Source: Earliella scabrosa
Taxonomy: Eukaryota; Basidiomycota; Agaricomycetes; Polyporales; Polyporaceae
NCBI GenBank assembly: GCA_022605405.1
Contig: JABYQQ010000004.1
Coordinates: 1,674,001-1,738,000, forward strand
Direction of reading: 5' to 3'
DNA: 64,000 nt
Shown here: piece after piece, positions 1-64,000 of the stretch
How positions within the stretch are numbered: position 1 is the stretch's first letter
How the letters are laid out: each line of letters begins with the position of its first letter
Program-made: the position numbers and the translations under genes
The notes under the pieces: model-generated
The model's database searches: none
The model's input: the letters and a program-made list of their open reading frames with translations, nothing else
Told to the model about the DNA's origin: nothing

Positions 1-31
1 ATTAACAGAAGAGACGAAGGTATGAACCTAC

Positions 32-471
32 CGATGTTGTACTGGCTTCGGAGCTTCTGGCACAGTGCTAGCGTCAACGCGGTCTTGCCGGAGCCGACGG
101 GTCTGCCTATATCGTCAGAGACGGAAAACAATCCCCGAAACGCTAATAAGGGCAGTCATACCCTCCTATCCCGACAGTGAAGCCCCGCTCCTCGAAGTTG
201 CGGGAGGAATAGTTGGGCATGTCGCGCTCGGCGAATTTCCCTGTGATCGGAACGGATCAGCCATCGTAGTCCGGCTCTCTGAGAACGCGATAAGACGCTG
301 AGAAGAGGGTTACTGACCAGGATGGTCGAGATGTTCGTGGGTGTGGCCATGCTCGTTCGGACCATCATGGGAATGTGTGTGTCCGCCGGCATGATCGTGC
401 GAGTGGGTGTGGGTACCAGCTGGAGCCGACGAGCCCGAGAGGTTGTTGATGAACTGCACTGTTTCGGCCAT
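32..471 (-). CDS. ureG: Urease accessory GTPase UreG (5' part)
   Basis: UreG is the GTPase that drives nickel insertion into apo-urease in the cytosol. Three exons are visible: 471-318, 240-162 and 102-32, with introns of 77 and 59 nt; the gene continues past the left edge. The protein begins [10 protein letters not shown] and then has a His-rich tail of repeated H-x-H pairs ([14 protein letters not shown]), the usual nickel-binding N-terminus of fungal and plant UreG. After HLDHPGKFAERD comes the P-loop [16 protein letters not shown], with intron 2 falling between its two glycines. The frame is continuous across both junctions (phases 1 and 2). An in-frame ATG lies upstream at 552, but the start at 471 puts the His-rich segment near the N-terminus as in the family. 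Known from the family: it acts with UreD and UreF. The G2-G5 motifs lie outside the window. Confidence 0.9.
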
Positions 472-2166
472 GGGGATGTCCGCGCGTGGGGTCGTGTCTG
501 GGTCGTGTGTTGCGGGTGCGTGTGCAAGCACTCTCCCATCGATCCCACCCAATCCTCCTCATTGACGCCCGTATTCCACCGGTCCGGCGTGTGCCAAGCT
601 TGTGTGCGTGCAGCCAGAGCTAGCCAGAGTCGAACGTGGAGGTATTAACTCACGTATGGAGCGCGGTGGTACTCACGCTTCTCAATGATGGTGCCGCAAA
701 ACATGCGCGTTGAACGCAGCCCGAGTGTTGAGTACTCAGCTCGCATAGCAGCCCCGTACAAGCCAGGGCGCCCTGAACAACAAGATCGAGCTATAGAGAG
801 ACTTACTTGCCTAGTCTCCTCACTCCTACTCCCATCTCGTCCTCTAGCAAGGCTTGTGTTGACGTCGATATATTGCATAGGACATCGTGCTCATAACCTG
901 CAGAGCAGCCGGCGAATGATGGCCCGCGTGGCAGGATTGGAGGGCAGACCAGAAGCTGAAGATAGGTCTCATTCCATTCTTCCGCAGCTATGCATATGTA
1001 GAGGACCAGAGAACGCCGTGGTGTTGGCAACGACGAACGACGAGCGACGGCGGAGGACAATGAGGCTAGACGCTCGCGGATGGAAGGCGCACGTGGCCGA
1101 GGCTTGTTTCGAACCACCACCACCCGCTGAAGTCTGCGAGTCAGCGGCACTCGGTGGCCAGACGTAAGGTGCTCAGTTTGACTACACCTCACTTTCTTTG
1201 GACGATTAGGCTAATACGACGCGTGTCTAGCTCCTCCAGCCACCTACAGTGTCAGAGCGGGTGTCCGAGTTTGCCAGTGGGTAGGCCATGCCTTCTGGCA
1301 CTCCTGTCACTGTTTGCGACGCTCTAGAGCAGCGGTGTATGATACGTACTGATTCACCTCAATGGATGACGCATTTGTAACAGAGGTGAAAGGACTCTGC
1401 AGGCGACTGCCCGCTACAACGTACAACATCACTGATCGTCGCTACAAGTTATACCTCGAGAGTGTACTCAGTACGAAGATAGTGTTGCTGACTGGGCGAT
1501 ACGCAGGGCAGCCGCTGGAGGTGTACTGTATTCTTGGTCACTTGCAATATCTAACTCTGGTTAGTTTGAGGTAAGCAGCTCTCTATTTGCAGTATCGATG
1601 AAGCTGACCCTTGGATCGCAGATTGAGGGACCGGCGGCCATTAGACAACCCTGCATGTAGCCTACCTACGTGTCCCGTTGTCCCCAGCCAAACACGGTCC
1701 AGTGTTATGTTTATGGCAACTTCGAATGTTGGAATACCATGTCCACTGTTATTCAATAGCCGGCTGGAGACCTACGGGACGTGCCGCGAGTCCAATGCGC
1801 CGTGCAGTTACCTGAGGCAGGACGCGTCAGTGCTCCGACTGTCTCGGCTCGGCTCTCGCCGTCAACGCACATCAGAACGACGATGGGATGTTCCAAGGGC
1901 TACGGCAGGCCATGCAAGTCCCGGTATAGGAGCATGAGGGCCCTCTCTCAACTAGGAAGGCGCACAGCCCTTGGGACTCTGCATGGAAGGGCCCCCTCCC
2001 AGCTGCACCTCTATGATGCGGTGCACGACATGCGACGGCAAGGTCATGACCTGCGCCCGACGTCTATGACCCTCACCTCGCAGCACTTATACTCACCCTC
2101 CGCCCTTGTTCTCAATCCAGACACATCCTTGTTTCCCTCGTCACGACAACCATCGGCCTGCCACCA
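472..2166. other. Intergenic, no supported gene
   Basis: This region lies between the ureG start and the next plus-strand gene. Short open frames at 685-1167 (+) and 1362-1574 (+) show no recognisable motif and no coherent splice partners. From about 2044 to 2166 the frame of the next gene stays open upstream of its chosen ATG, so that gene could have extra 5' exons here. A cysteine-bearing stretch at about 1975-2060 (MRCTTCDGKVMTC) was seen but could not be joined in frame. Confidence 0.4.
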
Positions 2167-3763
2167 ATGCGACGCTCGATACAGAAGAACATCCCACTGG
2201 ACGCGCATCAGGTAGGCATTGTTCTTCGGTTATGCCAGACGAGCGCCTCTAACAAACACTTGTAGAATCTATCACTATGGGCGGACAGGTCCCTCGTCAA
2301 GGTCAATGGTCGACGCCTCCCCCAGTTCGAATCCTCCGGCAGCGCATTTGTAGGGCACTTTTCAATCAATGACCTCTCCGGTGAAACCGTGCACCAAGAG
2401 CTACGGTCCAGCAACGACGTCAGCGCTCTTCCCAAGCCCACACCTACCCCCTCTGCGAATCCTCGGAGGCGTTCCAGACGGTCGTCGGCCGCGAAGGGCA
2501 ACAGCAGCAATCACCTTCCCAGAACCCAACCATCGTCCGCGGCTGAGAAGGGGCACGACAAGGTATGAGTCCCAGTTCTATGAAGCCCGTGCGACCTACT
2601 GAATCTCATGGCTTTAGCCGAAGCCCATTGTCTCATGCGCCTCCGTCGACTTAGAGGCAGGTGTAACGACCACAGACCAATCCCATATTCTGCCCTCCCA
2701 ACACCTTCATAGCAACGATACCACAGTCAGGGGACCCGAGGTCGCGGACAACGCGGAGGTCAGTGGCTCATCACCTTCACCGGCCAGGGGTGGCGACGCC
2801 GACACGTCGCTGGGATGTTGGTATCCGTATGGTGCTCCCAACGACAGCTCCCGCGACTATTCACCCTTTCCGTACTACCCTCGTCCCCGTCAATCCACCA
2901 TCGCCGGGTCCCCGTCGTCGTCGTCTCCATTGTCATCCTTGTCGTCACTCTCATCCCTCTCGTCCCCCGCCTCCGGAGCCGACTTGTTACTCGAACCCGT
3001 TGAAGATCTCAATGATCACCAAGATTTCCCCTCCCTTCAATACCCACTCGACGAATACACGATACCCGAGACCTTCTCCGCGGAGCCTCTCTCGAGTGAG
3101 GGCAGTGCGTATGATCACAATGCGCAGTCCATGTCCTTGTGGGACGACGCCTTGCTCGGAGACCAAGACCCTAGCTACATGCACCTTGATCCTCTTTCGC
3201 CCACAGGTCTAGCGGGTGGATTCCATCCTCAACCTGCGACCTTCCCGTCACAGGCAGAGATAGACTATCCCATAGTACGATCCGCCGGGGTACCCGAAAC
3301 AGCCCAGTGGCAGGATCCCCTGTACGATGTCCTCGCATCGGGTCAGCTTGCGCCGGCAGCTGGCCCGAGCTGGTCTGGGAACTGGACGTCGCATGGTGCC
3401 AGTGCCATACCAGTATACGACACGCCGGAGGCGGCGACCTCTACGCCCCAATACGGATTCTGGCCCCACGATGCTCATGGCTATAATTCACATCTGGAAT
3501 CGCAACTGCCCAGCACTCTCGGAGCTCAAGGCCAGCTACCTGCGTCGTACATAGACCCCACAATCCCGGTCGCGTCCAGCGCGTCAGCGTCAAGCCACAT
3601 CGATACCGACGGCGGTCGAGGCCTTTATATACGGCGCCCTTCCGACCACCTCGAGTCCTTGACCTCCGATCATAGTCGTGGCGGCGGCTCCTTGGCATCC
3701 ACCCGTACCAGGCAGCGGGGAGCATATCGGGTACAACCATATCCACGTCCCTTCACGTTTTGA
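2167..3763 (+). CDS. Uncharacterized Ser/Pro-rich protein
   Basis: I do not recognise this gene. The model has three exons, 2167-2211, 2266-2562 and 2618-3763, all joined in phase 0 across introns of 54 and 55 nt, giving about 495 residues. The N-terminal 60 residues look folded (LSLWADRSLVKVNGRRLPQF). The remainder is low complexity: basic Ser/Arg patches (RRRSRRSS), a Ser-Leu run (SPLSSLSSLSSLSS) and an acidic, aromatic, Pro-rich C-terminus resembling an activation domain. No catalytic motif, signal peptide or membrane segment is visible. The start is uncertain because the frame stays open upstream to about 2044. The Ser/Pro-rich composition and acidic tracts would fit a nuclear regulator, but that is a guess. 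Confidence 0.55.
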
Positions 3764-3816
3764 GACATGCATGCCCATACGTCCTGTACAGTAGCTTTGA
3801 GAGTCCAGATGTGACT

Positions 3817-3843
3817 CCAGTTGTAGACTCATATCATGTCAGA
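3817..3843 (+). repeat. Partial direct copy of the 4085-4113 hairpin arm
   Basis: The sequence CCAGTTG followed by TAGACTCATATCATGTCAGA recurs at 4084-4113 with five extra bases (AATCA) inserted after CCAGTTG and one substitution. It lies 54 nt after the stop codon of the gene ending at 3763, so it may be in that gene's 3' UTR. Confidence 0.55.
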
Positions 3844-4051
3844 TTCTGTTTCTCCGCGGACCGGGAGACTTGAGCCCAAGGCGCGATACTAGTAGCGGTG
3901 CTTGATCCACATGTACATAGATCGCCGCTATGCAGATTTGCTTCCTGTTTCATTGGCTACACAGAAGTACAGCGACCTTGAATGTACGTACATGAGCCTG
4001 CTGGAAAGGGCCTGAAGAGTCTCCATGCCGCATCACGCGGCGGTCGGCTAA

Positions 4052-4117
4052 GTTGTGAGATGCTATGAGCCTATGATTAAACCCCAGTTGAATCATAGAC
4101 TCATAGCATGTCAGAAC
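4052..4117. repeat. 31-bp inverted repeat, 4-nt loop
   Basis: The left arm is 4052-4082, the right arm 4087-4117, with a 4-nt loop. 27 of 31 positions pair. The core reads ATGCTATGAGCCTATGATT against AATCATAGACTCATAGCAT. It has no adjacent gene of its own and is about 290 nt downstream of the stop at 3763. It could be a cruciform, a transcribed hairpin or a tiny foldback remnant. Confidence 0.6.
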
Positions 4118-6191
4118 TCTCCGAATGGTCCCCACATTTCACGGCGCCCATCTCGGGTGCCAGCTGATTAGTGTTCGCGCGAACGACTCAGGGAATGGCA
4201 GGCCTTGGGAAAGTGTTCCTAGTTATCCGATGCTGGCTCTAGGGCCGACGCTTCTGAGAGTCAGAATCTACGCAACTGTTCGGTAGTTGTGCTACGTACT
4301 GACTCGATGCGTTCTGTCGAGCTCGCACGCCTGGCACAGTGCGCTTCCAGTGCCAACATGCATTGTGGGCATGAGTGTCATCCAGAGTTGTGTCGTCGGA
4401 GGTTCTCGAAGTTGTGATGTTTCATCATACCGATACAGTGTCTGTGACTGAACCTTCTCTGCTACTTGAACCTTGTCGACATTGAAACAGAGCTAGTGGA
4501 GAAAAGTTGAGGTGTGCTGAGGCGAGGGTCTGAGCGAGTCTGAAGATCCTGAACGTGCCTTTTGACCTGTTCAGCGAGCTGCGCGCCGGGTACGACAACA
4601 ATTATGCTAGGCACATGAGATCGCGGCTGAGCAGTGAGAAGATTCACAACAATTGAATCCATATGGATTGATGGAGCTGTGACCGAGCGTGCACCTTGGA
4701 CGCATCCGAGACAATTGTCATCTTATCGATATGACCCGAATGCGCGCGAGCCGTGTCATGAGTGCATGCGCAGCTAACATGAGTGCGAGAATCGGATAAC
4801 TACAGATGAATGCACTTCAGATACGTACGATTGTCAGGGAGAGGAGAAGAAATGAGGTGCACGGGTGTACGCGCCGCTTGCAGACAAGTCTGGGCACAAA
4901 CTATCAACTACTCCACGCGCACGTGGTGCATGCTACAACCCTCACGCGAAGAAGAGAGCTACGCTGAACCAAGCGTACGTACGACTAGCTCTCTCGCGTC
5001 TCGACGCTGTATTCAGACGGTGTCCCATAGCGGCCATCACTTTTGTAATCCAGGAGTTCCGTGATGTTGAATGTGAGAAATCGCCACAGCGGACTACTGG
5101 GGCTTTTCATAGACCTGAGTTCAAAGACGGCGCACCGCACTTCGTGAGCATTCGGGGACAGGTACGCCGGCACCGCGCGATGTGGTGCTCAATACCAGTA
5201 TCACTGTCAGACGCGACACTTGATCCCTTCAAAGCAAAGCCACGCTCACCAGCCAGTGATACTCCAACCACCAATATCCCGAACTTGTCTCCTCAAATAT
5301 GGCGCTCCCCTCGATCCCATACGGGTCGAACTACCCCGAGTTGAGTGGACGCCTCAGAATGCGTCGGATGTTAAGTAGCAGTCGTGAATTAAACTTTGGA
5401 GAGAGGATGAAGATGCATCTGTGGGTGGAATGCATGTCATACTCAACCCGAGTGCCATGTAGATACTTAAGTAGTTTGGAGATCAAGGAAACATAGACTC
5501 GAGAGAAAACAAACGAGCTTAGTCCGATGTCCCAGTAGCGAGTACTTACGGCAGCGCCGGCGCGACGGCCCTGAGCTTCCGGCCACGCCGAAATGCGGTG
5601 CAACATACCAGATTCGGCGCGGCGGGCCCAGTTAAGCCCAGACCGTGCATCTTCAACTCCTCCTCCCTCCTTCTCGTTGATGTGTATGGCCTACGAAACG
5701 ACGTAGACCCCAAGAACGGCATGTCATTCCAAAGGACCATATAGCCCGGCACTCTCAAGTGACAGGAGAAGGTGGCGGGTAAAGTTCTCGTCCCGACGAC
5801 GGTCTAGGAGCATGTCTAGAATGCTGTGACATGACTCCTAGCGCGCAGTGGTACCACTTTCGCAGCCCAGGCCCGCTCAATGGAGTATGTCTACAGCGCG
5901 ACCGGGGCCTGGCAGCATTTTCACGTCATTCACAATTTCCCCCTACGGCTGTGTCTGGGTGAGTTCCTCGCGTCCGCCCTTGCATCGCTCAGTCTGGATC
6001 GCGCGCTGATACGACTTCCGCCAGGATACGGAGTCATGCATGCCTGCGACCGCCGTGCGGCGCGAGGTTGTATAAAAGATACTCTCGTCTAGGAGCGGAT
6101 GTTTCGCCATCGCCTAAGCTGACTGCTACCGAATATCCGAGCTACCTTCGTATCCCGCCCGCCTACCTTCCCGGTGACCTTGCCACTTGCT

Positions 6192-7319
6192 ATGCCGACG
6201 TGTATTGTCTGCCTGAACACGCTCAAAGATCCTGCTGCCCTGCCATGTGGTATGTATCGCCCTCGCCACCGTCCAGGCATTGTGATCTAATCACGCTCAT
6301 CCGAATTAGGTCACGTCTTCTGCTATGACTGCATCATCCGCTTGATCCGCTCCATAACGCCCTACACCAATAACCATTTCTGCCCAACGTGCAAGCAACC
6401 CTACACGATATGTAAGTCTCTCCTATCCCTGCATAGAGATGTCTATACGTGTACTCATCCCGTCATACACCTACCAGCGAATGTGGATCCGAACCTCGTC
6501 CCACACCACCTCCGATCATATATCACGCCCTCTGTGCGCAAGCTCTTCCTCGAATACACGATACCCACATCCTCCAACGCATCAACGTCGACTTCCGAGT
6601 GTGGGCGTCTTCTCGCAGAGAACGCCTCACTCAAGACCTGTTGCGTCGTCTGGCGTAAACGCGCCGCCGTTCACGCTGCGGCGACGCTCGGGCTTGTCGG
6701 TCTCGCGCGGTTAGCGCGTGACTATGCCCTGCGCATGAAGAACGAGCGGGAAGAGCTTGAAGTCAAGTACAACCAACTGAAGAAGGAGATGGAAGCGAAG
6801 ACGTGAGTTCTCAGTTCATGGCCCTGCCCCTCTGCAGATGTGCTCATGAACACTAACAGTGCTACTCCTGCAACACCACCCGAATCGCCATCCTGTCCCC
6901 CGTCGCCCCGCGACGCCGAGATGCGCTCAAGATCCTCCTCAATGCCCCGTCTCCCGCACATCTGCGAGCTCGACCTCAGCCTGCAGCCCCTCGAGGCGAA
7001 CATTCCGCCGAGCATCAAGCGGCTGTCAGTCCCCGAGCCCATTCACGATCACAATCACGAGCACGAGCACGAGCACGAGCCATTGTCTACTTCGCTCTTC
7101 CGCCTACCGTCCCCCGCGATGAGCGACGACAGCTACTGCTCGGAGTGTCCGGACTGCGTCGATCGCAAGCGGAAACGGGACGAGTCGGAAGACCAGGATG
7201 AGGGCGAGGAACGGCCCATCAAGCGTTCGCACTCGAGCTCGCCGACCATCCTCGCCCCGATGCCGCTTTCGCCCGAGAGGGCGATTGCCAACTACCTCGA
7301 GGGCTCGCTTACCATCTGA
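6192..7319 (+). CDS. C3HC4 RING-finger protein (putative E3 ubiquitin ligase)
   Basis: Four exons, 6192-6249, 6310-6411, 6478-6802 and 6860-7319, give 314 residues; all junction phases agree. The RING lies at the very N-terminus, with C4, C7, C19, H21, C24, C27, C44 and C47 in C3HC4 spacing; intron 1 splits the codon of G20 in PCGHVFC. Residues of about 125-165 hold a short hydrophobic stretch (AAATLGLVGLARLA) followed by a charged coiled coil (MKNEREELEVKYNQLKKEME). The C-terminal half is disordered, with an acidic His run (HDHNHEHEHEHE), a Cys pair (CSECPDC), and a KRKR/RPIKR patch that could be a nuclear localization signal. Known: N-terminal RING plus coiled coil is a common E3 layout. 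Substrate and compartment cannot be inferred. Confidence 0.85.
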
Positions 7320-8055
7320 CATCCCAATATCCCTCGTGATACATCGTATCCGTATCCGTCCCTCTCGCCCCTTGTGCGGGTCGCGGTCGGATGCCAATAC
7401 TACGAAATACGCCCGCTGAGGGCCTGGCGCTGTCTATCAGGGTCGGACGGACTAGACACGACTGCCACATCCCCTGTGGCCCCGGCACCATTCGGTTCCC
7501 TGCTCGCAATGCCTCGATACCCGTATCCACGTATAATTCTAGCCCCGAGTCCGTCGCCAGCTGCTCCGATTATCCAATTGATGTATTATCGCCGACCTAG
7601 CACTCCCCACTCCGCCTCTGCACTGTGTCCCCGTCAACATCCTGCCACATGTCTCGCATAGTCACTGCTTCGATCGTATAGTGTATCACATGTTGTCCCG
7701 CCTCCTCCCTCCTTGGTTCAAATATCTGAATTCGAGCCATGAATTCGTACATGAATCTCAGGATTTACTGTTCTGCGCTGGTGTTGGGAGCGATTGCGCG
7801 CCAAGCAGGAATCCTATGCGCAGCTTCGGGTGTCCGAGTCATGTCATGTCGACGAGTCGAGTGCCGCAGTTCGCGATCTAGTGGGAGCGAGCTGCGAGAC
7901 CGATACACGGACGGATCTTGCCAGCGTGCGACACGAGGGAATCAAGTTGACGTCACTTCACCGTCATCATACACGAGCAGGGAAAAGTCTACTGTACTCC
8001 TACAACGTCTCCCCAGGCTTGGAACGTCGACCTCCGCAGTGGGAAGAGACCAGGC
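7320..8055. other. Intergenic between convergent genes
   Basis: The RING gene (+) and VPS25 (-) converge here. Short open frames at 7374-7661 and 7739-8119 have no motif. I see no terminator-like or repeat structure beyond ordinary sequence. Confidence 0.4.
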
Positions 8056-8922
8056 TCACCGCCCAGGGTTTCCCGTGAGGAAGCGCACGCCCTCTCCGTC
8101 GGACACGGCGATGATCTGAGCGCGGGCAGACTTGGTGAGCACCGCGATCGCTTTCCGGAGGATGGGCAGGGGGAGGCCCTCGAGCGGCGAAGGCACCGGG
8201 GGCTCGACGATCTCGTAGAACGTCATGATCGTGTTCAGGTGCCCGGTCGAGCTCGCCTAGACGCAGAGGAGGGGGTGCAAGTGTCAGAATGGTAGGCAAT
8301 GCAGCCACAAAGCCGAGAGGCCGCGCTGGCCATGCAAGACGCACCCAGTCGTAGAGGACCTGCGCCCACTCCTCGGGCGAGCGCCAGAAGAGGAGGACCG
8401 CGGAAGTCTGGTTCGGGGGGTCGTAGATCGCTTGGGTGCCGTGCACCATGTCCGCCAGTATCGCGGCGAGGTGCGCCGGACGGATGCGACCTGAACGGGT
8501 AGATGGGGATGTGCACAGTGCGCGTGAGTAGGGGGAGACCGGAGACGGCTCCGGAGCGAGCACGCACGGTTGATTCTGGGGTTCCGCAGGACCTCGTCCC
8601 ACGGGCCCTCCGCGGCGTCTGCATCCTCCACGCGGAGCACAAAGAGCTTCTTGTGGCGGGCGTAGGTGAGCAGCAGGCGGGTCCACTGTTGCGTCGCTGT
8701 CTTCTGCGTAACCGGATTCGGCTGCTGTCTGGATGCGATTCGGTCAGAGAGCGCGGAGCGGGGAGAGAAGAACAATCTGACGTGAAAAAGGGCGGCGCCG
8801 CGTGTATCGATGGAAGCACGAAGCCTGGCAGGAACGGAAGGATAGGTTAATTGGGACGAGATCATTGAGCGTGTGCGACGCTTGCCGGATGGGGTTGTGT
8901 ACGGAGACAGAGCTTGAGTCAT
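8056..8922 (-). CDS. VPS25: ESCRT-II subunit VPS25
   Basis: VPS25 is the subunit of ESCRT-II that recruits ESCRT-III (Vps20) for sorting ubiquitinated membrane proteins into multivesicular bodies. Five exons, 8922-8886, 8824-8782, 8728-8568, 8490-8345 and 8256-8056, give 195 residues (the family is about 175-200). Hallmarks in order: LPSIHAAPPFFT near the N-terminus (family FPPFFT motif), QQWTRLLLTYARHKKLF, RINRRIRPAHLAAILADMV in the first winged helix, W-x-S-x-E-EWAQVLYDW, and the second winged helix with GHLNTIMTFYEIVE. Intron 1 has a GC donor (GCAAGC) rather than GT; it is the only choice I found that keeps the frame and joins TPSG to FVLPSIH. Other introns are 77-88 nt or 53 nt with GT donors. 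Convergent with the RING gene. Confidence 0.92.
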
Positions 8923-11900
8923 GGTTGGAGGACGATGGGGTTCGGTCTGTTCCCTACAAACGATAAGCTGGAAGACCGCGAATCGGAAGGCCTGCACTGA
9001 TAGGTGGGCCTTGACATGCTCCTACCTGGCGAGGCTATATGACCCTTCGCGGAAGATCAAGTTCGTGGTGGCCGTGACGAGAGGAACACGCCGATCGCCG
9101 GCCTCGTTCCGAGTGGTTGCATAAGCGCCCACACCGGACTGCAAAATCGGGAATTGCGCTGACATCCAGAGTCGAGTGGTTTGACTCAGAGCTTGGTTTC
9201 ATTATCGTGTCTGCAAATGCAGAAACAACCATCCGGTCCACCGAATTGTGCATACGGAGACACGCAAGCTCGACTGAGGCATGAATGATGTATACATATG
9301 GCAAGAATGGAAGTAATACAGATCACTGGTGGCATGCTTGCGACGACTTGGCCAGGGTGTGATTTTACTACCGTGACCATGTGAATGGTATACGTACAGT
9401 AGACAGCCAGTAGCTTCGATAGCAAGTAGCACGTAGACAGCTTGAATGCCAAAGGTACCAGTACCAGCTGGAATGACGTGAACAACGAGGATTTCCGGAA
9501 CGAAGGAAAGTAGGTCCGAATCCGTCTCTTGAAGTAGTCATCGCCTGTCCGACACCTTGGATGCGTTCTCCTTGCTGTCGCAGCTGCTGAACCAGTATAG
9601 CATGGATGTGGCGAGAAGTAAAAGAACATCACCTGATGAGTCCACATCATCACCTCACAACCAATCCATCATCACCATTGGCAAGGCTGCCGCCTTCCGG
9701 CTGGAACGGATGCTCTAGATTCCAGTGAACAATATTTGGAGTGGGGTATTCGAGCCCCGGGCAGCGAGGCGGGGGAGAGTCGTCGTACAACCGCCAGTGG
9801 GACTTCTTGAAGCTACGTTGATCCGGGACCGATTCAGGTCCATGTAGGTAACGAAGTTGTCGAGCCGTCGGCCGCGTGTGTCACGCCCTCAGACGGGGGA
9901 AGATGGATATTGTCGAGGGCCAGAGTTGGCTGATCAGCAGTTAGGTCGTGGATGGGCGACGAAAAATGTCGGAGGGACGAGCGGCGCCCGTCGGCACTTG
10001 TCTCGCCCGCCACGTCCGATTCCATCAGGTTCGGCAGAAGGTAGCTCGGTGGATCGGTCCTATGAAACATAGTGAAACATACTACTAGTATAATGTCCCA
10101 TTGGGGTCGCGTACCGGCAACTTGGCGACTGGCTGACGCTGAGCCTAGGGGCCAACAGGCCAAATGATCGAGGCTGCTGCCTCAGAAAGGCTGAGGCCTG
10201 CGGCAGGCAACGATGGCCCGGGAATGAGTTGACCCGGAGTTGGTCCCAATGGCGCGGTTGCGATGTGACCTGATCAGCAAGCATGTCGACGTCACGGTAG
10301 GCCTGAAGAAACATCAGACACCGTGCCCAATGATGGACGAGGTCTTCTGAGTCTACTCATCACTTGATCCTGCGAACTTCCCGCTCATACTCAAATGGAG
10401 AGCGATACCAGGCGATACCGTTCCCTCTTGGTATACCAGCTGGCATGGGGCTGGCTCCCACTTCTTGGTAACGTCAGGCAGCCGGACCAGCGGTGGGCCG
10501 TGGCCCCTGACAAGCATCGGTGGCTGGCGTTCATTCCATAGCGCGTTCGGACAGGGCTCGAGATTTCAGCAATCCGCAAAGGCCGTTCGGAATCGCTCGG
10601 CTACCACAAGTGGCGACGGGGATGCGGGATGGCGGGCTCAGTGGCACACTAAAACCATGCTCAGCAACAACGGTGCGTTCTGACAATAAACATCGTACCT
10701 GTTGTATATCTGTGCGTGTGTCCTGCTCTTGACCTTCCTCCCCGATACATCTTAGGCTGATAGGTCGGTAGAGTGCAAGATGTGCTTGGTGTCCTCACTG
10801 GGTTCGAATGCCATGAATCCTGGCAAAACATATCGACAGTGCATCAGCAACAATCCCCGCAGACGCTTTTGCCGATCTATTGGATGACAGATACAGGCCG
10901 TTAACCACTATCACTGCGAGTGCGATGTTTTTTACGCCTTCGTCATGCTAAGGACTTGCTGAACGCGTGCTGACGTCCATTTACTTAGGATGGTGAGAGG
11001 GTTTACTGATTTGGCAATCTCGTGCAATCGCAAGTTCCACAATTCTGTATCTGCAGATCATCCGCGCAAGATCCCATGTTCGCCTACCGGTCTTGCCAGT
11101 GGCGGAGATCGGGCATGGGTTCTTTGTAGCGGCTCTCTGGACAAGTGAAGGGGTAGTGTTGCTGTTGCAGAGCACATGTAGGTCTGACCGCAACCCAGTG
11201 GGTTACGGTCGGGCGGCACCTACGAGCGGTACGACGGTGATCTAAGTGTCTCACCATGGGCGACCGCTATTCATCCTCTAGATGATTTCTCAACGACGGG
11301 GAATTTCTTCAGGAGTGAACATGGCAGCATTGCTAAGAGGCAAGATACATGACTGAGAACTTTGTTGCAGATATATTTCACGGCGGAGGGGCAATAGGAC
11401 GACCGTTCGTTCGACCGTGAATCGACGACAGTCGACGGTAAGAGCGTAGTGAAATGGGGTGGCATGGTCGTGGGACTGTTTCCCCCGCCTCCAACGCCAT
11501 CAGGGTGTCATCGTTGCCCAACCAAAGTTCCAAGCTCTGGGGAACACCCATTTGCGGTAAGAAACCCTCCCAACCCCCCAACCCCCGCGTCTCAGGCTCT
11601 CTCTGCTGAGCACCACGCACCTCGTTTTGTCCTTCAGTGGCGGTGGTCTCCCTCCTACGTTCTCTCCGTCCCTCCATCTGGCGAATTTCTCTCCCATTCC
11701 CTATCGGAAGCCCAACATGCCGCACCTCCATGTTCGCCTGCCGGGGGTGCTTCCAGCGCAGGGAGCGGCCTCGTTCTGACCCAGGCTTATGGCGCCACTG
11801 CTGCTCGGCGACCCAGACGTCAAGTCGACCGTCCTCTACGGCGCGGAGACTTCGAGAAAACGGAGTGCATGGATCATCGGTGGACGAGATGGTGGTGGTG

Positions 11901-12945
11901 GAGGTGAGTGAATATGCGGATGATCGATCTCCCCGTCTTCTGCCGATGACACCAATTCGCTCGCCTCGGACGGTGGAATCGAACGCTCATCCACACGGCA
12001 CGAAGAGGAACAACTCCTCGAGGCGTCCGCGAACCATCGACGGCCGGGCCCCTCATCGTAACTTTATGCGTACAGACCCCGCACTGCGCCATGTGCTGCC
12101 TTTGCTCTCAGATCTTTGCCCGCACGCCCAGATCGCGCCCTTGTGCACCCACCCAACAGCTGCCGTTCATGCCCGAGATGCACCTTAGAGTGATTCTAGC
12201 TTTGTGGACAACGCACCGCGGACCTTCGCCGTTCCATGAACGCTCAATAAGACGATCCGCCCCTTGGTATGAGTTCCTTGCGGCTCACTCACGCCCCCAC
12301 TGGTGACGGGGACTTGGCCATCACCTCCCTAGGACGTCTTACGGTCACCCGTTCAAGAGATGGCCGGACAGTCGAACGAAAATGGTGCTTTTCATGCCGG
12401 CAGCTCGCCGTTCATGGTGCGCCAGATCAAAGCGCTGCTCAGGGTGCTCACCCCATTCCGAGCGGGCGATAGACGGCCCTCGATTCCTCAATCATTCAAG
12501 AATCCTATACGTCAGCAACACCGGTTCGTCTGGCGGTGCGTAACATTTACTTCACGGGGACTTGGGCCTTTCTTCTGGACCAGCTCGGAAATCCGAACAT
12601 CACCTCATCAGTCCCCTTTCTGTCCGCGGCAACACGGACTCAAGCACCTCCCAGTTCGAGCCACCCACAGACAATCTCCCAGTAAGGCTGGGGTCTGGGT
12701 TCAAGTTATCGCATTTGAGTTGCAAGCGTCCTTAAATTGGGTCTCTGCCCCAGCGATGCAGCACTCGGAGGGCCAAGCAGATACGCGGACGTACGTTTGG
12801 CCTGGAAGGACCGGAACATCGATGTCAAGCTGTTGTGACTGAGGAATGTAAGTTTAGCTTGTACTAAGTCGTGATGATGGGATAAGTACATACAGTGTGA
12901 CCTTCGCAAAGTAGGCTATGTCACTTTTTTGGTCATCTGAAGATA
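8923..12945. other. Long region without a supported gene
   Basis: About 4 kb. Between 8923 and 11350 I see no coherent coding sequence. From about 11450 to 12840 there are coding-like pieces on the plus strand, for example an open stretch from 11788 (MAPLLLGDPDVKSTVLYG) ending at a plausible GTGAGT donor near 11903, and a terminal stretch YADVRLAWKDRNIDVKLL stopping near 12838. I could not chain them into one frame. They may be a lineage-specific gene with unusual exons or a decayed gene. Confidence 0.35.
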
Positions 12946-13025
12946 TCTCTGTTAGTATATCGGTTAGTACACGCGCCTGTCATGGATGGTCGCGCGAAAG
13001 CGGGGTTCGACTCCCCGACAGAGAG
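12946..13025 (+). tRNA. tRNA-Asp(GTC) with 8-nt intron
   Basis: A full cloverleaf folds: acceptor stem TCTCTGT/ACAGAGA with discriminator G, D stem GTAT/GTAC, anticodon stem CGCGC/GCGCG, four-base variable region, and T arm CGGGG-TTCGACT-CCCCG. The anticodon GTC is at 12979-12981. The anticodon loop is 15 nt rather than 7; removing 12983-12990 (8 nt, directly after position 37, the eukaryotic tRNA intron site) restores a canonical CTGTCAC-like loop. The B box GGTTCGACTCC is intact. The length is 80 nt, 72 after splicing. Asp identity also fits G73. Confidence 0.9.
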
Positions 13026-13031
13026 AATATA

Positions 13032-13035
13032 TTTT
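13032..13035 (+). terminator. Pol III T-run after tRNA-Asp
   Basis: A run of four T residues begins 7 nt after the tRNA 3' end, the usual RNA polymerase III termination signal. It is short but correctly placed. Confidence 0.55.
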
Positions 13036-13238
13036 GTTCCCGTCACTCACCATCAACGTGTGTCGTAGAAAGTGCACACGTGTCATTGTCTATCGCACCG
13101 GTGTCAAACCTAGAGAGGTAAATCGCTAAACCATGCCGCAATACAACATCCGAAATGATCGGCATGCTTCAATGAAAGCTGTAGATGGAAAGTAGTGTCC
13201 CCTAATAAAGACATTGAACACGCGAGCAGGAGACGAAA

Positions 13239-15068
13239 TCAATCGCTCTCATCCTCATCTCCTAGGAAAGCCATGATGCTTTGTCTAGCGGTGGGCTGTG
13301 CAAACAAATCGAGTATGTCAGAAAACTTCATGGGTGCAGAAGAGCAATGAATGCATACACGACGCTTCACTGCGACATCAACGTCGGAATCGAGCAGTGC
13401 ATCTGCATCGGCCTCGGGACCGCTCGACTTCTTTTCCCGTCGACGGCTCGCGGATTCCATCTTCTGTGCGAACTCTTTGACGTCCTCTATCGGTCGGATC
13501 TCTGAGTTGCAGTCGAAATGAGACGAGCAAAAGACGCGGCCCACCGAGCTCCTGCGCGAACTCGCGCTTCTCCCTGATGGCTTTGGCTTGTTCCATACTA
13601 TATCTGCCCTTCATACCCAAGTCACTGAGGATTTGTCGCAGTCGTCGAATTTGATCCGACGGTGTGTCGAGATCCTTGAACTCCTTCGACCAGACTTTGC
13701 GAACGCCGCAACCCACAACGAGAGACTGTTCGCCGAGCGGGAATGAGCAGCAGGGAAGGCGTGGACGAGAGTATGCATCTACCTTGAGTCGTTTTATTGT
13801 TTCCTCGTCTTTCGATAAGGCCTTGGCTGGCTCCTTCCGCTTCCGTCCCTTTGCACCCTTCTCGGCCTATTGGCGGAACGCAGGTCAGCATCATGGAGCC
13901 ATGTAAGGTGGTCATAACAAACCTTAGAAGTACCCTGTAACCGGTACTGGTCAGATTTGAATGAGGCGGCATTTTATCAGAACACACCTCATCCGCCCGT
14001 CTTTGCTTCCGTCTCCGGGGAACTGGCTCGTCAATGAGCACAGACATCTCGGATTCGCTCTTCTGCGGAGCAGTTCGAAGCAATGACGTGAGTATTGAGC
14101 CGCTCAAATGACAACGAGACGTGGTACCGACCGCGTCATCAGGAGCGTCACTCTGCCCGCTCATCTCGGTCCCTTTACGACGGGTTTCGGTCGATGAGAA
14201 TGGTACGTCCGGCCGCTCATCCTCCTCGGGGGGACTTGTGGTCTTCTTACGTTTCGCCGGTGGTTCGACGGACTTTGCGGCGTCTGAGGCCTAACATAGA
14301 GCACGATGACAGGGTTATGACGAAAAGCCGTGTGATCACGAAAGCACGGAAGATGAGATCCGGTGGAGACGATTAGTTGTACCGAGCGCACCTCGGACTC
14401 GCTTTCCACGCGCTGCCGCGCGGGTGCGGAGGGGACCTTGGACCGGGTACTTGGCCTCGCTTCCGGGCCCGTTTCCTGGTCTGAACTATAGACGACAGAC
14501 TGGAATGGCATACATGAACACCGGACGTAGCCACAGAGAGCAAACCCAGGACGCATACAGCGGATCGCGCGGGTTTCTTGGTCTTCTTCGTGGATCGGGA
14601 CGCAGCTGAGCTGCCCGACGGTTTGGTGGTTGATGCCCGAGGCTTCTTGGACTTTGTCGCCTTCTCCGTCGCCGTCGAGGTGGTTTTGCGCTTCTTAGCG
14701 GGTCCGGGCACTGCTTCCCCCTCTTCTTTCTCGCTTGCCGGGCTCACCTGTTCCTGCAGCACGTTCAGCAGACGCATTTATGACGCAGGGATGCGTCGCG
14801 TACGATGTAAGTCTTCGCGACGTTGTGCACCACCGTCTTGTACTCTGGGGTGCTGAGCACGCCAGAGTCCAGGCCCAAGCTCTTCTCGACCTCCGCTCTA
14901 AACGTCTTGTACGTGAACTCCCTGCAGGAACATCAGCCGTGCGGCCTCGTGTGACCAGTAATGAATGATCCACGGCGCGGCGTAAACATACTCCAGTCTA
15001 TCTTCCTCCACGACCTCAGCGATCAGCTTGAGCGCGGTCTTGCGCAGCTGGTGCATATCCACCTCCAT
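13239..15068 (-). CDS. HIRIP3/CHZ-type histone chaperone
   Basis: A nuclear H2A-H2B chaperone of the HIRIP3/Chz1 kind is the best match. Exons: 15068-14992, 14921-14804, 14753-14559, 14499-14392, 14290-13988, a 12-nt exon 13934-13923, 13866-13783, 13725-13545 and 13486-13239, about 441 residues. The N-terminal 65 residues form a helical DEK-C-like segment (LEEFTYKTFRAEVEKSLGL). The middle is Lys/Ser/Pro-rich and acidic with basic runs (KKTKKP, PAKRKK). Near the C-terminus is the family core: CGVRKVWSKEFKDLD, then RRLRQILSDLGMKGRYS, then KAIREKREFAQELEDV. The end is acidic (AFLGDEDESD). In-frame introns might also be removed from 14290-13988 (69 nt, GTCGGT donor) and from the last exon (GTGAAG donor); both keep frame either way. 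Confidence 0.8.
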
Positions 15069-15628
15069 CTCGCGTCAAGATATGAGCGGAGTTGCTGTAA
15101 GTGCCGCAGTGGCAGGAGATGAGTAGCGTGAGGTAAGTGGTCGAAGTCAAGACGCGTCTCAGGCGCGCGACGCGTCCGATGTCGCGTTTGCACATATTTG
15201 TCCTTAGCGCTCATACACCGCGGCGCCAACCACACCGACAGCCATTCCCAATATGGCCTACTAGGATCCCAGAAGCCCATTGCAAATGAACTGCACGACA
15301 TACGGCTTCGCGGAGGCAACGATAGTGTTATATTGCTACAGATGAGGTAGTTCGGACATAGATTACAGAGACAAGTGGGTATGTGTACAGTATATGATAC
15401 ATAAGTGTGCAGATGATAGACCAAGGATCCTCGACATCATGTGCGAAAACCAACAGCAGAAAGCACAGCGGAAAGAATAGCAGAGGAGAAAGTTGCAGAA
15501 CACGTAATATGTCGTGGCGTTAGAGTTGCAGGGACTGGGTCCCTAGCGCGGAGGCAATAGCCAGATTCCACTCCGCGCAGGGTCCGGTCCGCACACGACC
15601 TCTACTTAGCTCAGGGAAGCTCCAAGCC
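15069..15628. other. Intergenic, nothing seen
   Basis: This is the promoter side of the HIRIP3-like gene and the 3' flank of the intronless gene. The minus-strand open frame 15023-15424 overlaps the first HIRIP3 exon and has no motif. Confidence 0.4.
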
Positions 15629-17260
15629 TCACATCTTGCCACCCATGGCACGAAGGAGACTGCGCATGCCGAGCTTTCCCCCGGACTTTTTAGAAGCAAG
15701 AGTACTTGACTCGCCTGGGGCACGAGGGGAAATAGGCAGCGAGGGCGGAAGCGCGGTCCGCCGCGCAGGCGCAGGCGCGAACGAAGAAGCCATGAAGTCG
15801 TCCCGGACCCGCTCAGTGTCCAACGGGTTCGTGGGGCACTTGAAGGCCGGGCTCGGCGGGGTCAGCGTGAGAGGCGCAGGACGCTTGCGCGGCTTCGACA
15901 CAACCTTGGTCGACGCCGAAGCAGGTGAAGGGGCAACAACGCCCTCGGGCACGGGGAACGCGTCAAGCAGGAACTCGGGCTTGCGGAGGTGCTTCGCGGT
16001 GCGGCGCGTGCGTGCAGGAATTGCGAGGACGGACATACCCGGGCGACGCACGCAGGCGGGCGCGAGTGCGCTGCCGAACGCGGCGAGGTCGTCACGCTCG
16101 TCTTCGGCGCGCATCGCGTAGCGCGGGTCGAGGTCCGAGTCCTGGCTGGAAACGCTGCCCCGGCGCACCTCGTCGTTCTCCGACGGGACGAGCGACGACT
16201 TGCGCGTCTTGGTGGGCGAGCCGAAGCGCACCCAGCTCTCCTCGCTCCCGCACCACTCCTCGTCGCCGCCGAGCAGGTGGGCGTACTCCCACTCTTCGTC
16301 CTGGTCTCGCCACACCCCGCCCATACCGTCGCGCCAGACGTCAGCGACGCCGACAAGGCGACCGTCGCGAGTGAGCTCAGAAGCGCCGCCAGCCTTGGCT
16401 TGCGCCTCGGCGAATCTCCGGATGTGGTCCTCGATCGAGCCGCCGTCGGCGAGCTGGGCGAGGGCGAGCTCGGTCGCGAGCGGAGGGGGGCGAAACTTTG
16501 CGTACTTGGACTTCTTCGACGCGCTCACCGCTGCGCTTGCCTGCGCACGCGACGCCTTCGCGTGGATGGGGGACTTCATGGCGGGGGAGGGCGGGCCGCG
16601 CATCGCTACGGACTTGGAGCGGGTGCGCTTGCCAGTCTTGAGCGCGGAGAGCGAGCGGAAGTGCTTCAGGCCCTTCGCAGGCTTCACGGGGCTGGACGGC
16701 GAGTGTGGGGCAGCGCGCTGGAAGTGGGGCGGGGGGCGAACCTTGCCGTTGCTCGTGTACAGAGGGACGGTCGCAGAGAGCGGGGTGTCAGGGAAATGAA
16801 CGAAGACCGAGGTGTAGCCCACCGAGGTGAGGTCCGGCTTGAAGTCCTTGACGAGCGGGGTGATCACCTGCCTGGAGGCGGTGGTGGGCGTGTCGTGGAA
16901 GCTCAGGAACGAGGCCGAGTGCGGGGTGCCTGCGCTGGCGGAGGCGCGCCTGGAGACGATGGACGCGGAACCGTGAGACGAACGACGAGTGCTCGAGATG
17001 GAGGAGCGACGGCGGGGCGAGTACGGCGCAGGAGATCCGGGGTGGACTGCGGCCACCCAAGCTGCGATAGCCGAGGTCGTGGCCGAGCGACGCCTAGGGT
17101 GCGACGGCGAGCACGGTGGCCGGACGGGGGGAGAAGGAAGCGGCTGCGTGGGGCGTTTCTTCTGAGGCGGGGGGTATGCGAGGAATGGATAGGCTGGGGC
17201 TGGCTGAGCTTGAGCGGGCGCAGTGGTGTCGATTTGAATGTTCGTGGCAGCAGCAGACAT
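15629..17260 (-). CDS. Uncharacterized intronless, largely disordered protein
   Basis: This is a single uninterrupted frame of 543 residues, unusual among its intron-rich neighbours. The composition is Pro/Ser/Ala/Arg-rich, with SRRRSS-type basic-serine patches around residues 75-105 that would suit SR or basophilic kinases. An ordered-looking segment follows near residues 135-185 (TPLVKDFKPDLTSVGYTSVF, then FPDTPLSATVPLYT). A second one near 260-345 contains ATELALAQLADGGSIEDHIRR and a Trp-rich stretch (GGVWRDQDEEWEYAHLLGG). The C-terminus is basic (KKSGGKLGMRSLLRAMGGKM). It has no signal peptide or membrane segment. A 428-residue open frame on the opposite strand (15989-17275) is a GC-rich shadow. 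I do not recognise the function. Confidence 0.8.
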   Translation of the reverse strand: MSAAATNIQIDTTAPAQAQPAPAYPFLAYPPPQKKRPTQPLPSPPVRPPCSPSHPRRRSATTSAIAAWVAAVHPGSPAPYSPRRRSSISSTRRSSHGSASIVSRRASASAGTPHSASFLSFHDTPTTASRQVITPLVKDFKPDLTSVGYTSVFVHFPDTPLSATVPLYTSNGKVRPPPHFQRAAPHSPSSPVKPAKGLKHFRSLSALKTGKRTRSKSVAMRGPPSPAMKSPIHAKASRAQASAAVSASKKSKYAKFRPPPLATELALAQLADGGSIEDHIRRFAEAQAKAGGASELTRDGRLVGVADVWRDGMGGVWRDQDEEWEYAHLLGGDEEWCGSEESWVRFGSPTKTRKSSLVPSENDEVRRGSVSSQDSDLDPRYAMRAEDERDDLAAFGSALAPACVRRPGMSVLAIPARTRRTAKHLRKPEFLLDAFPVPEGVVAPSPASASTKVVSKPRKRPAPLTLTPPSPAFKCPTNPLDTERVRDDFMASSFAPAPARRTALPPSLPISPRAPGESSTLASKKSGGKLGMRSLLRAMGGKM

Positions 17261-18451
17261 GAGAGAGACGTGTGAGGGAATAAGGCGTAACTTGGAAGGA
17301 CGTCTGCGCGGTCCCGACGAACGTTAGCGGTGTCTCGCACAGGCATTCGGGCTACTCACAAAAATGAAGAGAGAGCACGAGTGATCTAGGAAAAGTAATG
17401 GAGATGCAGATATGTGCGCGAGCTTGAAGACGAAGTCGGGTTGCTGGATATGGCTACAGAGGACAGACGGGTCCTGGTAAACAAGGCAGAGAGGAGAGTA
17501 GAGCAATGGGAGAGCACAGACTAGCTGATGATGCTGTCTGGCTAGGCTGTAGGAGTAGTCCTTATGAGCGAAGGATGGACAAAAGTCCGTCGACCCGAGG
17601 CCGGCGAGGGACAATTGGCGTCGCATAGGCACACCAACATCGTCTATAAACACGCCGAGCGCCTAACCGCCCGCTTTCCAAACCTCGGCCACACGCGCCG
17701 CCACGCGGGCCCCGGACACCCATGCTAGCGCTTGCCTCCCCAGCTATTGTTGGATCCCCGCCGCACTGCACAGGGAGTGTCTCTGGGTCGTGCTTCAATA
17801 CAACGCCTGCCTTTCTGAGAACAACGTCCACCGCCAGTCCTCCTCCACGCCTGTCTGCAAAAACAATAAGGCTCACACTGCGTGTACCACCCATGACCTG
17901 CCTTCCATAGGCTTCACCTTCTCTATCACGCAAACTGCACGCCCTGAGCGCGCGAGTCAATGTTGCGCGCGTCCCACATCATTGTTCCACGCCGGCGGCG
18001 ACCTTGATCATCGTCACCGACTACCTCGATATACCGATGGCTAACTGGAAAGCCGGACGGATACACGATAGCGTGCATACTTCAACAGATATAGAGACAA
18101 GGTGTCGTGTGCTTCGATGAACACTCCGACACGGTGCCCCTGCCGTAGAAAGGGATACGTACAGCCTCCAGGTTCCGTCACGGACGAAACTTCCATGACT
18201 TCCTCGAGCCCGTCTCAACTGCCTCCTACAGTCAATGATCGTGGGACGCACATCCTTGTCAAAAGAACACGAGCACGGACTTCTCGCGTCTTCACAATCC
18301 CCGCCGTTGCTGAGTACATTGACCGCTTGTTGTCCATGGCCCAATAAGTTACGCAATCGCCTCGAGCGACGCGACCGGCGTAGAGGTATACATAATAAGT
18401 AGTGTCGTGACGCTGTCGCGAACGGGTATGCGGTTCGCGCCCAGGCCGAAC
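17261..18451. other. Intergenic, nothing supported
   Basis: This region lies upstream of the intronless gene (5' flank) and downstream of the RanBP1-domain gene. The open frames seen (17722-17910 +, 18102-18347 +) have no motifs and no matching splice sites. Confidence 0.4.
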
Positions 18452-20364
18452 TCATGCATGGACCTGCTGCTCCTGCAGCCGCGCGCTGTCGACCACCGCC
18501 CTCGCGAATTCTGCGAACTCCGTCCTCGACGCCTTGCCTCTCTACGTAAGGTGACGTGTCAGCGAACAGGTACAAGTGGCACGGGTAAACGAAACGCACC
18601 CTCAGGGCGTAGATGACGACCTGCTCCCCCTGCGTCTCCTCCACCGGCTCCTTCAGCGTGACTCGTAGCGCGCCCTGCGCCTCGTCGAACGCGCACCGCA
18701 CAGTGGGCCGCAGCCGCACGCTCATCGTCACCTTCCACACTGGTTCGCGCCGGAACACTGCAGTCGTTGGTCAGCGGACGAGCTCCGAACGCTGCACAAC
18801 AGGCGAGCGGGGGCAGACGCACATATCCGCTCGGCGCCCGTCGCCTTGTGCTTGAGAAGCTTGACGTTCCCAAGGATTCCTTCACAGAAGTCGCGGTCTC
18901 CGCGCTTGACGAACACCTTTGCACCCTTGAGCTCTGCTGTCGCCTCCTCATCCTCCTCCCCCGTCACGGTAGCGACTGGCCGCGCAGAGATTCGTTCAAC
19001 ACCTCGCTCAGGTCGTGCGCGAGGAGTACGCGGACGCACCTTTCTGCGTGCATGAACTCGGGGTGGGCGCAGCGAGCGGATTCGCGGTACCGTCTGCACC
19101 CGATGCAAGAGCAGGCGTCTCGCTGAGAATGCTAACGCCACCGATCTCAGCGGTGATCCCAATACTTGTGCTTGTCGACCATATGGGCGTCTTTGGCGCG
19201 GCTGCGAACAGGGAGGAGTTCGCGAATGCGGAAGGTTTGTTGGAAAAGGCTTGAAACGCGGAGGAAGGCTTCGCCTGACACAACGATTGATTGGTTAGTA
19301 CAACACAGCGATAGAAGGGTTATGTGGGGAGGGCGACTAACCGCCACGATCGTGTTCGTGTTATGCCATGCAGGTATCTTGGGGATGGACGCGGACGGCG
19401 GGGCGGCCTCTGGGATGGGGGAGCTGGCCGCTAAAGATGGCATCGGGAGCGCAAGCTCAGTTGCAGCTTGTAACTGAGACTTGACCGCATCATCGCATCC
19501 TGCGGGAGCGGCTGGTTCCTCCACCTTCGGGTTATGAGAGCTGGGCTCTGAAGAAGTCACAGCCTCTTGCTTCTGCTCTCCTTGCGGCGGGCAATCATCG
19601 GGAGTGGGTTCTGCAGGCGTGGTCTCCTCGGCATTCACGCACTGTTCGCTCTCCTGAACGTCCGGAGCTTCCGGCGGTGGCGTCCTGCGCCGCTTGGAGG
19701 CAGGTGTGTCGGAAACCTTCAGAATGAGAAGCGTTCAGTAAAGTCATATTACGCACATCGCGACCTGCCTGCACTTACTGCGAGTTCCGGCGTGGGGGAG
19801 CGTTTGCGCTTGAGCGACCCGTCCTCGACGACCTCGTCTGGAAGCTGCACACACAACAGGCGGGATTAACACAGAGCGCTCCGGGATCCGCGCGGGGCAG
19901 CAGCAAGCATTGCTCTCGTGACGGCGACGGCGTCGGGCGCAATTGCTGGACGCGGCGCGGGCAAAGAGGTCGAGAGAGGCTCACGCTTTCGTTGTCCGCG
20001 TGCCCGGGGACCGGAGCGGGGGTGCCGCAGATAGAGGTAGGGGGCTCCGTTCCATCGACGTCGACGTCGATGTCGCACTCGCTGTCTTCGGTCGGGGCGA
20101 GGCTCGAGGACCGCCCGCTCGCGGTGCTGTTCCTGCGGTGAAATCTGAGGAATCCGAGTCGGCTCTGCTTGCCGTCGGTCCGTCTGCAGGCGAAGTCGCA
20201 TGGAGGGTGTCAGATTTTCGGGGGTTGGGCTGCCTTCACGAACGGTTGAACACTGACGCGTTGCTCTGGGCGCGATTGCGCCGGCGCGAGACGTTGTAGC
20301 CTACCGCGGCAGAGAACGTCGCGAGAGCGCAAGCGACGATATTGAGGTCGTTCAGCGGAAACAT
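18452..20364 (-). CDS. RanBP1-domain protein (Yrb2/Hba1/RanBP3-like)
   Basis: It is likely a nuclear Ran-GTP-binding cofactor of exportin-dependent transport. The well-supported exons are a segment ending at 19985, then 19844-19779, 19716-19342, 19274-19040, 19002-18823, 18757-18600 and 18541-18452. Order of parts: a short hydrophobic N-terminus (MFPLNDLNIVACALATFSAA, start 20364, linkage uncertain), an acidic/serine segment (ECDIDVDVDG), a basic KRKRSPTPE patch, a Phe-containing linker (KPSSAFQAFSNKPSAF), then the Ran-binding domain: GEEDEEATAELKGAKVFVK, GNVKLLKHKATGAERI, LFRREPVWKVTMSVRLRP and a final helix ending LQEQQVHA. The domain at the C-terminus plus a basic, Phe-containing N-terminal half is the Yrb2/RanBP3 layout rather than cytosolic RanBP1. 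Exons between 20364 and about 20190 are not resolved. Confidence 0.82.
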
Positions 20365-20966
20365 GGTGAGAACACCGGACTTGGCCTGCGTTGCGAGTGA
20401 TCAGCTGTGTAGTGCGGTCGGTCGTGTTCTGTTCAGCGAGGAGTGCAGAGGGCGAGGTCGATCTGTGCCGGTGGTAGTAGATACAGAGAGGAGAAACATG
20501 CCAAATGGGCCTGGAATCGCTTATAACCTGGGGTATGGGGGACCTCGCGCACGACATGAGGCAAGCTGTTAGCAGCACACGTGTGGCATCCCAGTGATGC
20601 CCATCGCCATTTCGCCGAGATAACGAGCGGGAGAGCGCGAGCAGCGCGCGACTGGCTGACAGCGACGAGGAACAGAGCGGTCGAGAGACGGGCGCAGACG
20701 AAGCACGTATATATTCCCGAGTGTAGACTTGTGCGAAGTTTCCCGGTGCGAGAAGGACGAGGTGGGAGAGGACAGGCCTTGCGTCCGGATACGGTGCGTG
20801 CCACGTGGGAAGAAATGAGGTAATGCTGCCATAGGTGGACGTGGCAGGCTCGTCCCAGCAGCCGTCGGGGGCGGGCCACGTACACGGGCGTGAGGAGGGC
20901 GTCGCAGGTTGGCAGACGTCCGCATACATCCACTGCCCCACGGCCGCTCTCGACATGCGAAACTCG
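20365..20966. other. Promoter side of the RanBP1-domain gene
   Basis: Divergent intergenic region, about 600 nt from the RanBP1-domain ATG to the transposon target duplication. A TATATA stretch near 20707 is the only promoter-like motif noticed. Minus-strand frames reach through it, but they cross into the transposon arm and carry no motif. Confidence 0.4.
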
Positions 20967-20975
20967 CAGGCAGCG
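20967..20975 (+). repeat. 9-bp target-site duplication, left copy
   Basis: CAGGCAGCG directly abuts the left terminal inverted repeat and recurs as 22583-22591 directly abutting the right one. A 9-bp duplication is characteristic of Mutator-like transposases. Confidence 0.8.
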
Positions 20976-21302
20976 CAGGCTCCTACCCATCCGCCGCTCG
21001 AGTTGAGGGCAATGTCCAGCGGGAGGGGGTACGAGTTGGATCGAGAGTAGCGTAGATCAGACTGTACCCGAACAAACGCCGGACAATGTTGGATCACGTG
21101 TATAGTTAAGTTGGGCCCTCAACTCTGAGCGACGGCTGGCACCAAACACAAGTAAATACACGGAGCCCGGAGAGCAGACGCCCCTGTCGCCTCCATTTGG
21201 AAGGCCATCAACCGTGAGCGCTTCCGTATATTCGACCCCGCCTCAGTATTACATAAGATCCCAATACTTACTCCTCAGCCTGCTTGTACCGTTCGACACA
21301 CT
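20976..21302 (+). repeat. Left terminal inverted repeat
   Basis: This is the reverse complement of 22256-22582. Near-identical from 21090 to 21278, including AGTTAAGTTGGGCCCTCAAC and TACTTACTCCTCAG; then a weaker stretch (TTGTACCGTTCGACA against TTGTACCATTCGACA) up to about 21302. Confidence 0.85.
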
Positions 21303-22255
21303 GATAAGTCGGTAGCGCCGGCAAGCGGCATCGCCCACTACCGACTCGTTCACGATGGAATGTCGATAATCGGGGTAGGAGTACTTTGCTAGCTGTAAGT
21401 ACCATGTCCTATGGGTCAGAAACATCAACTATAGGGCGCGCATCAGTCGGACTAAAGTCCTCCTTCACCGCGCCCAGTTTTTTGGGAAGAGGGAGGACTG
21501 GGAGGTGAGTCGAGAGTCGAGACCGTAAGAGACCATCACGTGAATTTGCACGTGATCTTGTAACGTTTTGCGGAGTCGATCACTCATAGAGACCCACTAC
21601 CTCAGTCGGTAGCGGGGATTAGTGAGTAGATTCCGTCCAACATCATACAGAATACAAATCGTATTCATGAGATGCCAGTATGGGTGCACATATTGGATTT
21701 TGGTCTTGTGCGAGCGAGCGCTAGCTCGCCGGCATCTTCCGAGCCTTGTTATATCGCGGCGTAGTACCCTTTCGGACTTCATCCGTTTGCCTCTGTACCA
21801 CCACGATACCGTACAGGACAACCGGAATTCTACTCTTCGCTTGCTCTGACGACCCGCGTTTCGATTGCTCCAACAGCACAGCCGTTGAGGTAATTACTCA
21901 CAAGCAGGCGACCGTGACCCCCGGCCCACAGGCTGCTGCAATTCCGAGTCTTTCGCCGCTGAGCCTGTATTCAAGTCTGTTCAGATACAGCAGCTAGCTA
22001 CTAGTTTTGAGTTGATCACACAGATGTATTGTAGACAAGTTTTAACAAACTAGAGGCTGGAGCCTGCACAAAAGGCGCAGGGAACTTCAATGAGTTGACG
22101 CAGTTAGCTGCTCAGTGCTCACTATGAGTATTTCTGGAATATCCTGTCCCAAGCCAAATACAATGGGGCTGTCATGCATATGCACTCCGAGCCTTGCTGA
22201 GAATATTGTCGGAGGATCTTTCGAATGTTGGACGGGAACATCGAACTAGCAGTAA

Positions 22256-22582
22256 GTACTAGTTGTCGAATGGTACAAACCTGAGGAGTAAGTATTGGGA
22301 TCTTATGTAATACTGAGGCGGGGTCGAATATACGGAAGCGCTCACGGTTGATGGCCTTCCAAATGGAGGCGACAAGGGCGTCTGCTCTCCGGGCTCCGTG
22401 TATTTACTTGTGTTTGGTGCCAGCCGTCGCTCAGAGTTGAGGGCCCAACTTAACTATACACGTGATCCAGCATTGTCCGGCGTCTATGATATGATAGGTT
22501 GTGTGCGCTACTTCCGAATCAACTTGAACTCCCTCCCGCTAGATATTGCCCTCAACTCGAGCGGCGGATGGGTAGGAGCCTG
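22256..22582 (-). repeat. Right terminal inverted repeat
   Basis: Partner of 20976-21302. It ends GGGTAGGAGCCTG, immediately followed by the second copy of the 9-bp duplication (22583-22591). It carries an open coding-like stretch (LPLDIALNSSGGWVGAC) mirrored in the left arm, a by-product of the repeat. Confidence 0.85.
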
Positions 22583-22591
22583 CAGGCAGCG
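22583..22591 (+). repeat. 9-bp target-site duplication, right copy
   Basis: CAGGCAGCG, identical to 20967-20975. The preceding G is shared with the inverted-repeat end, so the duplication could be read as 9 or 10 bp. Confidence 0.8.
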
Positions 22592-22729
22592 TCGCCCGTG
22601 GGTTCCCATCTCTCCAACGGCCAGCTGCGACCCCCGTCGGCATCGCAGCGACCACGCCCGGGGCGGTGGGAAACGCTCTGCTCTCATCCCGCCACGTCAG
22701 CCTGATTCCCCACGCGTCCCGCTCGATCG

Positions 22730-22735
22730 TATAAG
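22730..22735 (+). promoter_or_regulatory. TATA-like box of the PDI gene
   Basis: TATAAG lies 96 nt upstream of the PDI ATG, a usual distance in fungi, and just outside the transposon end. Confidence 0.45.
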
Positions 22736-22825
22736 TCCGCGTCTCACTTGCTCGTCCCCGACACAGACCTTGGCTTCAACCTCAGCGTCCAGCTCTCGAC
22801 ATCTTCCACGCAAGACTCGAGACCC

Positions 22826-24546
22826 ATGCAGCTCCGTTGGTTCGCGCTCGTCGTCGCGCTGACGCCTTCGCTGGCGTCGGCTGCGCTCTTCCCGAAGGAC
22901 AGTCTCGTGAAGCAGATCGACGCGAAGGGGTTCAAGAAAGTGATGAAGGAGAACGTGAGTGCCATGTCTCTTCAAGCACGGACCCTTCGTTTGTGGGCGT
23001 ACATGACCCCACCGCGCACGCGCACACGCACACTGCCCTTCCTGCGATCTCCTCGTACGGTCAATGTCGTCAGGCTGCCCGTGCCGAACAAGCGCCCATG
23101 AGAAGTGGTCTAGAGCATCGGCTGATTCTTCCACTCACAGGCAACGTCCGTCGTCGCCTTTGTGGCACCATGGTGTGGGGTAAGTTCTTGAGCTAGCCAA
23201 GTTGGTTTGCGGACGCTCACCGAAGCACCAGCATTGTCAAAAAATGGCACCAGAGTTCAGCAAGGCCGCGCTTGGCGTGTACCCCATGATTCCGTTCTAC
23301 GCTGTGGACTGCGACAAGCAAAGCAATAAACGGTTGTGTGCAGAGCAGGGCGTGCAGGGCTTTCCTACCGTCAAGGCATGTCTTCTTCCAGCGCCGGTTC
23401 AACCGACATTAAACGCTTCTTTTGCGTCCCTTAGCTATTTCCGCGAGGCAGCAAGGAGAAACCTAAGGACTTTGATGGTCCCAACCGGAGCGCGAGCGCG
23501 TTCTACTACTTTGCAATTCGTGGCATCCCGCACGGCGTCAAGAAGATCTATCATATAGAGGACCTTCCCGCTTGGGTTGAGGAGGTGCGCTATTTCCGGG
23601 ACATCTACCCTGTCGGCTCGGCGCTAACGGCTCGAGCAGAACAAACAGTCTCCGCGCGCCGTCCTCCTCAACCAGGGCAAGAACATTCCCCTTCTCTGGC
23701 AGACGCTTGGGAACGAGTACAAGGACCAGATCAAGTTCGCCATTCACCGTGATCGTCGAGGGAAGGGCTCGCTCTCGTTGGGCTTGGAACAGGGAGAGAA
23801 CGGCTCGTCCAAGGTTCTCATCTATCCTGCAGGGTCGACAGAGTTTGTTCGCTACAACGGTACGTGGCCGTTGGGGTGTCGCGGATCCGAGGTGGACGCC
23901 GCTGACGGCGAACTCCCAAACGTGTCCTGCAGGCATCCAGAAGCACGATTCTCTCTCCAAGTTCTTCGACTCTGTTCTCGATGGCACCGCGGACCTCACG
24001 ATCGTGAACAAGGAGGCTGCGGCGGAGGAGTTCGTCCCGGATGAGGAGATGCTCGAGATCGAGCGCAAGCAGGAGGCGCAGCGCATCGCGCTCGCGCACG
24101 GCGGCTACTCGGACATCATCGACTTTGAGGAGGCCATCAAGAACGGGGCCGGCGCCGACTTCCACCAGAAGCACGGCTTCCCGGGCATGATGGGCGGGCC
24201 CCCACCGAAGAAGGCCGAGGCGGGGGAGGAGCAGAAGGGCAAGGAGGACGACGACCCGATCCACAGGATACTCAAGCACCAGCAGGAGGCGGAGAAGCAG
24301 GAGCGCGAGAAACCCAAGATGGCTAAGACGGACGACGCGCAGGTCGCATTCAAGGCCGAGGAGACAGGGCACCCGAGGACACCTGTCGCAGGCGAGGCCG
24401 CGAGTGCAGCCGCGACGGACACACCTGCGTCTGAAGCGTCGAGCCCAGTCGTCGAGCCTGAGGCGCCGTCATCGTCGGTCGCGGAGGAGGCACCTGTGGA
24501 GACGGAGGAGGCCAAGGTTTCAGGGCACGTCGCTGATGAACTGTGA
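22826..24546 (+). CDS. ER protein disulfide isomerase (Mpd1/PDIA6-like, single thioredoxin domain)
   Basis: It catalyses disulfide formation and rearrangement in the ER lumen. Six exons: 22826-22954, 23141-23179, 23232-23375, 23435-23584, 23640-23859 and 23933-24546, 431 residues. A signal peptide (MQLRWFALVVALTPSLASA) precedes a thioredoxin domain with active site APWCGHC (C55, C58); intron 2 falls exactly between CG and HC. The cis-Pro region reads GVQGFPTVKLFPRG. Intron 3 uses a GC donor (GCATGT), required to give PTVKLFP. A second, inactive thioredoxin-like region follows. The C-terminal 130 residues are acidic/Lys-rich then Ala/Ser/Pro-rich, ending ADEL, an HDEL/KDEL-type retrieval signal variant. 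A stop follows directly. The right transposon arm lies 244 nt upstream. Confidence 0.92.
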
Positions 24547-25963
24547 TTGACCGTTTGGGGTGGTGTTGGGATCCTTTCGCTGTGAAGTGGGTGAACGGCT
24601 CGTGTGTGTAACTTATGGTGACGCTCAAACATCATTCTGCTGTAACAGGTTGTAGGTAGTTATGCCGTCAAATTGGGAAGGCCGTATGCTCCGGGTGCTC
24701 GTCCTTGATCGAGCGTGGGCAGGCCGTGTCGATCGACCGAGATGTCAAGTAAGCTTGCGAGATGCGGGATACCCACGCTCTGTGATCGCATTTCATCATC
24801 GGCGAGGCAAGGCAGGTTATGGCATACTCCTTCCGAGAGGCCGGTGGAACCATCGAAGCTGCTCGCGGGAGGCAGATGGGTATACCACGCCAAACCGGTC
24901 TGCGCGTAGATCGCGCAGTGGCCACTGGCTAGGTCGTCGAAGTTGGAGATGCCATCTTTACGTGGCCAGGACTTCGCGATGGGGAGGAGCTTTGTGCGCC
25001 GTAGGTATTTTCGCGCAGCAACGCAGTCGCACTGGCGACTCACGGCGCAAAGCTCCTCTGGCTGCCATACAAATGTTAGCGCGGCTTAGGCATCAGACCT
25101 GTGCCATGCCCACCTTCGGACTGAGATGTAGTCAAGGTGCCGAAGGGGTTGGCCTTCTAATGCAGAATCGATGCACGGTCCCCGCCCCGGCGACAGAGTT
25201 TCCTCGCGCACGATCGGGGCAAAAGCTGCGGTGTGTGGTCGAGTCCACCGCGCGGGCGCGGCCCGCGATGGGCAGCATCTCTCGTCTCTTTGGCACGTAT
25301 TACGAGCGGGTCGACTTGGGCGCGAAGCGAACGCGTGGTGTCGAGACCCCTGATTGAGAAGGATTGAGAGAGGAAACTTTTGGCTACCGGCGACGCAACG
25401 TAATCTGATTCGTCTCCGGGTCATCCACACACGCCTTCGAAGGCATGGCAGAGCCCGTGGGCGAGGAGATCATTGCGGCCGTGCTCCAACGCCTCGACCG
25501 CGCGGGCCGGCGGGGCTGATCTGCTCCCGAGCGGTGCCATGCTTTCGGTCTGAATGACGCGCCTGCCGTCCGTTTGCGGACGTACGTATATGAACAAGGG
25601 CGTGAAGCCATCTCCGGAGAGGCGGTTCTTGGGCATCTGCGTACTGACTACTTCCCTCCTCGATAGGATACAAGACTGCCCAAAGTGTGAAGCCAGAAGG
25701 GGGGCCGCAACGTTCCCTCCAAGTCCGCGAACGAGCACGTCGAGGCGATCTCTCTGTGTCCTGACCATGACCGTGCTGCCGTCGGACGGTGATCCAGCTC
25801 TGGAAATCGTGAATCGTCGCCTAGGTGGTATAAGTATGGCAGGTCCCGTCGCTCTGGACGAGTCAGCTCGCCGCCTGCCAACGCCCGGTCCTATCCTGCA
25901 CCCGTCCCTCCCAGCAGCCTACTCATCCACGCTCTCGTCCGCCCTTGTATATATCCTGCAGAC
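24547..25963. other. Intergenic, nothing supported
   Basis: This stretch of 1.4 kb has overlapping open frames on both strands in GC-rich sequence (24662-25357 +, 25421-25768 -), none with a motif or consistent splice partners. A TATA-like box for the next gene is at 25829. Confidence 0.4.
25829..25836 (+). promoter_or_regulatory. TATA-like box of the 25964 gene
   Basis: TATAAGTA lies 135 nt upstream of the start codon at 25964. Confidence 0.35.
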
Positions 25964-26462
25964 ATGGCCAGGTCGAGCCAGGACCCGTCGCAGCCTCCAT
26001 CCCAACCGCCCCACGTCCAGTTCACCCACAAGTTCCGCGTGAACCCGACGAAGACGTACTCGGAGCGCATGACGGCTACGCGCAGCGAGCTGCGCCAGGT
26101 CATCAAGGAGAAACTCTGTGAGCGACACAGTCCTTCGTGAACCGGCTCTGTGCGTGTGCTGACATGCATCCATAGGCGCCATTACTGGTGAACCGAACGC
26201 GGCGATGCGATGGAGCAGGGGCTCATACATGCGGGACGTCGTCGCTCGGTACCGCGTCCGCATCGAGGGCTGGCCTCTCGATGACGCTCCGTTCACCAAC
26301 TTGAGCAACATCCCGAACCTCCCCAAGTTGGAGCTCCTGCTGGCGGGCTGGAGGTCCGGTGCCATCTACTTCCGCAACATCACGGAGGAAGAGTACGCAG
26401 TCATGGCCGCGGACCCCTCCCCTTGGATCGGGGCGGCCGGCGACGACAACACGGAAGACTGA
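25964..26462 (+). CDS. Small uncharacterized protein
   Basis: Two exons, 25964-26117 and 26176-26462, joined in phase 1 across a 58-nt intron, give 146 residues. A Gln/Pro-rich start (SSQDPSQPPSQPPHVQF) is followed by a basic, ordered-looking core: RSELRQVIKEKLCAITGEP, RGSYMRDVVARYRVRIEGWP, then a segment ending LLLAGWRSGAIYFRNITEEE. The end is acidic (GDDNTED). The core, with several aromatic and charged residues, looks like a compact DNA- or protein-binding fold, but I do not recognise it. It has no signal peptide or membrane segment. Coding support comes from the clean splice junction and a sharp change in composition at the stop. Confidence 0.7.
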
Positions 26463-28148
26463 ACCAAAGCGGGGCTGGCGCCGTGCGTCTTCCCTCTGAA
26501 CTTGATCCTCTTGGTGAGTGATGCATCGCGCACCCCGTTCCGTCCCCCCGACGAGGGCTAACACCGAGTGCCCCACCCCCAGTCTGGCCTTGCTTCTTCC
26601 ACGGGTTCTAGGTTACCAATCGATTGGATTTGGGATGCTCTTCGATTGGCTCTCCTCGTATTATGTTGCCCTCCGCGTTTCTGGCACCTGTAAAGTATTC
26701 GTGACCCAGTAATCTAGGATCGAGTGTGCACCTCCTTCTCTTGGCGTTCTGGAAAACGCGCTCGTGTGAGTCGCGCGTTAGCTGTCGACGTCGTCGTGTG
26801 GCAATCTGCACTCTGCGAATCGGGTGGGACGATCCACCGGGACCTGGGACGGTGCTTTTGCAGGCTGGTGCCAGTGAGCGCCCACCCGCCGACGTCAAAA
26901 GGGAGGACGGGCAGTGCCTTGTGTAAGGTTGTGTACAACCTGTGGCGGTATCACCTGTCGCAGATTAAGCTCAAGCACGACAAGTCCCAGTCCACTTTGG
27001 GCGTGTCGTGCCTCTGCTGGCGTGGGGCTATCCCGTGGACGAGATCCCCGCGATTCTCAATTCAAGTTCGCGGGTCGGCAACTCCCGCACGAACGGGGCC
27101 CACGCAGACTGACGGAGGACGTGCTGCATGTATCGATGTCGGCCGATGAGCAATTGCAACTGATGATTTGCGGATCAACACTGCACGCGTCCTCCGCGCT
27201 GAGGGTATAGAGGGAGATGCGCCAGCCTGAGAGCGATAGCATCTCAGGTCAATGAAAATACACTCATTGTCGGCTCGTCGTCGTGACATTCAATGAAGTG
27301 CAGTAATGAACAGGCCAAGAGGAACAGCGAAAAGTCCCCTCTCCGACTGAATGCCACTTGGCTGCCCGTGGCAGAATGTTATCGGAGCGCATGGCCGACA
27401 TTGGTCGCCTGCCCACTACTGCCCATGGAGACTCGGACGTCTAAGTTTGATCGGGGTCCTACTTACTCGTGGCCAAACGTTACCGTTCGGATTGTGGGCT
27501 AACCCGTCGGCCGGCCACCTTGACGCTGCCACGGAGGCGGACGAGCCTGTACTCGTACATCCCGACAGCTTGGCGGACGAGCGACAGTGCGGCGTTCAGG
27601 TATGCGCAGACCATATGTATTGTACGGAGGGCGGAAATGGGATGCGCGCAGACCTGCAACCCTGTCGCCAGTCCAGGGTCGCCTTTCTATGGACCTGACG
27701 AGCGGGCTGATTCACATACGGGCTTGTACGTCTTCCGGCGCACCACGCTCGGAGGCAATATCAGAGTGGAAGGCGAAGGCGGGGAGCGTGATTCATCGAT
27801 CCCGCAGGCGCGGTTTTGCAGCGCTCTGTGGGGCCGCGAGCAGGCACTTCTCCCGCGTGGCTAGGCAGCGATAGTCTACTCCGCGGAGCTTCTGCAGAGG
27901 GACTCTCTCGGATCATCCCCCTAACCAGGCAAGTCAGGTTTCCCGAGCGAGCGCTGCGCGACACGCGCTACTATTCACTAGGCCCAGGAGTTCGGCGAAT
28001 TTGACTGCGACGGCGAACTGGGTGAGAACAGCGAACCGCAACGTGATACGGTGATCCTGCGCAAGACGTCGAGGGCGATGGCACGATAGCAATTGAGGAA
28101 GCAGACGCGTGATTACAAATAAGCAGATACGGGACGACCGGCCGTGCT
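26463..28148. other. Intergenic, nothing supported
   Basis: This region lies between the small plus-strand gene and the 3' end of STT3. Frames such as 26724-27149 (+) and 27469-27864 (+) are open by base composition only. Confidence 0.4.
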
Positions 28149-31100
28149 CTAGACAATCGCTCTCCGCCTCGCGAGCGGCTTGGACTTCTTCCGCTTCTTG
28201 CCTTGCTCGAACGCGTTCGCCGACTTCAAGTCTCGGCCGAGCGGATCCTCCTTCTTGACCTGGTAGATTCGGACCTGCATACCCGAGCATATCACAGGGG
28301 CCAGTCAGCCGTCGGGCACGTCGCATACGCCGATGTTTCGGTGTGAGACTCACAATCCAGTTTTCAGACGTAAACGCTTCATCTGCAGGACATGGAACCG
28401 ATAAGCACATGCACAGGTCAGCGGCCAAAAAGGGGTGGGGCAGAGGGAGCTTACCGAGGTAGTCGAGCGTAGGGCCCGTCTTTGGGACCTGCTGACCACG
28501 CACACGGTCGACGGCCTGGTTGCCGCCGAACAACTCAGCGAAGCTGTGCGCGAGACGGCGTGTAGCGAAAGAGATCAGTATGGGGCATGCCACCAACACG
28601 CCAGAGACGCCAGATGACCACGCACCGATAGTAAGACATTTTGTACATGAGGCTGTTCTTCATAGCCGGGGCGGCTGCCTCGTCGACCCTGTACTCACCC
28701 TTGGGCGTGAAATAGTTGGGCTCCTGAATCTCCTCCGGCCACACACCCTGGGCGATGCGGACCATCCACAAGAACTTGTTGATGTCGTCCCCAGAATAGC
28801 CAATGAGCCCGCCAAATATGATGAGCACATAGTCGACATCATGCTTGCGTAGTATCGGGTACGCCACTTCCTCCGGGCTGGACATCGCCTTCCCCACGGT
28901 AGCGATGTGCGCTGTGAGAGTAGTCAGCACAATTTAGACTCCTAGCCAGAGATGAAGATGGATGAATGATAAAAGGTTGACTGACTGTTATTCCACGTGT
29001 TGTTATCCACCAGCGTTGGCCTGTCAGCCATACCGGCGATCTGGTACCCGTAGTCCCACCAGCTCATAACGACAGCATCCTGGGGCGTGTTCTGTCGGAG
29101 CCAATAGTACGCCTCGCGGAAGTCGTCGATGATGTGCTGGCTTCCGTCGGGATTCTGCGACGCCAGGACCACGGATGGGGATGAGTACGCGGTCGACGTG
29201 ACGTACGTGCAGTGGAGGACGAAGAAGAGGAGCATGCCCAGAGCGTTCGCGATGACGAGCGCACGAGTGTCGAGCCCGAAGATACCGCGTGGCTTTGTGC
29301 TCTTCCCTGACGGCGATATAGCGGCCACAAAGCCTGACGCAAGCCCGACAGAGCTCGAGGCCTCCGAGGCCGCCGCCTTCTTGGCCTTCTTGCTCGTGGC
29401 CGCCGACCCTGACGCAGCCGAACTGCTGTTCGCGGGAGAATCAGCAGGTGTCGGTTCGGCCTCGGCAGACGGCACAGGGGCTACGGCAACATCGGGCTCA
29501 ACGGGGTCGAGGTATGTGTCCAGGAGGGATGAAAATGCGACCGCAGCGGACACGCAGACGACGGGTGTGAGCGTGAGCATCAGACGGACCATAACACCCG
29601 CAAAGTAGCTGGCCACGACGGCGTAGATGATGACAAACAGGTGCTCGTCGCGCAGTTCACGGAAGCAGAGGACGACACCAGCCGGGAATAGGAAGATGAG
29701 TAGTTGCAGATCCATGAAGAACGATGGCCATGCGGTTGGCTGATGCTCCGAGACTGAGGCGATAATGGGGATGTACCTGTGAGAAGATAGCCATATGAGG
29801 ATCGAGGTGGCGCACTGGACGGAAAACTTACTTTTTAGCGTAGCCGGTGTCCCACAAAGAGTAAAACCGACCGGTCCAGGGCGCGATCCATCCCTTGTAG
29901 GTGAGGCCGGCGAAGGCGAATACACCAAGCACGCCGATGACAATGACCGACCCAAAGAGGATGCTCTGGAACTGCCGAGATGAGACGTGGGTCCGGACGA
30001 GCTCTGCGAAGGCGACGATCTGAAGTAGGCCGAATACACCTGGTGAGGGGAATATACGGCATGAGCAGCTGCGACGAGAAGCATGTCGAGAACATACCCA
30101 ATGCCGCCATATGTTCGCTCGTGCGGACCGGCTGGAAGCCGACAAAGGGCACCTGCATGCTAGCCAAGGTACCGATCGCGTACCACGAAGAGTACGCGAC
30201 ATACAGACGACTGCTGAAACGACCCATGAGAATGAGTGTCAATGCATGCAACGGAATCATGTTCGTGATAAACGCATAACCGCCTGTGAAGTGTTGAGTG
30301 AGAATCACTGAGCGAAGATGGTACGAGATAGGACAGACCCCAAGCAGCGACCATGTAGAAGTAGAACAAGGCGGTGAGCGTCCCGAAGAGCACACTACCA
30401 GTCTTAAGCGCCTTGATCCAACAGAAGAATGTGAACATCAGCAAGAAGATGGCAATGGCCTCGTTGTCATATGAGCCGGCGACGGAACGAGAGATGTATC
30501 CGGGAGCAATGCCAATAAATGCAGCAGCCAGCAGGCCGGCACTTTCGTCCTTCATCTCCTTGGTGAACCTAGTGTCTGCGTGAGTCCACGTTGGCAAGTG
30601 AATTCTTGCAAGAACTCACATGTAAGTAGACCAGGCTGTTAGTGCACTGAAGCCAGGAGCAAGCAGAACACAAATATTGCGGATATCGACCGGCAGGTTG
30701 AGCGCATGAAGAACGTTGTAGATCACGCCGCTCGTCGCCATCAAGCCCGGGTAGATGGTGCCACCTACTACACGGCCGAGGGGATACCATGCTGTGTGAT
30801 CAAACCAGTTCCAGAACGCCTGTGACGGGGTTAAGCTCGAAGGACAGATACTTCACGTTGTGAGCAGGCACTCACATAGAAGCCCTTCTCTGCAAGCACC
30901 CTCGTAGCGCGACTGGACGGGACCATGCGCTCAATACCCCTCCGTGCAAGGTAATCCAATGCACTCACTAGTTAAACCAAGGGTCGCTAGAGCACGTCCG
31001 CTCTTCAGCGCACAGCCAGAAGTAGCGGTGATGTGTACGTACAACTCATGAATGATACTCTCGAAGTTGATGACCGCGAACAACCTCGAGGCGATTGCAG

Positions 31101-31200
31101 CTCCAGAAATGAGGGCGAGGGCGACGATGCGCAGCAGCGAAGAGGTATTCGTCACCGTCGCGGGCGACAGGTTGCTTGGAAGGGAGTAGGCCAACGGCAT
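28149..31200 (-). CDS. STT3: Oligosaccharyltransferase catalytic subunit STT3
   Basis: STT3 transfers the lipid-linked glycan to Asn-X-Ser/Thr sequons in the ER membrane. Twelve exons: 31200-31043, 30986-30969, 30912-30876, 30819-30620, 30568-30339, 30283-30098, 30039-29832, 29776-28986, 28911-28626, 28543-28455, 28382-28354 and 28274-28149, about 785 residues. All phases close. Diagnostic motifs: FDPWFNYR in the first lumenal loop, [27 protein letters not shown] in loop 5, the [10 protein letters not shown] catalytic signature, and [12 protein letters not shown] (DK/MI motif that reads the +2 Ser/Thr). About 11 hydrophobic segments precede WWDYG. An Ala/Ser/Pro-rich insert ([20 protein letters not shown], then KKAKK) enlarges a loop before it. 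The end is very basic ([16 protein letters not shown]). Exon 2 is only 18 nt and encodes the DPWFN metal-binding region. Divergent from the Bet1-type SNARE. Confidence 0.96.
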
Positions 31201-31513
31201 GGCCGGTGTCGGGGACGCTTTGCGCGTCGAGGTCGAAGACCAGGAGAATGGGAGGGAAAAGAGGAAGGAGAGTGAGTGTAACGAGCTGCTGAGCCCGGAC
31301 GCGCTGGACACGTCGCGCTGCTATCCTGGGAAACCACGTGCGCGCAGGTCATGAGCGCTCCCCCGACCTCAGCAGACGCCCAATCTCTCGCTGCCCAACC
31401 GCTACCATCCAATTGTCCCAAGTCCTGAGACGCTTCCTTTAACCTTACGCTCGGCCATCCTACTCTGTCAGTTGACTTACTCGATACACAATCTTTGAGA
31501 AGAGGCCGCGACC
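31201..31513. other. Divergent promoter region, STT3 / Bet1-like SNARE
   Basis: The 313 nt separate the two start codons and both genes act in the early secretory pathway, so a shared bidirectional promoter is plausible. No clear TATA box is seen. The STT3 frame stays open upstream to 31311, so a longer N-terminus is possible; the start at 31200 places the first membrane helix as usual. Confidence 0.4.
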
Positions 31514-31995
31514 ATGTCATCATCACGAGACGCGCGAGTGGAGGATACCTACGAGTTGCAGAACGACCAGAGGTTGGAGGATTTGCACTCCAAGCTTCGC
31601 ACATTGCGCGGTGTACGCTACGGACATGTACGTTCTGCCGTCTAGTATTGATTGCAGGCTTGCTAGGTCACCTCAGACATCTACGACGACGTGGAGCGTC
31701 AGAACTCTGCCCTGGATGACGCTGTGAGTTTCGTTCGTCCGGACTCATCGTCTGACCTATGCTCATTGCCCAATTTCCCGTATTCTACTTGTTGTGTGCA
31801 CAGCGGAATGCTTTTTCGTCGTTTGGTGCATCGCTCGCCCAGTCTTCCCGACGTGCAGGACAGGCGTTCGGGATCACGCCGGGAGGAGTCAAGCAATGGC
31901 GAACGATTGGGTACTGCGCCGCTGCTGTGATTGGGCTGTGGATTCTATGGCATGTATTCGGATGGTTCTGGCCTTCTGCACCCCCTTCTCCATGA
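31514..31995 (+). CDS. Bet1/Sft1-type Qc-SNARE
   Basis: This is a small tail-anchored SNARE for ER-Golgi or intra-Golgi membrane fusion. Three exons, 31514-31612, 31667-31723 and 31804-31995, joined in phase 0, give 115 residues, close to Bet1 and Sft1. After a short hydrophilic start, residues of about 20-85 form the SNARE heptads (LEDLHSKLRTLRGVTSDIYD, DVERQNSALDDAQNAFSSFG). Then a single C-terminal membrane anchor, WRTIGYCAAAVIGLWILWHV, with a brief lumenal end. The exact paralogue (Bet1 or Sft1) cannot be told from the sequence alone. Confidence 0.85.
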
Positions 31996-32344
31996 CCATC
32001 CTTCGTTCACGTTGAACGGCGTCGACTTGCTGGATGCTTATTATTGCCCCCTTGTATTGTATGTGTCATCATATTGCTCAACTATACCCTCAAACATACC
32101 ACGGTAGAGGCCCGAATTCATCCCCCGATATTCTGACCCGCCATGAATCTGTTCCGAGTCCCTGCGCCCAAATCCTGAAGTATTATGCCGAGTACCTAGG
32201 GTTAGGTGTTAGCCCATTACGCACTTCTTCGCTTACAAGGCTTGCAAGCGGTTCTCTGTTTTGCCACAGACTTCGTACCACGGCTATAGCCCGCTTGGTT
32301 GTGCCTCTAGACTTGTTGATCCTTACAGTGACTCCTTCACCAAC
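31996..32344. other. Short intergenic spacer
   Basis: About 350 nt between two co-oriented genes. It contains the 3' flank of the SNARE gene and the promoter of the UBX gene. No distinct motif seen. Confidence 0.4.
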
Positions 32345-34069
32345 ATGTCCGACAAAGACGTGCTTTTGAGCATGGGGTTTGACCCACAGCGCGTCGAATG
32401 TACGTAGGCTGCTCAGCCACACCAGATTTGAAGTTGGCTGAGTCCCTGTTCTACAACCCCAGGGGCATTGAAAGCGACAGGAAATCGCGGGCTGCAGCCA
32501 GCGATGGACCATCTCATTGAGAACGAGGGCAAGCCCGTCCCCGATCTCTCATCTGTGTCCGCGTCCTCCGGCTCAGCACCAAGTGGCGGCGCCAGCCCTA
32601 TGGACGTCGACGATGAGGACGACGAAGACCTTGCCGCGCTCAAGGCTGTGTACGGGAAGAAGGCGGGTGCTGGGGGCTCTGATGCGGGTGCGGGGTCATC
32701 GTCGGGAGCTGGGGACGCCGCAGGAGCTGAGGCGAAGAGCATCAAGTGCTCGATCTGTGGGAAGACGTTCAAGAACGTCGACCTCGCTAACTACCACGCG
32801 GAAAAGAGTGGGCATGACCAATTCGAGGAGTCTACGGAAGAGGTGCGTTCCCTGGTTGTATCCTCATAGTAGCATGTAGTCATGCTGGCTGTATATGTAT
32901 CGGGGATCACCCTGAGCCATGCGCGAAGAGCGATGGGGGATCCATCCATTCTCCTCCCGACTATCGTGACTGTGGTAGTCAAGTATCCCTCGTGCAGCTC
33001 ATGCAGAGCATGGATAGGGGCGGGCTCCACATGTAGTCGGATCCCAGTTACAACTACGGTGCTCGTACCCAGACATATTGACCTCGTCTATGCAGATCAG
33101 GCCTCTTACGGAGGAGGAGAAGAAACAGAAGCTTGCGGAGCTGAGGGAAAAGATGGCCGCAAAAAGGGCAGTAAAGGCGAAGGAGGATGCAAAGGAGAAT
33201 CTCGCGAACGAGGCGATACGCCGGAAAGCAGGCAGGGTGCGTGGAGCACCAGCGTCCGCCGTTGGGGCTATTATGCGGCAGTCCACGAACTAATTTATCT
33301 ATCATAGGACATGAACGCGATCCGGGAAGAGATGAAACAGAAGGAGCTGATTAAAGAGGCCGAGAAGAAGAGACAGGGTACGTCCGGGGCACCCCATACT
33401 CCGTCCGTCTCCTGTATTGACATGGATCATGGGACGGCGATGCAGAGAAGCTCGAGGATGCTAAGGCGCGAGCAGCGGTGAAGGCGCAAATTGAGGCAGA
33501 CAAGAAAGCACGGGCCGAGAAAGCTGCTCGCGAGAAGGCACTGCGAGAAGGGAAGCCGTTTGAACCGTCCGCGTCAGGCTCCAGTGCACCCGCTCCTGCC
33601 GCCGCCACATCGACGGCACCGAAGACCGCAGGGAAGGACTACCCCGAGACGCGGCTGCAAATCCGTATGGCCAGTGGTGGACAGCCATACACGACGACGC
33701 TCCCAAGCGATGCCAGTGCGTGTGTTTCGTGTCTGTCGTCCGGTCGCGCTGGAGCTAACGCCGATGCTTCGTACACAGCCTTGCGCGAGGTTGCAGAGTT
33801 CCTGGCGGGCCAGACACTGGCCGTGGACGTCGAGACGGTCAGCTTCTCGCTTACGTTCCCGAGGTGCGTGACTGTGGCCGAGGCGAGGTTGTTCATGCTG
33901 ACAGGTGGTATGCATGATGTGTAGGAAGACGTTTGCGCGATCGGACATGTCGCGGACGCTACGCGATCTGGGGTTGACGCCTTCTGCGGTGAGTTTGACT
34001 GAATCTGCTCGGCTGGTGCAGCTACTTAGTGACCGCTCCGGACCACAACAGGTTTTGATAGCTTCGTGA
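32345..34069 (+). CDS. UBA-zinc finger-UBX protein (UBXN1/SAKS1-like p97 adaptor)
   Basis: It links ubiquitinated substrates to the Cdc48/p97 ATPase. Eight exons: 32345-32399, 32463-32842, 33096-33236, 33308-33377, 33446-33715, 33779-33863, 33925-33988 and 34052-34069, 360 residues, phases all consistent. The UBA domain is at residues 1-40 (LLSMGFDPQRVEWALKATGN, then GLQPAMDHLIEN). A C2H2 finger follows at about 125-150 (CSICGKTFKNVDLANYH, then AEKSGHDQF), then a long charged coiled coil (EEEKKQKLAELREKMAAKRA). The UBX domain is C-terminal (YPETRLQIRMASGGQPYTTT; the signature FPRKTF loop that docks on p97; end TPSAVLIAS). The last exon is just 18 nt. Mammalian UBXN1 has UBA and UBX; the finger between them is typical of fungal and plant relatives. 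Confidence 0.93.
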
Positions 34070-34511
34070 GAGGTGATGGCGACTCGGAGATGGTGATTGA
34101 CCAGGGCTCTTCCTTCTCCCGCTGGGTGCGCCATAGAGCAAGGCCAAGGAATGTATGTGGGGAATCCGTCGCTGTATTTTCCGGATGTATTTCTACGTGC
34201 ACCTCGCTGTGCGAACATGAGACGAGTTGGAACATGTCGAGGAGCACTGCCGACGGCCCAGGCATCGAGCCGGCTATTCAACATACGCATAATTGCGAGC
34301 GTCATCGAAGGTTTCGCGGGCGATAATCAGGGAATAGAGCCTGGCGGGGCTTCCCAGGAAGCCATCAGCATCACTCCATTCACCTGCCCCAGGATGCCGC
34401 TCGTCCTCTGGCCTTCTTCTCTTCGTCCCTCCATGTCCCACTCGTCCTGAGCTGCCCCTTCTCTCTCTGCTCGCCGTCCATGTGCTCGAACTGAGTCGCC
34501 TCTAGCCAGCC
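34070..34511. other. Intergenic, nothing seen
   Basis: This is the promoter region of the following co-oriented gene. No motif stands out. Confidence 0.4.
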
Positions 34512-37226
34512 ATGGACCTTGCTCGTGCTCGCTCTCCTCCCGCATCGCTCGGTCGCAGACCGATCGGCCCACGCAGTCCGGGCAAGCCCGGTTCTCTCCC
34601 CGTCAAGAACATCATCCCGCTCGACCTCACCGCACGCCTCCAGGAGGAAGTACCTGGTGTACCCCGTACCGCGTCGCCCGAGCCCGTCAATGGCCTCACA
34701 AACTCTGTGCCAGGCACGCCCTCGTCCGCGCCGGTCCTGCTCAGGTCGAACACAGGCCGGTCCGAATCATCTCAGGCTGGTGGACACGGGAGGACAGGGT
34801 CAATCAAGAGCCAGGCATCTCAGGAAGATGTGGCTCGCGGCAGGTCGGTGACGAGGCCGCCGTCGACGTCAGCACGACAGGAAACCGCAGACGCCGTAGA
34901 GCGAGCACCAGCGGGTGGCACGGACGCCCCGACGGAGACGGAGAAAGGGGCGACGGCTGCACCCACGCGAGCGTCGGTGTCGCCCGTGCCCAGTGCCCGT
35001 GCCGATCCAGACATTTCCGTCGGGGACGAAGTCGTTCTGGACGGACCTGCTCTGGAGCCAGGTGCGGACGATGCTGTTTCTGCTCCCCCTCCCTCCTCTC
35101 CCCCCAGATCACCCCCTGCTGCCTCCCCGGAACTCGCCGTTGCTCCAGATATGCCCGCGCCTTTAGAGCTCCCGTCGCAGGACTTCTCTGCCGTTTCTCC
35201 CACAGATACTATCGCCGGGGAGATTCTGGACATGTATATCCCACCACCTACCCCGATCGTACCTCCCGAGAGCGAACCTGAAACGCCGGCGCCACGCCCT
35301 CCATCAATACAGACCGACAGTACTTGGGGGGTCAACGGGGTCAACGGTACGCATGAAGCGAAGGGTGTGAACGGAGTGAACGGTTTGCACGGCGTCGGGG
35401 GATTGAATGGGCTGAATGGGTACGGTAGACCCTTATCGGAGAAGGGCGTGCAGGCGAGTGTCCCTGTTCCTGAGCCCTCCACCACCCCTGCCTCGACACG
35501 AGCCTCTACCCCCGCTCTGCTCAAGATCGTGCCAAAACGCCCGCCTCTGGCCCCGACGACTGCTCTCAACCTCGACCCAGAGCCTATCAAGTGGAAGGGC
35601 ATGACCCTGGAGGCTGCTCAATGGACATTTACCTCCGAACAACTCCAGGAGACCGTCTCGCGAGCGATCCGGCAGTCTGCAGCAGAGTCGTTCATCCATA
35701 TCGTCTCGACGCATACACATGACGTCGAGCTCCCGGAGGAACTGGAGAGGTTAGAATCGGTACGTCGAGAGCGCTAACCGGTCTGTCCTTACGGTAACTG
35801 ATCCGACTGGCAGTTACGAGCGACGACCCAGGCACAATACAAGTTCAACATGCATCGGCGCGCGATGTTGCTGCAGTCTCTAGCCGCGTTGTCCCAATCA
35901 CAGCCCGACGGCGACGGCGAGGCGCTCTACAATCTGACGAGCCAGCTCGCGGAGCTCACCGCGTCCTGCGATCGGCTTCTCGAAACGCTCATGCGCGTCG
36001 CCGACCAGAAGGCACAGATTGCCCACGTTCGGGACCTCCACGTAGCCTCGGCGCTCGCGATGGCGCTCAGGAAACTGAATGCCTCGTATGCGAAGCGGAC
36101 GGCGGAGCTGCAGGAGACGCGCGCGCGGAACGATGAGCTGAAGGCGGAGCTCGAGGAAGCTTGGAACATGGCACAGGAGATGGCGCAGGAGATGGACGAT
36201 CTCGACAACTTTGACCTGTCGTTCAGCGACGAGGAGTACACGCCCGACGACGACGAGCCGTCCAACTCGGCGCTCGAGGCAGAGATCTACCAGGACATGG
36301 ACCGCATGAGCAACGTCAGCTCTATGCGCCACGCGGAGGTCATCGAGATCACTGGTAAGGCCGTCGCGACGAAAGCGATGATCACGAATCTCCCCAGCGC
36401 GCAAAACGACAGCGATCGTACTAGCCGTGTTTTCGCTGCGAAGAAGCGGAGCAGCAGAGCATCGAAAGCTAGCCTACGCATTCCACGGACACCCAAGACT
36501 CCAAGCAATGGCAATGGCGAGCGTCCGGACCGCACTTCGATGTACTCCATCCGCTCCATGCGTTCCCGCCGTAGTCGAAGCAAGAGCGTGCTTAGAGGAG
36601 AGCGTGGGGAGCGCGGGGAGGGGTCGAAAGACGTACCGGATGTACCCATCATCCGCCTTCCCGAACCGTCGCGTAGCAGAGAGGGTTCGTTCTTGGAGCT
36701 TGCGCAGACTCGACCTGGCTCACCGGCCGTTCCAGCATCCGAGGAGCCGCCGCCGCTCCCTCCAAAGACGGACGAAACAGAACACAGGATTCACATGAAC
36801 TTGGCTGCGAGTAAGCTACCTTGCCTGCATCGCGCCGTATGTTGTTACTAATTCGACCTAATAGTCCGGTCCGAAGAGGTGCTTCCCGCGGCCTACGATT
36901 CAGAGCCGCCGGCGACTGCGACGTTCGACAGCATACCGACCATCAACTACCCTGAAGAACACCCCCACGAGCCGCAGAAGGGCCCGTCCTGGCCTGGGCG
37001 GAGGTTCTTCGCGAGACGGGTGCATTCGATGCAGCCCCCTCTGCGCGCAGCTGACGACACGGCCAGCCCGGGGCAGGTCAAGCGGGCAGCGTCAGAGTCG
37101 AAACATTTTGACGGCTGGCCGTTCCTCAGCACGTCAAAAACACAACGATTCTCCGTGCCCGTGCTGTCCGCTATCCCTCTCAGAGGGAGAAAGTCAAGTG
37201 ACAGCGCGCCTGCGGGTCCCTCGTGA
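34512..37226 (+). CDS. Uncharacterized coiled-coil protein with disordered N-terminus
   Basis: Three exons, 34512-35759, 35814-36810 and 36865-37226, give 868 residues; phases 0 and 1 agree. Residues 1-345 are Pro/Ser/Glu-rich and disordered. At about 275-310 there is a short imperfect repeat of the unit NGVNG/NGLNG. From about 360 the protein is helical: WKGMTLEAAQWTFTSEQLQE, then a coiled coil of about 130 residues (LYNLTSQLAELTASCDRLLE, LRKLNASYAKRTAELQETRA) closing with an acidic DDLDNFDLSFSDEEYTPDDD. Beyond that lie basic Ser/Arg patches (SMRSRRSRSKS) and PxxP runs. Such layouts occur in cytoskeletal or cell-polarity scaffolds, but I do not recognise a named family. Confidence 0.82.
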
Positions 37227-39265
37227 TGCGAGTCGAGCGCCTCTGCACCGTTGTCGAGTTCTCGTGCTCTGTCCTCGCCCTCCGTTAACGCATCAATCCA
37301 TAAATGCACAGATATCCCTTGAACTAAGTTATCATCACGTATGTCCCACTGGTTCGGCTTTGTACCTCAGGTGCGTGTCGTGATGCGGCATTGATCGGAC
37401 GGTGCTGACCCGGCCTCCCGCAGATTGCAATATTTGTTTTCACCAGCAGGATTTTATTTGTCGTCCCGATCATAATGTCGCATCGCACTCCAGTCCTACG
37501 CTCCCCGTCTCGCCCCGAGTCCTCCTGCACAGTGGCCCCACGCATCAATCCCCATCCCACCACACTCCTTCCCTTGTCTCTCGAATCAACCATGTTGCCA
37601 TATCATCCTAACCGTACACATCTCTGCCCCTCTCTCACACTCGCCTGCTTGTGGCCGTTACCCCATCCACCTCATCTCTAGCTGTACCATAGTCATACCA
37701 GGCCCCTAATGCTGTCGTCGCACTCAGGCTCCATCGCCTTTCGTCCATACGCTTGCCTGTATTATTACCATACGCAATGTCGACCTATCCTGCTTTCTCG
37801 CGCTTGGTTCCCATTACCTCATATTCGCGAATGTCAACCATGTTCGCATACGGGATCTGCACGGTGAGGGAGGGCGTGGGACTAGCCAGAAGGCGTCGGA
37901 CAGCAGGCCCCCAGGCCCTCGGCTTCGGCTTCGGGATGTGCGGCAGACCCCTCCTCAGATGCTGCTACGGTGCCTATCCGCCAAAAAAATCCCGTCGCGC
38001 TCCTCAATGCCGCGGTACCCCGACTTCCCATTTCTGCACGGTTACGCCGCAGGCCATACTGCACACACCTGTGCAGATCGCGGCACCCCGCCATCCGCTG
38101 CCACTTGTTTCTTCACTCTGACCGTCGACTGATCGTTCCCGAAATTAGGGAGCTCGTGAACACTTGACCAATAACAGCTGCGTCGAGGCCGTGTGCCCCA
38201 GTGCCGGGCAATTGGCGACCTCTGCGAGAGTCGTCCGCGTACCCGGGTATTGGCGCGAGCGACGCATGTTGCAGGCTGGAGGTCATGCACGCCTGCATGT
38301 GTTGGACGAGCAGGTCACAGACTAGGATCATTGCTCGCGATTTGGGCAACGCTTGCACCATGCTGGAAGCGATGGACGGTGGGGCGTGCGTGAGGCATGG
38401 GGTGCCTCCCAGAATATCGCCTTCGTCGTCGTTCGAAACGAGAGGGGTTGAATGCAGTCATCTGGGTTCGATCCAAATAGGGTCTTCTCTCTACCAGCAA
38501 GGACGTGAAGGGCGACACAGCGATGTACGTCCAATTCGCCGATACTCTGTAGAGCTTCCGCGAGCATCAACCGAACTTGGCGCACCAAGTTTCGAACGGT
38601 TTCGCGACGCACGACGGAGAGCACTTTCATGAAAAACGGGGCATGAACATTCGATGTGCGCGTGATCGGTGACCGATATATTCGCACTTCTGCGCAATAC
38701 CTGCCGATAGAACTTGCACTGTACACGTACTAATCGCTCCACAGCTTGAACTCTGCATGATGCAGCTGCTCACCGTTCCCCGAGGATCGCCGCGGGCCAA
38801 CTTGGCTAGTAGTAATCCCACAGAGGGATCGTGCCGTGGACGTGCAGTCGTTCAAGCGTTCTCAGACGTGCTAGAGCATTGGCTCGCCACTTCGCCGCAA
38901 TCGATATCGGTCATGCTGTCCGAGTCGCCCATTGTGGCGTCAAGCTACCGAGGCACCATATGGACTGCGAGTCGGGTCTGCCCAGAAAGGAGACAAGGAA
39001 GCGGAAGTGATCGCACATCCAACTGAGCGAGGTCCGATGAGAGGCGCGACCCAAAATGCCCGGATACTCGCTGCCTAGTGCAGGTGCAAGACCAAAATCA
39101 ACGAGAGGGGCGACCAACGTACCGATGCTTGCATGGAGAAGAGCACACAGTACGCGCGAGGCTGCGTGATTTCTGATTTATGGGGACCCATGATTCGGAT
39201 ATACCGGTGACCGTATGGTGATTGTCGAGAGCTTGTGCAGCTCGAGTTATTCAAGAACAAGCCTG
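37227..39265. other. Intergenic, nothing supported
   Basis: About 2 kb. The open frames (37753-38121 +, 38201-38632 +, 38757-39026 +) show no motif. A GGTTCGATCC word at 38465 resembles a tRNA B box but no cloverleaf folds around it. Confidence 0.4.
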
Positions 39266-41200
39266 TTATCGCTCCTCCTCCGTATCGGGCTGAACAGGCT
39301 CTGAGGGAACGCTGGTGACGTCGATATTCGGCATGTCGGATACCTCGCTCCAACGAGCTCGAAGGCTCGCGCGGGCATTGAGATTCGTGAGGAGTGCAGT
39401 GGCGTATACTTCATCCGCGGTGGAAACGTAGGTTCGATAGTGAGAAAGAGGTGGGGAATGAGGGACAACGACAATGACACGTACTGTTGGCGCCTGTGTA
39501 ATACAGCAGCGTCCAGATTGGTCTCCGCGGCCAGCCGACGATCTGGCCGGTCGGTGAGCGTCGTGTGAGGAGAAGCATGTACCAATCGTAACGGGACACT
39601 GACCACGATAAGGGTCAAAAACGCAGATAGACTGTAACAGCCGGGCGGAACGATGAGCATCGTGAAGACGATGGATGCTACCAGAGTGCTTACCATGTTA
39701 ATGCGCCAGTGCTGACCGCATAGGAGGCCTATGCAAAGGAATGTCGGTCGAGACAATAATAATTTGAACAGGCTGTGGCGGAACTCACCATCCGCACTAC
39801 GAGCCGCTTGGATCGCCTACGGATGTTCTAGTTGAGGACAAGTCGGATGCATGGAGGGACTCACCGCGCGCCTCCTCTCCGTGCTCTGACAAGAAGAACA
39901 ATGAACGTCAAGGTGAGAAGGAATTCGGTCGTTGCCACCGTCGCGGTTAGCGCCATCTCAATCGTCTGGAGAACAAGACAAACGCGTTGAGTGAATTTGA
40001 GCCGTGTGAGAAGCGTAGAGAGGTCCTACTGGGCGTCGAGTAAATATCTCTATACTGCTCCCGACTTGCAAACTAATGCCAGGAATGGGATGTGAGCTAC
40101 ACACACCATACGTTGACGGAACGCACATTTGAACCAATAACGCTGTTCGCGCCGTCAACGGGACGCGTGGGATTGTATATAGCTCTATGACATACCCATA
40201 CTGAATGCTGTACAAAGATAGAATCATCGTCGTGAGCGTGGCATTCTATCAATGGTCAAAAGGGGACCTACCTAAGGATGCTGCGACAAGTGATCCCTTC
40301 TCGCCCATGAAACTCGTCGGCATGTGACAACACGACCATGCAGCAACGACTCACAAGGAAGATTATAAGCGTCAACCGCTTACTGACTACGATGAAACTA
40401 GTGTGAGTGGCGGAAGAGCAATGATGCGAGCCAGGTAACGCACGCGTCCATATGCGAAATAAGTAGTAGCTTCAGGGAGGCGTCAATATTGAGTGCATAT
40501 CAAGTGGACGCAAACGAACCACTGAACAATCAGCACCGTAGCGGCCTGAATACTCCAAGTTAGCAGCGCATGATCGGTTTGACACCAATTGGACACTCAC
40601 GGTCACTACGAGCTGTGCCTGGAAGTGACACCAGACCCTACTAATTAGCGAATTGCATGGAGGACGCAGGAGTCAAGACTCGCTTGCGAGAACCTGAACT
40701 TCGACATTGGCGATAGTGAGTGATGGCAGCTTGAATACACACCTACCAATGAACTTTGTATATGGTGTGCGTCTTGCCATGCCTCGATACGAATATGTGG
40801 AATGCTGCACCCGGGTGCCACGGTGAGCCAGACAGCTGTGGAAGAACGCGGTTTCCGGCTCACATGTTATCGATACCAAGAATGCGTGGAGGGCGTTGCA
40901 TACGAATACGGCGATCACCTGATCGCACAATCAGACAAGTGGGAGACCGAAGCTGGATTGTGCGACGTACCGAGAACTTGAGGTATCTCCTATCATGATT
41001 GTAGTAGTGTCGGTAATAGTAGCCTATTTGACCACATAGAACTTAGAAAAAGGAAGCGTTAGACTCGTCTCGGAGCAGCGATTATTCTACTAACCACCAA
41101 GGAGCCTGATGGACAACATAAAAGACCATTCCAGTGGCAGCGCTGGTGAAGACTCACACTCCGTCAAGGATCACGGCAACGAAGGACACAATTCGACTAC
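39266..41200 (-). CDS. DUF6534-type multi-pass membrane protein, copy 1
   Basis: This is a member of the large agaricomycete family of seven-helix membrane proteins annotated as DUF6534; function unknown. Recognised exons on the minus strand: a first-helix segment ending near 41154 (SRIVSFVAVILDG), 41041-40971 (LCGQIGYYYRHYYNHDRRYL), a helix near 40895-40845 (VIAVFVCNALHAFLVSIT), a segment around 40800-40745, a helix near 39735-39605 (ASIVFTMLIVPPGCYSLSAF), and the last exon 39408-39266. That exon carries the family's C-terminal signature ALLTNLNARASLRARW and an acidic tail (PDTEEER). Start codon and several middle exons are not resolved; limits at the 5' end are approximate. Divergent from the zinc-finger gene at 42703. 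Paralogue of the gene at 43988-46045. Confidence 0.68.
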
Positions 41201-42650
41201 ATGCACGCCGGATCGTCAGATAATGCACGATCAGCCAGAATCAAAGCGCGCACCTCTGTCTCAGCAACACTTCGAGTGGAAGCACTGACAATAGTGACAT
41301 TCTGAAATATGAACAGCTGGTGTAGATGTAAACGGTGAGAGAAGCCGAGACAAGGGGGGAAGAGGTGTGATGGTAACCGGCCAGATTGCACGTCTGTTCT
41401 TATCCGCTGAGAACCGCGACATCCCCTCGGCGAGGCAGATGGCTCCTCGATCGAGACAGCGGATGTGATCGACGAGAAAGTCATTGCACCACTGGCTAGT
41501 GTTGGAACTCATTACCGAGGGGGTTGCATACAAGCTACTCATGCGATAAAAAGCTTCGGTTACCGGGCAAAAGAAGAGCAGCATGAACGGAGATTGATTA
41601 GAAAATGGGTGAAGCGGTATGAGGGAGTGATCATACTAAGCGCCAAGCCAATCGCAAGTTCAACATGCCCTAAAAGGCAACCTAAACGCCCAGACATGAC
41701 GTCATCCATTGTTCCGCGCGCAATGCTGGGTGACACGTAGTCGGAACCATCGTACTGTAAACTATCGTAAAGTCAGTCAAACTCGCCCGGGAGAAGGTGC
41801 TGTCAACATAGCTCGTGTTCTATCTCCAGCCAAGCTCACGCTGACATATTCGTAGAAGTACACGCCATGTTTGTACCGGGCTCCCTCTGGTACGCGACAC
41901 CGCAGATTGGGCACCCTTACGCTTCGGATAGGGTCTGGTCGTGTGTTATACTTTCCCTCATTGTGCGTTTCTGCTTGTCCCTCTAAGTTCCCCGTCGAGT
42001 TGCAGCTCGCAAGTAGTACGCTCTCCGGCCCGTCGGATCGGTCCACTGCAGCGGTAAGCGAACTAGTTCAACTCAACGGAGTTGACTTGAAGTCCGTCTA
42101 CAGGCTCGCCAACGACATGCCTCTGCCGAATCCGCGGCGTGACTCGTGCCTACCGTTCTGGCTCTTTGGAGGTGGGAAAGTTGCCCGAGGAGTTGCTTAT
42201 TTCTGGTTGATCCTCCATTATCCACTGGATGAATTTTTCACGGCAGAAAACCTTGCCAGTGTGCCACAAACGTTGTCAGTAACGCTGAGTGGCTCCCGGA
42301 AATTCATCCAACCGAATGTAGCTGCCACTCATCATCATCACTATCGGCACCTGAACGGCGACCAGCGCTCACAGCACAATGCGTCCCACTGTCATGTTAG
42401 ACATCTCGCATGTAAGTAGTACTCTTGAGTAGCTTGTTGCATATCATTGCTGACGGTTCAACTCACCTCTTGTCACCTCTGAAAAGCATGAGCAGTATGT
42501 ACAACAGATCCTCGTGGTACTGCCGTGCTCCCTGTCAATGAACCAAGACCGTCGATGGTGACTCTCGGGTATCAGTGCCACCGGACGGAACTGAGCTTCA
42601 AGGGCGGGAGAACATGCATTGTCTGGAGTGCCGCTTAGTCCATTGCACAG
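41201..42650. other. Divergent intergenic region of pair 1
   Basis: This region separates membrane-protein copy 1 (-) from zinc-finger copy 1 (+). A plus-strand open frame at 41871-42419 (ends RHLACK) has no recognisable motif, though its length is notable. First exons of the membrane-protein gene may extend to about 41450. Confidence 0.4.
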
Positions 42651-42658
42651 TATAAATA
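42651..42658 (+). promoter_or_regulatory. TATA box of zinc-finger copy 1
   Basis: TATAAATA, 52 nt upstream of the start codon. The second copy has a similarly placed TATAAGTA. Confidence 0.55.
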
Positions 42659-42702
42659 TCACAGGTGGGCTTGTCCAAACCTCCAGAATCCACTCTTCTA
42701 CG

Positions 42703-43703
42703 ATGAGCGGGAACAGATACTACTGTCCTTCTTCCTCGGCTTCCACACCGCAGTCCACTCAAGACGCTCAGCTAGGTCCGCGCACACAATCAGGTTGCAG
42801 CATGGGTACGAGCTCGTCGACAACTCACACAGCAGTTAGGCGTGAGCACACCATGGGGGGCGTAACGAGGTATGTCTCAGCATCTCTTCATATATGAGTA
42901 ACACACCAGAGCTGAAGCTATGCAGGAGCGCGGTTCAACTCCCAGCGCACGCGAGCTATAGTTCAGACAACAGCACTCCACCCAATCTCAGTTCAGTCTC
43001 TACCTTCAGCGCTCGGGCTGCACCGATGACTAGCCCTCCAGACTACGTACATTACCCGCACTCGCCAATCGCGTCCCAACTACCGACAGCTCCTGATAGC
43101 TACTACTACCCAGCGTCAGTCCCAGCTCTGAACGTTCCTATCGCCTATGCTGCGCAAACGCAGGCTCTCTTCGCCCCGCCCACTCTACCGAGAGCACCTG
43201 TCTTGTCAGTCTCTGCGCCTGGGGGCCTTCCATCCGCCGATTCGCTACGAAGGTCCATCTCCGAGTCAGCCACTTACCCCGCTCCCGCGTCATCCCCACA
43301 TACGCCAACACATACCCCAGTTATCTACAACACACCGTCATCTGCGACCACCCACTCCATGCCCTCGCGCGTGCATTGCCCTCTCTGCAATAGGTCCTAC
43401 GGGCGACAACAAGAACTCGACCGCCACATGCGCTCGAATCACGCCGATAGCGAGCCGTTTGCCTGCTGCGGGGTACCGCTCGCACTCGCGCAGAGCAGAT
43501 ACGGGCTATCTGAGGGCGATATTGCAACCTCGACGCGCAAACGATACAGGAACATCGAGATGGTCGGCGGGTGCTGGGAGAGCACGTTCAACCGGAGGGA
43601 CAGCTACAAGAGGCACCTCGATCATACTGGGTGCATCGGAGACCAGTACGGCGAGTGGTTTCCCGGTAACCAGCGAGGTGTCGATCGGGGAGGCGCAAGG
43701 TGA
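42703..43703 (+). CDS. Atypical zinc-finger protein, copy 1
   Basis: Two exons, 42703-42869 and 42926-43703 (phase 2), give 314 residues. The N-terminal 200 residues are Ser/Thr/Pro/Tyr-rich and disordered. A C2H2 finger follows (C207, C210, H223, H228: VHCPLCNRSYGRQQELDRHM). A second, unusual cluster comes after it: CC at 236-237 (FACCGVPL), a 34-residue insert ending in the conserved core IEMVGGC (C272), then RRDSYKRHL (H286) and C292, that is CC-x34-C-x13-H-x5-C. The same two-part arrangement is in the paralogue at 47223, at matching spacing, so all these residues are probably metal ligands. Likely a DNA-binding regulator in the nucleus, by analogy with other fungal C2H2 proteins; targets unknown. 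Confidence 0.8.
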
Positions 43704-43987
43704 TGAGACACGCGCTTTCGGACTCGGTCGTTGCTACGAACATTCGCTATAATCACCAACGTGTTGGGACAACAAGGAGCAGAATGTACCAAATGTACGT
43801 GATAAATCGTTCTGATACGGAAAAGCAACATCCACCCCGTGTCCTACACCTCGTCAAGCGTCTGTGACCGCGGCACTGCCGCCATAGTGGTAGTTTTGCA
43901 TGGCGGCAATGTCCGACAGTGTGCGGATCTGGAGGCATGCGATCCGCGCATGAGCCTAGTGTAGTGCAAGCACAACGATTGCATAAC

Positions 43988-46045
43988 TCACGCAGGTGCG
44001 ACCGACACCATCCCGCTGTCCTGTTGTGTCATCTGCGGAGGTCGGGGAACTGGAGCAAGCGTGGTCACGGGAATGGTCGCAAAGTCGGTGATGTCGTTCC
44101 AGCGAGCGCGCAAGCTCTCGCGGGCGTTCAGGTTGGCCATGAATGCACTGCCGTAAACTGAAATGACGGAGTGTGAGATCGACAGTCAGGCATTTAGACG
44201 AGGTATTCGCTAGAGATGGTGGACGCACGATTTGCGCCGACTAGATAGAACATTGTCGATATGGTCGATTGCGGATAGGCCAACATCTACGATCGCACAA
44301 CAGATGTCAATATCGACACGCTATGCTCGGCGCAAGCACCTTACCGCGACTAGAGCGAAGAGCGCACAGACGCTGCCACAAATACTGAGTCACGAAGGTG
44401 TGGTACGGACATGGTTCAACGCACCAAGTTAACACTCCGGTAGACACCGTGTAAAATACCTATATACGTCAGGTTGCACCACGCAGATGGGAAGACTTCG
44501 TAGCACTGACCAGGCCCTTGACCAATCGGTATGATCGACTATGCGCGCATGTGAAGCGCACGGATGAGAGATAATCACCATTAATTGTGCGTAGTATACT
44601 CACCCGGCGCCGCCCTCCCTCGACCTGACGAGGCATATGGAAAAGCTGACAGTGAGGCAAATATCGGTCGCAACAATTGTCGCGCTGAGAGCGGTTTGTA
44701 CATTCTAGACGTTTTCGTGAGCAGACCATGCGTCGATCATCGACTGAATTCAGCTAGGCGCACCATGATGCGTTGAAGAACATCTACATCAGAGGCGTTC
44801 ACTCTGTGGCTGTACCGTCAGCGAGATGGGGCCGTTGATGCGGTGAACACACGCACATCCTCACGAAAATCGCTATCAAGAGCGACGACCATGAGCACGC
44901 ACTATTTTATGCACGAGGAACTGCTACAAACCTGTACCCAGTGCTGAGGAATAGGCAGGCGTGTTAGACCGGGATGAGAAGCCTTGTCCATACACGCACC
45001 AATCGTGCTTGCAATGAGTGCGGCCTCGCGGACCCTCAGCATGCAAGATCGTCTCCGAAGAATAGCTCGAGCGACTGCTCACCAGGAAAATCACCAGATA
45101 CCGTTGTCTGCTGACTGCGCATACATGTAGAGACAGTGAGCTTCTGCCCACACACGTGTCTTCAGTGCGAAGAGCTGCTTACTGGTCCAGATTCGGAATG
45201 CATAAAAACTGCGGGCGAGTGAACAAAAAATCTGTATACTTGATGATGGACGCTTACCAATGCACAATCAAGACAGACACAGCCTAATGACAGATGAAAC
45301 GTGAGATAGTTGTTATTGTCGACCTCTCCGTCTTACGTTGATGACAATCTGGGCCTTGCGGAACAGGCCTACGTGAGCCGTAACCTATCTGCAGGTGGGA
45401 GTGGCTCACAAGTGACGTCCTGCGTATTGTTGTCAGTGGGGTGATGAGATCAGCTAGACGGAGTGCAGGCTTACCATGGCAGCGTGGTGGGGGTTTCGTT
45501 ATGACTGACGATGAAATTGTGGTAGACTACGAGACCGTTGATATAGACACACGGGCGGATTGTTCAAAACGTACATGACGCGATGTAGAACGCAGAATGC
45601 AGGGTGTTGCAGACTAAGACAGCGGCCACCTGCTGGATCGCTAAGACCGATTACTACTAGTAACCCGACATGCGAATACGTACAGAGCCCTTGAGGAACA
45701 TCCGGTCGTGCGTGTAATGCCGGATGTAGTAGCCGATCTGACCGCAGAGGACTGGCAAGCAGGTACGTTGGCCATCAGTAGACTCACGAAGCGTGCCACA
45801 AACGAACCGCCATATAATCTGCAAGCCTCTCTGTCAAGAGCACGAGCGGGACGGACGAGCAGAACCCAGACGTACATTCCGTCGAGCATCATGCCAATGA
45901 ATCCGACCGCCCGACTTCCACAGAGAATACTGACCACGCCCGAGTTGATGGTTGGGTTTCCGTCAGCCTCAGTGACGTCAAGCAAGGTCGACAGATGATT
46001 GAGCAGACCAGATGGCGGCAGCGGACCGAGCGAGTGGTCGCTCAT
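43988..46045 (-). CDS. DUF6534-type multi-pass membrane protein, copy 2
   Basis: Paralogue of 39266-41200. The start is at 46045 (MSDHSLGPLPPSGLLNHLST) with the first helix SRAVGFIGMMLDG, matching SRIVSFVAVILDG of copy 1. Then come a segment LQIIWRFVCGTL and an exon LCGQIGYYIRHYTHDRMFLK (end near 45684), again matching copy 1. A later helix ICGSVCALFALVA is near 44390-44350, then YPQSTISTMFYLVGAN near 44270-44230. The last exon, 44157-43988, has the signature FMANLNARESLRARWNDITD and a Pro/Gln-rich tail. Exons between about 45600 and 44400 are not resolved. Divergent from the zinc-finger gene at 47223. Confidence 0.72.
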
Positions 46046-47151
46046 GGCGTCGACGGTGAGCAGAGGGGACGGAGGCGTGAATGAGAGTTAGCAGAAGGAT
46101 GGTCTGTTATTCTTTATCGACGACTCTCTGAAAGCCGATGCATTGGATCCACATTATAGGAGCGGAAGTGCCGTGATTTCGATCCAAACTGGGTCTTCCG
46201 CTCGTTTCCCCCGGATATTAAAATTTAGGAGCTTTAGTGGCACATCTTCTGGCTAGCATCTGGACCACTCCGTGTAATTGGTGATGATGGACCGCGTGGG
46301 GAGCTATAGGCGAAGTGGGAGGTTGAGAACCTGCAGGCTGCTCACGATGCGGTGACATAGTGCGACTGCCAGAGGGTGGGAGATATTACGTAATCATCGT
46401 TCGTGGGCGCCTTGGCATATCGTAGCCACAATCCCAGTCTAGTACTAACTACTTCGACTACATAGACCCGCGTCTTGCTTGGTGTTGCTCTGACTGATGA
46501 GGGTTCCCTGAAATGCACGCCTTGTAGCATACACCCTCGGCGAACTGTAACATGCCAGTTGCGGTTGGGGTGACATCGTACGCGCGTCCTGTCAGTGTGT
46601 CTGCCAACGCACGCCTGCTCAGGCCGCTTATTGGGCTACATCTGCCTCAAGTTCGTGTTTGGAATCCGAATCCTCCGTGGAATCGATGGTGAGCTCTACA
46701 CTTCAGTTAGGCTGGAACAAGTAATATCTCTTCTCAGGCCTGGACCTTACCATCTGGCGACCGTACAAGTTGTGGGGCACATCCAGGTCGACTGATGAAT
46801 CATCAGAACGACGTACGTCGACCAATCAACAAATCGGAACGCTCTAGGTCGATAAGTGACCGATGCAACACCGGGCGCGCAAGGGAACACAACATATGCC
46901 CGGACGCCACTCACCAGACGCTAAGCGTTGTCACTAAGTGATATCACTCACGCCTTCCATTGTGCCACTCGGTAAGAATTCTCGCCTATTCCCACTCTCC
47001 TTTCTCATCCCGTTGGGTATACAGATAGATACCCGGGATCCATGTGCACATTTGCTGGGATGCGACCGGTTCATCAATGGCGGGTGAGATTTCGCACGTT
47101 TTTGGACTGCATTATAGAATTGTGGACTTGCTGCGCGGTCAGGGAGGTCTG
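46046..47151. other. Divergent intergenic region of pair 2
   Basis: Region between membrane-protein copy 2 (-) and zinc-finger copy 2 (+), about 1.1 kb. No open frame with a motif. A TATA box lies at its right end. Confidence 0.4.
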
Positions 47152-47159
47152 TATAAGTA
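47152..47159 (+). promoter_or_regulatory. TATA box of zinc-finger copy 2
   Basis: TATAAGTA, 71 nt upstream of the start codon at 47223. Confidence 0.5.
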
Positions 47160-47222
47160 CCCGGACTCTCCGCCCCGCCGTTCCTCGAGCTATTGACGCT
47201 ATCCGCGCAACCTTACGCGACG

Positions 47223-48747
47223 ATGTTCCACGGCTACCACACAACGTCGAGCTTCACCACCACCGCCTCAGTTCTGCGTCACTGTGGCACAGATGTACCT
47301 ACTGCCGAACCATCGTCTTACTATAACAAGTTGTCTGAGTGGCACAACCCAACGCTCTTCTCCGACGACGAATTGGTCGCACACAGTCATCTTTCCCACC
47401 CACCCACTTCTAATGTGGATCGCGGACTGGGTTTCAACTTCTACGACGATCAACTCTGGTATGTTGCTTTTGTCCTAGTCCCAATCCCTCATTGGCTAAC
47501 GACTGAGTCACTACTACAGGTCTGTGGATCTAGACTCTCCGGCATCTGCCGTCCCGTATACGAGTGGCCCCTGCAGCGTATATCAGTACGCTTGCCCGCC
47601 TTCGACCGCCGATGCACAATTCATCCCGACCCTCGTCTCGGTCTTCCCGATGGAGGTCCTCACGATGCCGACGCCCACCGTCTTTCCTCGCACTCACAGC
47701 GCGATCAAAGATCCTATCCACCATCGACCTGTCGTCCAAAACGTTCACCGAATGGAGTCTTGCCGTGTTCCAGCCAAAGCGTTCGGGTATCCGTCCGTCT
47801 TGGAGCCGGCTGCATGGCAGAAACTTGCTGCGTCGCAATGCGTCGCGTCATCTACTACTCCGGACTGGATGCAGTCCTCATCGCCGGTACGTGTGCTCAA
47901 CGGCGAAGACGATGAGCGGCATCCCTCGCGGCCAACCCAAACGAAGAGTTCACCTCGCGCTGATCAGTCGAGCGCCCCAGCATCTGAGGCCCCACTCCAA
48001 TCGGTGGGTGGTCGCACGGCGCATATGAAGCTCCGCATCACATCCTACACGCCCTCGCGCACACGTCGTATCGCCACGCGCATGTCGTTATCCCCCTGCA
48101 CCTCCATCACATCCTCAGCTTCGTCGTACTCTCACACCAGCCGCGGTAACACTCCCTCGAAAGGCTTCTCCCCTTCACCCTCGTCGCCGTCTACACCTCC
48201 CCCTCAGGCTACAGAGTCTGCCAGCCAACTCCCCTCGTCTTCCAATCCCCCGCTCAGAGAGTCGACAGTGCCCCCTTCACCCGCGCCCGCCTCCAGGTCC
48301 ACCCGCCCTTCCCTCATATGCCCGCACTGCCCGCCCAGCAAAGCCCACGAGTTCGGGCGCCCACTCGACCTCGAGCGGCACATCACCTCCATCCACCGCT
48401 CCTCGCCCAACGCCTGGGTCTGCTGCGGCATCCCGCTCGAGGTCGCGAAAGAGCGGCCGGACATCCCGCCGCACGTCCTCGCCGAGCAGCCGCGCGAGTA
48501 CAATGGGATACAGATGGTCGGCGGCTGCGGGACGCCGAACAGCCGCAAGGACGTGCTCAGGCGGCATCTGCGCCGGAACGCGGGCAGGTGCTTCGGGGAC
48601 GAGAACGCGGCGTACCTGCTCGGAAACCAAGCGCGTGTGCGGTCGGTGCGGGGCACGCGGAGCAAGGACACGCAGGGGGTGCGGGCCCCGCTGGGAGAAG
48701 GAGCGGCTGGGGAGAGCGGGAAGGGAGAGCGGTCTGATCGAGATTGA
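47223..48747 (+). CDS. Atypical zinc-finger protein, copy 2
   Basis: Two exons, 47223-47458 and 47520-48747 (phase 2, as in copy 1), give 487 residues. The N-terminal 330 residues are Ser/Thr/Pro-rich with basic patches. Then a C2H2 finger, C-x2-C-x16-H-x4-H (LICPHCPPSKAHEFGRPLDL, then ERHITSIH), followed by the second cluster: WVCCGIPLEVAKE, a 33-residue stretch, the core IQMVGGC, then RKDVLRRHL and GRCFGDE (CC-x33-C-x12-H-x7-C). The C-terminal 50 residues are Gly/Arg/Lys-rich. Intron position and phase, the order of both clusters and the MVGGC core show that the two copies arose by duplication, with the disordered part diverging fast. Confidence 0.83.
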
Positions 48748-49578
48748 TTCGTGCGGGCTCCGGACCTTAGCGGGCGATGGACTTTGATTCTGGGGATGTG
48801 CCACTGGGATTTCTTGGACAATCTATGGACGCAATGATGTCAGATGTGTCTAGTTTCGCCTCAGCCAATCTCATGATTTGTGCACCATGCGACTCGAATG
48901 TACCGAGTGGCACAACCGGGTGGGAATGCCCCTCGATTTGATCCTCTTCTCTCCGGTGCAACTACGACGAGCCTACAAGGAATGTCGGCGACTCGACGAC
49001 GGGAATGTGGACAGACAACAAAACGTCGTGCCCCCTCGTCATGTAGCGAAGAGATGTCCTGGAAGGATGATATGTAGTTGACTTGAATACTGTGGTCAGT
49101 ATCTCAGCGAGCAAGAATCGCCCAGCCCCTAGACTGCCGGATTCCTTTCCCGACATGTGCAGGAATCGGGGCAACGCCGTCCCGTTTCACATACAACGTC
49201 GAGCAAGGGACGTATTGTCGAGTTGACCCTTTAACCTGAACCTGTAGAACCACGTGGAGGAGGTTATCCTAGGCGCTAAGGGCCGCGACGAAAGCCTCGC
49301 TTTGCAGCGATAGATATAAGTAGACTTGGCTGTATGCTAGATTCGGACAAAGATAGAACCAACACCAACCCAACCTGACTATTGCAACACCACAACCCCA
49401 AGTAACCACGATCAAGTCCACCCCAATTAGCAGTACTCGTCAGCGCAATCGAACCTCGAACTGTCCGCGGACGATGGAGAGAGCAAAGACAAGAGTCCGT
49501 CCGTACACGCACGTCCATCGTGAATACTCGTGAGCGATGGTAGATCTCGTCGTAAGTCTCGTCAGGTAGCGCAGGCGC
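48748..49578. other. Intergenic between convergent genes
   Basis: 3' flanks of the zinc-finger gene (+) and the first GPI protein (-). No gene or repeat seen. Confidence 0.4.
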
Positions 49579-50776
49579 TTAGAGCGCAACCGCGAACGAG
49601 AACGCGGCGACGCCGAGCGCAAGGCCCGCACGCGCGAGGTAGCTGTCGACGCCAAACGCACGCAGCGCGCCGTTCTCGTTCTCCGCGCCAGCACCCGTCG
49701 TGTTCGTCGTGGGGCTCGTGTTGAGACCGGTGTTGCTCGTCGTCGGCGCGGGCGGGGCCAGACCAGGGTTCGAGTTGCTTGAGGGCGGAGGAGCGGCAGG
49801 GGAGGAGGGAGTGGTGGTGGGGTCAGTGGCAGGAACATCCGGGGTGGTTCCAGGAGTACCAGTCGAGCCAGTTCCGGTCGATCCAGCAGCGCCACCGAGG
49901 TAAGACGGGGCGGCCACCGCCGTGGACGGATCGACTAGCGCACCGACGCCCCAGGGGATGGGCTGGCCATCGGGCTCAAGATCGTTCTCGGGAGGAACGG
50001 TGCTGCCATCTGCGCCGGCGATCGTGAAGCGAGTTGTCCAAGTGATGGCGGCGGGATCCGCAGGGGTGCTGAATTGGTAGAAGTAGATGGCCGAGTTAGG
50101 AGTTACCTGACAAGAGACGCGAGCGTTAGCGCTGCATATACACAACAAGGCGTACGTGTGGTGACGTCTTGCAAAAGGAGCATAGAGAGTCAGGGACAAC
50201 ACAACTCCGCCGCCCGAGCATTGCAGGGATAATCAATGTAGTATTAAATGGACGCGAGGCACGATGCGTGATGATAATCCCATCGTCCATCGCGACAGGT
50301 CTCAAGGAGCGAACACCGATTGAACGGACCGAATGCCGCAGATCAAAGGCACGCAGTCAGGAAGCCCAGATATATCATGGAAGTGGAGTGCACAGCACGG
50401 CACGCTGGCAGGACCGGCTTCACCTGACCGAGACGAGAACGAGAAGATGCTCACCTGGGGGCACGGGTAGGAGAACGTCGTCGAGGACGCGTCCGTTCCG
50501 TCAACAGTAGCGACGGCTGATAGGCAGGCGTGTGAGCAGGGGTCCCGGAGTGCAAGCGGGGCAAGACGTACTGGAGATGTGGACCATGTTGAAGTTGTCC
50601 CCCGTCATGAGCTGGATGTTCATCTCCTTCCAGACGCCGGCAGCATCTGGGGTCCAGGTGATCGAGCACTGTTCGCCCTGCCTGAAGACGTCGCCGGGGC
50701 CGGGCGCGGAGGGTACGGGCTCTGCGCGGACGAGCGCGGAGCCGGCGAGCACAGCAGCAACAGCGTATGCAAGCAT
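49579..50776 (-). CDS. Ser/Thr-rich GPI-anchored protein, Kre9/Knh1-like domain, copy 1
   Basis: Three exons, 50776-50572, 50516-50455 and 50106-49579, give 264 residues. A signal peptide (MLAYAVAAVLAGSALVRA) is followed by the Kre9/Knh1-type fold (GDVFRQGEQCSITWTPDAAG, IQLMTGDNFNMVHIS, ATVDGTDASSTTFSYPCP, NSAIYFYQFSTPADPAAITW). Then a Thr/Pro/Ser/Asn-rich stalk suited to O-mannosylation, and a C-terminal hydrophobic tail (AGLALGVAAFSFAVAL) preceded by small residues, the GPI-attachment pattern. Known: proteins with this domain sit at the cell surface or wall, and yeast Kre9/Knh1 act in beta-1,6-glucan assembly; a role for this family in mushrooms is not settled. Tandem, same-strand paralogue at 51601-52668 with identical intron phases. 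Confidence 0.88.
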
Positions 50777-51600
50777 CGTGGGATGTGTTTTGAGAACTAG
50801 GAACTGAATGTGGGGACGAATGGGGTAAGTTTGTATGGGGACTGAGCTGGAGGAACGGGGCAAGGGAGACCGTCAGCGCACGCGTCGGCGGTAGAGGTAA
50901 TTAATGTCCTTCGAACGCACTGCAAACTGCTGGTGGCCTTCCGGAGCAAGGAGCGACTTGGAAAAGGACAGACAGGAGCGGGGACCGCAGAAGGTTGGGC
51001 GAGGAGAGAGGCGTCGAGCTCGAGAGGAGGAGGACGAGGGATGGAGAAGAAGAGAGGGCTGAAGGCGACTCGAGCCCTGCCGCAGGCGTCTGCTGCCCGC
51101 GTGTGCCTGTGCATTTCTATGGTTACTATATTTGGACGTTTTCAGGTTCCTTCGCCTCCCTCGCAGATCCTCCGCGACATCTGGCAGCCAGACGTACGTT
51201 GCCAACGTACTCAGCCGTGTGCAGCCGATGCAGCCTATGCGTCACAAGCCAAACGCTGAAACAAGTTGGGTCTGGTCTCAGCATACTACAGCTACAGCCA
51301 TGGTAATGCACTGGATCTTGGCAAGCTTGGGTACGAAGCGAACGTGCTTGTCACGCGGATACAAAACTGTGCCACTGCCGGATATGTACCCTCTACCACC
51401 CCGAAATGCTCTTGCTGCATGACAACCTTCAGAGAAATCGAACAGTATATTTCAATCCGGATGTAGTGTAAACCGAAACAAAGTCCAATTGGCAAGAACC
51501 CACTCTCCAAGGAACGAACCCCCCCCTCAAATACCCAGCAAGTTAAGCATAACTTACCGCTGTCGAGTCAACACGTCGAAAAAGATCATCTCCACCCAAC
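50777..51600. other. Spacer between tandem GPI genes
   Basis: Promoter of copy 1 and 3' flank of copy 2, about 820 nt. An upstream frame extension of copy 1 to 50863 is possible, but the start at 50776 gives the better signal peptide. Confidence 0.4.
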
Positions 51601-52668
51601 TCATGACATGACGCCGAAAACGACGGCCGTCAGGCACATCGCGAGCGCACCCGCGACGACGTTTGCCTGCGCGCTGAGCGCACCGTTGTCCCCGCCTGCT
51701 CCAGTGCTGCCATCCCCGTTCTGGTTCTGCGTGTTGCCCGTCTGCTGTGGAGGGTTCTCCGTCGTGGGCCCGGCACCACTGCCGCTCCCGCTCCCGTTCC
51801 CGCTGTCGTTGCCGCTTCCGTTCCCGCTTGGCTCGCTCGACGGGGTGGGGGAGAGACTGACGGGTGTAGAAGATGAGGAGCTGGACGGAGAAGACGAAGG
51901 CGAAGAGGGCGATGATGGAGAGGATTCGCCTCCTGCAACGAGGTAGCTGGGCGGCGGTGTCGCCTTGGACGGGTCCACGAGCGCTCCGACGCCCCAGGGG
52001 ATCTTCTGGTTGTCCGGCTGCGTGTCGTTCGCAGGAGGGGTCGTCTGCCCGTCTGCATCGGCGATCGTGAAGCGCGTCGTCCAGGTAAGGTTTCGCGGTG
52101 CGGCGGACGTGGAGAACTGGTAGAAGTAGATCGCAGAATTGGGCTCAACCTGCGATCAGTGTTGAAGTCCGGAGGGACACAGAGACCGGGCGTGATCCGA
52201 GTGGGAGATTGCATACGGTGTACGATCAGACATTTAGCGACCATCATGGACTCGAGTATAAAAATAGAACTCACGTCGGGGCAGGGGTAGCTGAACTCTG
52301 TCGTTGCAGCGTCCGTACCGTCGAAGGTGGCAACAGCTACGACGCATCGTAGGGTCACGAAGGGAAGGAGGGTGCGAGTGCTCTCGAGTCAGGACAGGTA
52401 TGGGAGGTATGCAATAAGACTCACTCGTGATGTGGATCATGTTGAAATTGTCGCCCGTCATGAGCTGGACGTTCGTCTCCTTCCACAAACCCGCTGGGTC
52501 GGGGTTCCACTTGATCGTGCAGTTTGTGCCTTCGTTGAAGACATCACTGGGGCCAGGAGCGGTAGGGACGACGCCAGGCACGACACCAGCAGGAATATCC
52601 GCGGGATCCGGGGCCGCCAGAGTCGAACCGGCAAGGATGTGGGCGAAGAGCTGATTGAAGCCGCGCAT
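51601..52668 (-). CDS. Ser/Thr-rich GPI-anchored protein, Kre9/Knh1-like domain, copy 2
   Basis: Three exons, 52668-52425, 52336-52275 and 52149-51601, give 284 residues. Exon 2 is exactly 62 nt and intron phases (1, 0) match copy 1. It begins MRGFNQLFAHILAGSTLAAP, a rather polar signal peptide. The domain reads SDVFNEGTNCTIKWNPDPAG, VQLMTGDNFNMIHIT, ATFDGTDAATTEFSYPCPD, NSAIYFYQFSTSAAPRNLTW. The stalk differs from copy 1: a Ser-Pro run and then Gly-Ser-Asn repeats (NGSGNDSGNGSGSGSGAG). The end is a GPI-type tail (VVAGALAMCLTAVVFGVMS). So the folded domain is under constraint while the stalk diverged by repeat turnover. Confidence 0.88.
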
Positions 52669-52910
52669 GACCTCTATCTAGGTGGAGAGATGAGCGTCCC
52701 AATTCAGTGACTACATAGATGAGAAATTCTAGCGATGAGGACTCACCGATTAGATGCGGTAGATTTGAATGAAGGGGATCTACGCGTTTTGAAGGAGTGA
52801 AGAAGCACCACCGGCAAGGCGAAGAGAAAAGTGAAGAGCCTAGGGAGCGGCGAACCGGGAGGTGTTGGGATGAAGTGAAGAGGCTGACCAGACGCCTTGC
52901 AACACCGGGT

Positions 52911-52917
52911 TTTATAT
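52911..52917 (-). promoter_or_regulatory. TATA-like box of GPI copy 2
   Basis: TATAAAA on the minus strand, 243 nt upstream of the ATG at 52668. The distance implies a long leader or a leader intron. Confidence 0.4.
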
Positions 52918-53722
52918 TGCGCGCCGGCCTGTCACTGCCTGCCCTCGGACCGCACGTTGTCGAAGCATACACGGCGGCCATCGAGGCCTATTTCGGAGAT
53001 CGAGGAGAACGCACCGCCTCACTCTCAGACACCCACATGTTGCTCTGACCGATCGTAACATCGTGATGCGCCATTCGGAGCGTGTCAGCACGCACATGCC
53101 CCTATCATCGTGTACGCGAATCCCCAGTCTGCGCACCGAAGTACGAATAGTGAGAGGTCGAGGGAGTGGGACGCCGGGACGTTGATGCCAATGGATAGGG
53201 AACGATGACGGCATCGCGATGGCACCGCCTCCTCTGCGCTCGTCCGGCGTTGTGACCTAAGCTGCGGGCAGTGCGTAGAAGACTGGTTGGAGGGGCACGA
53301 TAAATCTTGGAGGATGGAGAATGGTAGGAGGCATAGGGAGGGGACCAGCACGCCAACCAATCGTCTTGGAGGACCAACTCTCGGAAAATCCTGATGACGG
53401 ACTCACCGACATATACCGATGTTTGCCTTGCGCTGCTCCCCGAACCCTTGCACTCGCTTGATCATTTGACTGCGAATATATGCACCCAACCGGTAACCTT
53501 GCTTCATGATTGTGGTACCTGGCGTGTTAGAGATGATGGAGCAGCCTCTCACCTATCGACATGTGCGGCGTTGCATGAGCGTGAATGGAACCGTGACTGC
53601 GCAAGCCTAATGAACCTCAAGCCTAAGAATGAGATTTAACGAGGCATGCGTGGATAGTAATCGGTCGTTGAGCTTGCGTGGTGCGGACGGTGGGGGTAGC
53701 GGGAATGAAGGACAAGAATGCC

Positions 53723-54464
53723 TACAGCTGGTTGCATATTTGGTGGCCAAGCGTAGTCTCGGTTCCAGACGTTCTACAGGCTCTCCTGCAGCTTCGCTTA
53801 TGCTCAGCCGGCTCTGCGATGCGTGGATTGATGGGAGGAGGAATGGGTGGCGAGGAACGAGCGCCCTGAACGGATGGGACGAGACTAGGCCAAGCGCCGA
53901 GTTGCACAGCACACTTCGCGCATGAAAAAATCAAAAATCCATGTAGTGCAACTTGGCTTCGCTGCTCAGATTCGTCTCTCACGCAACGTCAGAAACTCGA
54001 GCGAGGGCGTATAGGCATTTCTGGGTGGAAAGACAATGGATTTACCAGTCTTTCATGTAGTCGTCGATGGGCGCCTAAAGAGCCCGACGCAGAGCAGATC
54101 GTTGCAAAGCAATGCTCCCTGACTATCAGCCGTATCGCATCGAGGGGCCATTGAGAACCCTTCAGAATGTATTCAAGTACTTTTGAGGGATGGAAAGTGG
54201 GCAACTGTGGCCCAACACTCTTTCAAAGGCCCCCAGCATTGGTGGATGACCTGGCTTCCGTAACTCCGCCATGTGACTAGATACGACAATTCGGAAAACG
54301 TAGGTACATTGAGCAAGTTCAGAGGTATCTACATGTGCAGTTTCGGAGCCTCCGTATGAGTAGCGAGAGAGGGGCCGAACTTCTGATTTTCTTGAATTTC
54401 TCGCGTCGAAAGTGCGCGCGCGTCAGTCGGAGTTGGGCGGCCACCAAATATGCAACCAGCTGTA
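53723..54464. repeat. Perfect 26-bp inverted repeat, 690-nt spacer
   Basis: Arms 53723-53748 and 54439-54464 are exact reverse complements (core GGTTGCATATTTGGTGGCC). Both arms read QLVAYLVA in one frame. Flanks show no target duplication, so this is not a proven transposon. Confidence 0.55.
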
Positions 54465-55343
54465 TGGTGACGTACTGGTGACGTCGTACCCAGCCCCAAA
54501 AGGAAATGCCGCGCTGAGACTCAAACTTTAGGCGAGCGGAACTTAACTTCGCATCGTTGCCTGAGACCCTCTGTACAGTGCTTTCATTTGATGTGAACGG
54601 GCCCAAGACGGGCCATAGAGACATTACGGTATAAGAGGACCTAGTCCGAGGTGGGGTGATATCATGAACGAAACAGAGCTCTCACTTTGCAAGCATCTAC
54701 CAGTACCAGGACAGTCGGGCCGATTGCCTAGCAGAAGCAACCCACGCCGGCGGGAGGAGTCAAACTCATTCCAATACTTTCCAACAATATACTCATCCCT
54801 CACTTCTCTTGCAATCCTGCCTTGTCGTGCTAGGCTTTCCCAGCATATGTCAGCGACTGCTCTGTAGTTGGTGCCATCGCATCCACTGAACGTCAACGCA
54901 CTTTCGCCTTCCACGCCGACTCGGGTAGTACTGTGAGTGCAATTCAGTATGCGCGTACATGCATGTCACTGTGCTTCTGCACTGAACTCCTCCAATTGTG
55001 CTCCTGAGGATATCGGCCATTCTGAGCAGTGAGCGTATAGTAGCTCCTCATGATCACTCGACAACCCTTGATTCCAACATAAGTCGCGCTCAACATAAAG
55101 TTCAAACTACAAACAAACTACAAAGGATGACGCGTCCATGACATCATACATGTTCACGGTTCACCTAACCTTGAGTGGTCGAGTACTTGCAAGGTTCGAA
55201 TCAACATGAACCTCAGCCATTCCTCAGCTCTCCTTTCGCCGCTGGTTGGAGCAGCGAGAGCCTACTGACCATCTTGCGCGCGTTTGGGACAGATCGTGCT
55301 CCAATAGCAGTCGTATCAAAGCGCACGCACCCTTGGTCTCAAA

Positions 55344-55349
55344 TATAAG
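55344..55349 (+). promoter_or_regulatory. TATA-like box of the BTB-like gene
   Basis: TATAAG, 74 nt upstream of the ATG at 55418. Confidence 0.4.
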
Positions 55350-55417
55350 GGTACTACTAGCTAGACCGCAGCACGCACGGCACGTCCGAGTCTGCCCCAA
55401 GACAGCGTCCCGTCGAA

Positions 55418-56770
55418 ATGGTCTTGAACTGTGTCAAGACCCCAGGGACGATCATGACGGCCAGCCTCCCTCGGTGCACCGCGGTCTTGCAAATGCCTCT
55501 GACGCCTCCGGTATGCTTCCAGTGTCTATGAACACTGACTCCGGCGTTCTCACGATGTCTTTTCGAATCTAGTCTTCTAACCAGAATTCGCCAATACATA
55601 TCGAGAGCACGCTACTCAACGCTCTTGGAGCGAATGCAGACAGTACCGCTCATGATACATCGCCAAGCACACTCAAGTCAGAGCCCGACTCGTCGCAAGT
55701 GGGTAAATTCTCGTTAACGTTCATGTAGAAGTTTATGTCCTCATAACCGCCCCATGTGGTTAGATACTGCTGGCCGAGGCGCCAGATGCAACTGCTGCAT
55801 CCGAACCCGAAGATGTCATCTCGATATCGACGACATTTCATACCGATGCTGGCCTGCTGCCGTTTCCGCCGGATGTCATCCTTCTCTCCTCGGACGGTGT
55901 ATTGTTTTACGTCCACAGGACACAGATCCTGACCAAGTCCATCAATGGCTTCCACAGCCGTTTGCCTCGCGACAATCTACCGGACGTGCTCCGTAGTCGC
56001 AAGCCGCCGATTGTGCCCTGCTCCAACCCTGCTGTCGTTCTCAACGTTGTCGCACACGTGATCTACGACATGTCTTGTGAACACTACTGCCCAACTCTCG
56101 ATACCCTCGCCTCTGCCGTTGACGCAATGGCGATGTACGGTATCTCGCCTCAACTGTACATTACACCCTCTACGCCGCTCTACGCTCTCATCCTCAACCA
56201 AGCTCCCATGAATCCGCTCCTCGCATATACCCTCGCGGCGAAGCACGACATCTACGCGCTCGCAGTCCCCGTCTCGACCTATCTCCTCTCGTACCCGCTC
56301 AAGAAGCTCCCAGAGGACGCCACACAGAAGATCGGCCCACTGTATCTCAAACGACTCTACTTCCTGCACCTTGGCCGGCTCCAAACGTTCAGGACACTGC
56401 TCGTAGACCCTCCGCACCTGCATCCGGAGACCGACAAGTGCGACTTTTCGGATCAGAAGAGGCTCGCGCGGGCGTGGGCGCTCGCGACTGCCTACCTTGC
56501 ATGGGAGGCGCGACCAGGTGAGTGACTGCCTAGCGCATGTTCCGTGGCGGGTGCTGAAGTCGTACGAATGGGTATAGACACTACTGCGAGCGCGATTGAA
56601 GGAGCGCTCTGTCCTCTGGCGGACTATCTCACATGCGAGCTCTGCAAGAAGAGTCTTGTGGACCGCGTGAAGCAGGTGATCGTTCAGTGGTCCATGGTCA
56701 AGGTGCGTATCTAGGATCAGAACACGCATGCCACTCACCCCTTGCGCGTGTCGAACAGAGGACCATCTAA
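55418..56770 (+). CDS. BTB/POZ-like protein
   Basis: Five exons, 55418-55510, 55573-55698, 55764-56517, 56578-56702 and 56759-56770, give about 369 residues; all phases close, and the last exon encodes only RTI-stop. The first 70 residues are a variable acidic Ser/Thr linker. The BTB-like core starts at about 95: FPPDVILLSSDGVLFYVHRT (first strand pair and the conserved FxVHR-like turn), then VLNVVAHVIYDMSCEHYCPT and LYALILNQAPMNPLLAYTLA. Basidiomycete genomes carry many such proteins. They are thought to act as adaptors, some for Cullin-3, but I see no clear 3-box. The C-terminal third is helical (FSDQKRLARAWALATAYLAW, then a Cys pair CELC). The first exon is the least certain. Confidence 0.72.
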
Positions 56771-57751
56771 CTCGACCGCGCGCTGTGCGCTCGACCGCTC
56801 AGGCTTCTGAGAGAGCTATAATGTGATGCCAGCTCGACGGCAGCAATCCGACTCTGAAGCTTCAAGTTGTGCCAATTTGATTTCGCTAGTCTGTACATCA
56901 TATCCTCCTGTCTCCGCTTTTTCCATGCTTTCAAGTTGTGAAACTGTACTGTATGCAGATCGAGGCTCTTGTCAATTTGCATAGCTGTCGCACCCTGCTA
57001 TATACTCCAAGACCCTATGTAGTTCTGCAGGACCTGGACGAACTGGAGTTACTCATGAAGTGCGTTGTGCTCAGTCCTGGAGATCGGGAGCGCCGGCCCG
57101 GCTCGCCACGTACACACGGGCCCAGCCGAAGCCTATGCCACGTGGCACTGCACATTCTCCTTCCATCAACTTGAAGGTTCCTCTCGCAAGCCTGGCTTTG
57201 CGATCGCTTAGTTAGACGATATACAACAGGATCACCTTGACCACAGAGTCTACGTCTACTCAACTCTTCGCTTGGTTCTTGCTACGGATCATCGCGGCGG
57301 GCTCGGAAGCACGTTCAAGTTGCAGTGATGCCTATGCTCGATAGGCTGACTTTCGATACAACTATGCTATGCGTTGACAGATATCAGATGTCTCAGATTC
57401 ACCTGGGTCTCTTGCATGTACCTGTCGCGTAGGCTGAAGCGGCATCTGAAGAACATAGTGTGGCACTGAAACTGTCCGCCTGGTATTTGGGTCGCTGTCA
57501 GCCACTTTGTGCCCATAAACCCCGGTATGTGTGCAAGTTTTACTTGTCGGTGCAGTGATCCTAACTCGTTTCTACCTTTCATGCATGTGCGTGAAGAACG
57601 CGACTATAGCCCTCCCGAGTATTACACCACGCCGCCTCTCTCGCGGATTCCACCGCAGGAACGTCAACAATGTCGCGTGCGTTCTGACAGCAACGGTAGA
57701 GGCGATCGTTCTTCCATGAGAACCTTCAAGCACCCCGGCGTTCAACACGAT
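56771..57751. other. Intergenic, nothing supported
   Basis: About 980 nt between two plus-strand genes. Only short frames without motifs. Confidence 0.4.
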
Positions 57752-59794
57752 TATGGACCGCAACGGGGACCCGGGGGCAAGTGGACCCGCCCCAGTCATT
57801 CCCGAGGTCCTGCTCGATACCATCGTCTCTCTGGTTTGTTGTTCTCCGACTGTATCACCGTGATGTGCGTCTGCGCAGCGAGGCGATCGCACGTCATTTC
57901 TCCGCACCCACCGGTCGTCCAAAACACCTAGATTCGCTATCGCATGCAAACGCTCACTGATATCAGTTCGTTGTAGTTATGCTATTGCCCAGCCTGGACT
58001 GGCGTCTATCAATCCGCCGTTTGGTGCGTCGGAAGGATTACAGACCGTTTCTCCATCCCTTTGCGCGGTCCGACCGCCAGGCTACTACTAGTCCATATGG
58101 TCAGTTTTGGCCTATGCGTGCTGGTGGTGCCTCCAGTACGCCGCCATGCTGCATTGTGTAACTGTCGGGGGGTCATGGCGGCGCGCGAGCTTCATTCTTA
58201 ACTCACGAATCCACGCTGTCGTGGAGCTGCATTCTCCCGCCTTCAACATTGACACGCCTACCACATGGCAGATATCCCGGAGCCAAATGCATGGCTTGTA
58301 GGTCATTGGCTTCAGTTGCTCATAGCGGGTATGGCTCTCCATGTTATGTTCTCTGGCACCGAGTCTGACACGATGGACTGACGGCCAATAACTTCGTAGG
58401 CGCATACTTCTCTTACACCCCGCAATGTGTGTCTATCCTCCGCACCAAGATTCGCGAGGGGGTCTCTCTATGGTTGCCGTTGGTTTGCGCAATGATATTC
58501 CTCATCATGACCGGTGTATGTCTGGCGGGCCATCACCGAGTTTACACTGATTCATCACCTCTCACTCACAGGTGCTCATTTCAGAGATGGTACTCGCATA
58601 CGAGACGGTTTTGGTGCACGAGGACGGACTATGTCACCAACGAAACGTGTCTGCGAACTTCTCGCAATCGACCTCGCTATTGATCAAAGGAATTAGTCAA
58701 GTCGCCATGGCCCTGATTTCAGACTTCGTTATGGTGAGCGTTCACGCTGCTGTGACTCAAGTCATCGATCACGACACACGAAAGATTGAGACTCTGACGA
58801 ACGATGCAGGTTTATCGCACCTTTCTTGTCTGGGAAGGCCAAGTGGGTATCATCGCTGTTCCTGTGTTAATTCTGCTTGCCGATATCGGTACGTCACGCC
58901 GCTCTGAGTCTGCGGCGATCTACTGAACAGCAGGTCGCGTGGTTGATATAGGACTGGGTATCTGGTCGGGGTGGAGCCTCTTCCACGCTGAGTCATTCCA
59001 GGACATAGCCAGGTCAGACGAGGTCATCGTTCCAGTGCGCGCCTTCTTCATTCTTGGCTTTGCTCTCAACGCGATATCTGCTGGTAAGGGTAGAAGTGCC
59101 ACTATCGCTTTGTCCTTGGTTAACTCACAATGTCTTAAATGCGTAGGCCTTATCTGCTGGAAAATCCGGAGCGTCCAATTGTTGGCACCATTAGATCTGA
59201 CCGGAATGAGAGATGGCAGGGTCTCACGTGTATTTGACGTCCTCGTCCAGACCGGTACGTGAGTAGGAGTTTATCCTATCGCCAACGCTTACGCGCAATC
59301 TCATGCTCTCCGTCACTCGCAGCCTCGATCTACTGCATACACCTGTTCATCCTGATCGTGGCCGAAAGCATTGGCTCAAATGTGTATATCCTGTTTGTGG
59401 AACCTGTGCGTCTCAACGACATGCGGCGACTGCACTCTCTGACTTGTTGCAGCTGTTGCCGGTGACGGCTCTCGTGTTCACCATGCTCATCGTGCGCACA
59501 CGCGGCCCGAGACCGGCAGCTACTCCATTGACGGGACACTCTATTCGCTTGAGCCGCCAAATCATCGCAAGCGATAGGACAGGACCTGGTGTGGCGCGCC
59601 CTCTGAGTTTGAACAGGACGGAGGTACTCGGTCTTGAACTCGAGTGTACCATATTTGCGAACCCCTCCGGAGGTCAGTTTGACTCGGATTGTGCTCGACC
59701 TCCACGTCCTGCAAGCGAGACTACAGCTCCAGGTACCACTATTTCCTCATCCCGTGATGGTCGTGCTAACCATTGGTTTGTCATCGCAGTGTAA
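57752..59794 (+). CDS. Multi-pass membrane protein, basidiomycete-specific family
   Basis: A seven-helix-type protein of a widespread but unnamed agaricomycete family. Reliable exons: 58810-58888 (VYRTFLVWEGQVGIIAVPVL), 58934-59083 (DIGLGIWSGWSLFHAE, FFILGFALNAISA), 59147-59254 (GLICWKIRSVQLLAPLD), 59323-59405 (ASIYCIHLFILIVAESIGSN) and 59453-59794 (LPVTALVFTMLIVRTRG plus a long hydrophilic tail). Upstream, an exon ending at 58733 (VAMALISDFVM) and one around 58420-58530 (VSLWLPLVCAMIFLIMT) fit. A start near 57752 (MDRNGDPGASGPAPVIPEVL) is tentative. The pattern YRTFLVW, helix, GLICWKI, AxIYCxHLFIL, P-VTALVFTMLIVR is typical of the family. It differs from the DUF6534 proteins to the left. Function unknown; no enzymatic residues evident. 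Confidence 0.75.
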
Positions 59795-60612
59795 CACCAA
59801 GGTCCACCGGATGCGCAAGCCTTTCAATGGTCCTGCGGGTCGTGGGCTGCAGCTCCGGCGGTGGCCCTCTCCCGGACGCTCCTTGGACTGTGGCGCGGTC
59901 GCTCATGGGTCTCTTAGTGTCGTATCTGCCATTTGTGTTCGACCATTCGAAGTCAAGCATACTTGCTCGTGTCAATTGTACGTTCGACACGATGGACAGC
60001 GCGCCGCGTAGATCAAGATTCAAGCCCTACCCAAGCGAACGACTGCTCCGACTGCTCGCCTTGCATCCTGGCCCGCTGATGTTGATGCGGACCGTTCCAG
60101 GGCGTTCCTGCGTCTCCGTTGCAGAGGATAACATACGCAGGACACTAGGGCGTGTCGTCGTCGAAGGTGAGGAGAAGGCGGGCGCGGTTCTGTTGGGTCT
60201 GCATCATGATGGTGCATTCAACACACTACATAAGTATCCGCATCTTGGATTTGAAACTTGAGCTGATACTTCACATGCAATAATTTCCGGAATGTCTCAT
60301 GGATGGATAATACCTCATCCAAACACCGGGTGCAGCAACAAGTCAGATGGGACATGGCGCACTATGAGCGAGCATGAGGACGAGCTCTCAGCGCGAGAGG
60401 GATTTCTCAAGAGGGCGTCAACGGCTGGCGGCCCGTCGGAAAGCTTAGGGCGCTATGCGGCAGCGGCATCTCACGTGACTAGACACGCCTGTATTTCGCG
60501 ACGGTCGTGCAGGGTGGCTTCGCTTCTGCAGCGTCTTGACTCTTTGCTCCTGTCCCTCGGACATCGTGTGGTCTGGTCCCTCTGCCCTGCTCAGTGCGCC
60601 AGTGAGAACCCG
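59795..60612. other. Intergenic, nothing supported
   Basis: The frame 59773-60261 (+) and the frame upstream of 60613 are open but lack motifs. The latter could extend the next gene to 60292 if its start is wrong. Confidence 0.4.
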
Positions 60613-61930
60613 ATGGCAGAGCATCCACTGATCAACGCAATGGCTACTCCGGATCACAAGCGACGAAGGGCGGAGGGAGAGACGTTTAGCAATGTCAAGA
60701 TGGAACGGAGTAAAGGAACTATCACCGACAAGGCAAAGGCGAACTACGTACGTCTACAGATACTTAGCAACTGCAAAAGCCATAACGTCACGCATCCGTA
60801 GCTCTCCAGCCAGCTGCGGTTGCGGTTGCAGTATGCGAAGCTCAAAGTTGAGCATGGCTGGGTGCGTTCTCTGTGCCGTTCACACAATACGATGCATCCT
60901 CAGACCACGTCGGTGTCCCCTCCTTAGCAACGGCAAACACTCAGCGAAGTCGAGAACCTTTACTTCCGGCATACACACCTCACGCGCCCCTACCCTGTCA
61001 TCTCCCCTGGTGGTCGCCGTAACGGCCGCACTCTCTCCTCCAACGCCTTCGTGAGCAGTACACAGCAAGAGAATGTACCCTCCATGATAGGAGCGCGACG
61101 CGAGCAATCTCTGGATGGCGCCGCAGCGCAAATCTTTGCCTCCATGAGCTCAGGCGCGGGACCCTCCAACTTGCGCCCAAACAGCACCCTTAGTGGCACC
61201 TGTACGTCCCTTTCGTAACATTCGATCGCATCCAGCCCCCTCTGATGTTCCGCGATGAGAAGCATCATCCTCAAGTGTGGAGTCCACCGCAGCCCCCACC
61301 ATGCCCTCGACGCCTACTGCCGACACCAGTCGCATCGCGACCCCCCTTGCGCCCCACCTCGGGTTCGGCGCTGGTACTTCAGTCACCCGCTACCCCCTCA
61401 CGCGATCCGAGTCCACCTCGACCGTGATCATGGAGGCGACGCCTAGTCTATATCATGCTTCCGGGTCTTCCCTGAAGACCGCATCGTCAAGTACCAAAGC
61501 TTCACAACTAGCCTCCACATCCTCTACCTCCACAGTGCAGCAGAGCCCGAGCACGAATAGTACGTTTCGCGAACCATTCGACCCCATGGAGCCGACAGAG
61601 CACCTCGACTCGCAGCTTGCCGCGCTGCGCTCGATTATCTCCGCGTCGTCCATGCCCATACCCCTGCCTCCTCCAACACCAAACTCCGCTGCGCCCTCAG
61701 TGTCCAGCGCGGCGGGCCCCTCAGCGACCAGCCCTGGCGGAGGGCTGACGTATGACGCGTTCTGGTCCGCACATGGTACCACATCGTATCGCTCTGTTCT
61801 CGCGATGCCGGCGGCGCCTCACCCCACATCGAGCACTCCCTTGCAGCCCCACCCGAGTGCGCCTGCCGTGCTCGGTCCTAGTGGGGTCATGAACGCTAAC
61901 GGCGGGCAGGATGCTCGGACGTTAGCTTAA
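60613..61930 (+). CDS. Putative regulator with a Whi5-reminiscent helix
   Basis: Exons 60613-60747 and 60802-60861 (both phase 0) lead to a third exon beginning at 60928, and a terminal exon ending at 61930; the junction around 61190-61260 is not settled. It begins MAEHPLINAMATPDHKRRRA, then the segment LSSQLRLRLQYAKLKVEHGW and QRQTLSEVENLYFRHTHL. That amphipathic Leu/Arg/Tyr/Lys-Val helix, preceded by a basic, disordered N-terminus, is reminiscent of the RLxLAYYKVK helix of Whi5/Nrm1 G1/S repressors, but the match is by eye and partial. The C-terminal 220 residues are Ser/Thr/Pro-rich, with several S/T-P sites suited to cyclin-dependent kinase control, and end with GGQDARTLA. No enzyme or membrane motif. 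Confidence 0.6.
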
Positions 61931-62094
61931 CGCAGAAGGGGTTTTAGGTTCATCTGTGAACTAAAGCGCCGATTCATCACCTTCATGAGCCGACGCGTGC
62001 TACACATGTATCATACGGTAGTATAGTTATGTAGTCGTACATTTATTCGCGGTATTACTCATTCAGAATCACGTCCGTCTGCGCCTTGTGTAAC

Positions 62095-62099
62095 AAAAA
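62095..62099 (-). terminator. Pol III T-run after tRNA-His
   Basis: Five T residues on the minus strand, 16 nt after the tRNA 3' end. Confidence 0.6.
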
Positions 62100-62115
62100 G
62101 ACATAGGTCTCAGGA

Positions 62116-62201
62116 TGTCCCAGGCAGGAGTCGAACCTGCGCCTCCACGGTTTGCGGATTTGTGCCACAATGTGATGATCTGACCACTAATCGACAAGGA
62201 C
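62116..62201 (-). tRNA. tRNA-His(GTG) with 14-nt intron
   Basis: Cloverleaf on the minus strand: acceptor GTCCTTG/CTGGGAC with discriminator A73 (usual in eukaryotic tRNA-His), D stem GATT/GATC, anticodon GTG at 62168-62166 followed by G37, variable AGGC, and T arm GCAGG-TTCGACT-CCTGC. The anticodon arm only closes if 62164-62151 (14 nt, directly after position 37) is removed, leaving stem TCAC/GTGG plus an A31-C39 mismatch. One U-U mismatch (6-67) lies in the acceptor stem. Length is 86 nt, 72 after splicing, before the enzymatic addition of G-1. The B box is intact. Confidence 0.82.
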
Positions 62202-63546
62202 TAAGTCTTCTACAAACCACAACGGTGTATTCGGAGAGGGAGGGATATCGAGTCGGTTCGCAATGAACTCATCAGAAATCAGCAGAAATCAATGACAAGG
62301 GAGGAACAACTTGAGCCTGCCGCTTTGACTGTAGTGAGTGCATCCTCTGCATCGACGTTACACTCAGCCTGGCATCAATATTGATATACGACTTAGTTGT
62401 AGTCCCGTGGAACAGCCTGATTATCATGACGATCCTTCCATCACCAGACTATCTACTACATGTCGGTCGCTTCACAACTCCAAACAGCGGTCACCAGTAT
62501 TGCCGACGGGCCTCGATGTGTACATGTGCTTTGTTCCCACCACAACGCCCAGACGGTAAAGCCTGTACGAACGGCGGGCAGAACTCGGACGCCACCCAAG
62601 CAGCTCGACGTGACGGAACTTTCCGAGCGGAAAGACAACTGGGTCCGCACGCAAAGTTCTTATCTTCGAGTGTTGCTGTGCCTCCTGTTGCGGTCCTCCT
62701 CAACATGTCAAACCCGCCGTCTGAGGGCGGGAGGACTTACGGGACCTGTCTGCGCTCCGAGTTTACTGTGCCGGTGCTATTAGTTGTGCACTCGGATCGT
62801 CTGTCCTGCTTCTCTGTCGTCCCATGAACTCAGAAATCATGACGATGTCTCACTTGCACTACTAGCCTCTAGGATCCTAAGGTACTGCCTCAAGCCCGAG
62901 TCGAGAAGCAACTTGGAAAAAGCCCGCCTGCCGGTCTTAACCCCTGAATCCGATCGACGGACGCTCTCGGTCAGGTCGGCCTAGCTATTGAGACATGTGA
63001 GTGTTCTGACTCCATGTTATTCACAAGTGGTCTAGTGCAGAAGAGGGTGTCTGATGAGACTATGTCACTAAGTCCTTCTAGGCTGTTGCCAGCTGATGAT
63101 GCGCGGTCGGTGACGCTGCTGTGCGGAAGCCTCTTGTGACCAGAGTCGCGATCGCCATCCACATATTCAGCTCTCAAAGTTCCAGACTCAACGACCACCT
63201 CCACGGTCGCGGCGCCGTGCCATAGCGACCCCGCTCAGAAGCACTGGATGCCCGAAAGATGCCGGCATGCATACACATCCTGATCGGCGGTATATCGTCC
63301 CTCGTTCGTACTCAGTCCGCAGTGGTTCGTTGGTGCAAAACCAGTTTCCACTCGCATTAGCTCGACGATGTACAGAGTATACAAGCAGTCCCGGGGACAG
63401 TCCATGCTGTGCACAGCACTCAACCCTAAAACACAACAACAGTCCTTGACAAACTCATGCTACAGTAAAAGGCCGCAAGCGCGGGAAGCCCGAAGTGCGA
63501 AATCGAAGGAGAAGAAGTCCGTAATGTCGTAATCTATCGGCGCATT
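62202..63546. other. Intergenic, nothing supported
   Basis: About 1.3 kb. The frame 62381-62827 (+) and others have no motif. Confidence 0.4.
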
Positions 63547-64000
63547 TTAAAGGCCAAGGGCCGCGTTGAGAGCGACAATGTTGAGGGAACGAATGTCGGG
63601 AATGATGGGGGTCACGAAGGTGTTGAGAATCCCACCGAAGAGGCCGAGGAGGAGACCGCCGAGGAGACCGTTGAGGGCACCCCCGAGGACGCCGGAGAGC
63701 AGGCCGAGGACGAGGGTGACGACCGTGCCGAGGAGGGAACCGACCAGGGAGACGTTACCGGCGAGGGACACGGGGATCGCAGACCCGTGGAACCCAGTGA
63801 TAGCGGTAAGGCCGGGGACGGTCAGCTGCAGGTAGAGTCCTCCTTGTCAGTCTCTCACTTCACAGAGGTCTGATAGCAACTCACGGAGAGGAGAAGGCCG
63901 AGCAAGTTGAAGATGTCACCAAAGTTCAGGAGCTGAGCGTTGTTGTTGAAGTTGATGCCCGAGTTAATACCCGAGAAAATGACATCGCGCGGCTGGTTGG
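63547..64000 (-). CDS. Hydrophobic Gly/Leu-rich protein (3' part)
   Basis: Two exons are visible: one entering from the right edge and ending at 63885, and the last, 63825-63547, joined in phase 0 across a 59-nt intron. The first carries DVIFSGINSGINFNNNAQLL and FGDIFNLLGLLLS; the last has LTVPGLTAITGFHGSAIPVS, then a run of Gly-Leu-Leu-Gly units (GLLSGVLGGALNGLLGG, continuing LLLGLFGG) and ends IVALNAALGL. The composition (small residues, Leu, Val, few charges) resembles secreted, surface-active or membrane-inserting fungal proteins, but no hydrophobin cysteines occur, so it is not a hydrophobin. The N-terminus, which would show a signal peptide, is outside the window. Confidence 0.72.

What the first reader, a model, noticed from the sequence alone, without database searches (positions are those of the whole stretch)
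39266..48747. A divergent membrane-protein / zinc-finger gene pair, duplicated in tandem
Seen: the layout DUF6534-type protein (-) then zinc-finger protein (+) occurs at 39.3-43.7 kb and again at 44.0-48.7 kb. Both members are paralogous between the units: SRIVSFVAVILDG/SRAVGFIGMMLDG and LCGQIGYY-x-RHY on the membrane side; the C2H2 plus MVGGC cluster and the same intron phase on the zinc-finger side. Each pair shares a 1.1-1.5 kb promoter region with a TATA box on the zinc-finger side. Inference: whole-module duplication that kept the head-to-head order suggests the two genes work together, for example a surface sensor and its regulator. No such system is known to me.
Basis: partly seen in the sequence, partly recalled or inferred. 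Interest (0 to 1): 0.75.

Follow-up and report, generated by a model that had tools for sequence, protein, structure and literature searches.

The report
Interleaved mushroom receptor-like and zinc-finger genes
In a wood-rotting fungus, two sister membrane-protein genes alternate with two distantly related zinc-finger genes; the pattern is real, but the evidence does not show that the two kinds were copied together as one working unit.

Summary
The genome is Earliella scabrosa (Polyporales). Both membrane genes are DUF6534 proteins once spliced (21 and 20 mostly tiny exons). They are each other's nearest relatives found in the genome: 45% identity, 19 of 19 introns of M2 matched in M1. The zinc-finger genes behave differently. 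They belong to a dispersed family of at least 15 places, and neither is the other's nearest relative. ZF1 is nearest to a copy 416 kb away, with ZF2 next; ZF2 is nearest to a Daedaleopsis nitida protein (68%), then to copies on C6 and C1. Column resampling made them nearest in 2 and 0 of 500 draws. The shared intron phase looks like a family trait, and the two intergenic regions share no similarity. In none of 13 other zinc-finger neighbourhoods (9.9 kb each) was a DUF6534 gene detected. So "duplicated whole, therefore working together" is not supported, though an old module duplication is not excluded (AU p 0.08 and 0.34). Best reading: a DUF6534 tandem duplication inside a small zinc-finger cluster. 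Other fungal genomes, the decisive test, could not be reached.

The parts
39266..41300 (-). M1, a DUF6534 protein gene, 294 aa, 21 exons (10-143 nt, median 32) and 20 introns of 48-76 nt, one of them GC-AG
   Evidence: Hand-spliced in parallel with M2, so its intron positions are not independent of M2's; DUF6534 40.5 bits against cut-off 28.2 on a draft splicing; 45% identical to M2 over 282 aa
41301..42702 (.). Intergenic region M1/ZF1, 1402 bp; TATAAA at 42651 on the ZF1 side, none on the M1 side
   Evidence: no similarity to the other intergenic region (best blastn E 2.5)
42703..43703 (+). ZF1, a C2H2 + CCG/VGGC zinc-finger protein gene, 314 aa, exons 42703-42869 and 42926-43703, phase-2 intron
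   Evidence: zf-C2H2 21.2 bits on the exon-2 frame, below the 25.2 cut-off; nearest relative C4:1301429
43844..46045 (-). M2, a DUF6534 protein gene (C8Q76DRAFT_717042 of Earliella scabrosa, 353 aa in the public model; my 20-exon reading stops at 43988 with 326 aa). The end at 43844 is placed by eye. Its tail faces the tail of ZF1
   Evidence: Public model P0001 found by sequence; my splicing shares its first 326 residues but was guided by it at several small exons; DUF6534 57 bits on a draft splicing
46046..47222 (.). Intergenic region M2/ZF2, 1177 bp; TATAAG at 47152 on the ZF2 side, none on the M2 side
47223..48747 (+). ZF2, a C2H2 + CCG/VGGC zinc-finger protein gene, 487 aa, exons 47223-47458 and 47520-48747, phase-2 intron
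   Evidence: ortholog-like protein in Daedaleopsis nitida, 68% over 92% of the searched domain; zf-C2H2 only 13.3 bits on the exon-2 frame

Best explanation
This is a small local cluster in Earliella scabrosa made by two separate histories. M1 and M2 are a tandem duplicate of one DUF6534 gene, encoding a receptor-like multi-pass membrane protein. ZF1 and ZF2 are two older, long-separated members of a dispersed zinc-finger family that also sits in loose local clusters on C6 and C9. The alternation and the head-to-head gaps come from where the DUF6534 copies landed between and beside the zinc-finger genes. Most likely working: each DUF6534 protein is a seven-helix surface protein, perhaps G-protein coupled; each zinc-finger protein is a nuclear DNA- or protein-binding factor driven by its own TATA promoter. 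Shown: gene structures, families, and relative kinship within the genome. Inferred: topology, location, biochemical role, and the absence of a dedicated partnership.
For: Genome searches with draft M1 and M2 return as non-self matches only each other (1 of 7 and 2 of 8 rows). Splice-aware alignment scores M1/M2 at 423-427, against best scores of 71-118 for 8 of 8 other DUF6534 loci. The 19 introns of M2 all have a phase-matched partner in M1, including exons of 10, 11 and 12 nt; M1 was spliced with M2 in view. ZF1: best relative C4:1301429 (47%, 73.3 bits), ZF2 next (39%, 58.3 bits); BLASTP 92.4 against 67.8 bits, the latter level with the D. nitida protein (67.8) and C6:2341351 (67.0). ZF2: ZF1 is tenth of 14 rows, self included, at 58.9 bits behind six copies at 84-88 bits. 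Resampling: nearest in 2 of 500 and 0 of 500; ZF1 was second to ZF2 in 4 of 500. Tree: ZF2 + D. nitida 95/93 starred, ZF1 + C4:1301429 83/74. N-terminal parts of ZF1 and ZF2 do not align (best E 0.67), those of ZF2 and D. nitida do (4e-4), in a four-sequence comparison. DUF6534 detected near 0 of 13 other zinc-finger genes. Phase-2 intron in other family members.
Against: The order M-ZF-M-ZF with constant orientation is just what one duplication of a two-gene block would leave. Two of at least 15 family members standing 5 kb apart is unlikely by chance (my judgement, not computed), so ZF1 and ZF2 may share a local origin. ZF2 is the second-best match of ZF1 in the genome. A clade of ZF1, ZF2, C4:1301429 and the D. 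nitida protein is not rejected (p 0.338), nor strictly is one of ZF1, ZF2 and D. nitida (p 0.084). The domain is short (112 columns) and fast-evolving; only 1 of 13 inner branches is starred, and C4:1301429 sits on a long branch.
Confidence: 0.58

Rival explanations
1. One old tandem duplication of a DUF6534 plus zinc-finger block, before Earliella and Daedaleopsis parted; zinc-finger copies later dispersed from each half, so that ZF1 and ZF2 no longer look like sisters.
For: Alternating order and orientation; gaps of similar size (1402 and 1177 bp) with TATA on the same side; ZF1 and ZF2 only 5 kb apart and ZF2 second-best match of ZF1; AU test does not reject the needed clades (p 0.084 and 0.338).
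Against: ZF1-ZF2 distance (1.02) lies inside the range of ZF1 with its other relatives (0.79-1.34) and of ZF2 with its in-genome relatives (0.96-1.44), while M1 and M2 score more than three times higher with each other than with any other DUF6534 locus tested. No DUF6534 detected beside the supposed dispersed descendants, 0 of 13. No intergenic similarity.
Confidence: 0.33
2. A functional receptor-regulator module, with the shared intergenic region co-regulating a surface sensor and its transcription factor.
For: Head-to-head layout seen twice; DUF6534 proteins have been proposed as novel GPCRs (PMC12842992, passages seen).
Against: Intergenic gaps over 1.1 kb with a TATA box on one side only do not need a shared promoter. 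The pairing was not detected in 13 other zinc-finger neighbourhoods. The zinc-finger split does not match the membrane-gene split.
Confidence: 0.09

Closest known systems
DUF6534 (Pfam PF20152) proteins of Agaricomycetes
   Same: Both membrane genes pass the family's score cut-off on draft splicings; hydrophobic multi-segment proteins; large family in this genome (31 exon-level matches at E <= 0.001).
   Different: M1 and M2 are cut into 21 and 20 mostly tiny exons, while several other matches in this genome lie in open frames of 160-313 aa.
Putative novel fungal GPCR class defined by the DUF6534 domain (PMC12842992)
   Same: Same domain, and the paper's candidates are enriched in Polyporales among others; it started from sequences with seven predicted helices and modelled G-alpha interaction in silico (passages).
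   Different: M1 and M2 were not put to that classifier here; there is no G-protein evidence.
C2H2 zinc-finger proteins (PF00096)
   Same: C-x2-C-x(12-16)-H-x(3-4)-H present in 16 of 16 rows examined; C4:1301429 passes the Pfam cut-off (29.4 against 25.2).
   Different: ZF1 and ZF2 fall below the PF00096 cut-off. The rows add a conserved C.G.P...GGC...R.D...H...C stretch that looks like a second, unnamed metal site (14 rows aligned, the other 2 seen).

Membership tests
DUF6534 (PF20152) | Pfam profile score above the curated cut-off (28.2 bits) | tested here: met
   40.5 bits (M1) and 57 bits (M2) on draft splicings
DUF6534 (PF20152) | Seven-helix membrane topology (recalled as typical; passages of PMC12842992) | tested here: inconclusive
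   Hydropathy gives 6 segments in each; single-sequence AlphaFold2 model of the public M2 shows 7 helices of 18 or more residues but mean pLDDT is 43
Fungal GPCR | Coupling to a G-alpha protein | not testable with these tools
   Only in-silico claims for the domain in PMC12842992
C2H2 zinc finger (PF00096) | Profile score above cut-off (25.2 bits) | tested here: not met
   ZF1 21.2 bits on the exon-2 frame and 24.5 for its domain alone; ZF2 13.3 bits. The ZF1 domain alone passes the related zf-met model (21.8 against 21.2), and the C2H2 residues are present in both
Co-inherited divergent gene module | Both members show the same duplication split | tested here: inconclusive
   M1/M2 mutual nearest; ZF1/ZF2 nearest in 2 of 500 and 0 of 500 resamplings; AU test p 0.084 and 0.338
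Co-inherited divergent gene module | Pairing recurs at other loci of the genome | tested here: not met
   DUF6534 detected in 0 of 13 other zinc-finger neighbourhoods (9.9 kb each): top score 58, while 8 of 8 DUF6534 loci score 71 or more and a further likely one scores 65. The margin is narrow, so a very divergent gene could be missed
Co-inherited divergent gene module | Pairing conserved in related species, co-expression | not testable with these tools
   No fungal genome other than the window's own was within reach; no RNA-seq

The most novel reading that the evidence does not exclude
A two-gene sensor-regulator unit, a DUF6534 seven-helix receptor and a lineage-specific double-site zinc-finger factor, was duplicated whole long ago, and the two copies diverged into two private signalling lines.
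Probability: 0.09. Interest if true: 0.6.

Novelty: new member of a known kind. Interest (0 to 1): 0.22.

Why it matters
DUF6534 is a large family of mushroom-forming fungi recently proposed as a new class of GPCR; I know of no ligand or downstream partner for it. A conserved gene neighbour that is a transcription factor would have been a direct lead. This check removes most of the support for that lead at this locus and names the test that would settle it. It also shows two DUF6534 genes so finely split (10-12 nt exons) that an exon-wise genome scan with the Pfam model did not list them.

Tried and rejected
First hand-splicing of M2 seemed to need two 1-nt frameshifts, which suggested a pseudogene; the public model P0001 showed extra residues there that fit 11- and 10-nt exons, and like exons were then found in M1. 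Pseudogene reading rejected.

A genome scan with PF20152 at E <= 10 (88 matches) did not list M1 or M2, presumably because the domain is spread over several exons; exon-wise scans were therefore not trusted for the neighbourhood test, and a splice-aware alignment was written instead. A plain tblastn and phmmer with M1/M2 drafts on the 13 neighbourhoods had also given only weak matches (best tblastn E 0.23; no phmmer match).

The first protein search used only the 107-aa ZF1 domain, which shuts out full-length relatives by length; it found nothing and is uninformative. The M2 search returned only its own public record at E <= 0.01 among 4822 candidates. I do not read that as absence elsewhere: ZF2's own E. 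scabrosa protein was not returned either, so the collection seems to lack some of this proteome.

The single-sequence structure of P0001 was too poor (pLDDT 43) for a fold search, so none was run. Introner-like origin of the many introns: the 39 introns show no similarity to each other beyond chance level (best E 0.10). A viral-contig scan with P0001 found nothing. A general paper search on divergent gene pairs gave nothing specific (listing only).

A likely DUF6534 gene does lie on C9 near 1105050 (+): weak Pfam match E 0.013, splice-aware score 65 with M1, family-like residues by eye. It lies about 9 kb beyond one zinc-finger member (1095377, +) and about 5-6 kb from the 3' end of another (1111347, -), and is not head-to-head with either. 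With 13 loci and dozens of DUF6534 matches in 51.7 Mb I judge one such case unremarkable (rough estimate, not computed in a call). Of the roughly 10 kb between the stretches fetched around those two members, only 3 kb was read.
Full report
What was checked. The finding claims a DUF6534 membrane gene (-) head-to-head with a zinc-finger gene (+), twice in a row, both members paralogous between the units, and infers a duplicated working module. I tested structure, family identity, kinship of each half, and recurrence of the pairing elsewhere in the genome.

Source. The window lies in a 51.7 Mb genome (G000:C4:1674001-1738000). A protein search with the second membrane protein returned one record, C8Q76DRAFT_717042 of Earliella scabrosa, on a contig of 3,027,493 bases, the length of C4. 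The organism is therefore Earliella scabrosa, Polyporales.

Gene structures. M1 runs from 41300 to 39266 in 21 exons and M2 from 46045 to 43988 in 20 exons; the public M2 model has a longer tail, whose end I place at 43844 by eye. My M2 splicing shares its first 326 residues with the public model, but that model guided me at several small exons. M1 was spliced in parallel and reads through without a stop. The proteins are 45% identical over 282 residues. The 19 introns of M2 all have a counterpart in M1 in the same phase; M1 has one more near its start. Since M1 was spliced with M2 in view, this agreement is partly by construction, though the frames and splice signals it needs are in the DNA. 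Both pass the DUF6534 cut-off on draft splicings (40.5 and 57 against 28.2 bits). ZF1 (42703-43703) and ZF2 (47223-48747) each have two exons and one phase-2 intron. The head-to-head gaps are 1402 and 1177 bp with TATAAA at 42651 and TATAAG at 47152; by the pattern used no TATA box faces the membrane genes. ZF1 and M2 are tail to tail.

Membrane half. Genome searches with draft M1 (7 rows) and M2 (8 rows) return, besides themselves, only each other. Eight of eight other DUF6534 loci, the best of the 31 matches, give best scores of 71-118, and a likely ninth on C9 gives 65. Backgrounds reach 47 on reversed sequence (26 runs) and 53 elsewhere in the window. M1 and M2 are thus a tandem pair standing apart from the family members tested.

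Zinc-finger half. Searches with the two domains find 14 places each, 15 in union, hence 13 besides ZF1 and ZF2. ZF1's best relative is C4:1301429 at 47% and 73.3 bits; ZF2 is second at 39% and 58.3 bits, just ahead of C9:1111347 at 54.9. ZF2's best in-genome relatives are six copies on C6 and C1 at 47-52% and 84-88 bits; ZF1 ranks tenth, self included, at 58.9 bits. A Daedaleopsis nitida protein matches ZF2 at 68% over 92% of the domain (61% over 144 residues) and weakly in its N-terminal part (E 4e-4 in a four-sequence comparison), where ZF1 and ZF2 show nothing (E 0.67). In a tree of 16 rows, ZF2 pairs with D. nitida (95/93) and ZF1 with C4:1301429 (83/74, the latter on a long branch); 9 of 13 inner branches are open. 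Holding ZF1, ZF2 and D. nitida together costs 9.95 log units (AU p 0.084); adding C4:1301429 costs 2.01 (p 0.338). So a common origin is disfavoured but not rejected. In 500 column resamplings ZF2 was nearest to ZF1 twice, and ZF1 nearest to ZF2 never; ZF1 was second in 4. Corrected distances: ZF1-ZF2 1.02, inside the ranges of ZF1 (0.79-1.34) and of ZF2 with in-genome relatives (0.96-1.44); ZF2-D. nitida 0.46; M1-M2 0.71. Different proteins have different rates, so this is not a clock.

The shared intron phase looks like a family trait: of 8 other members read by eye (of 13), 6 show a full phase-2 5' intron and 2 show the donor. The two intergenic regions have no similarity above chance (best E 2.5).

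Recurrence. I fetched 9.9 kb around each of the 13 other zinc-finger genes, about 6.8-6.9 kb upstream and 2.7-3 kb downstream. The top splice-aware score is 58 (L038); it ends at residue 338 of the public M2 model, in its tail, and plain tblastn at that place had matched residues 300-325, so I count it as background. A DUF6534 gene is detected in 0 of 13. The gap between 58 and the weakest likely true locus (65) is narrow, so a very divergent DUF6534 gene could be missed. One likely DUF6534 gene on C9 lies 5-9 kb from two zinc-finger members but not head-to-head.

Setting. Of 10 other open frames scanned, two match housekeeping families, ESCRT-II (8.3-9.0 kb) and STT3 (28.9-30.2 kb); 8 match nothing at E <= 0.001.

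Literature. DUF6534 occurs in 4 papers of the library and PF20152 in 2 of these. PMC12842992 (start of the abstract, seven passages) proposes the domain as a new GPCR class, enriched in Polyporales, Agaricales and Boletales. PMC8955403 and PMC12387923 each name the domain once, in a list or table (single passages). PMC9602373 was seen in the listing only. In what I saw, no paper describes a DUF6534/zinc-finger pairing; that rests on the searches.

Verdict. The layout is real. The claim that the pair was duplicated whole is supported for one half only. The functional inference is weak. An old block duplication with later dispersal of zinc fingers remains the main rival and needs other Polyporales genomes to decide.

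Noticed in passing
window 39266-41300 and 43988-46045: Two DUF6534 genes with 20 and 19 introns in under 1 kb of coding sequence; median exon 32 and 30 nt, exons of 10, 11 and 12 nt in both, one GC-AG intron in M1. Introns are not similar to each other, so no introner family is apparent. Several other DUF6534 matches in the genome lie in much longer open frames.
   Followed up: partly
window 49579-50232 and 51601-52155: Two neighbouring minus-strand reading frames with clearly similar parts (PNSAIYFYQFST...WTTRFTIA...IPWGVGALVDPS) and Ser/Thr/Pro-rich tails, probably another tandem duplicate pair of surface proteins right beside this cluster. The first had no Pfam match.
   Followed up: no
G000:C9:1095026-1112372: A likely DUF6534 gene (near 1105050, +) lies between two other members of the zinc-finger family, not head-to-head with either.
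   Followed up: partly
zinc-finger family, window 43321-43660 and 48300-48640 and L037-L049: Besides the C2H2 site the 16 rows keep a second set of Cys/His (C.G.P ... GGC ... R.D ... H ... C) that looks like an undescribed second metal site. Of four members scanned, only C4:1301429 passes the C2H2 cut-off over its frame. Six of the 15 places are on contig C6.
   Followed up: partly
collection of the search for homologous proteins: ZF2's own E. scabrosa protein was not returned in a search with ZF2 although M2's was in its search, so the public annotation of this locus may be incomplete.
   Followed up: no
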